Below, piece by piece: positions 1 to 39,010 of a stretch of DNA of 39,010 nt (position 1 is the stretch's first letter; the number at the start of each line of letters is the position of its first letter). The stretch is from NCBI GenBank assembly GCA_900314565.1, contig OMVU01000079.1, positions 1-39,010 on the forward strand, written 5' to 3'. The position numbers were made by a program, and so were the translations under genes. A model generated the notes under the pieces. That model did not search any database and had not been told where the DNA came from. It saw only the letters and a program-made list of their open reading frames with translations. The stretch is from an uncultured Eubacteriales bacterium (lineage in GTDB: Bacteria; Bacillota; Clostridia; Lachnospirales; Lachnospiraceae).

Positions 1-1
1 A

Positions 2-877
2 GTCCATGAGAATTCAAACGTAGATCCGAATTCATATCGGGAACAATACAGCCGGAAATTCGCTTTCAGCTGTATGGTCAAATGCGGCTTCTGCGGAGCA
101 TCACTGACAAGGCGTTCCTGGCACAGCGGATCCAAGTATCATAAGAATATCTGGCTGTGCATTTCCTCTTCCAAATACGGTAAGAAGAACTGCCCGGAAA
201 GCAAGGGCATTGCTGAGGAAGTCCTGGAAAGTGCATTCGTCGAATCCTACCGGATGATCACGAATGATCATAAGGATGTACTGGAAGAATTTCTGCAAAG
301 AACAGAAGAGGAACTGCATTCCGATGCGACGCTGCAGGAGATCGATCGCGTAAAAAAAGAACTGAAGCAGCTTGATCAGAAGATGCAGCGTCTGCTGGAT
401 ATGCATCTGGAACAGCAGATTGACTTCGGTACCTATGAAGACAAAAAACTGGAGATCATCAAGGAGCAGCAGTTGAAGACAACGGAGCTCAAAAGACTAC
501 AGGGTGAAGCTGATGTCGAGAAGGATTTACGCAAGAGGTTAGGCGCAATGCGCAAGCTCCTTTCCGAGGCTCCGATCCTGAAGGAATTTGACAGAAATGT
601 TTTTGAAAGCATCGTTGAAAAAGTTATCGTAGGCGGGTATGATGACGAGGGAAATGCAGATCCGTCGATGATCACATTTGTCTATAAGACCGGTTTTGAA
701 GACAAGAAAAAGGGTGACGACTACAAGCCTCCGAGGAGGAATTCCAAGTCTAAAAAATTGTCGTCACAACCTACCGACGACAGCAGCAAATTGTCACAAC
801 AAGCTACTGACGTTGCATGTCAAGCTACTGACGTTGCATGTCGAAACGGTAGTAAAAATGAGCAACCAAAAATATAA
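2..877 (+). CDS. Large serine recombinase, C-terminal part (5' end outside window)
   Basis: The reading frame is open from the left edge, so the catalytic resolvase domain and start codon lie outside the window. What remains begins in the recombinase zinc beta-ribbon, with Cys pairs in the pattern CxxC (VKCGFCGASL) and later Cys residues near WLC and NCPES. A long charged coiled-coil follows (roughly residues 50-160 of the visible part), then a basic tail. This order is that of large serine recombinases, which catalyse site-specific integration and excision of mobile elements. The C-terminus is odd: it carries a duplicated heptapeptide QATDVAC encoded by a 21-bp direct repeat. The family call is firm from the Cys ribbon plus coiled-coil; which element it belongs to cannot be seen. 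Confidence 0.88.
   Translation, partial: VHENSNVDPNSYREQYSRKFAFSCMVKCGFCGASLTRRSWHSGSKYHKNIWLCISSSKYGKKNCPESKGIAEEVLESAFVESYRMITNDHKDVLEEFLQRTEEELHSDATLQEIDRVKKELKQLDQKMQRLLDMHLEQQIDFGTYEDKKLEIIKEQQLKTTELKRLQGEADVEKDLRKRLGAMRKLLSEAPILKEFDRNVFESIVEKVIVGGYDDEGNADPSMITFVYKTGFEDKKKGDDYKPPRRNSKSKKLSSQPTDDSSKLSQQATDVACQATDVACRNGSKNEQPKI
800..841 (+). repeat. 21-bp perfect tandem duplication in the recombinase 3' end
   Basis: Two identical adjacent 21-bp units (800-820 and 821-841), each reading caagctactgacgttgcatg plus t. They keep the frame and encode QATDVAC twice. This is a recent in-frame slippage duplication just before the stop codon. Confidence 0.9.
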
Positions 878-1004
878 ACCGGATTCCTATGTGAAGATGG
901 AAGTGGATGCGGAGGATTATTACAGGATTAAGGATGAGGGGAAAAGCAGACTATTTGATATACCTTATACGTTTGAAAAAGTTGGGAATTTTTCATTATT
1001 GTGA
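858..1004 (+). CDS. Small hypothetical protein overlapping the recombinase end
   Basis: A 48-residue ORF starts at ATG 858, 20 bp before the recombinase stop, and ends at TGA 1002-1004. The peptide begins MSNQKYKPDSYVKMEVDAED, is mostly polar and acidic, and has no membrane segment or recognised domain. A good Shine-Dalgarno is missing (only a weak GGTAG upstream), so expression would depend on coupling to the recombinase. It could be the start of another gene broken by the element boundary, or a small accessory ORF. I do not recognise it. Confidence 0.4.
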   Translation: MSNQKYKPDSYVKMEVDAEDYYRIKDEGKSRLFDIPYTFEKVGNFSLL

Positions 1005-1024
1005 TAGAAGGGAAAGGAAGAAGA

Positions 1025-1492
1025 ATGACAGATTACGCACTGTTGGCTGACCAGGCCGCGTCCATGATTGAAACGGAGCCCCACTATGTGGCTGCGCTCT
1101 CAAACCTGTCCGCCCTGATCTATGAATCTATGGATCGTCTCAATTGGGCAGGGTTTTATATGATGGATAAGGGAAGCCTTCTGGTAGGTCCTTTTCAGGG
1201 ACGGCCCGCCTGTATCCGGATCGAGATAGGAAAGGGTGTCTGCGGTACTGCTGTAAAGGAGAAAAAGATTCAGCGGGTGGCGGACGTCCATGCCTTTCCG
1301 GGGCATATTGCCTGTGACGCGGCATCCCGGTCGGAAATAGTCCTTCCCATTCGGAGCGGAGGAAGAATCGTGGGTGTTCTGGACATTGACAGTCCTGAAC
1401 CGGAGCGCTTTTCCGAAGAGGATGAAAAAGGTCTTGCATTGCTGGCGGACCTGATCGGCAGAGCGGTGGATTTTGCAGGACTGCGGACTTGA
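1025..1492 (+). CDS. msrC: Free methionine-(R)-sulfoxide reductase (fRMsr, GAF domain)
   Basis: A single GAF domain of 155 residues. The family reduces free methionine-R-sulfoxide with thioredoxin as reductant, a cytoplasmic oxidative-damage repair step. The three family cysteines are present: C63 (RPACIRI), C73 (GKGVCGTA) and C97 (HIACDAAS), with spacings of 10 and 24 residues, as in E. coli YebR/MsrC (C84, C94, C118). The WAGFYMMD and SEIVLPI blocks are also typical. ATG 1025 is chosen over the in-frame GTG at 1001 because a GGGAAAGGAAG site lies just upstream. It follows the recombinase tail directly, so a mobile-element edge may lie in its upstream region. Confidence 0.9.
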   Translation: MTDYALLADQAASMIETEPHYVAALSNLSALIYESMDRLNWAGFYMMDKGSLLVGPFQGRPACIRIEIGKGVCGTAVKEKKIQRVADVHAFPGHIACDAASRSEIVLPIRSGGRIVGVLDIDSPEPERFSEEDEKGLALLADLIGRAVDFAGLRT

Positions 1493-1597
1493 ACCCTGCA
1501 GCCGCAATCCCATGCTTTCCGGTATGTGACGACGGAATATCTGACGATCTGTAATGCTGTACTATAACCGATCATTTGCCGTTTATAAGTTTAAAGG

Positions 1598-1740
1598 ATA
1601 GGCGCAGGTGCTACGATTCTTCCCGGAATCTGCAGTGGAGCCCATGCAATTGTGAGAGCAGCATCCGTAGTAACCAGGGACGTACCGGACTGTGCGGTTG
1701 CGGTTGGTAATCCTGCCAGGGTAGTAAATGCTGGACGCAG
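1598..1740 (+). pseudogene. Remnant of a hexapeptide-repeat acetyltransferase (3' end)
   Basis: One frame reads IGAGATILPGICSGAHAIVR and then AASVVTRDVPDCAVAVGNPARVV. This is the last left-handed beta-helix coil and closing motif (SVVTxDxPxxxVAVGNPAR) of maltose/galactoside O-acetyltransferase-like proteins. Everything upstream in the gene is missing and the frame runs on past the normal end. It is a decayed 3' fragment without start codon or ribosome binding site. Confidence 0.72.
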
Positions 1741-1832
1741 AGAAATTTCAGTAAATTCAAAAAAAGATGCAGACGTCCGTTTTGCATTAACAGGTCAGTG
1801 GCTGAAATCCATCACTTTCCACCTGCCAATCA

Positions 1833-2033
1833 TTGATGGAAAAGAAACCGGTCGAATGGATCACCACGGCAGGCGTGGACGGTCTCTTGCAGCCGATTGA
1901 AAAGCGTTCGGACTTTTTCCTGTCGGATGAAGATTTCAGAGCCCTTGCGGAATGGTATCTGGCTTTCTCAGAAAAACGGGAGCTGCTGGGAAATACGAAC
2001 CATCTTTTGTACATCTGCAGAAAACAGAAATAA
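1833..2033 (+). pseudogene. Remnant of a class I SAM-dependent methyltransferase (3' end)
   Basis: About 66 residues remain: VEWITTAGVDGLLQPIEKRS, then SDEDFRALAEWYLAFSEKRE and LLGNTNHLLYICRK. The layout (VGxDG, then an amphipathic helix, a CE/SEKxELLG block and a terminal NHLLYIxRK strand) is that of the C-terminal end of a common clostridial SAM methyltransferase family. The Rossmann core with motif I is absent. A non-functional 3' fragment is the simplest reading. The family call is from memory of the C-terminal pattern only. Confidence 0.5.
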
Positions 2034-2082
2034 GTTACGACATGGAGCTCACTTATATAGATCGGGATTTACGAGGAAGAGA

Positions 2083-2184
2083 TATGTATCTTACAAACGA
2101 GATAGCGTAGATATGTGCCTTTTTATTCACGCCATTGTCCCAAGACACATCGAGACCGTCTGTTTACTAACACATAAAGGGTAA
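2083..2184 (+). pseudogene. Possible remnant of an RlmD/RumA-type 23S rRNA uracil methyltransferase (3' end)
   Basis: The frame ends DSVDM, a disturbed stretch, then PRHIETVCLLTHKG and a stop. TrmA/RlmD-type m5U methyltransferases end with VDMFPHTxHIETVCLL, so this looks like the last roughly 25 codons with small indels in the middle. Nothing of the catalytic Cys region is nearby. The 260 bp that follow, up to the next gene, hold no ORF I can recognise. Confidence 0.5.
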
Positions 2185-2447
2185 AAAAGAGCTGAATCAG
2201 CCATGACACGCTTCGTATCACGGAGGTGAAAGACCGTTTCTTGCGGATTTCACAGATCCTAAGTACCATTGATTCCGTCAGATGTGCAGACAGAAAGGGC
2301 GGAATGAATCTGAAGCAAAATAAAAAAGCACTTGTGGACGGAAACCGGTCTTATTCTTGAACGCAGCAAGACAGCCTTATGCCGAAATCCTCTGTTATGC
2401 GCTGCCGGTAATAAAAACATTCGGAATTATGAAATTGAGGTGACACA

Positions 2448-3074
2448 ATGAATACAAATGACTATTCCATCCGTTTGGAAAAACCCAAGGACTACAGAGA
2501 AGTTGAGAATCTCGTCAGAGAATCGTTCTGGAACGTATACCGTCCTGGCTGCAGCGAGCACTTCGTGATCCATGTGCTCCGGGATGATCCGGCTTTTGTG
2601 AAGGAGCTGGACTTCGTGATGGAAAAAGACGGTGAGCTGATTGGGCAGAACATGTTCATGCGCACCGTCATCGAAGCCGACGACGGCCGGGAGATCCCCG
2701 TTCTGACCATGGGGCCGATCGGCATTACGCCGGAGCTGAAACGCCGGGGCTACGGCAAAAAACTGCTGGACTACTGCCTGGAGAAGGCAACAGCCCTGGG
2801 CTTTGGCGCGGTACTCTTCGAGGGCAATATCGGTTTTTACGGTCACTGCGGCTTTACCTATGCCCGGAGCTTCGGCATCCGCTATCACGATTTGCCGGAG
2901 GGTGCAGATGACTCCTTCTTCCTCTGCAAGGAGCTGATCCCCGGTTACCTGGACGGGATCACCGGCGTGTACCGGACGCCCAATGGCTATTACGTGGATG
3001 ACGCGGACGTGGAGGAATTCGACAAAGCGTTCCCGCCAAAGGAGAAGCTGAGACTCCCGGGACAGATCTTCTGA
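2448..3074 (+). CDS. GNAT family N-acetyltransferase
   Basis: 208 residues with one GNAT fold. The acetyl-CoA pyrophosphate loop is visible as ITPELKRRGYGKKLLDYCLE (Q/RxxGxG/A motif), preceded by beta-strand VLTMGPIGI and followed by the GFYGHCGF block. The N-terminal SIRLEKPKDYREVENLVRES is a standard GNAT opening, and the overall pattern is close to predicted YhbS-like acetyltransferases. The family moves acetyl from acetyl-CoA to amines; the substrate cannot be told. The start ATG is preceded by GAGGTG. The C-terminal 60 residues form an extra lobe (YLDGITGVYRTPNGYYVDDA), usual in this subgroup. Confidence 0.87.
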   Translation: MNTNDYSIRLEKPKDYREVENLVRESFWNVYRPGCSEHFVIHVLRDDPAFVKELDFVMEKDGELIGQNMFMRTVIEADDGREIPVLTMGPIGITPELKRRGYGKKLLDYCLEKATALGFGAVLFEGNIGFYGHCGFTYARSFGIRYHDLPEGADDSFFLCKELIPGYLDGITGVYRTPNGYYVDDADVEEFDKAFPPKEKLRLPGQIF

Positions 3075-3161
3075 ATCGAATGGTGAACTGAAACAGGAGC
3101 CGGTGCATCCTGGACGGTGTACCGGCTCTTGAGAAAAACGTAAATTTCAAGAGAGGTATCG

Positions 3162-3641
3162 ATGATAAGAACAGATCGCCTTTGCATATATCCCGCCCTG
3201 CGGGAGCAGATGGAGGCAATGATCGCTTCCGAGCAGGATGAAGAGCTCAAAAAAGCATATACGGAGATGCTGGAGGGCTGCCTGTGGCACCCCAATCAGT
3301 GGGACTGGTATGCCATGTGGATGATTGAGAAGACGGACGGAACGCATATCGGGGACCTCTGCTTCAAAGGGCTCCGGGAAAACGGTATCGCAGAGATCGG
3401 ATACGGGATCCTGGCGGAGCACCAGGGGCAGGGCTATGCCACGGAAGCGGTGCAGGCAGCATGCCGTTGGGCGTTTCAGCATCCGCAAGTGAAGTCGCTG
3501 GAGGCGGAAACGGACGACGGAAACGCAGCGTCGCAGAGAGTCCTCGAAAAATGCGGCTTTCGTCCCAGCGGGACCTTCGGAGAGGAAGGGCCTCGCTTTA
3601 CGCTGGGCCGCCCGATCGATGCGGGGGAAGGAACAAGATGA
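3162..3641 (+). CDS. GNAT family N-acetyltransferase, RimJ/RimL-like
   Basis: 159 residues. It opens MIRTDRLCIYPALREQMEAM, as RimJ/RimL-type acetyltransferases do (TxRLxLRP). The CoA-binding motif is AEHQGQGYATEAVQAACRWA, and a later NAASQRVLEKCGFRPSG block is diagnostic for this subgroup. The likely role is N-acetylation of a small amine or a protein N-terminus. It has its own ribosome binding site (AGAGAGG). Its stop overlaps the start of the kinase-like gene (ATGA), so the two are translationally coupled. Confidence 0.88.
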   Translation: MIRTDRLCIYPALREQMEAMIASEQDEELKKAYTEMLEGCLWHPNQWDWYAMWMIEKTDGTHIGDLCFKGLRENGIAEIGYGILAEHQGQGYATEAVQAACRWAFQHPQVKSLEAETDDGNAASQRVLEKCGFRPSGTFGEEGPRFTLGRPIDAGEGTR

Positions 3642-4171
3642 ATAATGAGGAAATGAACGGCAGCCTTGCGGTCAACGGAAAAGTTTACCGGATCGTTCGC
3701 CTGCTGGGTAAAGGCAAAGGCGGGTATTCTTATCTTGCGGAATACGATGGACATCGGGTTGTAGTTAAGCAGATCCATCACGAGCCCTGCGATTATTATA
3801 CCTTCGGTAATAAGATCGAAGCCGAATTGCGGGATTATGAGCGGCTGCAGAAAGCCGGCATCCGTATTCCCAGGATGCAGTCCGTTGACAGGGACGCCGA
3901 GCGGATCGTCAAGGACTATATCGAGGGGGCGACCGTGATGGAGCTGGTACAGACCGGCGTATCGGTCGAGCGGTATCTGCCCCAGGTGCGGGATATGGCG
4001 GCAAAGGCCATGGCGGCAGGACTCAACATTGACTATTACCCGACAAACTTTGTTGTGCATGACGGACTGCTTTGGTACGTAGATTACGAATGCAACGACT
4101 ACAGCGAGCAGTGGGACTTTGAACACTGGGGCATTCAGTATTGGCTGCCCAAAGTGAGCTTCCGCAGTTAA
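3638..4171 (+). CDS. Small protein-kinase-like / aminoglycoside-phosphotransferase-like protein
   Basis: 177 residues from ATG 3638, which overlaps the preceding stop (ATGA). A longer in-frame ORF starts upstream but only shadows the acetyltransferase gene. Kinase-fold signs are a Gly-rich loop (LLGKGKGGYSYLAEY, residues 23-36), a lysine in VVVKQI (K44), a catalytic-loop-like IDYYPTNFVV (D132 and N137) and a DFG-like WYVDYEC (D149). The protein is far shorter than a full kinase and resembles compact Bud32/RIO-like kinases used as small-molecule or protein kinases. Coupling to an acetyltransferase is reminiscent of antibiotic-modifying gene pairs, but that is inference. The substrate is unknown. 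Confidence 0.7.
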   Translation: MNNEEMNGSLAVNGKVYRIVRLLGKGKGGYSYLAEYDGHRVVVKQIHHEPCDYYTFGNKIEAELRDYERLQKAGIRIPRMQSVDRDAERIVKDYIEGATVMELVQTGVSVERYLPQVRDMAAKAMAAGLNIDYYPTNFVVHDGLLWYVDYECNDYSEQWDFEHWGIQYWLPKVSFRS

Positions 4172-4287
4172 CGGGACAAGGGATTATGAGGCTCTGTACC
4201 CGGGAATTCAAAAGACGGTGATTGAGGATGCCTTAAAGTACTTTGTCAGGCACTGGGATATGACGCACGCCCGGTCGTCCTTGGGAT

Positions 4288-4669
4288 ATCAATAACGAAA
4301 CTAAGTACATTCTTGAAACAGGCGGTCTGGAAACCCCTATGATGCTGGATGACGCTTCCGGATGTAATATGGTCTTAGTTGATTTCAGTGAATATATCCA
4401 TTCTGCAGAAGGGCTGCAGGACGCGAATGTGATTACCATCATCGATCATCACGGGTATGGAAGCGTAACAACGGGCAACCAGATTATATATGATGAGAGA
4501 CCGCTTGGTTCCACAGCTACGATCATATGGATCCGTTATCGGAATTGCTGCATTTGGAGACGATGCAATATTTGACGGAATCTCTTACAGAATTGAACCG
4601 GGTATATCGAGAAAGAAGGTACTGGTTCCTGCGATAACAGATGTTTTGGAGTCTTATCCGAAAGAGTGA
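4288..4669 (+). pseudogene. ppaC: Broken manganese-dependent inorganic pyrophosphatase
   Basis: Two pieces of a family II (DHH) pyrophosphatase lie in different frames. Piece one (4291-4530) reads NNETKYILETGGLETP, then MVLVDFSEYIHSAEGL, then ITIIDHHGYG and PLGSTATIIW. Piece two (about 4533-4669, next frame) reads SVIGIAAFGDDAIFDG, then EPGISRKKVLVPAITDVLES. The N-terminal roughly 50 residues and a middle part (end of DHH domain and linker) are missing. The normally invariant VDHNE is degraded to VDFSE although IIDHH persists. The gene cannot give an active enzyme. The 118 bp between the kinase-like gene and this remnant hold no recognised gene. Confidence 0.8.
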
Positions 4670-4777
4670 TACATCTTCCGGCTTGTCGATCTGTTGCCGT
4701 GAGCTGCTGCCGCGTTCCGGACCGGAAAGCTAAGAAGTAAAGTAATGACAAAACATGGTAATTATCCTGCGGAAGAG

Positions 4778-4806
4778 TTGTCACCGGGAGTTTAATCCTA
4801 TATAAT
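4778..4806 (+). promoter_or_regulatory. Sigma-A promoter for the esterase gene
   Basis: TTGTCA (4778-4783), a 17-bp spacer and TATAAT (4801-4806). The gene starts 49 bp after the -10 box, with AAAGGAG before the ATG. Confidence 0.8.
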
Positions 4807-4855
4807 CGATTGGATTGTGTATGACAACTATGACTCTTCTGAAAGGAGATATTAA

Positions 4856-5608
4856 ATGTACAGGGAAGAAATCACACATTACAGTGAGTGCCTGAGCAGA
4901 GAGATGCACATCATGGTCTACGGCCACGGCGGAGTTCCGTTCCTGGCTTTTCCTACGCAGGATTCTCTCTGTCACAATTATGAAGACTTCGGAATGATCG
5001 GTGAACTGAGCGGTTATCTGGAAGAAGGGAAGATCCGGTATTTTGTCGTGGATACGATCGACAAAGAAAGCTGGTCGGAAGGCGACCCGGATCTTGGCCG
5101 CAGAGCCTGGAAGCAGGAGCTGTATTTCCGCTATATCGTGGACGAAGTGATGCCGATCATCCTGGAGAGGACCGGCGGTAAGCTCCCCATGACAACAGGC
5201 TGCAGTCTCGGCGCGAATCACGCAGTGCTCACACTGCTGAGACGTCCCGATCTGTTCTCGGGATGCGTGGCGCTGTCCGGTCTGTATGACAGTAAATACT
5301 TTTTCAACGGATGGATGAACGAGACACTGTATGAGAACTCTCCGGAATGCTTTTTGCCGAACATGCCGGCGGACCACCCTTATATCAACGAGTATAATCA
5401 GAAGCAGATCATCATCTGCGTCGGCCAGGGCGCATGGGAAGAGGACGGCATCCGCTCTCTCCGTTATCTCGAGAGTGTTTTCCGCGAGAAAGGCATCAAC
5501 GCATGGTGCGATTTCTGGGGATATGATGTCAACCATGACTGGCCCTGGTGGTTCAAACAGATGCACTATTTCCTTCCGTTCGTTCTTGAGAGATGGGAGA
5601 TTCGGTAA
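4856..5608 (+). CDS. Alpha/beta-hydrolase, esterase family (putative esterase D/FrmB-like)
   Basis: 250 residues with no signal peptide, so cytoplasmic. The nucleophile elbow is TTGCSLGANHA with Ser117 (GxSxG), and the likely catalytic His is H227 in YDVNHDWPWW. The opening MHIMVYGHGGVPFLAFPTQ and the strand RYFVVDTID match the short putative-esterase family found in many Firmicutes, related to carboxylesterases and S-formylglutathione hydrolase. The substrate is not known. It has its own consensus promoter and AAAGGAG ribosome binding site, and ends at a bidirectional terminator shared with the converging feo operon, so it is monocistronic. Confidence 0.85.
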   Translation: MYREEITHYSECLSREMHIMVYGHGGVPFLAFPTQDSLCHNYEDFGMIGELSGYLEEGKIRYFVVDTIDKESWSEGDPDLGRRAWKQELYFRYIVDEVMPIILERTGGKLPMTTGCSLGANHAVLTLLRRPDLFSGCVALSGLYDSKYFFNGWMNETLYENSPECFLPNMPADHPYINEYNQKQIIICVGQGAWEEDGIRSLRYLESVFREKGINAWCDFWGYDVNHDWPWWFKQMHYFLPFVLERWEIR

Positions 5609-5738
5609 ATCCCGGTGATTCCGGATGAGATATCGAATGGAGCAACTGCGCGGACGGGAGTCTGCTTCCAGGGCCGCGCACGTCGCGACAGGGAACTTTA
5701 GAGGCATTCTTTACAGTGTTTGATCAATAAGGCTTATA

Positions 5739-5790
5739 TAAACGGAAGAGGACCCGCAGAATGAATTTTCTGTGGGTCCTCTTCCGTTTA
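5739..5790. terminator. Bidirectional terminator between esterase and feo operon
   Basis: A near-perfect inverted repeat: the arm from 5739 (taaacggaagaggaccc) pairs with 5774-5790, and the inner bases gcagaa/ttctgt extend the stem to about 23 bp around a 7-nt loop. It ends convergent transcripts. The stop codon of the Cys-rich Feo partner lies inside the right arm. Confidence 0.85.
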
Positions 5791-5979
5791 TTTACTGTGG
5801 CATTGTCCATGCATCGGGCAGCCTGTGCAGCTGCCTCCGCAGGAACTGCAGGAGCCGCCGCAGATATGCCTGCCTGCCTTTCTGTCAAGGATCAGCCTGC
5901 GTATGATCAAAGCAACTATGACCAGAAGGATCGCCGCAACGACGATGGATCCGATATTTGCCTGTATCCAGAACAGCAT
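5788..5979 (-). CDS. FeoB-associated Cys-rich membrane protein
   Basis: 63 residues: one N-terminal membrane helix (residues 7-27, ANIGSIVVAAILLVIVALII), a short basic stretch (RRLILDRKAGR), then a cysteine-rich tail CGGSCSSCGGSCTGC ending MHGQCH. This is the layout of the small FeoB-associated Cys-rich proteins found downstream of feoB in Firmicutes. They are thought to help iron handling at FeoB, though the biochemistry is not settled. It lies 53 bp after feoB on the same strand with an AAAGGAG site, so it is the last gene of the feo operon. Confidence 0.9.
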   Translation of the reverse strand: MLFWIQANIGSIVVAAILLVIVALIIRRLILDRKAGRHICGGSCSSCGGSCTGCPMHGQCHSK

Positions 5980-6032
5980 AATGTGTCAGCTCCTTTCTTT
6001 TATTTGTTTTTAAGACTTGTCGCCGGGGCAGA

Positions 6033-8300
6033 TCATGCGGACTTTTTGACCGGCGTGAACAGCTGCCAGAGAATCACTGCCAGAAGGGCAATTGCCGCGA
6101 TCAGTCCGATAACATTTACGGCGCCGGAAACAGCCATTCCGATCTGGTAGACGATCAGGGAAATGATATAAGCGAACACACACATATAGCCAATGGCGAA
6201 AAGTGTCCATTTGGGGCTGTTCATTTCGCGCTTGATCGCGCCCATGGCTGCAAAGCACGGTGCGCAGAGCAGATTGAAGAGCATGAAGGCGAAGGCTGCC
6301 AGTTTTCCATGTCCTTTGGAGAAGCGGTTGAAATCCTGCGCTACGTTCCCCCAGATCTGATCACCGTTTTCCGCCAGTTCGTCCTCGCCATCGTGATCGT
6401 CGTAATTATACAGCACGCCGAAAGTCCCGACGACGTTCTCTTTTGCGATCAGACCGGTCACAGTTGCAACGGTAGGTTTCCAGGAGCCGAAGCCCTGCGG
6501 TTTGAAAATGACAGAAACAGGCTGCGCAATACTTGCCAGTATGGAGTCGTCGGAGGGGTTGACCTCATCAATTTCGATATCCATGCGGTCGGCGACCTGC
6601 TGTATATATTCTGCGTTTACGATACTTTCGTCGGCATAAAGCTGTTTGACCATTCCAAAGTGTCCGTTTACGGTGCCGAAGCTCTGGAGGAACCAGAGGA
6701 CGATCGTGGACAGAACGATGACTGTACCGGCCTTCTTGATGAAGGACCATCCGCGTTCCCACATTGCTCGAAGGACGTTTCCGACAGTGGGTGCATGATA
6801 GGCGGGCAGTTCCATGACGAAAGGAGCGGGATCGCCGGCAAAGAGCTTAGTCTTTTTCAGCATGATTCCGGAAATTACGATAGCTGCAACGCCGATGAAA
6901 TAGGCAGAGGTAGAAATCAGGGACGAGCCGCCGAACAGGGCACCGGCAATCAGGCCGATGATCGGCATCTTAGCGCCGCACGGCATAAAGCACGTAGTCA
7001 TGATCGTCATACGACGGTCCCGTTCGTTTTCGATTGTCCTGGAGGCCATGACACCGGGGATGCCGCAGCCGGTACCGACCAGCATCGGGATAAAGGATTT
7101 GCCGGACAGCCCGAAACGGCGGAAGATACGGTCCATGATGAAGGCAATACGTGCCATGTAACCGCAGTCTTCCAGAATAGCGAGCATCAGGAAGAGGACA
7201 AGCATCTGCGGGACGAAGCCCAGGACCGCACCGACACCGGAGATGATACCGTCTGAGATCAGTCCTATCAGCCAGGGTGCAACTCCCCAGCTTTCCAGCA
7301 GGGCCCGTGAGCCGTTGATCAGCCAGGCCTCACCGAAGATGTCGTTGGTCCAGTCAGTGAGGAAAGTACCGATGGCGATACCGCCGTCAGCGATCGATTT
7401 TCCCATAGCAAGAGCGTAGACAAGGAACATGACCGCCGCAAAGATAGGCAGTGCCAGCCATCGATTGGTGACGATCTTATCAATCTTATCGGAAGTCGTA
7501 AGCTTTCCTACCGATTTCTTTTTATAGCAGGATTGAATAATGCTGCCGATCCAGATATAACGCTCGTTCGTGATGATGGATTCGGCATCATCGTCCATCT
7601 CTTTTTCGACATCAGCGATGTGCTGTTCCACATCATTCATGACCGCTTCGCTCAGGGCAAGCTGTTCGACGGCCTTGCTGTCCCGTTCGAAGAGTTTGAT
7701 TGCATACCAGCGCTGCTGTTCCTCCGGCATATTGGAAACAGCATGCTCTTCAATATGCGCCAGGGTGTGTTCAACAGGGCCTGAAAAGGTGTGCATCGGG
7801 ACGGTCCTGCCCGTTTTGGCAGCCTGGACGGCAGCCTCTGCTGCCTCCGCAACACCGGTACCTTTGAGCGCTGAGATCTCTACGATCCTGCAGCCAAGCT
7901 GGGTGGAAAGCTGTGCAGTATTGATCTCGTCCCCGTTCTTTTTTACGATATCCATCATATTGATGGCAACGACAACGGGGATACCGAGTTCGGTAAGCTG
8001 CGTTGTTAAGTACAGATTGCGTTCCAGATTGGAGCCGTCTACGATATTCAGGATCGCGTCAGGCCGTTCGCCGATCAGATAGTTTCTGGCGACGACTTCC
8101 TCCAGTGTATAAGGGGAGAGAGAGTAGATGCCGGGAAGGTCTGTGATGATGACGTCGTCATGTTTTTTCAGCTTGCCTTCCTTTTTCTCCACCGTGACAC
8201 CCGGCCAGTTGCCTACAAACTGCGTTGAACCGGTGAGTGCATTGAACAGGGTCGTTTTGCCGCTGTTCGGGTTGCCCGCAAGAGCAATTTTTAAAGACAT
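6033..8300 (-). CDS. feoB: Ferrous iron transport protein B
   Basis: 755 residues, full length for the family. The N-terminal G domain has G1 GNPNSGKTT (9-17), G3 DLPG (54-57), G4 NMMD (114-117) and G5 SALKG (143-147). The membrane part carries the Gate motifs, for example FVPQMLVLFLMLAILEDCGY and the later GCGIPGVMASRTI, and ends with several helices. FeoB moves Fe(II) across the inner membrane, driven or gated by nucleotide hydrolysis in the G domain. It follows two feoA genes on the same strand and precedes the Cys-rich partner. AAAGGAAG precedes ATG 8300. Confidence 0.98.
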   Translation of the reverse strand: MSLKIALAGNPNSGKTTLFNALTGSTQFVGNWPGVTVEKKEGKLKKHDDVIITDLPGIYSLSPYTLEEVVARNYLIGERPDAILNIVDGSNLERNLYLTTQLTELGIPVVVAINMMDIVKKNGDEINTAQLSTQLGCRIVEISALKGTGVAEAAEAAVQAAKTGRTVPMHTFSGPVEHTLAHIEEHAVSNMPEEQQRWYAIKLFERDSKAVEQLALSEAVMNDVEQHIADVEKEMDDDAESIITNERYIWIGSIIQSCYKKKSVGKLTTSDKIDKIVTNRWLALPIFAAVMFLVYALAMGKSIADGGIAIGTFLTDWTNDIFGEAWLINGSRALLESWGVAPWLIGLISDGIISGVGAVLGFVPQMLVLFLMLAILEDCGYMARIAFIMDRIFRRFGLSGKSFIPMLVGTGCGIPGVMASRTIENERDRRMTIMTTCFMPCGAKMPIIGLIAGALFGGSSLISTSAYFIGVAAIVISGIMLKKTKLFAGDPAPFVMELPAYHAPTVGNVLRAMWERGWSFIKKAGTVIVLSTIVLWFLQSFGTVNGHFGMVKQLYADESIVNAEYIQQVADRMDIEIDEVNPSDDSILASIAQPVSVIFKPQGFGSWKPTVATVTGLIAKENVVGTFGVLYNYDDHDGEDELAENGDQIWGNVAQDFNRFSKGHGKLAAFAFMLFNLLCAPCFAAMGAIKREMNSPKWTLFAIGYMCVFAYIISLIVYQIGMAVSGAVNVIGLIAAIALLAVILWQLFTPVKKSA

Positions 8301-8341
8301 GATTATTCTTCCTTTCTGCGTGTTAAGCGCTTTGAGCGATT

Positions 8342-8355
8342 GGTAATAGCTAACC
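8342..8355. promoter_or_regulatory. Possible metal-regulator half-site between feoA2 and feoB
   Basis: GGTAATAGCTAACC is an imperfect palindrome with arms GGT and ACC around TAGCTA. It shares the GCTAAC core with the inverted repeat at the feo promoter. It lies in the 69-bp gap before feoB. An intercistronic site is unusual, so it may be chance. Confidence 0.25.
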
Positions 8356-8369
8356 GCACCTGAAAAAAA

Positions 8370-8591
8370 TTATTTTATTTCGATCATTTCGGCGTCTGCT
8401 TTTCGCAGGCTCAGTTCATAACCGCGAACGGTGAGTTCCATCGGATCGCCAAGCGGCGCGACCTTGCGGACATAGATCTCAACATTTTTCGTAATGCCCA
8501 TGTCCATGATTCGGCGTTTGACCCCACCTGTTCCGTGGATCTTTGCTACCACGACGGTCTCACCGATTTTTGCATCTCTGAGTGTTTTCAC
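8370..8591 (-). CDS. feoA: FeoA domain protein (second copy)
   Basis: 73 residues from GTG 8591, preceded by AAGGAGG with an 8-nt spacer. An upstream in-frame ATG would add a Cys-rich leader that overlaps the other feoA, so it is rejected. The sequence is a complete SH3-like FeoA domain: MKTLRDAKIGETVVVAKIHG, then RRIMDMGITKNVEIYVRKVA and PLGDPMELTVRGYELSLRKA. FeoA is a small cytoplasmic partner of FeoB needed for Fe(II) uptake. The Shine-Dalgarno overlaps the stop of the first feoA (TGAAGGAGG), so the two are coupled. The PLGDPxxxxxRGYxLSLRKxEA end is the classical FeoA signature. Confidence 0.95.
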   Translation of the reverse strand: MKTLRDAKIGETVVVAKIHGTGGVKRRIMDMGITKNVEIYVRKVAPLGDPMELTVRGYELSLRKADAEMIEIK

Positions 8592-8605
8592 TTTGACTTC
8601 CTCCT

Positions 8606-8818
8606 TCAGATCATGATCTTGTTTGCAAGTTCGCGGTTTACAGCAACACGGCATTCTTTGACATTAACAATAAGATTTCCGTCGATCGTATTGATTACCT
8701 TTATCTCGCCGCCAACATGGAAACCAAGGTCTTCCAAATGCTTTTTTGTCTCCGGATTTCCTCCGATCCTTTTGATGATCTGTGGCTGACCGATTTCTGC
8801 AAAACTAAGAGGCATCAT
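8606..8818 (-). CDS. feoA: FeoA domain protein (first copy)
   Basis: 70 residues from the first of two adjacent ATGs (8818); GGGAG lies 7 nt upstream. The domain reads MMPLSFAEIGQPQIIKRIGG, then KKHLEDLGFHVGGEIKVINT and NLIVNVKECRVAVNRELANK. It is FeoA-like but divergent from the second copy: it lacks the PLGDP motif and has VNVKECRVAVNRELA instead, the variant usually seen in the first of two tandem FeoA proteins in Clostridia. It is the first gene of the feo operon, directly downstream of the consensus promoter. Confidence 0.93.
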   Translation of the reverse strand: MMPLSFAEIGQPQIIKRIGGNPETKKHLEDLGFHVGGEIKVINTIDGNLIVNVKECRVAVNRELANKIMI

Positions 8819-8873
8819 GAATCTTCTCCCTGTAATAATTTTCCGGCATAAAGAACCGCATGCCTTCAAAAAT

Positions 8874-8920
8874 GGTTAGCAGTTCATAACCGTCATTTAT
8901 TATAGATAGTAGATGCTAAC
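8874..8920. promoter_or_regulatory. Candidate iron/metal-regulator operator overlapping the feo promoter
   Basis: GTTAGCA (8875-8881) and TGCTAAC (8914-8920) form a perfect inverted pair; the second arm sits in the -35/-10 spacer and the first just downstream of the -10 box. A further GGTTA...TAACC pair overlaps the first arm. GGTTAGC/GCTAACC cores resemble DtxR/IdeR/MntR-type boxes more than Fur boxes. The assignment to that family is inference. Confidence 0.5.
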
Positions 8921-8927
8921 ATGTCAA
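8899..8927 (-). promoter_or_regulatory. Fully consensus sigma-A promoter of the feo operon
   Basis: Read on the minus strand: TTGACA (8927-8922), exactly 17 bp, TATAAT (8904-8899). Both hexamers are perfect, so the promoter should be strong when not repressed, as expected for an iron-repressed operon. The first feoA starts about 80 bp downstream. Confidence 0.88.
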
Positions 8928-9141
8928 GAGACTTTCTGTTTTTCACGGCAGGAAAAACCGACAGTCTCTTCCGCGTAAGATTGAAAAATGATACGATATG
9001 TGGGAAGCCGCCTTCGAGAGCAGATAATGATCCTGACATCTAAAAAATGATCGGGAAAGAGAAATTCGTACAGCATAAGGAGGCTGACAGGCGTTTTGTA
9101 ATTACCCGGAGAGGCTGAGATTGAGAGGAGGAAGATCATAG

Positions 9142-9834
9142 ATGAACAGAGAGGAGATCGTGGCAGAACTGTTCCGGATGCAGGATAAGGACTATGCTCT
9201 TATGCAGACAAAAATCATTCCCACGGTAGCGTCTGACAGAATTATAGGCGTCAGAACGCCGGCTCTTCGGACGTTTGCCAAAAGTCTGTATAAGGACAGT
9301 GATATCAATGCTTTTCTTTCATGCGTGCCGCATCAGTATTTCGATGAAGACCAGCTGCACGCCTTTGTCCTGTCGCTGGAGAAGGATTTCGACAAGTGCA
9401 TAGCGGAAGTTGACGCATTTCTTCCTTATATTGATAATTGGGCTACCTGTGATCAGCTTTCTCCCGGGGTGTTCAAAAAAGAACCGGAGAAACTGCTTCC
9501 GTATATTCAGTCATGGATCAAATCTGACCGGACGTACACGGTCAGATTTGCGATAGGCATGCTGATGCAGCATTTCCTGGATGAGAAGTTCGATGTAAAA
9601 TACGCGGATATGGCAGCAGAGGTCAGGTCAGAGGAATATTACGTCAACATGATGATCGCATGGTATTTTGCGACCGCACTTGCGAAGCAGTATGAATTGA
9701 TCCTTCCATATCTGGAAGAAAAGAGACTGGATGACTGGGTCCATAATAAGGCGATTCAGAAAAGCGTGGAGAGCTACAGGATCACAGATGAACAAAAGGC
9801 ATATTTAAAGACGTTAAAGGTGCGGAAACGATAG
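9142..9834 (+). CDS. DNA alkylation repair protein (AlkD-like HEAT-repeat glycosylase)
   Basis: 230 residues, a normal AlkD length, all helical. Family positions are visible: IIGVRTPALRTFAKSL near the N-terminus, DNWATCDQLSPGVF with W100 and D104, and RTYTVRFAIGMLM with R135. These match the Trp, Asp and Arg that line the DNA-binding cleft in Bacillus cereus AlkD. The family removes cationic N3- and N7-alkylated purines without base flipping. GAGAGGAGG precedes ATG 9142. It is divergent from the feo operon and appears monocistronic. Its stop codon is the first base triplet of a dispersed repeat. Confidence 0.92.
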   Translation: MNREEIVAELFRMQDKDYALMQTKIIPTVASDRIIGVRTPALRTFAKSLYKDSDINAFLSCVPHQYFDEDQLHAFVLSLEKDFDKCIAEVDAFLPYIDNWATCDQLSPGVFKKEPEKLLPYIQSWIKSDRTYTVRFAIGMLMQHFLDEKFDVKYADMAAEVRSEEYYVNMMIAWYFATALAKQYELILPYLEEKRLDDWVHNKAIQKSVESYRITDEQKAYLKTLKVRKR

Positions 9835-9896
9835 CGCGACAGCGCAACAGTGGGCATGAAGCGCAAGCGGAATGCGAATGGCACCGCTCAGATAAA
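9831..9896. repeat. Dispersed repeat family 1, copy 1
   Basis: About 65 bp starting agcgcgacagcgc and containing gcggaatgcgaatggcaccg. It is clearly homologous to 25546-25609. It begins at the AlkD stop codon. Confidence 0.8.
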
Positions 9897-9946
9897 TGAT
9901 ACAGGAGGAATGCGGGTCCGGCGGATCACGTCTCAGAGAAAGAACT

Positions 9947-10555
9947 TTATCCTCTGAGACGCAGAAGAGCCATGGCCAGACCCCAGGTCACGGTCAGTAC
10001 GATCAGAATTACTACGGGGAAGGTCTTTACACCACCTATGCCAAAGCCGTACCAGTCATTGGTATTTTCGCCTTCTCCGAATCCGTTCTTCAGAATGTTA
10101 CCTGCATAGACGACAGCATAGAGAAGGGTCGGAATAAGCGCCAGGAAGGAATCCCGAAAGGTCAGAGGAGAAAGCAGCGGGCTGAAAATAAATGTCAGGA
10201 TGGCGAGCAGGGGACCGATTGCATGAAGAAAGAGCTGCTCTTCGGCAAAGAGAGGGCGGTAGCCCATCCTGGGTCCCAGAAAGACCAGTACGACAAGAAA
10301 AGTGAGGGCAACAGAAACTGAGGAGGAATACTTAAGAAGAGAAAGCAGCGGAGAGACAGACCCTTTTCCGCCTGAAATGACGTGGAGAAGGATCAGGAGA
10401 GAAACGATGCCCGCAAAAAGATTGGAGAGGGTGGTGTAGTATTTCAAAGAAGAGAGTCCCCGTCTGGAGAGAAGCTTCTCACCCCCTTTTTGGAACATAT
10501 GGATCCAGCTTCCTATGGTGGCGGCAGCCACCAGAAGTTCAGAAAGATAATACAT
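9947..10555 (-). CDS. Integral membrane protein, Pr6Pr/FAR-17a-like
   Basis: 202 residues from ATG 10555; GGGAGG lies 5 nt upstream. The longer upstream ORF lacks a good site and runs through repeat DNA. About six membrane helices are visible (residues 2-18, 41-60, 76-93, 111-127, 134-152, 177-197). The motif LKYYTTLSNLFAGIVSLL between helices 1 and 2 resembles the YxTxLSNxF motif of the Pr6Pr/AIG1-like membrane proteins common in Clostridia and lactobacilli. Function is unknown. It is transcribed leftward, alone, with a structured repeat upstream. Confidence 0.75.
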   Translation of the reverse strand: MYYLSELLVAAATIGSWIHMFQKGGEKLLSRRGLSSLKYYTTLSNLFAGIVSLLILLHVISGGKGSVSPLLSLLKYSSSVSVALTFLVVLVFLGPRMGYRPLFAEEQLFLHAIGPLLAILTFIFSPLLSPLTFRDSFLALIPTLLYAVVYAGNILKNGFGEGENTNDWYGFGIGGVKTFPVVILIVLTVTWGLAMALLRLRG

Positions 10556-10728
10556 AGTATCCTCCCGCCAAAAGCGCAGCGAAAAAAACGACATCTGCCT
10601 GTATTGTAGCAGATTCCGGAGAAGAATGCATCTCCGTGCTCTGCAAGTCCTCTTGGCGCATGCAGGGAAGGCACTTAAAAAACTGGCTCTCTGCAAATTT
10701 GATACGTATAAAGTAGTGTACGAAAGAT

Positions 10729-10775
10729 ATTCAAGAACGCTGAGGCGTTCTTGAATCTTCATCACGCAGTACTCT
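10729..10775. repeat. Structured repeat family 2, copy A
   Basis: A perfect 12-bp hairpin: ATTCAAGAACGC (10729-10740), loop TGAG, GCGTTCTTGAAT (10745-10756). It is followed by cttcatcacgcagtactc, which matches the edge of the larger copy near 11572. The same CAAGAACGC hairpin occurs at 11697-11718 and, diverged, at 37150-37171. Confidence 0.8.
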
Positions 10776-10834
10776 CGACCGATGCTGCAAAGATGGTCAT
10801 GAACCATAACAGCCGTTTATGAACAGAGCCTCAG

Positions 10835-11341
10835 TCATGAGTCATTTGACTCATATCGGATGTCACACCCTAAAGGGAGATGACTATGTATGAAGTCTTT
10901 TACAAAATCAGAATCCTCAGTCGGGACATATACGCGCATTTTCCTGTTCCTTCCCCAAAGTTCTATATACTTCCGGGTGAAGAGGACAGCCCTTACCTTA
11001 TCAAAATGCAGATAAACGGAAGATCTGCCATAGCCGGTCTTAACATAGACTTCTGATATTTCATAGGTCTCCTGAGGGTCTGATGCGGAAAATGCCAGGC
11101 CGAAGAAAAAGCAGGAGATCAGCATGAACACGCCTGCACAGCCGGCTACAATCAGGAAAGACGTCCAGTCGTTGAATTTCCAGGACAATGCCGCACCGAA
11201 AAGCAGAACGAACACGGCAATAATAACACATGCGATAAGACCCGGACGGATACTGCTCCGGTAATAATCCGGATCAATGGAGCAGAACCAGGAGTATGAA
11301 CCGTCGGGTCCTTTTTTTAATTTTTCGGGATATGCAGACAT
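10835..11341 (-). CDS. Hypothetical membrane protein with two helices
   Basis: 168 residues if translation starts at ATG 11341 (MSAYPEKLKKGPDGSYSWFC); AGGTG lies 7 nt upstream. An upstream start at 11386 would add 15 basic residues and cannot be excluded. A polar N-terminal stretch is followed by two membrane helices (about 33-55 and 60-83) and a soluble C-terminal part of about 80 residues with PH-like or YcxB-like character (TRKYIELWGRNRKMRVYVPT). YcxB-like proteins have this order (two helices, then a short beta domain), but the match is only by architecture. It is a single gene on the minus strand with no partner evident. Confidence 0.65.
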   Translation of the reverse strand: MSAYPEKLKKGPDGSYSWFCSIDPDYYRSSIRPGLIACVIIAVFVLLFGAALSWKFNDWTSFLIVAGCAGVFMLISCFFFGLAFSASDPQETYEISEVYVKTGYGRSSVYLHFDKVRAVLFTRKYIELWGRNRKMRVYVPTEDSDFVKDFIHSHLPLGCDIRYESNDS

Positions 11342-11571
11342 CACACGGCACCTTTTTTTCATTACGTATCCGAAAGCGTTTCGCAATTACCTGATGGCGT
11401 ATCAGGGACGCTTCGGTATTCCTGCTGATCCTATAATAGCACAGCAGATTACATTGAACCAGCACAGGAGCGGATAAACGGCCTGATCATGAAGAAAGTG
11501 CTCATATCCCTTTTTGTTCCAGATTCACAAGTTTGCGGAATAATGATAATATTAAAGTGCCGGAAAATTTT

Positions 11572-11721
11572 ATTCTTCATCGCGCAATACTCGTGTCTTC
11601 AGACATGAGATACGCGCGCAAAGTGAAACTCGCCTTCATCGTGAGTACAATCTCGCGATGAAGAATAGAAGGTGCTTCGCACCCTGCGCGGCGCGGCAAG
11701 AACGCTGAGGCGTTCTTGAAT
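11572..11721. repeat. Structured repeat family 2, copy B (full, multi-hairpin)
   Basis: A 13-bp perfect inverted repeat, ATTCTTCATCGCG (11572-11584) and CGCGATGAAGAAT (11654-11666), encloses a smaller hairpin (TGTCT/AGACA near 11592-11605). Next come GGTGC-TTC-GCACC (11671-11683), a GC-rich link and CAAGAACGC-TGAG-GCGTTCTTG (11697-11718). No ORF is supported. Positions 11671-11718 match 37124-37171 base for base in length. Confidence 0.82.
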
Positions 11722-11817
11722 GACCTTAAGAGGCCGGTGGAATTCATTAACGCACATAATCAGAAACAGATAATAAAGGGACGGAACAAAAAGCAGACCG
11801 GTATCCGTAAGACACAG

Positions 11818-11865
11818 ATGGTCCCTCCTGTGTATGCAGCCATGCTGCATGCAGGAAGGGACCAT
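11818..11865 (+). terminator. Strong hairpin upstream of the debranching enzyme gene
   Basis: ATGGTCCCT-CCTG...TGCAG pairs with CTGCATGCAGGAAGGGACCAT across 48 nt, with one bulge and one or two mismatches. There is no long T-run, so it may be an attenuator or part of a repeat rather than a simple terminator. Confidence 0.5.
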
Positions 11866-11882
11866 ACTGTATTTCAGGAATG

Positions 11883-11924
11883 CCTCGGTCATTTTCCTGA
11901 TCAGTACCGAGGGATACTGATCAG
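11883..11924 (+). promoter_or_regulatory. Two mutually exclusive hairpins in the leader of the debranching enzyme gene
   Basis: CCTCGGT (11883-11889) pairs with ACCGAGG (11906-11912). CTGATCAGTA (11897-11906) pairs perfectly with TACTGATCAG (11915-11924). The two stems overlap, so both cannot form at once. They lie 57 bp before the start codon. The rest of 11387-11980 holds the repeat above, the 48-nt hairpin and no gene. Confidence 0.45.
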
Positions 11925-11980
11925 AATGAATATAAGGAATCGTAAACAGGCAGATTGCAGGACCCGCAGGGAGAATCAGT

Positions 11981-14071
11981 ATGAGATTAATAGACAGTTT
12001 TCCAACAGACAGGATCGGAGACATTGAATACCGGATCGGCCGAGTGTTCCCTTTCGGAGCCACCCTTGTTGAAGACGGCGGTGTTAATTTCAGTATTTTT
12101 TCAAAAGAAGCGACCGGCTGTACGCTGCTGCTTTTTCATCACGGAGCGAAGGAACCGTTTGTGGAAATTCCGATCCCGGAGAGATTCAGAATCGGAAATG
12201 TCTTTTCCATCATGCTTTTCCACATCAATATAGAGACTACGGAATACGGCTATCGTTTCGATGGACCCTATGCCCCGGAAGAAGGACTTCTGTATGACAG
12301 GAAAAAGATCCTCCTGGATCCCTATGCAAAGTCTATCAGCGGAAGAAGTGTATGGGGAAAAAAGCCGGATTTTGAGGATCCGTTTCCCCACAGGGGGCAG
12401 ATCATCAGAGAAGATTACGACTGGGGAGGCGATAAGCCGCTGGAAATCCCGCTGAATGATCTTGTGATCTATGAAGCGCATGTCCGCTCCCTGACGATGC
12501 ATAAGAGCGCAGACGTCAGATTCCCCGGCACCTATGCCGGATTTATCGAAAAAATCCCATATCTGAAAGAGCTCGGAATCAATTGTATTGAACTGATGCC
12601 GATCTTTGAATTCGATGAATTTGAGAACGCCCGTGAGAGCGACGGGGTCCTGCGGCTCAACTACTGGGGATATTCGACGGTAGGCTTTTTCGCTCCGAAA
12701 GCCGGTTATGCGGCATCTGCGCCGTATGGGATGGAAGCGGACGAGCTGAAAAATATGGTGCGTCAGCTTCATTTGAACGGAATCGAAGTGATTCTGGATG
12801 TGGTCTTTAATCATACGGCGGAAGGAAATGAAAAAGGACCGTATATTTCCTACCGCGGGATCGACAACCGGACTTATTACCTTCTGACAGATAAGGGAGA
12901 GTACTATAATTTCAGCGGCTGCGGCAATACCATGAACTGCAATAACGTAGTGGTAAGAGATATGATCCTCGACTGCCTACGCTATTGGGTGTCGGCCTAC
13001 CATGTAGACGGATTCAGATTCGATCTCGCGTCCATCCTGACGAGAGACCAGAATGGCGTTCCCATGATCTCACCGCCGCTGCTTGAAACGATTGCTCAGG
13101 ATCCCATTCTGGGAAAGAGTAAACTGATCGCCGAAGCATGGGACGCAGGCGGACTTTATCAGGTGGGAAGCTTTCCTTCCTGGCACCGCTGGTCGGAGTG
13201 GAATGGCAGATACAGGGACTGCCTTCGTGTTTTCCTGAAGGGCGGTGCGGAAGCGGCACCGGAATTATATATGCGGATCCGGGGGTCGAACGACCTGTAT
13301 GGGGACGAAGATGCCGCCGCGTCGATCAATTTTATTACCTGCCATGACGGATTTACCCTGAATGATCTTGTGTCCTACAATGAAAAACATAATCTGGACA
13401 ACGGCGAGAACAACAGGGACGGTGCCAATCGGAACGACAGCTGGAACTGCGGGGTGGAAGGAGAGACAACGGATCCTGAGATCCTGGCTCTCCGGGAAAA
13501 ACAGATGCGCAATGCATTCACGATCCTCCTCACCAGCCGCGGTGTCCCCATGATCCTTGCCGGAGATGAATTCGCAAACACGCAGAACGGCAACAACAAT
13601 GCCTACTGCCAGGACAATGAGATCTCTTACCTTGACTGGGACAGACTGAAAACGCATAAAGATCTGCACTTGTTCGTCAAGAACCTGATCGCGTTCAGGA
13701 AAGCGCATCCTGTTCTGCGCAGCGTCTCCTATGACTTCAGCTACAACAAAACAGGGTATCCCGAGCTGTCCTTCCATGGAACAGCGCCATGGTGCCTGAA
13801 TGAAAATGAACCAAACCTGACCTTTGCATACCTCTACACAGAAGAAAAGGAAAAGTATCACATGGAGAAGACATCCTTTATCTATGTGATGGTAAATGCG
13901 CACTGGGAGGAGCGCGTTTTCAGTCTTCCCGTGATACCGGCCGGCATGCACTGGTATCTGGCATGTGATTCTTCGGGGATGTCTGCTGCTCCCGGGGAGG
14001 AGCAGGCCCTGAATACGTTTGAATCCTACAAACTCACAGCAAGGTCGTCGGCGGTCCTTCTTGCACGCTGA
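11981..14071 (+). CDS. glgX: GlgX-type glycogen debranching enzyme / isoamylase-like GH13
   Basis: 696 residues. An N-terminal CBM48-like module (residues 18-110, YRIGRVFPFGATLVEDGGVN) precedes a GH13 barrel. Catalytic blocks are region I DVVFNHT (273-279), region II GFRFDLAS with nucleophile D348, region III AEAWDAGG with acid/base E385, and region IV FITCHDGF with H455-D456. The sequence NGNNNAYCQDNEISYLDW is typical for GlgX and isoamylases. It hydrolyses alpha-1,6 branches in glycogen or amylopectin. GGGAG precedes ATG 11981. No glg neighbours are present, so it acts apart from a glycogen operon here. The structured leader suggests post-transcriptional control. Confidence 0.93.
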   Translation: MRLIDSFPTDRIGDIEYRIGRVFPFGATLVEDGGVNFSIFSKEATGCTLLLFHHGAKEPFVEIPIPERFRIGNVFSIMLFHINIETTEYGYRFDGPYAPEEGLLYDRKKILLDPYAKSISGRSVWGKKPDFEDPFPHRGQIIREDYDWGGDKPLEIPLNDLVIYEAHVRSLTMHKSADVRFPGTYAGFIEKIPYLKELGINCIELMPIFEFDEFENARESDGVLRLNYWGYSTVGFFAPKAGYAASAPYGMEADELKNMVRQLHLNGIEVILDVVFNHTAEGNEKGPYISYRGIDNRTYYLLTDKGEYYNFSGCGNTMNCNNVVVRDMILDCLRYWVSAYHVDGFRFDLASILTRDQNGVPMISPPLLETIAQDPILGKSKLIAEAWDAGGLYQVGSFPSWHRWSEWNGRYRDCLRVFLKGGAEAAPELYMRIRGSNDLYGDEDAAASINFITCHDGFTLNDLVSYNEKHNLDNGENNRDGANRNDSWNCGVEGETTDPEILALREKQMRNAFTILLTSRGVPMILAGDEFANTQNGNNNAYCQDNEISYLDWDRLKTHKDLHLFVKNLIAFRKAHPVLRSVSYDFSYNKTGYPELSFHGTAPWCLNENEPNLTFAYLYTEEKEKYHMEKTSFIYVMVNAHWEERVFSLPVIPAGMHWYLACDSSGMSAAPGEEQALNTFESYKLTARSSAVLLAR

Positions 14072-14187
14072 TCGTGACTGCACTGATTACTGTTACGCTG
14101 ACAATGAATGTGCTGATCGCAGTTGCGTTGACATTGATTGTCCTGATTGAGATTTGATCGATCGTGATTACGCTGATCGATGCTGCG
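14068..14187 (+). repeat. Eight-unit degenerate 15-bp tandem array
   Basis: Eight units of exactly 15 bp in phase, such as ctgatcgtgactgca, ctgattactgttacg, ctgatcgcagttgcg and ctgatcgatgctgcg, most starting CTGA. The debranching enzyme's TGA stop is bases 2-4 of unit 1. Read one frame off the enzyme, the units encode hydrophobic pentapeptides of the LIxVx type until a stop in unit 6. Confidence 0.75.
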
Positions 14188-14272
14188 CTGTAAAAGAAAT
14201 GCAAACAGATGATCCGGATCGTATTGCCCTGCAAGGTGTCTCCGGTTCGGTATACAGGAGGAAAATAAAGAG

Positions 14273-15112
14273 ATGAAAAGACTTGGTTATTACAATGGGA
14301 AGTTCGGCCCGCTGGAAGAGATGACAGTTCCTATGAATGATCGTGTGTGCTGGTTCGGTGACGGCGTATACGATGCCGGTCCATGCCGTAACTATCATAT
14401 TTTTGCGCTTGATGAACACGTGGACCGTTTCTTCCGGAGCGCTGCCGCCTTAAAAATTGAGATGCCGGTAAGTAAGGAAGAACTGAAAGAAACGCTGTAC
14501 TCCCTTGTACGGAAAATGGATCAGGGAAACCTTTTCGTTTATTATCAGGTCACCCGGGGAACGGGGATTCGGAAACATGCTTTCACGGATGGCCCCGGAA
14601 ATCTCTGGATCACGCTGAATCCCGCAGGAATCTCAGACGGACTTGAGCCGATTCAGCTCATAACTACAGAAGATACCCGGTTCTTCCACTGTGATATCAA
14701 GACCCTCAACCTCATTCCGACCGTGATGGCGTCGCAGAAGGCAGAGGAGGCGGGCTGCATGGAAGCTGTGTTCTACCGCCCGGGCGGCCGTGTGACCGAA
14801 GGTTCACACAGCAATGTGCATATTTTGAAGGACGGAGTGCTGCACACCGCGCCGACAGACCATCTGATCCTGCCGGGCATTGCCAGGGCACATCTGCTGC
14901 GGGCGTGCACTGCACTGGGAATTGAGTTCAGGGAAGAGGCTTTTACTCTGGATGAGCTTTTTGCTGCGGATGAGGTGATCATTACAAGCTCCAGCCACTT
15001 GTGTCGGCATGCAGACCGAATCGACGGGCGGGACGCGGGAGGCAAAGATCCGGTCCTGTATGAGCGTCTCCGCTCTTATTTGCTGAATGAATTTTTTACT
15101 GCGACTGCCTGA
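14273..15112 (+). CDS. Class IV PLP aminotransferase, D-amino-acid aminotransferase-like
   Basis: 279 residues, the usual length for fold-type IV enzymes. It opens YYNGKFGPLEEMTVPMNDR and WFGDGVYDA. The PLP lysine is K143 in CDIKTLNLIPTVMASQKAEE, and GGRVTEGSHSNVHIL binds the cofactor phosphate. DIKxLNL plus VTEGSxSN is the D-alanine/D-amino-acid aminotransferase pattern rather than IlvE, although 4-amino-4-deoxychorismate lyase is a relative. D-alanine transaminase exchanges amino groups between D-amino acids and 2-oxo acids for the peptidoglycan D-Glu/D-Ala supply. GGAGG lies 11 nt before ATG 14273. It is a lone gene with a divergent C-terminal tail. Confidence 0.83.
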   Translation: MKRLGYYNGKFGPLEEMTVPMNDRVCWFGDGVYDAGPCRNYHIFALDEHVDRFFRSAAALKIEMPVSKEELKETLYSLVRKMDQGNLFVYYQVTRGTGIRKHAFTDGPGNLWITLNPAGISDGLEPIQLITTEDTRFFHCDIKTLNLIPTVMASQKAEEAGCMEAVFYRPGGRVTEGSHSNVHILKDGVLHTAPTDHLILPGIARAHLLRACTALGIEFREEAFTLDELFAADEVIITSSSHLCRHADRIDGRDAGGKDPVLYERLRSYLLNEFFTATA

Positions 15113-15125
15113 GACAGAAGGATGA

Positions 15126-16172
15126 TTGCATAAATACGCTTGTGTGGGCAAGCTCACATATTGCATAGTATTTCTTGCTTCTTTTCTTCTGCTGTCTGCC
15201 TGCGGCAAGAACGCAGAAAAGACTAAAGTCAGGGTATTGATCATACCGAAGTTCGAAATCGGCGAGATGAGCGGAGATGCTTCCGGCGAAGCACAGCTCT
15301 TCTATGAACATTACTGTGCAGGCTGTAAGGAGATTAAAATCCCGAATTCAACGCCCACCTCTCAATTCTATTTTAACAGTGAGAATGGTGTGGGATTACT
15401 GGTGACCGACTCCGGAAAATCGGCTGCCGGTCTGTCACTGATGTCTCTGCTTTCCTGGGATGCATATGATTTTTCCGATACCACGATCGTTTCGGTCGGC
15501 TGCGGGGGCGCAAGCACCGGATCTTTTATCTTTGGTGACGTCGTGTTAGTTACCGCAGCATGCGATTTTGAGCTTGGACATAATACAGGCCGGGGTGAGC
15601 TTGAAGATGCAGAGTCAGAGCACACCTGGTTTCCGCTTGATTCTCTCAGTAATTATTCCGTCGAACAATTGAATGCAGAGCTTTATGACAAGGTATACCC
15701 GATGATCAGGGACTGTCCGCTGCGCACAACGGAAACGACAAAACGTGTCCTTGCCAATAACTATCCTGATGAAGAGTGGGCTGCCAGGGATCCTCACGTG
15801 GCGAAAGGGACCGCTGTGACAGGGGACAGCTACTGGAAAGGCAGCGATGGTCATAGGAATGCCGGTTTTATTGCAGAATACTATGGGTGCCCTGATGAGT
15901 ATGCCGTTACCGAAATGGAAGAGATCGCAATCATGAACGCTGCTGAGTGCTTTGGCCTGAAGGATCGGGTCATTTCCTTACGTGTGATCGTGAATATGGA
16001 TACCTTCCTGAAAGGGGAAAGTCCGGAAAAGCTCTGGCTCAGCGAAACGGATTACGGCAGTAAGGTGACGGAAGAAAACAGTGAGACGGTGGATATCTTC
16101 GGGCCCGGCATGGAGAACCTGTTCGACGTAGGAAAGATCGTGATTGACGCCATTTTGGCAGGAGAATTGTAA
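15126..16172 (+). CDS. Lipoprotein of the purine nucleoside permease (NUP) family
   Basis: 348 residues if translation begins at TTG 15126; GTG 15144 is an alternative that still keeps the signal peptide. A membrane segment (TYCIVFLASFLLLSAC) ends in the lipobox LSAC, so the mature protein is lipid-anchored outside. The rest (VRVLIIPKFEIGEMSGDASG, then GVGLLVTDSGKSAAGLSLMS and TTIVSVGCGGASTGSFIFGD) matches the NUP family, known from fungal purine nucleoside permeases and related in fold to nucleoside phosphorylases. MEEIAIMNAAE is the phosphorylase-like region. An external nucleoside-binding or phosphorolytic role is likely, but no transport helices are present, so the name permease misleads here. 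Confidence 0.78.
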   Translation: MHKYACVGKLTYCIVFLASFLLLSACGKNAEKTKVRVLIIPKFEIGEMSGDASGEAQLFYEHYCAGCKEIKIPNSTPTSQFYFNSENGVGLLVTDSGKSAAGLSLMSLLSWDAYDFSDTTIVSVGCGGASTGSFIFGDVVLVTAACDFELGHNTGRGELEDAESEHTWFPLDSLSNYSVEQLNAELYDKVYPMIRDCPLRTTETTKRVLANNYPDEEWAARDPHVAKGTAVTGDSYWKGSDGHRNAGFIAEYYGCPDEYAVTEMEEIAIMNAAECFGLKDRVISLRVIVNMDTFLKGESPEKLWLSETDYGSKVTEENSETVDIFGPGMENLFDVGKIVIDAILAGEL

Positions 16173-16329
16173 GAAGATCCGAAACTGTTTTCATCTCTGC
16201 CGCAGAAGTCAGGAACGATTCGGTGTTCCTGATCCGATGCAGAAGGTCCGCAAATAAGCAATACAGAATTGTGAAAAAACACCCCGTTAACATTGCTGAA
16301 ATATCTAGTAAATGGATTTTTTAGTGATG

Positions 16330-16358
16330 TTGATTGGGTTTTTTATAATCAATATTGT
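16330..16358 (+). promoter_or_regulatory. Candidate promoter upstream of the surface-protein fragment
   Basis: TTGATT (16330-16335), 17-bp spacer, TATTGT (16353-16358), in an A+T-rich stretch that itself contains the inverted pair TTGATT/AATCAA. The 306-bp gap 16173-16478 also holds a small hairpin (tcaggaac/gttcctga, 16209-16232) and no gene. Confidence 0.4.
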
Positions 16359-16478
16359 ATTCTTTATAGTAAGGTAATAGGAAACCTTGTCCCGGGAGTC
16401 CTGATACCATATAGATGTTTTTTGCTGCGCTCTCGGACAGCAGTCGAAACGGTGAAACACGGAAGGGGGAAGAAACGA

Positions 16479-16766
16479 ATGAATCTGACCAAGAGCTATT
16501 TTAACCGATGCCTGGTGGATGGCACGGAGACCGTGCCGAAGAAGAACGGTAAGAACGGGTATCTGCAGGTGAAGAACATCGCTGCGCCGAACCTGGATAC
16601 CGCCCACACGTTCGTGATCACTGACGGGACGGACACCTATACGGTGACGGCCTCTGCACTGAGCTATGCGTATACATCTGTAAAGAACGGCGACAGTAAT
16701 CGGCAGAACCTCGGCAAGGCTCTGTATCTCTACAATCAGGCGGCCGATGCTCACTTTGTCAGCTGA
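16479..16766 (+). CDS. Small protein matching the C-terminal part of large clostridial surface proteins (probable fragment)
   Basis: 95 residues from ATG 16479, preceded by GGAAGGGGG. The end reads TDGTDTYTVTASALSYAYTS, then RQNLGKALYLYNQAADAHF. This YxVSAxxYAxxVL...LxxLxKALYxYNQAAxxYF pattern is familiar as the last segment of very large secreted or wall-bound proteins of Lachnospiraceae. Here there is no signal peptide, no repeat and no anchor, so it is most likely a leftover 3' end that has kept or gained a start, or a small free-standing relative. The family match is by pattern memory. Confidence 0.55.
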   Translation: MNLTKSYFNRCLVDGTETVPKKNGKNGYLQVKNIAAPNLDTAHTFVITDGTDTYTVTASALSYAYTSVKNGDSNRQNLGKALYLYNQAADAHFVS

Positions 16767-16788
16767 CCCCAAGTCCCGCCATTAAGAC

Positions 16789-16816
16789 TTGCAGTTCAAT
16801 CTACATAAAGTATAAT
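16789..16816 (+). promoter_or_regulatory. Promoter of the FMN-binding protein gene
   Basis: TTGCAG (16789-16794), 16-bp spacer, TATAAT (16811-16816). The GTG start is 39 bp downstream. Confidence 0.7.
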
Positions 16817-16854
16817 GATATCGGAAGCGGTCAGAAAAATCAGGAGGTATTATC

Positions 16855-17292
16855 GTGGAAGTTTCAAAAAACAATATGCAGGAAGCCGTGAAGGAAGGAA
16901 TCGAAAAAGTTTACCATTTCCTGAACGATGCCCAGACTTACTATCTGGCGACCGTTGACGGAACAAAGCCCAGGGTCAGACCGTTCGGGACGATCCTGCT
17001 TCAGGATGGAAAACTGTATATTCAGACGGGAAAGGTAAAAGAAGTTTCCAGACAGATCAGCGAGAATCCGTTCGTTGAGATCTGCGCGTTCATGAATGGG
17101 GCGTGGCTCCGCGTCTCCGCCGAACTGGTGGAGGACGACAGTCATGATGTAAAAGTCGCCATGCTGGAGAAGATGCCGGCCCTGAAGGGAATGTACAGTG
17201 CGGATGACAACAACATGCAGATGTTCTATCTGAAGGATGCGACAGCGACATTCAGTTCCTTTACAGCGGAGCCGGAAGTCATTACATTCTGA
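16855..17292 (+). CDS. Pyridoxamine 5'-phosphate oxidase family protein (FMN-binding split barrel)
   Basis: 145 residues from GTG 16855; CAGGAGG lies 7 nt upstream. It opens VYHFLNDAQTYYLATVDGTK and PRVRPFGTILLQDGKLYIQT, the standard FMN-binding split-barrel start found in PNPOx-like and NimA-like proteins of anaerobes. KEVSRQISENPFVEICAFMN and WLRVSAELVED complete the barrel. The C-terminal FYLKDATATFSSF is typical of the short clostridial branch. It probably binds FMN and reduces a small substrate; true PLP synthesis is unlikely because substrate residues of PdxH are missing. It is monocistronic, ending at the 17396 terminator. Confidence 0.88.
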   Translation: MEVSKNNMQEAVKEGIEKVYHFLNDAQTYYLATVDGTKPRVRPFGTILLQDGKLYIQTGKVKEVSRQISENPFVEICAFMNGAWLRVSAELVEDDSHDVKVAMLEKMPALKGMYSADDNNMQMFYLKDATATFSSFTAEPEVITF

Positions 17293-17395
17293 GAAAGACA
17301 TCGAAATTCAGTCAACTTATTTCACTGCTATATTGGGCAGTAAATGCTGGACCGTGCTCTGTGCAGGCAGTTCAGCGAGGAATACTTCGGTCGAA

Positions 17396-17437
17396 AAAGA
17401 ACGGCGCGCCTAGTCCTGATCAGGCACGCCGTTCTTT
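17396..17437. terminator. Bidirectional terminator between FMN protein and MFS genes
   Basis: AAAGAACGGCG (17396-17406) pairs with CGCCGTTCTTT (17427-17437), with an inner GCCT/AGGC stem. Read on the minus strand the stem is followed by five T, so it ends the MFS transcript; it can also end the plus-strand gene. Confidence 0.83.
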
Positions 17438-17465
17438 CATTGGCTTCAGGAGCGTGAACGGAAGG

Positions 17466-18668
17466 TCATGCCCTGTGCGGTCTATTGGTCCTGATCGTCG
17501 CCGCATAGGCACTGTTGCAAAGGCCGAGCACCGCGGAGAGGACGAACAGTGTTTCGATTCCCAGCACTTTCCAGATCCATCCGCCGAAGAGCGCTATGAG
17601 GATCGTGATAAGATGGTTCACGGAGACGCCTGTGGAGATCGTCGCGCGGACTTCTTCGGGACTGTCGGAAAGGTCCTGTACATAGACGTTGGAGGCCATG
17701 GAAGCCAGGGAGATCACCGAATCCAGAATATAGTTCACACAGCAGACAATGAAAGCAATGTGCTGCGGGAAAATGTGGTGTGCAAAACCGTAGAAGAAGC
17801 AGACGATGACGAGGATCAATGTGTCTGCGACCATGACTGTTTTGTAGCCAAGACGGTCAATGAGCTTGCCCACCAGCGGCGAAGCGAGGAAGGTACAGAT
17901 GGCCGACACGGCGAAGAGGATGCTGATGACCATGGCGTTCGCGCCGTAAAACAGAACCAGCACATAGGGACCGAAGGTCAGGAACACCTGCTTGCGTGCG
18001 CCGTAGAATACTTCCAGCATATAGTATTTGGAGTATTTCTTCCTGAAGTAGAACCGGCGCTTGTTCACGTCGGGCCGGCTTTCATCCGTCATGCGGAGAC
18101 TGGAGACGAAGCCCAGTCCGATGATGCAGGCGCTCAGCACAAAGACGGCCCGATAAAGCCATGCGCTGTCTCTGATGAAGAAAAATGCGACGATGATGAA
18201 CAGGTAGCCCGCGAGGGTGCCGATCTGCTGGGCCGCGTTCTGCATGCCCAGCGCTTCGCCTCCGCTGCCTTCCCTTGAATACTGGAGCGACAGCGTGCTC
18301 CGCATGCCAAGCTGCATATGATCGCCCATGGAATAGATGAAGATGCACAGGATCACGAGCACACGGCTTGGCGGCACGACGGCCTGCGAAGCCAGACCGG
18401 CAAGCATGAAGACCGCGCCGATCTTATAAATGCGTTCCGCCGAGTACATGTACAGGGCTGCCAGAATGAACACCAGCAAAAGACCGGGCAGCTCCCGGAA
18501 GAATTCCGAGACTCCCTTGTCAAAGCCGGACATCCCTACGATCTCCGCCAGATAGTTGTCGATGACTCCCTTGTAGAGGCCGTAAGACAACCCCACCGTG
18601 ATCACAGAGAGGAAAAAGGCCCGGTACTTCGACTCGGGCCTGAAGATGGTCTCCAAACGTTTCCACAT
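17466..18668 (-). CDS. MFS transporter
   Basis: 400 residues with about twelve predicted membrane helices in two halves split by a charged central loop (DESRPDVNKRRFYFRKKYSK, about residues 215-235). The second-half loop SPLVGKLIDRLGYKTVMVAD is the MFS motif A (GxxxDRxGxK). Helix 1 is AFFLSVITVGLSYGLYKGVI. The substrate is unknown; the fold suggests a drug or small-solute exporter. GGAGA precedes ATG 18668. The HxlR regulator gene lies about 105 bp upstream on the same strand, so the two may share a transcript. Confidence 0.87.
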   Translation of the reverse strand: MWKRLETIFRPESKYRAFFLSVITVGLSYGLYKGVIDNYLAEIVGMSGFDKGVSEFFRELPGLLLVFILAALYMYSAERIYKIGAVFMLAGLASQAVVPPSRVLVILCIFIYSMGDHMQLGMRSTLSLQYSREGSGGEALGMQNAAQQIGTLAGYLFIIVAFFFIRDSAWLYRAVFVLSACIIGLGFVSSLRMTDESRPDVNKRRFYFRKKYSKYYMLEVFYGARKQVFLTFGPYVLVLFYGANAMVISILFAVSAICTFLASPLVGKLIDRLGYKTVMVADTLILVIVCFFYGFAHHIFPQHIAFIVCCVNYILDSVISLASMASNVYVQDLSDSPEEVRATISTGVSVNHLITILIALFGGWIWKVLGIETLFVLSAVLGLCNSAYAATIRTNRPHRA

Positions 18669-18774
18669 GATTTTTCTCCGGATATTTCAGGAACGTCCCG
18701 GCGTTCCCGCTGCGCCGTGCAAAGTGCAAAGCATCAATCTCACTGCACGGCTGTAATTTGCAAAAAGGCTGTTA

Positions 18775-19110
18775 TCACCTGATGCGGTTTTCATTTCCCC
18801 AGTCACACAGCAGATCCAGAACTTTTACAAGTGAGTGACCGCGCTCCGTCAGGGAATACTCGACTTTAGGAGGGATCTGAGGATATACAGTTCGTATTAT
18901 AAGGTCATCTGCCTCGAGCTCTTTCAGATTCTGGCTCAAAGTTTTATCGGCAATTTTTTTCAGATAACGCTGCATCTCGTTGAACCGGACCGGTTCGTAT
19001 TCCATCAGGCAGTAGAGGATGATCGGTTTATATTTTCCCGAGATCAGAGACAAGGTATAACTGTATCCGGTGGAATCGAAATCAGCTTCTTCGATTTTTT
19101 GCTTCGACAT
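18775..19110 (-). CDS. HxlR family transcriptional regulator
   Basis: 111 residues, one winged helix-turn-helix. It shows the HxlR pattern GYSYTLSLISGKYKPIILYC, FNEMQRYLKKIADKTLSQNL, then LEADDLIIRTVYPQIPPKVE and YSLTERGHSLVKVLDLLCDW. Members bind palindromic operators and often sense redox or electrophiles; here the Cys in LYCLM and DLLCDW could serve, but that is inference. GGAGG lies 6 nt before ATG 19110. The gene is divergent from a flavin reductase gene and upstream of the MFS gene, both plausible targets. Confidence 0.92.
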   Translation of the reverse strand: MSKQKIEEADFDSTGYSYTLSLISGKYKPIILYCLMEYEPVRFNEMQRYLKKIADKTLSQNLKELEADDLIIRTVYPQIPPKVEYSLTERGHSLVKVLDLLCDWGNENRIR

Positions 19111-19125
19111 AGCTTACCTCCGGGT

Positions 19126-19178
19126 AAGTACCTGACATGAAAGTAGGTACTTGTAAGAATGAATGGTACCTGTATAAT
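19126..19178. promoter_or_regulatory. HxlR-type operator overlapping divergent promoters
   Basis: AAGTACC (19126-19132) and GGTACTT (19146-19152) form a perfect inverted repeat with a 13-bp spacer. The right arm abuts a forward promoter TTGTAA (19151-19156), 16 bp, TATAAT (19173-19178) for the flavin reductase gene. A further GGTACC lies at 19165-19170. A weak leftward promoter can be read as TTGACT-17-TACATT. This matches HxlR autoregulation plus control of the divergent gene. Confidence 0.6.
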
Positions 19179-19369
19179 GTACTTTAGCACGGCTGAAAAG
19201 TCAATATGAGCCATGGGGGCTGTTTACAGCAAAAAACAGCATTATCCTGAACGGATAAGTCCTTGTACAAAGGAAAAAGTGACACAGCCGGGGAATACCG
19301 AAGGACAGAACTGAAAGAGACGGATGCCCTCGGAAAATTGATAAAGTGAGATGAAAGGCGGAGACTGGA

Positions 19370-19942
19370 ATGAAGAAGAATCTTGGAGTTGTACAGGCTG
19401 TTTACCCGATGCCGGTGCTGATGGTCGCGGCATATGATGAGAACGGCAAGGTAAATGTAATGAATGCGGCGTGGGGGATGATCTGCAATGAGGACAGGAT
19501 CGCCCTGTTCATAGACGAAGATCATAAGACCACACAGAATCTGCTGAAGACAAAGGCTTTTACGGTCAGCCTGGCGGATAAGGAACATATGGATGTTGCT
19601 GATTTCTTCGGGATCGCAACAGGAAACAAGATGCCTGATAAATTTGAGAGGACCGGTTATACGGCGATTAAAAGCGAATTCGTCAATGCACCGATCATCG
19701 ATGAGTTCCCGGTCGTTATGGAGTGCGAGCTGGCTGAAGTGGCCGAGACTGAGAGCTTTTATTGTATCGTAGGGAAGATCGTCAACACGGCAGCTGAAGA
19801 GAGAGTCCTTTCGGAAAACGGAAAGGTCGATCCGGCTAAGCTGCAGGCGCTGATCTTTGACCAGTTCCAGCATGGCTATTATATTTCCGGTGAACAGGTC
19901 GGCAAGGCGTGGAATGCCGGGGCAGAATTGATGAAGAAGTGA
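19370..19942 (+). CDS. Flavin reductase family protein
   Basis: 190 residues. The sequence PMPVLMVAAYDENGKVNVMN, AAWGMICNEDRIALFIDEDH and KTTQNLLKTKAFTVSLADKE is the FMN-binding split barrel of the flavin reductase-like family (clostridial flavoredoxin-type). VADFFGIATGNKMPDKFERTG is another diagnostic block. It binds FMN and transfers electrons between NAD(P)H or ferredoxin partners and small acceptors. The start is ATG 19370 after GGCGGAG. The divergent HxlR gene likely controls it in response to an electrophile or redox signal, a pairing often seen in Firmicutes. Transcription probably ends at the palindromic element at 19971. Confidence 0.92.
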   Translation: MKKNLGVVQAVYPMPVLMVAAYDENGKVNVMNAAWGMICNEDRIALFIDEDHKTTQNLLKTKAFTVSLADKEHMDVADFFGIATGNKMPDKFERTGYTAIKSEFVNAPIIDEFPVVMECELAEVAETESFYCIVGKIVNTAAEERVLSENGKVDPAKLQALIFDQFQHGYYISGEQVGKAWNAGAELMKK

Positions 19943-19970
19943 GAAAAGATAACCGTTTGGGTGCTTTCAG

Positions 19971-20109
19971 GGGGCTGTCGCAATAAGCATAAAAAGTGCA
20001 TAAATATTCATGAAGGGACATCCACAGCGCCGGTACTTTAAATTTTCAAACGAAAGTGCAGAAAATTTATTAGTACCGCTGCGCGAGGACTGCTTAATGC
20101 GACAGCCCC
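19971..20109. mobile_element. MITE-like palindromic element (139 bp)
   Basis: Terminal inverted repeats of 19 bp with one mismatch: GGGGCTGTCGCAATAAGCA (19971-19989) and TGCTTAATGCGACAGCCCC (20091-20109). An inner inverted repeat (CGGTACT...AAATTTTC with GAAAATTT...AGTACCG) lets almost the whole element fold into one hairpin. GGGGCTGTCGCA ends are typical of several IS families (IS1182-like). There is no transposase. The right end is followed by five T, so it may also act as a terminator for the flavin reductase gene. Confidence 0.78.
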
Positions 20110-20173
20110 TTTTTCATGTCCGGAGGAGGGAGGATGTCTGCATTCGGTCATCAATATCTTTCAGGATTATAAT

Positions 20174-20202
20174 TTGCGGGAGTAATTTTCTTTCGCTATA
20201 AT
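20174..20202 (+). promoter_or_regulatory. Promoter of the WYL-regulator gene
   Basis: TTGCGG (20174-20179), 17-bp spacer, TATAAT (20197-20202). The gene starts at 20262. Confidence 0.65.
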
Positions 20203-20228
20203 AAACATGTCATACAGCTGTCATGTTT
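20203..20228. promoter_or_regulatory. Candidate autoregulatory operator of the WYL regulator
   Basis: AAACATG (20203-20209) and CATGTTT (20222-20228) are a perfect inverted pair with a 12-bp spacer, and TGTCAT occurs twice inside. The site lies directly after the -10 box, where a repressor would block initiation. Confidence 0.5.
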
Positions 20229-20261
20229 GCTTTGATATGATATTTATGGGGTGTGAGAAAT

Positions 20262-21182
20262 ATGAAGACAGACAGACTGATCGGCATCCTGTCCGTATTG
20301 CTGCAGGAAGAGAAGACAACGGCTCCCGAGCTGGCAAAAAGATTCGAGGTATCGCGCAGAACGATCAACCGTGATATTGAAGATCTCTGCAAGGCAGGGA
20401 TCCCTGTCTGCACAGCGCAGGGAACCGGGGGCGGGATCAGCATTATGGACGGGTATCGTATGGACAGAACGATCCTGACATCAAAGGATATGCAGATGAT
20501 CCTTGCCGGACTCCGGAGTCTGGACAGCGTCAGCGGCAGCAGTTATTACGGACAGCTGATGGAGAAAATTCAGGCGGGTTCCTCTGAATTTATAAGCGGG
20601 CGGGATTCCATTCTGATCGATCTGTCCTCCTGGTATCGTGAGTCTTTGGCTCCGAAGATAGAGACGATCCAGAATGCGGTCGGAGACCGGCATCTGATCA
20701 GCTTTCGATATTATGCCCCGTCCGGTGAAAGTGAAAGATCGGTCGAACCATATTATCTGATATTTCGATGGGCAAATTGGTACCTGTGGGGCTGGTGCAG
20801 GGACCGGAAAGACTTCAGGCTGTTCAAGCTGAACCGTATGGACGGAGTCCGGGAAACAGAAGAAGTTTTTGCATGCAGAGAAGCGGCAATCCCGGATCTT
20901 GCAAATGAGAAGATCTTCCCCGGAGAGATCAAGGTAAAAGCCCTGTTCGAGCCTGACCAGAAATGGCGTCTGGTGGAGGAGTTCGGTCCGAAGTGTTTTA
21001 CGGAGAGCGATGACGGAAGACTGCTCTTTACGGCTGATTATACGGATCTGGACAATCTGATCACCTGGCTCATAACATTCGGAGATAAGGCAGAAGTCCT
21101 TGAACCGCGTGAAGCCAGAGACAAAATTGCGCAGATGGTAAAAAGAATGTCGATGATCTATAAGGAGGATACTGTAAAATGA
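20262..21182 (+). CDS. YafY-type transcriptional regulator (HTH_11 + WYL domain)
   Basis: 306 residues from ATG 20262, with GGGGTG upstream; GTG 20253 would add three residues. The N-terminal winged helix (LIGILSVLLQEEKTTAPELA, then FEVSRRTINRDIEDLCKAGI) is followed by a WYL domain near 135-230 (HLISFRYYAPSGESERSVEP, then YYLIFRWANWYLWGWCRDRK). The usual W-Y-L triplet appears as WYLWGWCRDR. A C-terminal WCX extension completes it. WYL proteins sense small ligands or nucleic-acid signals. Its stop overlaps the next start (ATGA), so it heads the gene run that follows and probably regulates it. Confidence 0.93.
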   Translation: MKTDRLIGILSVLLQEEKTTAPELAKRFEVSRRTINRDIEDLCKAGIPVCTAQGTGGGISIMDGYRMDRTILTSKDMQMILAGLRSLDSVSGSSYYGQLMEKIQAGSSEFISGRDSILIDLSSWYRESLAPKIETIQNAVGDRHLISFRYYAPSGESERSVEPYYLIFRWANWYLWGWCRDRKDFRLFKLNRMDGVRETEEVFACREAAIPDLANEKIFPGEIKVKALFEPDQKWRLVEEFGPKCFTESDDGRLLFTADYTDLDNLITWLITFGDKAEVLEPREARDKIAQMVKRMSMIYKEDTVK

Positions 21183-21589
21183 GATTAGACGGTTTCGGAT
21201 TACTCGTCGAGGACATGGGAAAGATGATCCGCTTTTACAGGGATGTGCTCGGATTTGAGATCAAAGAGGCGGAAGATGCGTCAAATGTCTATCTTGTAAA
21301 GGATGGAACACTTTTTCTGCTTTACGGCAGAAAAGACTTTGAAAAGATAACAAACCGCCGATATGATTATATCAAAGGTCTGAACGGGCATTTTGAGATC
21401 GCCCTGTATGTTGATACATTTGAAGAAGTTGACAGTGCTTTCAAAAATGCGGTAGAGAACGGAGCGGCACCGGTCCTGGAACCGGAGATGGAGCCGTGGG
21501 GACAGAGGACCTGCTATATTGCGGATCCGGAAGGGAATCTGATAGAAATCGGTTCCTGGAACAAGTCTTTTGATCAGAAGGATCAATGA
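21179..21589 (+). CDS. VOC family (glyoxalase/bleomycin-resistance-like) protein
   Basis: 136 residues, two beta-alpha-beta-beta-beta modules. It opens GFGLLVEDMGKMIRFYRDVL and GFEIKEA and ends YIADPEGNLIEIGSW, the regular VOC pattern with a metal-ligand Glu in the final strand. Such proteins bind or open small toxic molecules such as methylglyoxal adducts, fosfomycin or bleomycin. The substrate is not told by sequence. The start overlaps the regulator stop by 4 bp, and GGAGG lies upstream inside the regulator gene. Confidence 0.9.
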   Translation: MRLDGFGLLVEDMGKMIRFYRDVLGFEIKEAEDASNVYLVKDGTLFLLYGRKDFEKITNRRYDYIKGLNGHFEIALYVDTFEEVDSAFKNAVENGAAPVLEPEMEPWGQRTCYIADPEGNLIEIGSWNKSFDQKDQ

Positions 21590-21606
21590 TCCGGGAGGGA
21601 AGCAAA

Positions 21607-22245
21607 GTGGCGTTTGATTTCAAAAAAGAATACAGGGAATTTTATATGCCGAAGAACAGGCCTGAGATCGTGACGGTTCCACCGGCGAATTACATAGCGG
21701 TAAGAGGGTCCGGCGATCCGAATGAAGAAGGCGGCGCTTACAGGCAGGCAATCGGTGTCCTGTATGCCGTAGCGTATACACTGAAAATGAGCTATAAGAC
21801 GGATTATCAGATCGAGGGGTTCTATCAGTATGTGGTTCCTCCGCTGGAGGGCTTCTGGTGGCAGGACGGTATTGAAGGGGTGGATTACACCAATAAAGCC
21901 GCATTTCACTGGATTTCCGTGATCAGACTGCCGGAATTTATCACCGGGGAGGACTTCCGGTGGGCGGTCGAAACAGCGGCAAAGAAAAAGAAGATGGACT
22001 GCTCATCGGCAGAGTTCCTGACGATCGATGAAGGACTCTGCGTCCAGATCATGCATCACGGACCCTATGATAATGAACCGGCGACGGTAGCTTTAATGGA
22101 TGAATACCTGACGAAGAACGGATACATGAATGATTTCAGCGACACACGCCTGCATCATGAAATCTATATGTCTGATGTGAGAAAAGTGCCCCCGGAAAAA
22201 TGGAAAACTGTGATCCGGCATCCGATCAGAGCAAAGGAGAACTGA
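21607..22245 (+). CDS. GyrI-like small-molecule-binding domain protein
   Basis: 212 residues from GTG 21607, preceded by GGGAGGG. An in-frame ATG at 21586 overlaps the VOC stop (ATGA) and would add seven residues; the GTG is preferred because the family begins (M)AFDFKKEYREFYMPKNRPE. Further blocks are NYIAVRGSGDPNEEGGAYRQ, FWWQDGIEGVDY and CVQIMHHGPYDNEPATVALM, all GyrI/BmrR effector-domain-like. These proteins bind cyclic peptides or aromatic drugs. Its place after a WYL regulator and a VOC protein supports a drug- or metabolite-binding role. Confidence 0.9.
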   Translation: MAFDFKKEYREFYMPKNRPEIVTVPPANYIAVRGSGDPNEEGGAYRQAIGVLYAVAYTLKMSYKTDYQIEGFYQYVVPPLEGFWWQDGIEGVDYTNKAAFHWISVIRLPEFITGEDFRWAVETAAKKKKMDCSSAEFLTIDEGLCVQIMHHGPYDNEPATVALMDEYLTKNGYMNDFSDTRLHHEIYMSDVRKVPPEKWKTVIRHPIRAKEN

Positions 22246-22249
22246 CTTT

Positions 22250-22996
22250 ATGGATTACATCAGAGTAACCATGGACAATCTGGAAAAGGAGCACATCTGC
22301 TGTGCCATTTCAAATAATAAGGACGTGCAGGTCTCGTCAAAGAAAGCGTGGCTGGCTGAAAGATTCGGGGATGGGCTTGTCTTTCTGAAGAGCGTGGAGC
22401 GGGGAAAGTGCTTTGTCGAATATATCCCGGCGGAAAATGCATGGGTCCCGATCCTTGCCGACGGATATATGTATATTGACTGTCTTTGGGTATCCGGCTC
22501 CTTTAAAGGGCACGGATATTCTTCGGATCTGCTGAATGCCTGTATCGGAGACAGTAAAGAAAAGGGGAAGAAGGGACTGTGTATTCTGGCTGCGGCAAAG
22601 AAGAAGCCATTCCTGGCGGATCCGAAGTTCCTGAAGCATAAGGGCTTTCGTGTGTGCGATGAAGCGGATAACGGAATTCAGCTGTGGTACCTGCCTTTTG
22701 GTGAAAATGCGGACAAACCTCAGTTCAGGGAATGCGCAAAGCATCCGCATATCAAAGAGCAGGGCTATGTTCTGTATTATACCAGTCAGTGCCCGTTCAA
22801 TGCGAAGTATGTCCCGGTCCTGGAGCAGACTGCCGGAGAGAACGGCATACCATTCCGCGCGATTCATATTGAGAGCAGAGAAGAAGCACAGAATGCTCCG
22901 ACACCTGTCACGAATTATGCCCTGTTCCATGACGGAGAGTACATTACGAATGAGCAGATGAACGATAAAAAGTTCCTGAAGCTGATCAACGGGTAG
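22250..22996 (+). CDS. YoaP-like N-acetyltransferase with C-terminal thioredoxin-like domain
   Basis: 248 residues. A GNAT-type N-terminal half (DCLWVSGSFKGHGYSSDLLN holds the CoA loop GHGYSSDLL) is followed by a YoaP-type domain from about residue 165 (HIKEQGYVLYYTSQCPFNAK, then VLEQTAGENGIPFRAIHIES and NYALFHDGEYITNEQMNDKK). The C-terminal half resembles a thioredoxin fold with a lone cysteine (SQCPF). AAAGGAG precedes ATG 22250. The family occurs in Bacillus and Clostridia and its substrate is unknown. It lies 4 bp after the GyrI-like gene, clearly in the same transcript. Confidence 0.88.
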   Translation: MDYIRVTMDNLEKEHICCAISNNKDVQVSSKKAWLAERFGDGLVFLKSVERGKCFVEYIPAENAWVPILADGYMYIDCLWVSGSFKGHGYSSDLLNACIGDSKEKGKKGLCILAAAKKKPFLADPKFLKHKGFRVCDEADNGIQLWYLPFGENADKPQFRECAKHPHIKEQGYVLYYTSQCPFNAKYVPVLEQTAGENGIPFRAIHIESREEAQNAPTPVTNYALFHDGEYITNEQMNDKKFLKLING

Positions 22997-23006
22997 GAGG
23001 GGAGAG

Positions 23007-23327
23007 ATGGCGTCAAAGAAAGAGTATCTGGACTTTATTATGGAGCAGCTGTCTGATCTCCCTGAAGTAAGTTCCAGGGCTATGATGGGAGAGTATATAT
23101 TATACTATCGGGGAAAGGTGTTCGGCGGGATCTATGACGACCGTCTGCTGGTAAAGCCGGTCCCGTCGGCAGTGAGGCTGATGCCGGATGCCCCGATGGA
23201 GCTTCCGTATGAAGGCGCGAAGGAAATGCTCCTGGTAGAGGATGTTGATGACCGGGAGTTTCTGTGCAGCCTGGTTGCGGGTATGTGGAAAGAGCTGCCG
23301 GAGAAGAAAAAGAAGAGCCGCAGGTGA
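23007..23327 (+). CDS. TfoX/Sxy N-terminal domain protein
   Basis: 106 residues. It contains the TfoX N-terminal domain: FIMEQLSDLPEVSSRAMMGE, then YILYYRGKVFGGIYDDRLLV and EMLLVEDVDDREFLCSLV. In Proteobacteria TfoX/Sxy activates competence; in Firmicutes stand-alone N-terminal domain proteins are common but uncharacterised. The basic tail EKKKKSRR could bind nucleic acid. GGAGGGGAG precedes the ATG. It lies 10 bp after the YoaP-like gene. Confidence 0.9.
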   Translation: MASKKEYLDFIMEQLSDLPEVSSRAMMGEYILYYRGKVFGGIYDDRLLVKPVPSAVRLMPDAPMELPYEGAKEMLLVEDVDDREFLCSLVAGMWKELPEKKKKSRR

Positions 23328-23331
23328 AAAT

Positions 23332-23730
23332 ATGACCATGAATGATACGATGAAATTAATGTTCAGGGAATTCGTGTTCAATGAAAAACCGGAAAAGATG
23401 ATCGCTGATGTCAACGGGCTTGCCCTGCCGGAGGACTATCTCGCATTTATGCAGGAACACGATGGCGGAGAAGGTCCGCTGGGTGAGAACAATTACGGCC
23501 GGTTCTTCAAACTGGAGGAGCTGAAAGAGATCAACGACGAATATGACGTTTCGAACAGCTGGCCCGGTCATATCGTGATCGGCGGGATCGATGACACGCT
23601 CTGGGCATATGATCCGGGAAAGGGAATCTATTGTCAGATCGACAGCTGCAACACGGATGAGGATACATACTATACGATTTCCGGCAGTCTTGAAGAATTT
23701 CTCATCAGGATGGATGAGGAATTGGCCTGA
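23332..23730 (+). CDS. SMI1/KNR4 (SUKH) family protein
   Basis: 132 residues from ATG 23332, after AGGTG; a second ATG at 23338 is possible. The SUKH pattern is clear: LALPEDYLAFMQEHDGGEGP, then GRFFKLEELKEINDEYDVSN and HIVIGGIDDTLWAYDPGKGI. SUKH proteins are often immunity proteins against contact-dependent or secreted toxins. No toxin gene is near, and the context is a run of ligand-binding genes, so the immunity role is only possible. Confidence 0.88.
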   Translation: MTMNDTMKLMFREFVFNEKPEKMIADVNGLALPEDYLAFMQEHDGGEGPLGENNYGRFFKLEELKEINDEYDVSNSWPGHIVIGGIDDTLWAYDPGKGIYCQIDSCNTDEDTYYTISGSLEEFLIRMDEELA

Positions 23731-23771
23731 TCTGGTTTGGAATAAAGCAGCAGGACTGAAGGGGAGAGGAA

Positions 23772-24291
23772 ATGAATATCATACAGACTTTTTATGATGA
23801 TATGGCGGCTCAGTATGATCAGTTGTTTCTTGACTGGCACGCGACGACACAGGAGCAGGCAGCTGTCCTGAATAAGATCTTTTCGGAGAATGGATTCGAC
23901 CAAACAGCGCAGATCCTTGACTGTGCGTGCGGGATCGGTACACAGGCGATCGGCTTAGCCTCGATCGGATATTCTGTGACAGCGTCGGATATCAGTGACG
24001 GTGAGCTGGCTGAGGCAGCCGCCGTACTCACCTCCATATATCCACAGGACGGAAAAGGGACAGCGTGTATCTTTCCAGACCTGGGTGTGGAACGGAGAAA
24101 ACTATCAGCTGACACAGTACATCATCGATGATGAGGACAGCCTGAAGATCAGTAAGTTTGTCTGTGAATACCGTGCTGTCCGCAGAGAGGAACTGACGGA
24201 CCTGCTGCTGTCAAACGGATGCAGCGAGGTGGTCTGGAAGTTCCCGGAGGAAACAGGGTTCTACCAGCCGATCGTAACGGCGAGAAAGTGA
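23772..24291 (+). pseudogene. SAM-dependent methyltransferase with internal deletion and frameshift
   Basis: The start is intact: MNIIQTFYDDMAAQYDQLFL, then ILDCACGIGTQAIGLASIGY (motif I) and SVTASDISDGELAEA. The frame then changes and the gene resumes at PPYIHRTEKGQRVSFQTWVW, followed by YQLTQYIIDDEDSLKISKFV and the C-terminus EVVWKFPEETGFYQPIVTA. About 80-100 residues of the core are missing around 24020-24050. GGGGAGAGG precedes the ATG. Neither half can bind SAM and substrate as a whole enzyme. This decayed gene sits inside an otherwise tight operon, so the loss is probably recent. Confidence 0.85.
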
Positions 24292-24300
24292 AAATCAGGA

Positions 24301-24525
24301 ATGAATATTGATTGGGTAGACGGATCTGAGATCCATGTCCGTATAGATCGAGGCACAGCGGTCATATCTGCAAACAGAGAAGGTCTGCTTTCTTTGGCCG
24401 GTCAGTTCACTGCACTGGCCGAAGGAGTACCGGGAGATCACATCCATTATGACGAGTACAGTTCTCTTGAAGAAGGCTCTGTGGAATTGATCGTTGAGAG
24501 GATATCTGATGGAGAAAGTTTATGA
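24301..24525 (+). CDS. Imm32-like small protein
   Basis: 74 residues. The core AVISANREGLLSLAGQFTAL, then GDHIHYDEYSSLEEGSVELI matches the Imm32 immunity-protein pattern (SANxxGLxxLAxxLxxLA...GxHxHxDEYxSLExGSxELI). Imm32 members are predicted immunity proteins in polymorphic toxin loci, though many stand alone. There is no toxin partner here. The ribosome binding site is weak (AGGA very near the ATG), so translation may depend on coupling with what precedes. Confidence 0.75.
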   Translation: MNIDWVDGSEIHVRIDRGTAVISANREGLLSLAGQFTALAEGVPGDHIHYDEYSSLEEGSVELIVERISDGESL

Positions 24526-24793
24526 GTTCAGTGCGGTCATTCATGAGGTGCCGGACAATGGTGGAGCGTATGTCATTTTTCCCTGGAACATCAGGGAGGA
24601 GTTTGGAAAAGGCCGCGTAAAAGTCCATGCCGAATTCGACGGCATTCCTTACGATGGAAGTATCGTCAATATGGGCGTGAAGGATGAGGATGGAAGCGTG
24701 TGCTATATCATCGGAATCCTGAAGGCGATCCGGAAGAAGCTGAACAAAGGCGGCGGAGACAGTGTGCACGTTGTGATCCGGGAAAGGAGTTAA
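24509..24793 (+). CDS. DUF1905 domain protein
   Basis: 94 residues from ATG 24509, which overlaps the Imm32-like gene by 17 bp and has GAGAGGA upstream. The domain reads YEFSAVIHEVPDNGGAYVIF, then PWNIREEFGKGRVKVHAEFD and ILKAIRKKLNKGGGDSVHVV, a complete DUF1905 beta-barrel (AbrB/PemK-like in shape). Function is unknown; related proteins carry a C-terminal YdeI/OmpD-associated region that is missing here. It ends the WYL-led gene run. Confidence 0.88.
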   Translation: MEKVYEFSAVIHEVPDNGGAYVIFPWNIREEFGKGRVKVHAEFDGIPYDGSIVNMGVKDEDGSVCYIIGILKAIRKKLNKGGGDSVHVVIRERS

Positions 24794-24839
24794 ACTCTTC
24801 AGAGCAGCCTTGAAGCGATCCTGCTGTCGGGGCACAATC

Positions 24840-24868
24840 TTGCAACGAATAAACAGGCGTGCTACAAT
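24840..24868 (+). promoter_or_regulatory. Promoter of the monooxygenase gene
   Basis: TTGCAA (24840-24845), 17-bp spacer, TACAAT (24863-24868). The next gene starts 116 bp downstream. Confidence 0.65.
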
Positions 24869-24984
24869 TAATTATACGGTCAGCGGGATCATCAGAGACT
24901 GCGACAGAGACAGCTTTTGTTACAGGTGGATAATACAATCTATTCGGCGGTGAACAGTCGTCGGGATAACGAGGTGAAGTGATT

Positions 24985-25311
24985 ATGGCGATAACAGTGA
25001 ATCTGTATTATACAGGAATGAACGGTGATGCCCGCAGGTTTGCGGAGGAAATGGAGTCTTCCGGAACGGCGGACGCCATCCGTGCAGAGGCAGGTAATCT
25101 GCGGTACGAATATTTCTTCCCGATGAATGATCCGGAGACTGTGCTGCTGATCGACAGCTGGCAGGATCAGGAGGCGATCGATGCACATCACGCATCACCG
25201 ATGATGGGAGCCATCGCTGCGCTCCGTGAAAAGTATGATCTTCATATGACCGTGGAGCGGTTCACCAGCGCGGAGATACCGGATACAGAGGGGCAGTTCA
25301 TCAGGAAATAA
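24985..25311 (+). CDS. Antibiotic biosynthesis monooxygenase (ABM) domain protein
   Basis: 108 residues from ATG 24985; GAGGTG lies 8 nt upstream. One ABM dimeric alpha/beta-barrel domain: ITVNLYYTGMNGDARRFAEE, then NLRYEYFFPMNDPETVLLID and SWQDQEAIDAHHASPMMGAI. The W in DSWQDQEA and the HH in AHHASP are family features. Members are quinol or heme-type monooxygenases such as YgiN. Substrate unknown. It has its own promoter, so it is a separate unit following the WYL run. Confidence 0.9.
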   Translation: MAITVNLYYTGMNGDARRFAEEMESSGTADAIRAEAGNLRYEYFFPMNDPETVLLIDSWQDQEAIDAHHASPMMGAIAALREKYDLHMTVERFTSAEIPDTEGQFIRK

Positions 25312-25424
25312 GGATTGCCCTGCCGACCGCATATTGATATCGTGATGCGGTATTCAGTCTATATCGCATATGACTGATGTGTATCCGGCAGCTGTAAAAT
25401 GAAGGAATCATGGAATGAAAAGGA

Positions 25425-25456
25425 ATGCCTCTGAGTCAATAACGGCTCAGGGGCAT
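25425..25456 (+). terminator. Hairpin after the monooxygenase gene
   Basis: ATGCCTCTGAG (25425-25435) pairs with CTCAGGGGCAT (25446-25456), eleven pairs with one G-U. Only a short T-run follows, so termination is probable but not certain. Confidence 0.55.
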
Positions 25457-25472
25457 ATTTGCGCGTACCTAC

Positions 25473-25609
25473 GGGCGGTGCGAGGATGGAGCATAATAAG
25501 CGGTGGGAGCCTGCTCATAAAGCCGCACAGAGTGCGAACATCCACATAGCGCGACAGCGCGACATGAGCATGGAGCGAAAGCGGAATGCGAATGGCACCG
25601 CCCGGTAAA
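25473..25609. repeat. Dispersed repeat family 1, copy 2, in an inverted-repeat-bounded block
   Basis: The block 25473-25603 is bounded by GGGCGGTGC and GCACCGCCC (perfect 9-bp inverted pair). Its right part (25546-25609) is homologous to 9831-9896. No coding sequence is supported in 25312-25641. Confidence 0.7.
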
Positions 25610-25641
25610 CAGAAATATAGAAACGATTTGGAGGAGGTACT

Positions 25642-27105
25642 ATGAAACTGGAACAGCTTTCCGGCTGTGAACTCGGTCGGCTGGTAAACAAGGGCGAAGT
25701 TTCGCCGACGGAGGTAATTCAATATTTCAGAAAAAGAATCGAGGAGAGAAATCCCTCTGTAAATGCGTTTACTTACACAAAGTTTGAAGACGCCTTTGCG
25801 GAAGCAGGAAAGCTGGAAAAACGTCTTGCAGGAAGGGAAGACTGCGGGCCTCTGGCCGGTGTCCCGATCGCGCTGAAAGATTTTCTTCCTTCCAAATCCG
25901 GGTGGACAAATTCCCACGGCGGCGTAAAGTCTCTGATTCAGAAGGACACAGAGGACTCTGTTTTTTACAGAGCAGCAAACATGGCCGGGGCGATCGCAGT
26001 CGGGAAGACCAATGCGCCGGCCTTTGCTTTCCGGGGAACAACGGATAATCTGCTCTACGGGCCGACTTCCACTCCGTTCAGGCCCGGGTACAATTCAGGC
26101 GGCTCTTCCGGCGGCAGTGCTGCCGCAGTTGCAGACGGCATGATCCTGATCGGCGAGGGGTCGGACGGGGGAGGATCGATCCGGATCCCCGCATCCTGGT
26201 GCGGCTGCTTCGGCTTCAAAGCGTCCGTCGGTACGATTCCGAGTGTCAACAGGCCCGATGGTTGGGCTGCGTCCCATCCGTACTGTTTTAACGGCGCAAT
26301 TACAAAGACGGTAGAAGACAGTGCCGTGATGCTGGAATACATGGCGTATTACGATCCGAGGGATCCGCACAGCGTATTCCGTGAAAAAAGAAATTTCAGA
26401 GAGCTCATGAAGAAGCCGCTGAAAAATGTCAGGATCGGCTATACAGATGATTTCGGTATTTTTCCGGTGGATAATGAAGTAAAGCGGATCGTCCGGAAAG
26501 CAGCGCTGCGCTTCCGTGAGGCGGGGGCAGTTGTGGAACCGGTGGAATTTCATTTTCCGCACACTCACAATGAGTATGCGGAATTCTGGTGCCGCAGTAT
26601 CTGCTTTGACACAGCGACAGATATGGAATTATGGAAGCGAAAAGGGTTCGACCTTGTAAAGGATCACCGGGATGAACTGCCGGAAGAATTTATTTACTGG
26701 AATGCAGAGGTCATGAAGGCGGACATCATGGATTTCAGAGCCATGAATGAGATGCGGACAGAGATCCTGGATGTACAGGAGGATGTTTTCAGAAGGTATG
26801 ATCTGATCCTCTCACCGGTCACGATCTGTGCTCCGGTCCCGAATGCGTCAGACGGGAACACGAAGGGCCCGGAAGAGGTAAACGGACAGAGGACAGAGCC
26901 GCTGATCGGCTTTTGTGAAACATTCTTCGAGAACTTTACCGGCAATCCGGCTGCTTCCGTTCCGGCAGGGCTGACTGATGCCGGGCTGCCTGTCGGAATG
27001 CAGATCATCGGCAGAAAGTTCATGGATGAGGATGTTCTTGCAGCGGCGTACACATATGAGCAGATCAATCCCTGGTTCTATGATATTCCTCTCGGCAGGA
27101 TGTGA
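25642..27105 (+). CDS. Amidase signature family enzyme
   Basis: 487 residues, full length. The Ser-cisSer-Lys triad can be placed: K79 in GVPIALKDF, the cis-Ser in GGSSGGSAAAVADG (S155/S156) and nucleophile S179 in GSDGGGSIRIPAS. The C-terminal GNPAASVPAGLTDAGLPVGM block is standard. The family hydrolyses amides and includes GatA, but gatB/gatC are absent here and the sequence lacks the typical GatA end, so a general amidase is preferred. GGAGGAGG precedes ATG 25642. The stop codon is the first triplet of the 34-bp array. Confidence 0.9.
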   Translation: MKLEQLSGCELGRLVNKGEVSPTEVIQYFRKRIEERNPSVNAFTYTKFEDAFAEAGKLEKRLAGREDCGPLAGVPIALKDFLPSKSGWTNSHGGVKSLIQKDTEDSVFYRAANMAGAIAVGKTNAPAFAFRGTTDNLLYGPTSTPFRPGYNSGGSSGGSAAAVADGMILIGEGSDGGGSIRIPASWCGCFGFKASVGTIPSVNRPDGWAASHPYCFNGAITKTVEDSAVMLEYMAYYDPRDPHSVFREKRNFRELMKKPLKNVRIGYTDDFGIFPVDNEVKRIVRKAALRFREAGAVVEPVEFHFPHTHNEYAEFWCRSICFDTATDMELWKRKGFDLVKDHRDELPEEFIYWNAEVMKADIMDFRAMNEMRTEILDVQEDVFRRYDLILSPVTICAPVPNASDGNTKGPEEVNGQRTEPLIGFCETFFENFTGNPAASVPAGLTDAGLPVGMQIIGRKFMDEDVLAAAYTYEQINPWFYDIPLGRM

Positions 27106-27238
27106 TCTCAGCCGCAGACTTATCCTGACTTCAGATTGATCTCAGCTGCAGAATTATTCTGAAGTGAGTTCGATCTCAGCCGCCTGATTATTCTGACTTG
27201 AGTTTGATCTCAGCCGCAGACTTTTTGTAACATTAGTT
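27103..27238 (+). repeat. Four-unit 34-bp tandem array
   Basis: Four imperfect units of exactly 34 bp (27103-27136, 27137-27170, 27171-27204, 27205-27238), each starting (T/C)GATCTCAGC(C/T)GC and three ending AGTT. It begins at the amidase TGA stop and sits before the riboswitch leader. A minisatellite-like array. Confidence 0.87.
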
Positions 27239-27328
27239 CATGGCTCAATTCCTGCCGTTCTTTCCGGGAAATTCCATGAAATATGTTCTTAATGTCTTTA
27301 AGATTTCATATGCCGCAGGGATTTTTTG

Positions 27329-27337
27329 TGTTATAAT
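27329..27337 (+). promoter_or_regulatory. Extended -10 promoter for the riboswitch-transporter transcript
   Basis: TGTTATAAT gives the extended TGN plus TATAAT form; no good -35 box is seen 17 bp upstream. The transcript would start at about 27344, right at the first leader hairpin. Confidence 0.55.
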
Positions 27338-27343
27338 AGCCCC

Positions 27344-27410
27344 GCTCTCAAAAGAGAGCCAAGCAGTTCGGGTCCGATATCCTGCTTGTAAAACATTAAA
27401 ACCAAAGGAG
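27344..27410 (+). ncRNA. preQ1 riboswitch (preQ1-I-like) before the queuosine-precursor transporter gene
   Basis: A leader hairpin GCTCTC-AAAA-GAGAGC (27344-27359) is followed by stem P1 AAGCAG (27361-27366) / CTGCTT (27382-27387). The loop contains TTCGGGT, and an A-rich tail GTAAAACATTAAAACC follows. GGT in the loop can pair with ACC (27401-27403) to make the H-type pseudoknot, which lies directly against the Shine-Dalgarno AAAGGAG. Short P1, UUCG-type loop, A-rich tail and pseudoknot next to the SD are the marks of preQ1 aptamers with translational control. The downstream transporter gene fits. The exact preQ1 class is uncertain. Confidence 0.7.
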
Positions 27411-27417
27411 AAAAAAA

Positions 27418-28170
27418 ATGAAGCATTTGAGAAGTACCATTGAGGAGTACAAAGTACTCCTGCGCAGCGTGCCCGCTATGGTCATCGCTGTCTTTATTTT
27501 GTCTGTCGTCCTGATGAATCTTCTGGCAGGCAGAGAACTTTACCGTTCGGATTACTTTTGTCTGAACACCGGTCTTGCACTGTCATGGATTTCCTTCCTG
27601 TGCATGGACTGCATCTGCAAACGTTTCGGGGCAAAAGCTGCCACAAGAATTTCCGTAGTCGCGATCGTTGTCAATATGATCTGTGCCGTCATTTTCTGGC
27701 TGCTGATGAAGACACCGGGACAGTGGGCAGCATATTATTCAGCCGGCGAGCCGGTGACGGGGCAGATGATCACGGCAGGGATTGACAGCACTTTTGCCGG
27801 AGCCTGGTACGTTGTACTGGGATCCTCCGCAGCTATGCTGGCCAGTTCGGTCGTCAACTCCCATCTGAACCATATGGTCGGAGAGAGGGCCGACAACGGC
27901 AGGTACAGCGGGTTCGCGGCAAGAAGCCTTGTGTCTACCTGTATTGCCCAGTTCGTTGACAACTTCGTCTTTTCGGCACTGGTCTCTCATGTCTTTTTCG
28001 GATGGAACTGGACACAGGTCATCATCTGCTCCTTTACCTCGATGCTGATTGAACTGGGCCTGGAAGCTGTTTTCACACCCGTCGGCTACAGAATTTCGTC
28101 AGCATGGGAGAAGGAACATGTTGGTGAAAACTATATTATATTCCGTAACAGAGCAGCCGGGCAGATATAA
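27418..28170 (+). CDS. VUT family queuosine precursor transporter
   Basis: 250 residues with about six membrane helices: AMVIAVFILSVVLMNLLAG near the start, then LALSWISFLCMDCICKRFGA, and later AARSLVSTCIAQFVDNFVFS, VFFGWNWTQVIICSFTSMLI. RSLVSTCIAQFVDNFVF is the DxF/SxxAQFxDxxVF block of the YhhQ/VUT family, which imports preQ0, preQ1 or queuine for tRNA modification. AAAGGAG lies 7 nt before ATG 27418 inside the riboswitch tail, so preQ1 would shut off synthesis of its own importer. Confidence 0.87.
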   Translation: MKHLRSTIEEYKVLLRSVPAMVIAVFILSVVLMNLLAGRELYRSDYFCLNTGLALSWISFLCMDCICKRFGAKAATRISVVAIVVNMICAVIFWLLMKTPGQWAAYYSAGEPVTGQMITAGIDSTFAGAWYVVLGSSAAMLASSVVNSHLNHMVGERADNGRYSGFAARSLVSTCIAQFVDNFVFSALVSHVFFGWNWTQVIICSFTSMLIELGLEAVFTPVGYRISSAWEKEHVGENYIIFRNRAAGQI

Positions 28171-28229
28171 AATTGACAGGGCTTTCCGGCAGAACGGACG
28201 AAAAGAACACCTCTTGGTAAAAATTATGC

Positions 28230-28252
28230 CCGGATCGTTCGAAGCGGTCCGG
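28230..28252 (+). terminator. Probable terminator after the transporter gene
   Basis: CCGGATCG (28230-28237) pairs with CGGTCCGG (28245-28252), eight pairs with one G-U, loop of 7. It is followed by actttgcattt, a weak T tract. Confidence 0.45.
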
Positions 28253-28280
28253 ACTTTGCATTTATGAGAGCAGTTTAGAT

Positions 28281-29678
28281 ATGACTTCTATTTTTGACAG
28301 GAAATTTGTTCGTCACACTATGGCGGTCGCTCTGCCGATCATGCTTCAGAACGGCATCACGAATTTTGTGAATATGCTGGACAATATTATGGTCGGAAGA
28401 GTCGGCACGGATCCGATGACGGGTGTCTCGATCGTGAACACCCTGCTTTTTGTATGGAACCTGTGTGTGTTCGGAGGACTCTCTGGAATCGGGATCTTCA
28501 CCGCTCAGTACTGCGGGAAAGAGGACCATGAAGGCGTTCGGTGGACCTTCCGCCTGCAGCTTATTGTGGCAGTCGTGCTTACTGTGGCAGGCCTGGCGGT
28601 CTTCACATTTTACGGGGAACAGCTGATCGGTCTGTACCTGCAGGAAGATAATGGCGGCGGATCTCCGGAACTGACCCTGCAGGCAGCGGCAGCTTATCTC
28701 GCAGTCATGTGCGTGGGCTTTCTGCCGTTCGCAATCACGCAGGCCTATTATTCCGTTATCCGCGCACATGAGGAGACAGTCGCGCCCATGGTGGCTTCCT
28801 TTATTGCAGTGGGCGTGAATCTGCTGGGAAATTATATCCTTATTTTCGGAAAATTCGGCGCGCCTGCCCTTGGAGTTGTGGGCGCAGCTGCTGCAACTGT
28901 CATAGCCAGGTTCACAGAGCTGCTCTTTATCGTGATCTGGGCGCACACGCATACAGAAAAGCTGCCATTTATCGTCGGGGCTTTTCGAAGTCTGTATGTG
29001 CCGAAGGCACTCATGGCGGCGTGCATTCAGAAAGGGACCCCTCTTCTTATGAACGAGGCTCTGTGGTCCGGGGCACAGGCCATGCTGGCGCAGTGCTACA
29101 GTGTGCGCGGTCTGTCCGTTGTGTCAGCATTCAATATTTCCCAGACCTTAGGAAATGTTTTCAATGTTGCCTTTATCGCCATGGGTTCGGCTACAGCAAT
29201 TATTATGGGACAGAGGCTGGGAGAATGGGGCGAGTCGCGAGCAAAGGAGCTTAAGAAAGAAGCCTGGAAACTCACATTCTTTTCTGTTCTGCTGTGCGTG
29301 GTTTCCGCAATCCTGATGGCAGCGGTATCCGGTCTGTTTCCGCTCATTTACAGGACGACGGACGAGATCCGTCATCTCGCGAGCGGTCTCATCTGTATAG
29401 CTGCTCTTTTCATGCCTGTGCACGCATTTAATAATGCTGCGTATTTCATTATCCGGTCAGGCGGAAAAACATTTGTCACATTCCTTTTCGATTCGTGTTT
29501 CTGCTGGATCGCGTCTTTACCAATGGCTTTTTTCCTGGCGCACTATACGAAGGTGCCGATTCTTGCACTCTATGCGGTCGTGAGCTCAGTTGAGCTGATC
29601 AAGGTGGCGATCGGAAGCATTTTGATCAACAAGGGCATCTGGATCAAAGATATTACGGTATCCGGTATTGATTTCTGA
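28281..29678 (+). CDS. MATE family efflux transporter
   Basis: 465 residues, twelve membrane helices. It opens RHTMAVALPIMLQNGITNFV and NMLDNIMVGRVGTDPMTGVS, the normal MATE start, and contains RAHEETVAPMVASFIAVGVN near helix 5 and AFNISQTLGNVFNVAFIAMG in the second half. MATE exporters use Na+ or H+ to move drugs, dyes or natural products out. The Shine-Dalgarno is weak. It is the first of three MATE genes in 9 kb, and its sequence is only distantly like the other two, so they are not recent duplicates. Confidence 0.92.
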   Translation: MTSIFDRKFVRHTMAVALPIMLQNGITNFVNMLDNIMVGRVGTDPMTGVSIVNTLLFVWNLCVFGGLSGIGIFTAQYCGKEDHEGVRWTFRLQLIVAVVLTVAGLAVFTFYGEQLIGLYLQEDNGGGSPELTLQAAAAYLAVMCVGFLPFAITQAYYSVIRAHEETVAPMVASFIAVGVNLLGNYILIFGKFGAPALGVVGAAAATVIARFTELLFIVIWAHTHTEKLPFIVGAFRSLYVPKALMAACIQKGTPLLMNEALWSGAQAMLAQCYSVRGLSVVSAFNISQTLGNVFNVAFIAMGSATAIIMGQRLGEWGESRAKELKKEAWKLTFFSVLLCVVSAILMAAVSGLFPLIYRTTDEIRHLASGLICIAALFMPVHAFNNAAYFIIRSGGKTFVTFLFDSCFCWIASLPMAFFLAHYTKVPILALYAVVSSVELIKVAIGSILINKGIWIKDITVSGIDF

Positions 29679-29724
29679 CGCAGACGAGGCGTTCTGATCA
29701 AAGCGAAGAAACAGGTGCATGGAG

Positions 29725-29915
29725 TTGAAGAAGAATTGTTAAGTGTGATATAGTAGTGACAGCCGAGGCTCCTTAAGCTGACGACGGCCGGGAGACATAT
29801 TTTGCCCACGAATGCCTGAAGGCACACGTAGCTGCAAAACAGTCATCCGAGGCCATTAAGTCAGACATCAAAACGATGTTTTGGGAGGGGATGACAGGGG
29901 CAAGGCCGATAAATA
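29725..29915 (+). ncRNA. Candidate structured non-coding RNA between MATE and flavodoxin genes
   Basis: A promoter-like TTGAAG (29724-29729), 18 bp and TATAGT lead into a compact region full of nested stems. CGGCC (29785-29789) pairs with GGCCG (29904-29908) and encloses two arms. Arm 1: TTTTGC/GCAAAA (29800-29805 and 29834-29839), then ACG/CGT, then TGCC-TGAA-GGCA (29813-29824). Arm 2: GTCATCC/GGATGAC (29842-29848 and 29889-29895) enclosing ACATC-AAAAC-GATGT (29865-29879). No ORF fits. It resembles no RNA family I can name with confidence. Confidence 0.45.
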
Positions 29916-29983
29916 TTTTTAGTGCTGACACGTCTGCCATATCCTGCGGGTCATTTCAACTATAGTGAAAGAAGGTATATTTT

Positions 29984-30460
29984 ATGGAGAAAAAACTGGT
30001 TGCTTACTTTTCTGCATCGGGCGTAACAAAGAAGGTGGCGGAGGAAATCGCGGAAATTGAACAGGCAGATCTTTTCGAGATCACACCGGAGATTCCCTAC
30101 ACGAAAGCGGATCTGGACTGGAGAGACAAAAATTCAAGGTCGACTGTCGAGATGAATGATCCGAACTGCCGCCCGGCGATCGTGGGAAAGCCGGCGGACG
30201 ATTATGACGTGATCTTTGTCGGTTTTCCGATCTGGTGGGGCAGGGAGCCCAGCGTTGTCGATACGTTTCTTGATCAGCTGACAGGTGAGGGAAAAGTGAT
30301 TATCCCGTTCTGCACATCCGGAGGAAGCGGTTTCGGCAATACAAGTGAAAGAATCAATAATCTGACCGGCAGAAAGTTCAAAGTGCTGGAAGGAAAACGG
30401 TACGGCGGAAGTGTATCACTTAAAGATCTGAAGATCTGGATGGATGAGCTGGGAATGTAA
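29984..30460 (+). CDS. Flavodoxin
   Basis: 158 residues. The FMN phosphate loop is near the start (VAYFSASGVTKKVAEEIAEI), with FVGFPIWWGREPSVVDTFLD for the isoalloxazine side and IPFCTSGGSGFGNTSERIN for the third loop. This is the Flavodoxin_4 type common in gut Firmicutes. It binds FMN and carries electrons, or acts as an NADPH-quinone-reductase-like protein. AGAAGG precedes ATG 29984. A terminator follows closely, so it is monocistronic. Confidence 0.92.
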   Translation: MEKKLVAYFSASGVTKKVAEEIAEIEQADLFEITPEIPYTKADLDWRDKNSRSTVEMNDPNCRPAIVGKPADDYDVIFVGFPIWWGREPSVVDTFLDQLTGEGKVIIPFCTSGGSGFGNTSERINNLTGRKFKVLEGKRYGGSVSLKDLKIWMDELGM

Positions 30461-30491
30461 GAACAGCGTCTCGTCCTGTATGAAGAAGAGG

Positions 30492-30532
30492 CAGCGGTCA
30501 AGGTCATCTCAACGAAATGACCTTGGCCGCTG
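30492..30532 (+). terminator. Terminator of the flavodoxin gene
   Basis: CAGCGGTCAAGGTCAT (30492-30507) pairs with ATGACCTTGGCCGCTG (30517-30532), sixteen pairs with one G-U, followed by tccttt. Confidence 0.85.
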
Positions 30533-30540
30533 TCCTTTCA

Positions 30541-30964
30541 GGTCCGGCCTCTCCTCAGAGCACTTTATGGAATTGTTTCGGGTCATTAATGATTCTGATT
30601 TCATAGTCCGACCCTGTAAGAGCGCAGCGCTCGCCGGCCGCCTGGAGAGGGATGCAGGGAAGACAGCTATCGATTTCTGAACGTTAACAAGCTGCTGTAA
30701 TCAGAAGAGAAGACAGGTCATATAGCTGACAAGTACAGAAATGCCGGCTGCAGATCGATCTTCCATCCTGATTGCGGCAGCTTTTTCTTTTCACTTCAGC
30801 AGCGCAGCAAATTATCGGAACGGGAACGAACAGGACAGACTGGCAAAGTCCTGGAAATTGGCGTATGATGTTAGAAATGAAGAAAGTGAAGCTACTACTA
30901 TATATTCAGTGGTTGATCATGGAAATATAACCGGCTTATCGGATGAGAAAAAAGGCAATACAAA
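30541..30964. other. Gap without a supported gene
   Basis: 424 bp with only doubtful short ORFs. A GCTGC/GCAGC hairpin with a TTTTTCTTTT tract ends near 30792. A plus-strand ORF (30741-30968) has no family resemblance or start site. A minus-strand stretch ending LTGSDYEIRIINDPKQFHKV and a stop (about 30550-30615) looks coding-like and may be a small gene remnant, but no more can be said. Confidence 0.4.
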
Positions 30965-32338
30965 GTGAAGAACACCAACAGAAATATTTCGCAATTTGAT
31001 AAGATGACACGAACGCCGATCCCTCAGCTCATTGTGACACTGTCGGTCCCCAGCGTCATCTCCATGCTGGTCAACAATATTTATAATCTGGTGGATACAG
31101 CTTTCGTCGGACGTCTCGGGACTAGCGCGAGCGGAGCGGTCGGCGTAGTGTTCGGCTTCATGTCCATCCTTCAGGCGTTCGGCTTTATGTTCGGCCAGGG
31201 ATCCGGCAGCATTCTTTCCAGAGCGCTCGGTCGGCAGGACCGGGAAACGGCCTCCGTCAGCGCTTCGTCCGGTTTTTTCGGGTCGCTTTTTTTCGGATCT
31301 GTCATTTCTGTTCTGGGCCTTCTGTGTCTGGATGACCTTGTTATGATGCTTGGAAGTACGGTGACTATTGCGCCGTACGCCAGGACTTACATTTTCTATA
31401 TTCTCACGGCAGCTCCCTTTATGTGCTCGAGTCTTACGATGAACAGCATACTTCGCTATGAAGGGAAAGCCGCTCTCGGCATGGTCGGCCTGATGTCCGG
31501 AGCAGTCCTGAATATGATCGGAGATCCGATCCTCATGTTCGGACTGGACATGGGAATCGCCGGCGCGGGCCTTTCCACAGCCATGAGCCAGATCATAAGC
31601 TGGGGGATCCTTCTTTTTATGTTCCTTTCCGGGCGAACAGAGACAAGACTGAGCTTTCGGCGTGCGGTGCGGGCAGGTCTTCCTGTCTATGTGAATATCA
31701 TGACGACCGGATTTCCGAGTCTTCTCCGCCAGGGCCTGAACAGCATAACCACGGTTCTCTTAAATTCCTGCTGTGCGGTCTACGGAGACGCGGCGGTCGC
31801 CGCGATGAGTATCGTGAACAGGATCATATTTTTTGCATTTTCCATTGCCATCGGAATCGGGCAGGGATTTCAGCCGGTATCCGCTTTCAATTACGGGGCC
31901 GGCAGATATTCAAGGATCCGAAAAGGGTACCGATTCACCGCCATGCTGTCTGAGTCGCTGATTCTGGTCGGATGTACTGTGATCCTGCTGTTCTCGGGAA
32001 AGCTGATCGGTCTGTTCAGGAATGACCCGGAAGTCATTGCGATCGGGACGCGGGCCCTTCGCCTGCAGGCGGCAGCGTATCTGCTTCTTCCGATCTGTAT
32101 GACCACGGAGATGCTCTTCCAGAGCACTGGAAAACGTCTGAATGCGACCCTGCTTTCTGCACTTCGAAGCGGGCTGTTGTTCATTCCGACCCTGCTTATT
32201 CTTTCACGTATCAGGGGACTCGCCGGTATTCAGGAGGCGCAGCCGCTGTCGGTCGTGCTCTCATTTCCGATCACGCTTATCATCGCTGTACGCTTTTTCG
32301 GGAAACTGCCGAAAGAAGATGCGGTGCAGATCCGTTAG
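30965..32338 (+). CDS. MATE family efflux transporter
   Basis: 457 residues from GTG 30965; AAAGG lies 9 nt upstream. It begins MTRTPIPQLIVTLSVPSVIS and MLVNNIYNLVDTAFVGRLGT, the NorM/DinF-type MATE opening, and has GQGFQPVSAFNYGAGRYSRI between the halves, the GxGxQPxxxFNxGA motif of the MepA-like MATE group. Twelve helices are expected. The function is drug or metabolite export coupled to cation influx. It is not linked to a regulator in the window. Confidence 0.93.
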   Translation: MKNTNRNISQFDKMTRTPIPQLIVTLSVPSVISMLVNNIYNLVDTAFVGRLGTSASGAVGVVFGFMSILQAFGFMFGQGSGSILSRALGRQDRETASVSASSGFFGSLFFGSVISVLGLLCLDDLVMMLGSTVTIAPYARTYIFYILTAAPFMCSSLTMNSILRYEGKAALGMVGLMSGAVLNMIGDPILMFGLDMGIAGAGLSTAMSQIISWGILLFMFLSGRTETRLSFRRAVRAGLPVYVNIMTTGFPSLLRQGLNSITTVLLNSCCAVYGDAAVAAMSIVNRIIFFAFSIAIGIGQGFQPVSAFNYGAGRYSRIRKGYRFTAMLSESLILVGCTVILLFSGKLIGLFRNDPEVIAIGTRALRLQAAAYLLLPICMTTEMLFQSTGKRLNATLLSALRSGLLFIPTLLILSRIRGLAGIQEAQPLSVVLSFPITLIIAVRFFGKLPKEDAVQIR

Positions 32339-32471
32339 ATGTCATGAATGTCTCGGCTTTCCTGCCTCATTTTGCGTATTCAGCATAGGCCTGCGTCACG
32401 GGGCTTCTGTGCCGGGATTAAATTTTCATACAAGACTTGAGAAAGACAATCAGCTGATATAAAATCAAAGT

Positions 32472-32682
32472 TAGTCTATTATCAGGCTCTTGCGAAACTC
32501 TGAGCGAAATGGAATTGTGTGAACAATTCAAACAATCTGCACAAGCCTTAGAACTTCTTCATGAACGAAAGATGTGGAATGCATCTTGAGTGAATGTTAG
32601 AAGTTCTTGGCGCGGAAGCCGTTTGAATGTTCATACAATTTCCATGGAGCTCAGACTTTCGCAATTGCCTGTAGTCTATTAT
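32472..32682. repeat. 11-bp direct repeats flanking the MITE-like element
   Basis: TAGTCTATTAT occurs at 32472-32482 and again at 32672-32682, exactly 200 bp apart and directly abutting both ends of the inverted-repeat element. They look like a target-site duplication. Confidence 0.8.
32483..32671. mobile_element. MITE-like full palindrome (189 bp) in the NRPS leader
   Basis: Terminal inverted repeats CAGGCTCTTGCGAAA (32483-32497) and TTTCGCAATTGCCTG (32657-32671) match at 13 of 15 positions. Inside, CTGAGC, TGGAATTGTGTGAACA, TTCAAAC and AGAACTTCT on the left each have inverted partners on the right, so nearly the whole element folds as one long hairpin. No ORF is inside. With the direct repeats it has the form of a non-autonomous transposon. 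It lies between the preceding MATE gene and the Shine-Dalgarno of the NRPS gene. Confidence 0.83.
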
Positions 32683-32706
32683 GCCGAAAAGGAGGAGTAC
32701 TAGAGT

Positions 32707-35682
32707 ATGATTCTGGAAACGTTACAGAAGTATACCGCAGAGTATCCGAATGAGCCTATTCTCTTTGATGACGCGCATTCCAAGGGAATTACATATACGC
32801 AGTTTGACGAAATGACAGGAAAGGTCTATGCCTGGCTCAAGGAGCAGGGAATCGGCAAGGAGGATTTTGTCCTCATAAATCTGCCGAGAGGCGTTTTTCC
32901 GATTGTTGCCATGGTCGGTGTATGGAAAGCGGGAGCAGCGTGGGCTCTCGTGGAAGATACCTATGCGCCCGAACGGATCGCTTATATCCGCAAGGACTGC
33001 GGCTGCACTGCAGAACTCAACAAGGATAACTGGGATATCGTTATGCATACGAAACCGCTTGCCGGTTTCGTGATGTCAGATCCCCATGATGCGGCGTATG
33101 CGATCTATACGTCCGGAACGACGGGAAACCCGAAAGGCGTTCTGCATGAGTACGGAAATCTCGAGCGGGCGATCGAATCGATCAAGCTGAACGGAGAGAC
33201 CCCGTTCAACTCGAAGGACAGGCTCGCTCTGCTTGCGCCTCTGAACTTTGTGGCGTCCATTATTGTTATCCTGAAGTGCCTGAGCATTCCCTGCGGCAGG
33301 AATTATGTCGTTCCCTACGCGGTGATCAAGAACCCGATGATGCTCATGAAGTTCTTCCTCGAGAAGCGGATCACTATCACGTTCCTCACACCGTCCTACG
33401 TCAGAAAGCTTGGAAACAAGTCGGGACCGTTCCTCCGCATGCTGATCGTGGGAAGCGAGCCCGCCAACAATATCTATAACAAGAACGTTCAGCTGGTCAA
33501 TGTCTATGCAGCCAGTGAGAGCGGCTTTGCCGTCGGAATATTTATCATCGATAAGGCTTATGAGACCTGCCCGATCGGAAAACCGGAGGTCAGCACGGAG
33601 ATCAGGCTTCTGGATGAGGACGGAAATGAAGTGCCGGACGGAGAGACGGGAGAGCTCTGCTTTGAGAATCCGTATGTCCGCGGGTACATTAATCTTCCGG
33701 AGGAAACGAAGAAAGCCTTCACGGACGGTTTTTATCACACCGGCGACCTTGCACGGAAGAATGCCGACGGAAACTATGTCCTGCTGGGAAGAAGCGGCGA
33801 TATGATCAAGATCAACGGGAACAGGATCGAGCCGGCTGAGATCGAAGCTGCAATCAGGCAGGCCCTGGGAGTCAAGTGGGCTGCCGCAAGGGGATTTGAA
33901 GATAACGATAAGAGTTTCCTGTGTGCATATTATAAGGAAGATGTCAAATTTGATCAGGAAGAACTTCGGAATGACCTCATGAGACGTCTGCCCTACTATA
34001 TGATTCCTTCTTACTATATCAAGGTGGATGAGATCCCGCTCAAGGCCAACGGCAAGATGGACCGTCTGGCACTTCCGAAGCCGGATATCAGCGATTTCCG
34101 GTCGGATTATGTTGCGCCCACAAATGAGACGGAGGAGAAGCTCTGCAGGGCATTTGAGAAAGTCCTGAAGATCGACCGTGCGGGAATTCATGATGATTTC
34201 TATGAGATGGGAGGAGATTCCCTCACATCCATCGAACTGATCGTAGAGAGCGGTCTTCCGGGGCTGAACGCGAGTGAAGTGTTCCGCGGCCGCACGCCGG
34301 AGAAGATCGCGGAACTGTATGAAGAGATGCATGCAAACGACGACGGGGAGAGTCCGGAGGAGAAAAATGCCCGCTCGATGCAGATCGCGCATCCCCTCAC
34401 CACGGAGCAGCTCTATATGGTCGACTATCAGCTCTACACACCGAACTCGACCATGTACAATCTGTATTCCATGATGAAGCTGGATCTCGAGAGCTACGAT
34501 ATGGAGCAGATGGCTTCCGTCATGCAGTCCGTGATCAGGAGCCATCCGGCGCTCATGACGATGTATTTCTGGAATGACGACGGAGAGCTCATGCAGAAGT
34601 ATACGCCGGAGATCCTCCAGGATATCCATGTGGAGAAGATGTCCGAGTTCGAGTTCCGGTTCGTCAAGGACACATTGGTCTATCCGTTCAAGATCGTCGG
34701 CGGGAAGCTGTATCGCTGCCGCGTCTTTGAGACGGAGAAGGCAGGATATATCTTCTTCGACGTGCATCACTCTCTGTTCGACGGCACATCCCTGAAGATC
34801 CTGATGGATAATGTCGGAAAAGTCACTGCGGGCATGCAGCCGGATACGGATTACTACTACCTGATGCTCCAGAACAGGGAGGACGCGCTTGCCTCCGCGT
34901 TCTACGAGGAGAGCAGAAAGTATTTTGAGGATCGTTATGAGGGCATAGACTGGACATGGCATCCTGAGTTCGACCATGAGACCAGAAAGAATGAGATGGG
35001 AGAGCTCTTCACGGAAATCGGTCTTCTTCAGCCCCAGATGACAGCGATGGAACGCGCATATAAGATCACGAGAAATGAGTTCTTCATCACGATTGCCGCT
35101 CTCGCTGTATCGATCTACACGAATAAGAATGATATCATGCTTTCCTGGATCTACAACGGCAGGGAAGATGTGCAGAATCTCTCCACGATCGGTCTTCTGT
35201 TCAGAGATCTTCCGGTCGGCGTCCGTCTCAGAGATAATATGACCTTGCGTGAGCTCTTCGCGGATGTTCATGATCAGGTCCAGAGAGGCATCGAGCACAG
35301 CTGCTATCCGTATGTGGAGAAAAACGGCCAGAACCTTACCAATGAGACGGTCTACCTGCTCTATCAGCAGGATATCCGCGATATGGACAGCTACGGAATC
35401 GAGACGATCGACATCCGTCAGAATCAGGCGGCGTCTCAGTCCGTCCTCGACATCGAGATCCTCGACGGCTCGGACGGCCTTCAGATGATGATCGACTATT
35501 TCGCAAGTCTGTATGACGATGAGAGCATCGAAAGATTCAAGGATATTTACATTAAGACAGCGCATGCTGTCGCAACGCACAATTCACAGTCTGACGTGAC
35601 GATCAGAGAGCTCAAGGATAAGCTCAGCGATAAGAAGAACTTCTTCCAGGTCATCGTTGGAATCTTCTCCAGGAAGAGGTAA
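32707..35682 (+). CDS. Compact nonribosomal peptide synthetase, domains A-T-C
   Basis: 991 residues. Adenylation domain (about 1-460): A3 AIYTSGTTGNPKG (132-144), A5 NVYAASESG (265-273), A7 YHTGDLA (343-349), A8 GRSGDMIKINGNRIEPAEIE and the catalytic lysine K450 in NGKMDR. Carrier domain (about 465-545): DDFYEMGGDSLTS with phosphopantetheine Ser505. Condensation domain (about 560-980): DVHHSLFDG with H687, H688, D692, G693. The protein activates one building block, tethers it, and may condense it with a second acyl or amine partner. No thioesterase or reductase is present, and the A4 block reads LNFVAS instead of FDxS. AAAAGGAGGAG precedes ATG 32707. A MATE exporter follows in the same operon. 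Confidence 0.92.
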   Translation: MILETLQKYTAEYPNEPILFDDAHSKGITYTQFDEMTGKVYAWLKEQGIGKEDFVLINLPRGVFPIVAMVGVWKAGAAWALVEDTYAPERIAYIRKDCGCTAELNKDNWDIVMHTKPLAGFVMSDPHDAAYAIYTSGTTGNPKGVLHEYGNLERAIESIKLNGETPFNSKDRLALLAPLNFVASIIVILKCLSIPCGRNYVVPYAVIKNPMMLMKFFLEKRITITFLTPSYVRKLGNKSGPFLRMLIVGSEPANNIYNKNVQLVNVYAASESGFAVGIFIIDKAYETCPIGKPEVSTEIRLLDEDGNEVPDGETGELCFENPYVRGYINLPEETKKAFTDGFYHTGDLARKNADGNYVLLGRSGDMIKINGNRIEPAEIEAAIRQALGVKWAAARGFEDNDKSFLCAYYKEDVKFDQEELRNDLMRRLPYYMIPSYYIKVDEIPLKANGKMDRLALPKPDISDFRSDYVAPTNETEEKLCRAFEKVLKIDRAGIHDDFYEMGGDSLTSIELIVESGLPGLNASEVFRGRTPEKIAELYEEMHANDDGESPEEKNARSMQIAHPLTTEQLYMVDYQLYTPNSTMYNLYSMMKLDLESYDMEQMASVMQSVIRSHPALMTMYFWNDDGELMQKYTPEILQDIHVEKMSEFEFRFVKDTLVYPFKIVGGKLYRCRVFETEKAGYIFFDVHHSLFDGTSLKILMDNVGKVTAGMQPDTDYYYLMLQNREDALASAFYEESRKYFEDRYEGIDWTWHPEFDHETRKNEMGELFTEIGLLQPQMTAMERAYKITRNEFFITIAALAVSIYTNKNDIMLSWIYNGREDVQNLSTIGLLFRDLPVGVRLRDNMTLRELFADVHDQVQRGIEHSCYPYVEKNGQNLTNETVYLLYQQDIRDMDSYGIETIDIRQNQAASQSVLDIEILDGSDGLQMMIDYFASLYDDESIERFKDIYIKTAHAVATHNSQSDVTIRELKDKLSDKKNFFQVIVGIFSRKR

Positions 35683-35690
35683 AAAGAAAG

Positions 35691-37061
35691 ATGGAAGAGC
35701 AACAGAAATTTGCGCAGGATGAGGAGCTGGCTCAGGATTTTTCATTCTGGTCGCTGTTTAAATTTACCGGGCCCAGCATCTTTACTTTTGTGTTCATAGC
35801 TGTCTATCAGATGGTGGACGGTCTGTTCATTGAACGCTATGTGGGCGATCTGGCAATCAGTGCGATCAATCTGTATTACCCGGTCATCTCTCTCTTCATT
35901 GCGATCGGTATCATGATCGGGACCGGTGGCAATGCGGTGATCGTGCGGAAAGTCGGGCAGGGAAAGCGGAAGGAAGCCGGCCAGACATTCTCGAGAGTCA
36001 TCGTCTTTACGATCTTCATCGGAGCTATCATAACGTTTGTCTGCGTGACTTTCGCAGATCCGATCATGAAGCTCTGCGGGGCTACACAGGGAAATATTGA
36101 GTATCTGCGTCCGTACTACATGCTTCTGTCAGCATTTGCGATCACGATCCTGCTCCAGTCGGAGCTGGGCATCCTCATTATCGGGGAAGGCCAGACCGTC
36201 GTTGCAGCCATCGTTATCATGATCGGCGGTGTCCTTAACTGTGTCCTGGACTTCTACTTTATGGAGCATCTCAAGCTCGGCATCTGGGGTGCAGCTGCCG
36301 CGACAGTCATCGGATACTGCAGTACGATCATTTATGCGATCTGGTTCTACGTCATTGCCAAAAAGAGCTCCTACAAGCTTGAACTGGCAAAGCCGAATCT
36401 CAGGGAGATCGGTATTATCTGCTTTAACGGATCTTCGGACATGGTCAGTAACCTTGCCGGCGGTGTCAGCGTGCTCTTTATGAATCATCTGGCTTTCCGC
36501 TGCTACGGAGAAGTCGGCGTCAGCGCGCTCTCCGTCATCACGTATCTGCAGTTCCTGATCGAAGCGGTGTTCATGGGCTATACGACCGCTGTGGAGCCGG
36601 TTTTTTCCTACCACTATGGCAGCGGAAATATTGAAATGCGCAAGAGAGTATATAAGTACAGCATAAGATGGTGCTTCCTTCTCGGAGCGGTCCTGATCGT
36701 AGTCCTCTATTTCCTGCGAGGGCTTATCATAGGCATTTACTTTAAGCCGGATACGGAGTTTTACAGGATATCCCTTCTGGGTTACATGATCTCCCTCCCG
36801 GCATGCCTCTTCACAGGGTATAACACATTTGGCTCGGGGCTCTTTACCGCTTTCTCGAACGGAGTTGTCTCCGGTTTTCTGTCTCTGGTCCGCACATTTT
36901 TCGTGCTGGTCATCTGCCTGTTCGCAATGACAGCCCTGTTCGGCGGATACGGACTCTGGAGTGCGTGGCCGGCAGCGGAGTTCATCAGCTTTATTATCAC
37001 AGCGATCTTCCTCTGGAAATATCGCGGCCGATATAAGTACGCTGATCTGCGGAAAGCATGA
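35691..37061 (+). CDS. MATE family efflux transporter linked to the NRPS
   Basis: 456 residues, twelve helices. It begins SLFKFTGPSIFTFVFIAVYQ and MVDGLFIERYVGDLAISAIN (MATE start) and includes FMGYTTAVEPVFSYHYGSGN, the MepA-like motif between halves. The gene starts 8 bp after the NRPS stop, and its Shine-Dalgarno AGGAAGAGG lies inside the NRPS end, so the two genes are translated from one message. That makes export of the NRPS product the natural role, by inference. It is unlike the other two MATE proteins in detail. Confidence 0.92.
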   Translation: MEEQQKFAQDEELAQDFSFWSLFKFTGPSIFTFVFIAVYQMVDGLFIERYVGDLAISAINLYYPVISLFIAIGIMIGTGGNAVIVRKVGQGKRKEAGQTFSRVIVFTIFIGAIITFVCVTFADPIMKLCGATQGNIEYLRPYYMLLSAFAITILLQSELGILIIGEGQTVVAAIVIMIGGVLNCVLDFYFMEHLKLGIWGAAAATVIGYCSTIIYAIWFYVIAKKSSYKLELAKPNLREIGIICFNGSSDMVSNLAGGVSVLFMNHLAFRCYGEVGVSALSVITYLQFLIEAVFMGYTTAVEPVFSYHYGSGNIEMRKRVYKYSIRWCFLLGAVLIVVLYFLRGLIIGIYFKPDTEFYRISLLGYMISLPACLFTGYNTFGSGLFTAFSNGVVSGFLSLVRTFFVLVICLFAMTALFGGYGLWSAWPAAEFISFIITAIFLWKYRGRYKYADLRKA

Positions 37062-37123
37062 CGATATCGTGAACATGGAAAATATCAGCACACCCCGGCG
37101 GATCGCAGCCGCGCAGAGAGTAA

Positions 37124-37171
37124 GGTGCTTCGCACCCTGCCCGGCGCGGCAGGAACGCCGGGGCGTTCTTG
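37124..37171. repeat. Structured repeat family 2, copy C
   Basis: GGTGC-TTC-GCACC (37124-37136), a GC-rich link, and CAGGAACGCC/GGCGTTCTTG (37150-37171). It has the same 48-bp length as 11671-11718 with a few substitutions. It lies between the exporter and guaA and could end the exporter transcript. Confidence 0.82.
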
Positions 37172-37211
37172 ATAAGCGTAAAGATTCCTGATTAATATAC
37201 GGAGGGAACAG

Positions 37212-38756
37212 ATGTCAAGAGAAATGATTGTTATTCTGGATTTCGGAGGGCAGTACAAGCAGCTGATCGCAAGGCGTGTGAGAGAATGCAGAGTTTACTG
37301 CGAGATCCATCCGAACACGCTTCCCGTCTCTGAGATTGCTGCGATGAATCCGAAGGGGATCATCCTGACCGGCGGACCGAACAGCGTCTATGCAGAGGGA
37401 ACGCCGACAGCAGATCCTGCATTATTCTCCCTGGGCGTGCCGGTCCTCGGGATCTGCTATGGGTCCCAGCTCATGGCGCACCTTCTGGGCGGCAGGGTCG
37501 CGACGGCACCTGTCAGTGAGTACGGCCACACGGATCTTCTGATCGACCGGGCTGACTCTGCGATCTTTGCGGGTGTCGCGTCTGAGACGAGCGTGTGGAT
37601 GAGCCATACGGACTATATTGCAGAGGTTCCGGACGGTTTTCAGGTGACTGCACATACGGCAAACTGTCCTGTCGCTGCGATGGAAAATGAAAAACGCGGA
37701 CTCTATGCGGTCCAGTTCCATCCGGAAGTCATGCACACGCCGGAAGGCAGCAAGATGCTGCACAGCTTTGTGCGGAATGTCTGCGGATGTGCCGGTGACT
37801 GGAAGATGTCCTCCTTTGTGGATGAACAGATCCATGCGCTCAGAGAAAAGGTCGGAAACGGCAGAGTACTCTGCGCCCTCTCCGGCGGAGTGGATTCTTC
37901 CGTAGCGGCGGTGCTTCTGTCCAGGGCGGTCGGAAAGCAGCTGACCTGTGTCTTCGTCGATCACGGGCTTCTCCGTAAAAATGAAGGCGATGAGGTCGAG
38001 GCTGTCTTCGGGCCGAACGGGTCTTACGACCTGAATTTTGTGCGGGTGAACGCACAGAAGCACTTCTATGAAAAACTGGCCGGTGTGACGGATCCTGAGA
38101 AGAAACGAAAGATCATCGGTGCTGAATTTATCAACGTATTTGAGGCGGAAGCGAAAAAAATCGGCGCTGTCGATTATCTTGTTCAGGGCACGATCTATCC
38201 GGATGTGGTGGAGAGCGGGCTCGGACAGGGCGCGGTCATCAAATCGCATCACAATGTAGGAGGTCTCCCGGATCATGTCGATTTCAGGGAGATCATAGAA
38301 CCGCTCCGCATGCTGTTCAAGGATGAGGTGAGGCAGCTTGGTATTGAGCTCGGTATACCGGGATATCTGGTATACCGACAGCCGTTCCCGGGCCCGGGAC
38401 TTGGCGTGCGTATCGTCGGTGAGATCACGGAGGAGAAGGTCCGGATCGTCCAGGAAGCGGATAAGATCTTCCGGGATGAGCTTGCGCAGTCTGGAACGGA
38501 CAGAATGCTCGGACAGTACTTTGCGGCCCTTACCAATATGAGGAGCGTGGGCGTCATGGGTGACGGAAGGACCTATGACTATGCGGTCGTGCTCAGGGCG
38601 GTCCTCACGACGGATTTTATGACGGCGGAAGCGTGTGAAATACCCTGGAGCGTGCTGCAGACATGCATGACGCGGATCATCAATGAGGTCAAAGGGGTGA
38701 ACCGCGTGCTGTATGATCTGACGAGTAAGCCGCCGGGGACGATTGAGCTGGAATAA
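37212..38756 (+). CDS. guaA: GMP synthase (glutamine-hydrolysing)
   Basis: 514 residues, full length. The glutamine amidotransferase domain has nucleophile C82 in GICYGSQ and H170/E172 in FHPEV. The ATP-pyrophosphatase P-loop is SGGVDSS (224-230). The C-terminal dimerisation domain ends [18 protein letters not shown]. The enzyme amidates XMP to GMP in the cytosol. GGAGGG precedes ATG 37212. A terminator follows directly. The 3' end of guaA is a known integration hotspot for genomic islands in several bacteria, and the flank here has an unknown ORF and direct repeats. Confidence 0.98.
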
Positions 38757-38765
38757 ATATTGAAC

Positions 38766-38805
38766 GTCCGGAAACCAGCATAAACACTGGGTTTCCGGAC
38801 TTTTT
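38766..38805 (+). terminator. Terminator of guaA
   Basis: GTCCGGAAACC (38766-38776) pairs with GGTTTCCGGAC (38790-38800), with a further CAG/CTG inside, followed by TTTTT. Confidence 0.92.
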
Positions 38806-38816
38806 CTATGTCTCGT

Positions 38817-38834
38817 GAGTACATTTTGAGTACA
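38817..38834. repeat. GAGTACA direct repeat after guaA
   Basis: GAGTACA at 38817-38823 and 38828-38834, an 11-bp period, between the guaA terminator and the converging ORF. Such short direct repeats occur at integrase arm sites, but here that is only a possibility. Confidence 0.4.
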
Positions 38835-38844
38835 CTTTTCAAAA

Positions 38845-39010
38845 TTATTCCGTTTCAGAGTCGGCATCATCGCTGTGGTCACAGGTCTTATCCAGTTTCT
38901 TCTGAGACGCTTGCAGGTCCAGCTCGATCTGCTCCAGCATCTCCCGAAAATCATCAGCGACATATTTCTCATCTTCAGAAGAATTTCCTTTTGTCAGCAG
39001 CTCCTGATCC
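38845..39010 (-). CDS. 3' end of an unidentified minus-strand gene (5' end outside window)
   Basis: The minus frame is open from the right edge to TAA at 38847-38845. The visible 54 residues read DQELLTKGNSSEDEKYVADD, then FREMLEQIELDLQASQKKLD and KTCDHSDDADSETE. It is polar and acidic with a coiled-coil-like helix, and no domain is recognisable. Its position converging on guaA, with GAGTACA repeats between, would suit the end of an integrase or another island gene, but the residues do not show it. Codon use looks like that of a real gene. Confidence 0.5.
   Translation of the reverse strand, partial: DQELLTKGNSSEDEKYVADDFREMLEQIELDLQASQKKLDKTCDHSDDADSETE

What the first reader, a model, noticed from the sequence alone, without database searches (positions are those of the whole stretch)
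32707..37061. Minimal NRPS-exporter locus: A-T-C synthetase plus MATE transporter
One three-domain synthetase (A, carrier with Ser505, condensation with HHSLFDG) and one MATE exporter 8 bp downstream form a two-gene make-and-export unit. A terminal condensation domain without thioesterase or reductase leaves the release step open: release could be by condensation with a free amine or acyl partner, giving an amide-linked small molecule. No 4'-phosphopantetheinyl transferase is in the window. Such a bare architecture is not one I can match to a described gut NRPS product.
Basis: partly seen in the sequence, partly recalled or inferred. Interest (0 to 1): 0.72.

Follow-up and report, generated by a model that had tools for sequence, protein, structure and literature searches.

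The report
One-module conjugating enzyme with exporter gene
A gut bacterium of the Lachnospiraceae carries an intact, conserved two-gene unit that probably joins a small carboxylic acid to another small molecule on a one-module assembly enzyme and pumps the product out; similar enzymes recur in related bacteria, but their product is unknown.

Summary
In detail: 32707-35682 encodes a 991-aa A-T-C synthetase and, 8 bases on, 35691-37061 a MATE transporter. It is not a truncated remnant: intact close relatives are stand-alone proteins of about 990-1000 aa, and both genes are under purifying selection (dN/dS 0.06-0.14). Two points refine the reading. (1) The A domain lacks the Asp that binds an alpha-amino group (Val182) and the A5 proline (Ala269). 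Both losses run through this family and mark A domains for keto, hydroxy or other acids. (2) The C domain falls in a moderately supported group of condensation domains that all sit at protein C-termini, so it is probably a release domain using a soluble acceptor; in six near-complete genomes it is the only condensation domain detected. The MATE gene is kept beside all five same-genus copies of at least 80% identity, at two or more sites, and in one homologue of another genus, but not beside the 72-50% relatives. Other relatives lie beside MATE-HATPase fusions, STAS or SpoIIE-HATPase genes. The nearest known logic is the split fatty-acid-amide pathway of gut Clostridia and fungal A-T-C enzymes. 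New variant of a known kind; substrates and export are inferred.

The parts
32707..35682 (+). A-T-C synthetase gene, 991 aa
   Evidence: orthologues 94/88/80% over the full length
32707..34080 (+). adenylation (A) domain, residues 1-458; specificity code VAIFIGVFAK by alignment to LgrA (GrsA numbering recalled)
33250..33252 (+). codon of Val182, at the position of GrsA Asp235 (alpha-amino contact)
33511..33513 (+). codon of Ala269, at the position of the A5 proline (YGPTE)
34135..34311 (+). carrier (T) domain; phosphopantetheine site Ser505 at 34219-34221
34390..35616 (+). condensation (C) domain, terminal type; HHSLFDG at 34765-34785
35691..37061 (+). MATE exporter gene, 456 aa; groups with the MATE proteins linked to A-T-C in the genus and in L071
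32437..32465 (+). sigma-70-like promoter candidate (TTGAGA-17-TAAAAT), both hexamers unchanged in the relative L059
   Evidence: consensus match only (9 sites in the region, 4.7 expected by chance)
32483..32671 (+). 189-bp inverted-repeat element (MITE-like) in the 5' leader, flanked by 11-bp repeats 32472-32482 and 32672-32682; absent in L059
32690..32697 (+). Shine-Dalgarno-like AGGAGGAG, 9 bases before the ATG
   Evidence: read from the sequence

Best explanation
A one-module acyl-conjugating synthetase with its exporter. The A domain activates, with ATP, a carboxylic acid without a free alpha-amino group (an alpha-keto or hydroxy acid, or another small or hydrophobic acid) and loads it on the phosphopantetheine of Ser505. 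The C-terminal condensation domain then joins the acyl group directly to a soluble acceptor (an amine or amino acid, or an alcohol), which releases the product without a thioesterase. The MATE protein, encoded 8 bases downstream, pumps the product out. Shown: domains, motifs, gene pair, conservation, selection, phylogenetic placement. Inferred: class of acid, soluble acceptor, co-transcription, export.
For: A, T and C with their catalytic motifs. Val182 replaces Asp235 and Ala269 the A5 proline. Among 75 distinct A4/A5 motif pairs, 31 of 31 with Asp have the proline, against 3 of 44 without Asp (three of the 44 are other AMP ligases). Of 12 long proteins seen with an N-terminal A domain, 10 have it Asp-less, and the second A domain, in view in 9 of those 10, has Asp. 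A review ties loss of this Asp, and of the proline, to alpha-hydroxy and alpha-keto acids (PMC11253843, passages and section 2.5). The C domain lies in a 29-row group whose C domains all end 1-31 aa before the C-terminus; none of the 12 C domains that follow a first A-T unit in longer proteins is in it. In six genomes 95-100% complete (G251, G301, G234, G333, G667, G450; 23 searched) the A-T-C holds the only Condensation match at E 1e-6. The fungal A-T-C enzyme AneB joins its T-bound residue to a soluble alcohol (PMC10720950). dN/dS 0.062-0.142 for A-T-C and 0.095-0.118 for MATE against three orthologues. The genus MATE group joins L071's MATE, 100/100. In G030 both genes are missing at a site where G011 has both.
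Against: Loss of Asp235 does not exclude an amino acid: McyG has Val there and is reported with L-Phe (PMC11253843). Two stand-alone A-T-C-length genes, L131 and L135, keep Asp235; they fall with other A domains. The C motif is the canonical HHxxxDG of carrier-dependent C domains. Support for the whole terminal-C group is weak (80/53; inner 24 rows 87/97), and some C-terminal C domains (three of L130, L053, L111, the free FAA type) lie outside it. A carrier charged by another A domain could still be the acceptor: the own genome has other carriers. The Condensation search can miss divergent domains: it found none in G670, which has an A-T-C. No MATE is next to the 72, 68, 55 and 50% relatives. 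One relative (L073, 57%) is cut short at 513 aa with a damaged carrier motif. The structure model failed, so the pocket rests on sequence alignment. No product is known.
Confidence: 0.6

Rival explanations
1. Trans-acting starter module: the A-T-C loads an acyl starter, and its C domain passes it to an aminoacyl carrier protein made elsewhere, which continues or releases the chain.
For: Asp-less A domains are the first domains of longer NRPSs in kin; the own genome has ten PP-binding matches, the A-T-C's own included, and two free C-carrier-A sets.
Against: The C domain groups with C-terminal C domains and not with those that follow first A-T units in longer proteins. Six near-complete genomes have no other Condensation match. 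The window's contig has no other PP-binding match; carriers beside kin loci were not searched for.
Confidence: 0.15
2. It activates an ordinary hydrophobic alpha-amino acid in an unusual pocket and makes an aminoacyl amide or dipeptide.
For: The best NCBIfam models are NRPS models (AusA NF047350 307.1 bits, cut-off 2500; TIGR01733 223.5 bits, cut-off 317.4), a little ahead of an acyl-CoA ligase model (PRK06187, 200.2 bits); McyG precedent with Val at 235.
Against: Joint loss of Asp235 and of the A5 proline across the family; use of such domains as first domains of longer NRPSs.
Confidence: 0.15
3. The synthetase and the MATE are unrelated neighbours; the MATE is a general drug pump and the pairing is hitch-hiking in a MATE-rich region (three MATE genes within 9 kb).
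For: Two further MATE genes lie upstream (28281-29678, 30965-32338); MATE is absent beside the 72-50% relatives.
Against: The pair occurs at two different genomic sites in the genus (guaA site: window, L055, L059; YkuD site: L056); a MATE of the same group is near the A-T-C of L071, and MATE proteins of other groups are beside A-T-C in further lineages (L062/L063, L125-L128).
Confidence: 0.15
4. A decaying or silent remnant of a longer NRPS.
For: A 189-bp hairpin element sits in the leader; the copy in the MAG G034 is split over three frames; G030 keeps only fragments; L073 is cut short.
Against: Window copy intact, dN/dS 0.06-0.14, nearest relatives stand-alone.
Confidence: 0.04

Closest known systems
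Fatty-acid-amide (Oaa-type) NRPS-like pathway of gut Clostridia (PMC13142362: abstract, introduction, one results section and passages read)
   Same: A activates a non-amino acid, a carrier holds it, a C domain joins it to a soluble amine and so releases it; gut Clostridia.
   Different: There A, carrier and C are three proteins and the C motif is (D/H)HxxxDS or a variant; here they are fused with HHxxxDG. Window A matches the own-genome FAA-type A only in part (55.8 bits) and window C has no significant match to the FAA-type C. The word exporter does not occur in that paper's main text; MATE was not looked up.
Fungal single-module synthetases AneB and ThmA (A-T-C), DrcB (A-T-CT) (PMC10720950: passages read)
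   Same: Same domain order; AneB's C domain joins the T-bound residue to a soluble alcohol; DrcB is said to form an amide between a depside and threonine.
   Different: Fungal; AneB's A domain takes L-proline; no sequence comparison was made here.
First A-T-C units of longer NRPSs in Lachnospiraceae and kin (L012, L013, L044-L048, L051, L054, L117)
   Same: A domain without Asp235, at the N-terminus of the protein.
   Different: Their C domain is followed by further domains and none of the 12 such C rows falls in the window's C group.
Alpha-keto-acid A domains such as StsA of cereulide synthesis (PMC11253843, section 2.5 read)
   Same: Aliphatic residue in place of Asp235 and non-proline at the A5 position (Met in StsA, Ala in the window, Met in 9 of 27 kin genes).
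   Different: Cereulide modules carry an embedded ketoreductase (abstract start in the listing); none here. Substrate untested.
MATE exporters of natural products (NCBIfam models SolL and WgkD; ClbM of colibactin recalled)
   Same: MATE gene beside a biosynthetic enzyme.
   Different: The window MATE scores far below those models' cut-offs (SolL 49.9 of 780, WgkD 31.2 of 510).

Membership tests
NRPS module (A-T-C) | A, carrier with GGxS serine, and C with HHxxxDG in one protein | tested here: met
NRPS module (A-T-C) | phosphopantetheinyl transferase in the cell | tested here: met
   one PF01648 match in the own genome, over the cut-off; that it acts on this protein is not tested
alpha-amino-acid A domain | Asp at GrsA position 235 and proline in A5 (YGPTE) | tested here: not met
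   Val182, Ala269
non-amino-acid (keto/hydroxy) A domain | aliphatic residue at 235 and non-proline in A5 | tested here: met
   PMC11253843
non-amino-acid (keto/hydroxy) A domain | activates the acid in vitro | not testable with these tools
   needs protein
Fatty-acid-amide (Oaa-type) pathway | free-standing A, carrier and C proteins | tested here: not met
   one fused protein
Fatty-acid-amide (Oaa-type) pathway | C domain in the FAA clade, usually (D/H)HxxxDS or DA | tested here: not met
   HHSLFDG; placed apart from the own-genome DHRLVDS proteins
terminal (release) condensation domain | C-terminal position and grouping with other C-terminal C domains | tested here: met
   29 of 29 rows of the group, tails 1-31 aa; group support only 80/53
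terminal (release) condensation domain | uses a soluble acceptor | not testable with these tools
   indirect: sole Condensation match in six genomes
dedicated exporter (MATE) | MATE family, same strand, close spacing | tested here: met
dedicated exporter (MATE) | conserved together with the synthetase | tested here: inconclusive
   five of five same-genus copies of at least 80% identity and L071; absent beside L058, L066, L067, L068
dedicated exporter (MATE) | transports the product | not testable with these tools
   needs mutant or vesicle assay
partner-switching module (HATPase/STAS/SpoIIE) at the window locus | HATPase_c_2 or STAS gene near the A-T-C | tested here: not met
   no HATPase or STAS match among window ORFs of 60 aa or more with models built from kin; SpoIIE not searched; such genes are at 9 of 25 loci

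The most novel reading that the evidence does not exclude
Stand-alone Asp235-less A-T-C synthetases form an undescribed class of acid-conjugating enzymes in Lachnospiraceae and kin whose products are often exported by MATE pumps. In part of the class the pump or partner enzymes carry HATPase or STAS domains, so that a partner switch (kinase, antagonist, SpoIIE phosphatase) gates synthesis or export directly instead of a sigma factor; the window holds the stripped-down form.
Probability: 0.3. Interest if true: 0.75.

Novelty: new variant of a known kind. Interest (0 to 1): 0.52.

Why it matters
Gut Clostridia are known to make host-active acyl amides with a split A/carrier/C pathway. A fused, one-gene version with an exporter beside it, scattered through Lachnospiraceae and present where no other condensation domain is found, would be a second route to small conjugates. 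It is small enough (one enzyme, one pump) to test in vitro directly. The recurring fusion of partner pumps to an anti-sigma-type ATPase suggests a control mode of which the listings of two searches showed nothing.

Tried and rejected
Truncated remnant of a longer NRPS: rejected by relatives and selection. Membership in the fatty-acid-amide pathway: rejected on motif, tree and domain fusion. Partner-switch genes at the window itself: no HATPase or STAS found, and the MATE-HATPase protein of L056 has no match at E 1e-60 in the own genome. Structure prediction: one job on a 3-row alignment gave pLDDT 29 and pTM 0.22, unusable, so no fold search was run. Rfam on 27000-39010 at gathering scores: no match. 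Papers: searches; no title or abstract start in the listings showed a Lachnospiraceae A-T-C plus MATE family; only PMC13142362, PMC11253843, PMC10720950 and PMC10949194 were opened, in parts. MIBiG and antiSMASH were not available.

Rows dropped before counts: L059 (three-frame copy), L060, L061, L064 (run off contig ends), L065, L070, L073, L077-L081 (fragments or other lengths) and L131 (complete at 1026 aa, but with Asp235; no MATE match beside it) are not among the 25 loci; L135 (1041 aa, Asp235) was seen only with short flanks. L131 was left out after its Asp was known, so of 29 complete A-T-C-length genes seen, 27 lack the Asp and 2 keep it. L069 and L072 end within 300 bases downstream of the gene, so a downstream MATE there could not be seen. 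The MATE, HATPase and STAS models were built from some of the same kin sequences, so those rows match by construction.
Full report
What is there. The window is contig C110 of a 4.22-Mb genome. Three kin contigs that could be named are Lachnospiraceae or Clostridia MAGs, one from goat ileum. ORF 32707-35682 (991 aa) carries AMP-binding, PP-binding and Condensation domains, and ORF 35691-37061 (456 aa) is a MATE transporter, 8 bases downstream on the same strand. Catalytic motifs are intact. A GMP synthase gene (guaA) follows at 37212, and another MATE gene ends at 32338. The only PF01648 phosphopantetheinyl transferase match is elsewhere in the genome.

Not a remnant. In 42 genomes of the genus, full-length relatives are at 94% (G041), 88% (G011), 80% (G031) and 50% (G016), with more distant ones at 38% and less; a 94-98% copy in G034 is split over three frames, and G030 has a fragment. 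In 299 family genomes 18 had a match at E 1e-100, own included, among them stand-alone proteins of 72, 68 and 55% and several of 36-42% identity, a 57% relative cut short at 513 aa (L073), and long NRPSs. In 392 order genomes 20 matched a 14-row profile at E 1e-150; in 398 phylum genomes 5 did, of which G687, G806 and G940 lie outside the order, with long NRPSs and one 1062-aa frame. The draws overlap. Pairwise dN/dS (Nei-Gojobori) for A-T-C is 0.062, 0.092 and 0.142 against L055, L056 and L057; for MATE 0.095, 0.114 and 0.118.

Gene pair. Of 25 loci with a complete stand-alone, Asp235-less A-T-C, 10 have a directly adjacent same-strand MATE (window, L055, L056, L057, L062, L063, L125-L128), 2 have one further along (L071, L122), 1 a weak divergent one (L069), and 12 none within 4.5 kb. 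With MatE matches in 12 ORFs and an estimated 3900 genes, chance adjacency is about 0.6%. Counted as about 4 of 14 lineages (my own grouping, not a test of independence) the binomial probability is 1.4e-6, or 1.4e-4 with a harsher 2% rate. In the MATE tree the window's MATE, its four genus orthologues and L071's MATE form one group (100/100), apart from the MATE partners of the other loci. In the genus the pair sits at two sites: beside guaA (window, L055, L059) and beside a YkuD gene with MATE-HATPase and STAS genes (L056); L057's contig is too short to tell. G030 (L065) matches L056 around that site at about 96%, but of the pair it keeps two short A-T-C pieces (76 and 258 bases, 99.6-100% identical) and a few bases of MATE, so both genes are missing together; an assembly fault cannot be excluded.

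What the A domain takes. Aligned to LgrA, the Asp235 position is Val182 and the A5 proline is Ala269. Over 75 distinct motif pairs, Asp and proline go together in 31 of 31, and proline is kept in 3 of 44 without Asp. In the A tree (90 rows) Asp-less and Asp rows part on one branch (SH-aLRT 96); the window lies in a 30-row clade (100), 25 of them from A-T-C-length proteins. Among 12 long proteins with an N-terminal A domain, 10 have it Asp-less (not L120 and L121), followed by an Asp-bearing one in the 9 where it is in view. Two A-T-C-length proteins, L131 and L135, keep Asp and fall with the Asp rows. A review gives aliphatic residues at 235 for alpha-hydroxy and alpha-keto acids and a Met in place of the A5 proline in StsA; changing that proline to Met or Ala in LgrA raised keto-acid activity slightly (PMC11253843). 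The same review notes McyG, with Val at that position and L-Phe. So a non-amino acid is likely, not shown. The code VAIFIGVFAK is the same in L055, L056 and L057 and close in L066-L068, and it varies further out, which suggests one substrate in the genus and several in the family.

How it is released. In the C tree (83 rows) the window's C domain sits in a 29-row group (80/53; inner 24 rows 87/97) whose C domains all end 1-31 residues before the protein's C-terminus, including C domains at the end of longer NRPSs. None of the 12 C domains that follow a first A-T unit in longer proteins is in the group. C-terminal C domains also occur outside it (L130, L053, L111, the free FAA type). In six genomes of 95-100% completeness the A-T-C has the only Condensation match; 16 of the 23 genomes have two or more (in G034 these are two pieces of the one broken gene), and G670, whose A-T-C has a divergent C domain, has none. 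The fungal enzyme AneB shows that such a domain can release onto a soluble alcohol (PMC10720950).

Relation to known gut chemistry. The own genome also carries two sets of free C, carrier and A proteins with IDHRLVDS in the C domain (C and A each about 93.5% alike between the sets, which may be strain copies in a MAG), the motif type of the fatty-acid-amide pathway (PMC13142362). The A-T-C is not of that family: fused, HHSLFDG, distant in tree and BLAST. It would work on the same logic.

Wider setting. At 9 of 25 loci (L056, L062, L063, L071, L076, L122, L125, L129, L130) the neighbours include HATPase_c_2 or STAS domains, often fused. Over Pfam's cut-offs: MATE-HATPase in L056 and L122 (and L064, outside the 25), SpoIIE-HATPase in L076, STAS in L056, LPG_synthase_C-STAS in L071, STAS-APH in L076 and L130. 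Below the cut-off: the HATPase part of MATE-HATPase in L063 and L125 and of the AMP-binding protein of L122. By similarity only: L062 (to L063) and L129 (to L076). L126-L128 gave only weak scores with my own model, and Pfam found no HATPase in L126 and L127 (L128 not sent). The window has no HATPase or STAS match.

Leader element. A 189-bp inverted-repeat element at 32483-32671, with 11-bp flanking repeats, lies between a promoter-like site and the ribosome-binding site. L059 has one copy of the repeat and no element. In the own genome 23 matches, this one included, cover at least 170 of its 189 bases; only 40 of 166 first-look candidates were scored. The RNA folds at -101 kcal/mol, z -10.6. 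It may affect expression; untested.

Verdict. A real, conserved and probably functional make-and-export pair; a fused variant of acid-conjugating NRPS chemistry. The acid, the acceptor and the export remain inferred.

Noticed in passing
window 32483-32671 (repeats 32472-32482, 32672-32682): MITE-like 189-bp inverted-repeat element with 11-bp target-site repeats in the leader of the A-T-C gene; empty site in L059; 23 near full-length matches in the genome, this one included.
   Followed up: yes
L094 (G000:C145) and L095 (G000:C51): Two free-standing C (IDHRLVDS), carrier and A gene sets, about 93.5% alike, of the fatty-acid-amide type described from gut Clostridia.
   Followed up: partly
L056 5949-7724, L062 4789-6543, L063 8634-10400, L064 1-1569, L122 3216-4967, L125 9155-10924: MATE transporters fused to a C-terminal HATPase_c_2-like (anti-sigma-type kinase) domain next to or near A-T-C genes (over Pfam's cut-off in L056, L064, L122); a STAS gene beside the one in L056. 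STAS or SpoIIE genes near other A-T-C genes: L071, L076, L129, L130.
   Followed up: partly
L122 4975-6978: AMP-binding protein with a weak C-terminal HATPase_c_2 match, between an A-T-C and a MATE-HATPase gene.
   Followed up: no
L062 490-1872, L063 4358-5716, L061 4808-6271, L076 2364-3851, L081 135-1568, L129 14705-16192: A conserved 450-495 aa protein near A-T-C or A-T-C-like genes; the two members sent to Pfam (L063, L061) had no match at E 0.001.
   Followed up: no
L066 11099-12772 and L067 6040-7779: In the 72% and 68% relatives a carboxylesterase takes the place of the MATE gene directly after A-T-C.
   Followed up: partly
L130 5211-13964: Three A-T-C-length genes in tandem, with an ABC transporter and a STAS-APH gene nearby.
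   Followed up: no
L079 638-2317: A GH3-family gene (acyl-amide synthetases in plants, recalled) next to an A-T-C-like fragment in G041.
   Followed up: no
window 28281-29678, 30965-32338, 35691-37061: Three MATE genes within 9 kb, a quarter of the 12 ORFs with MatE matches in the genome.
   Followed up: partly
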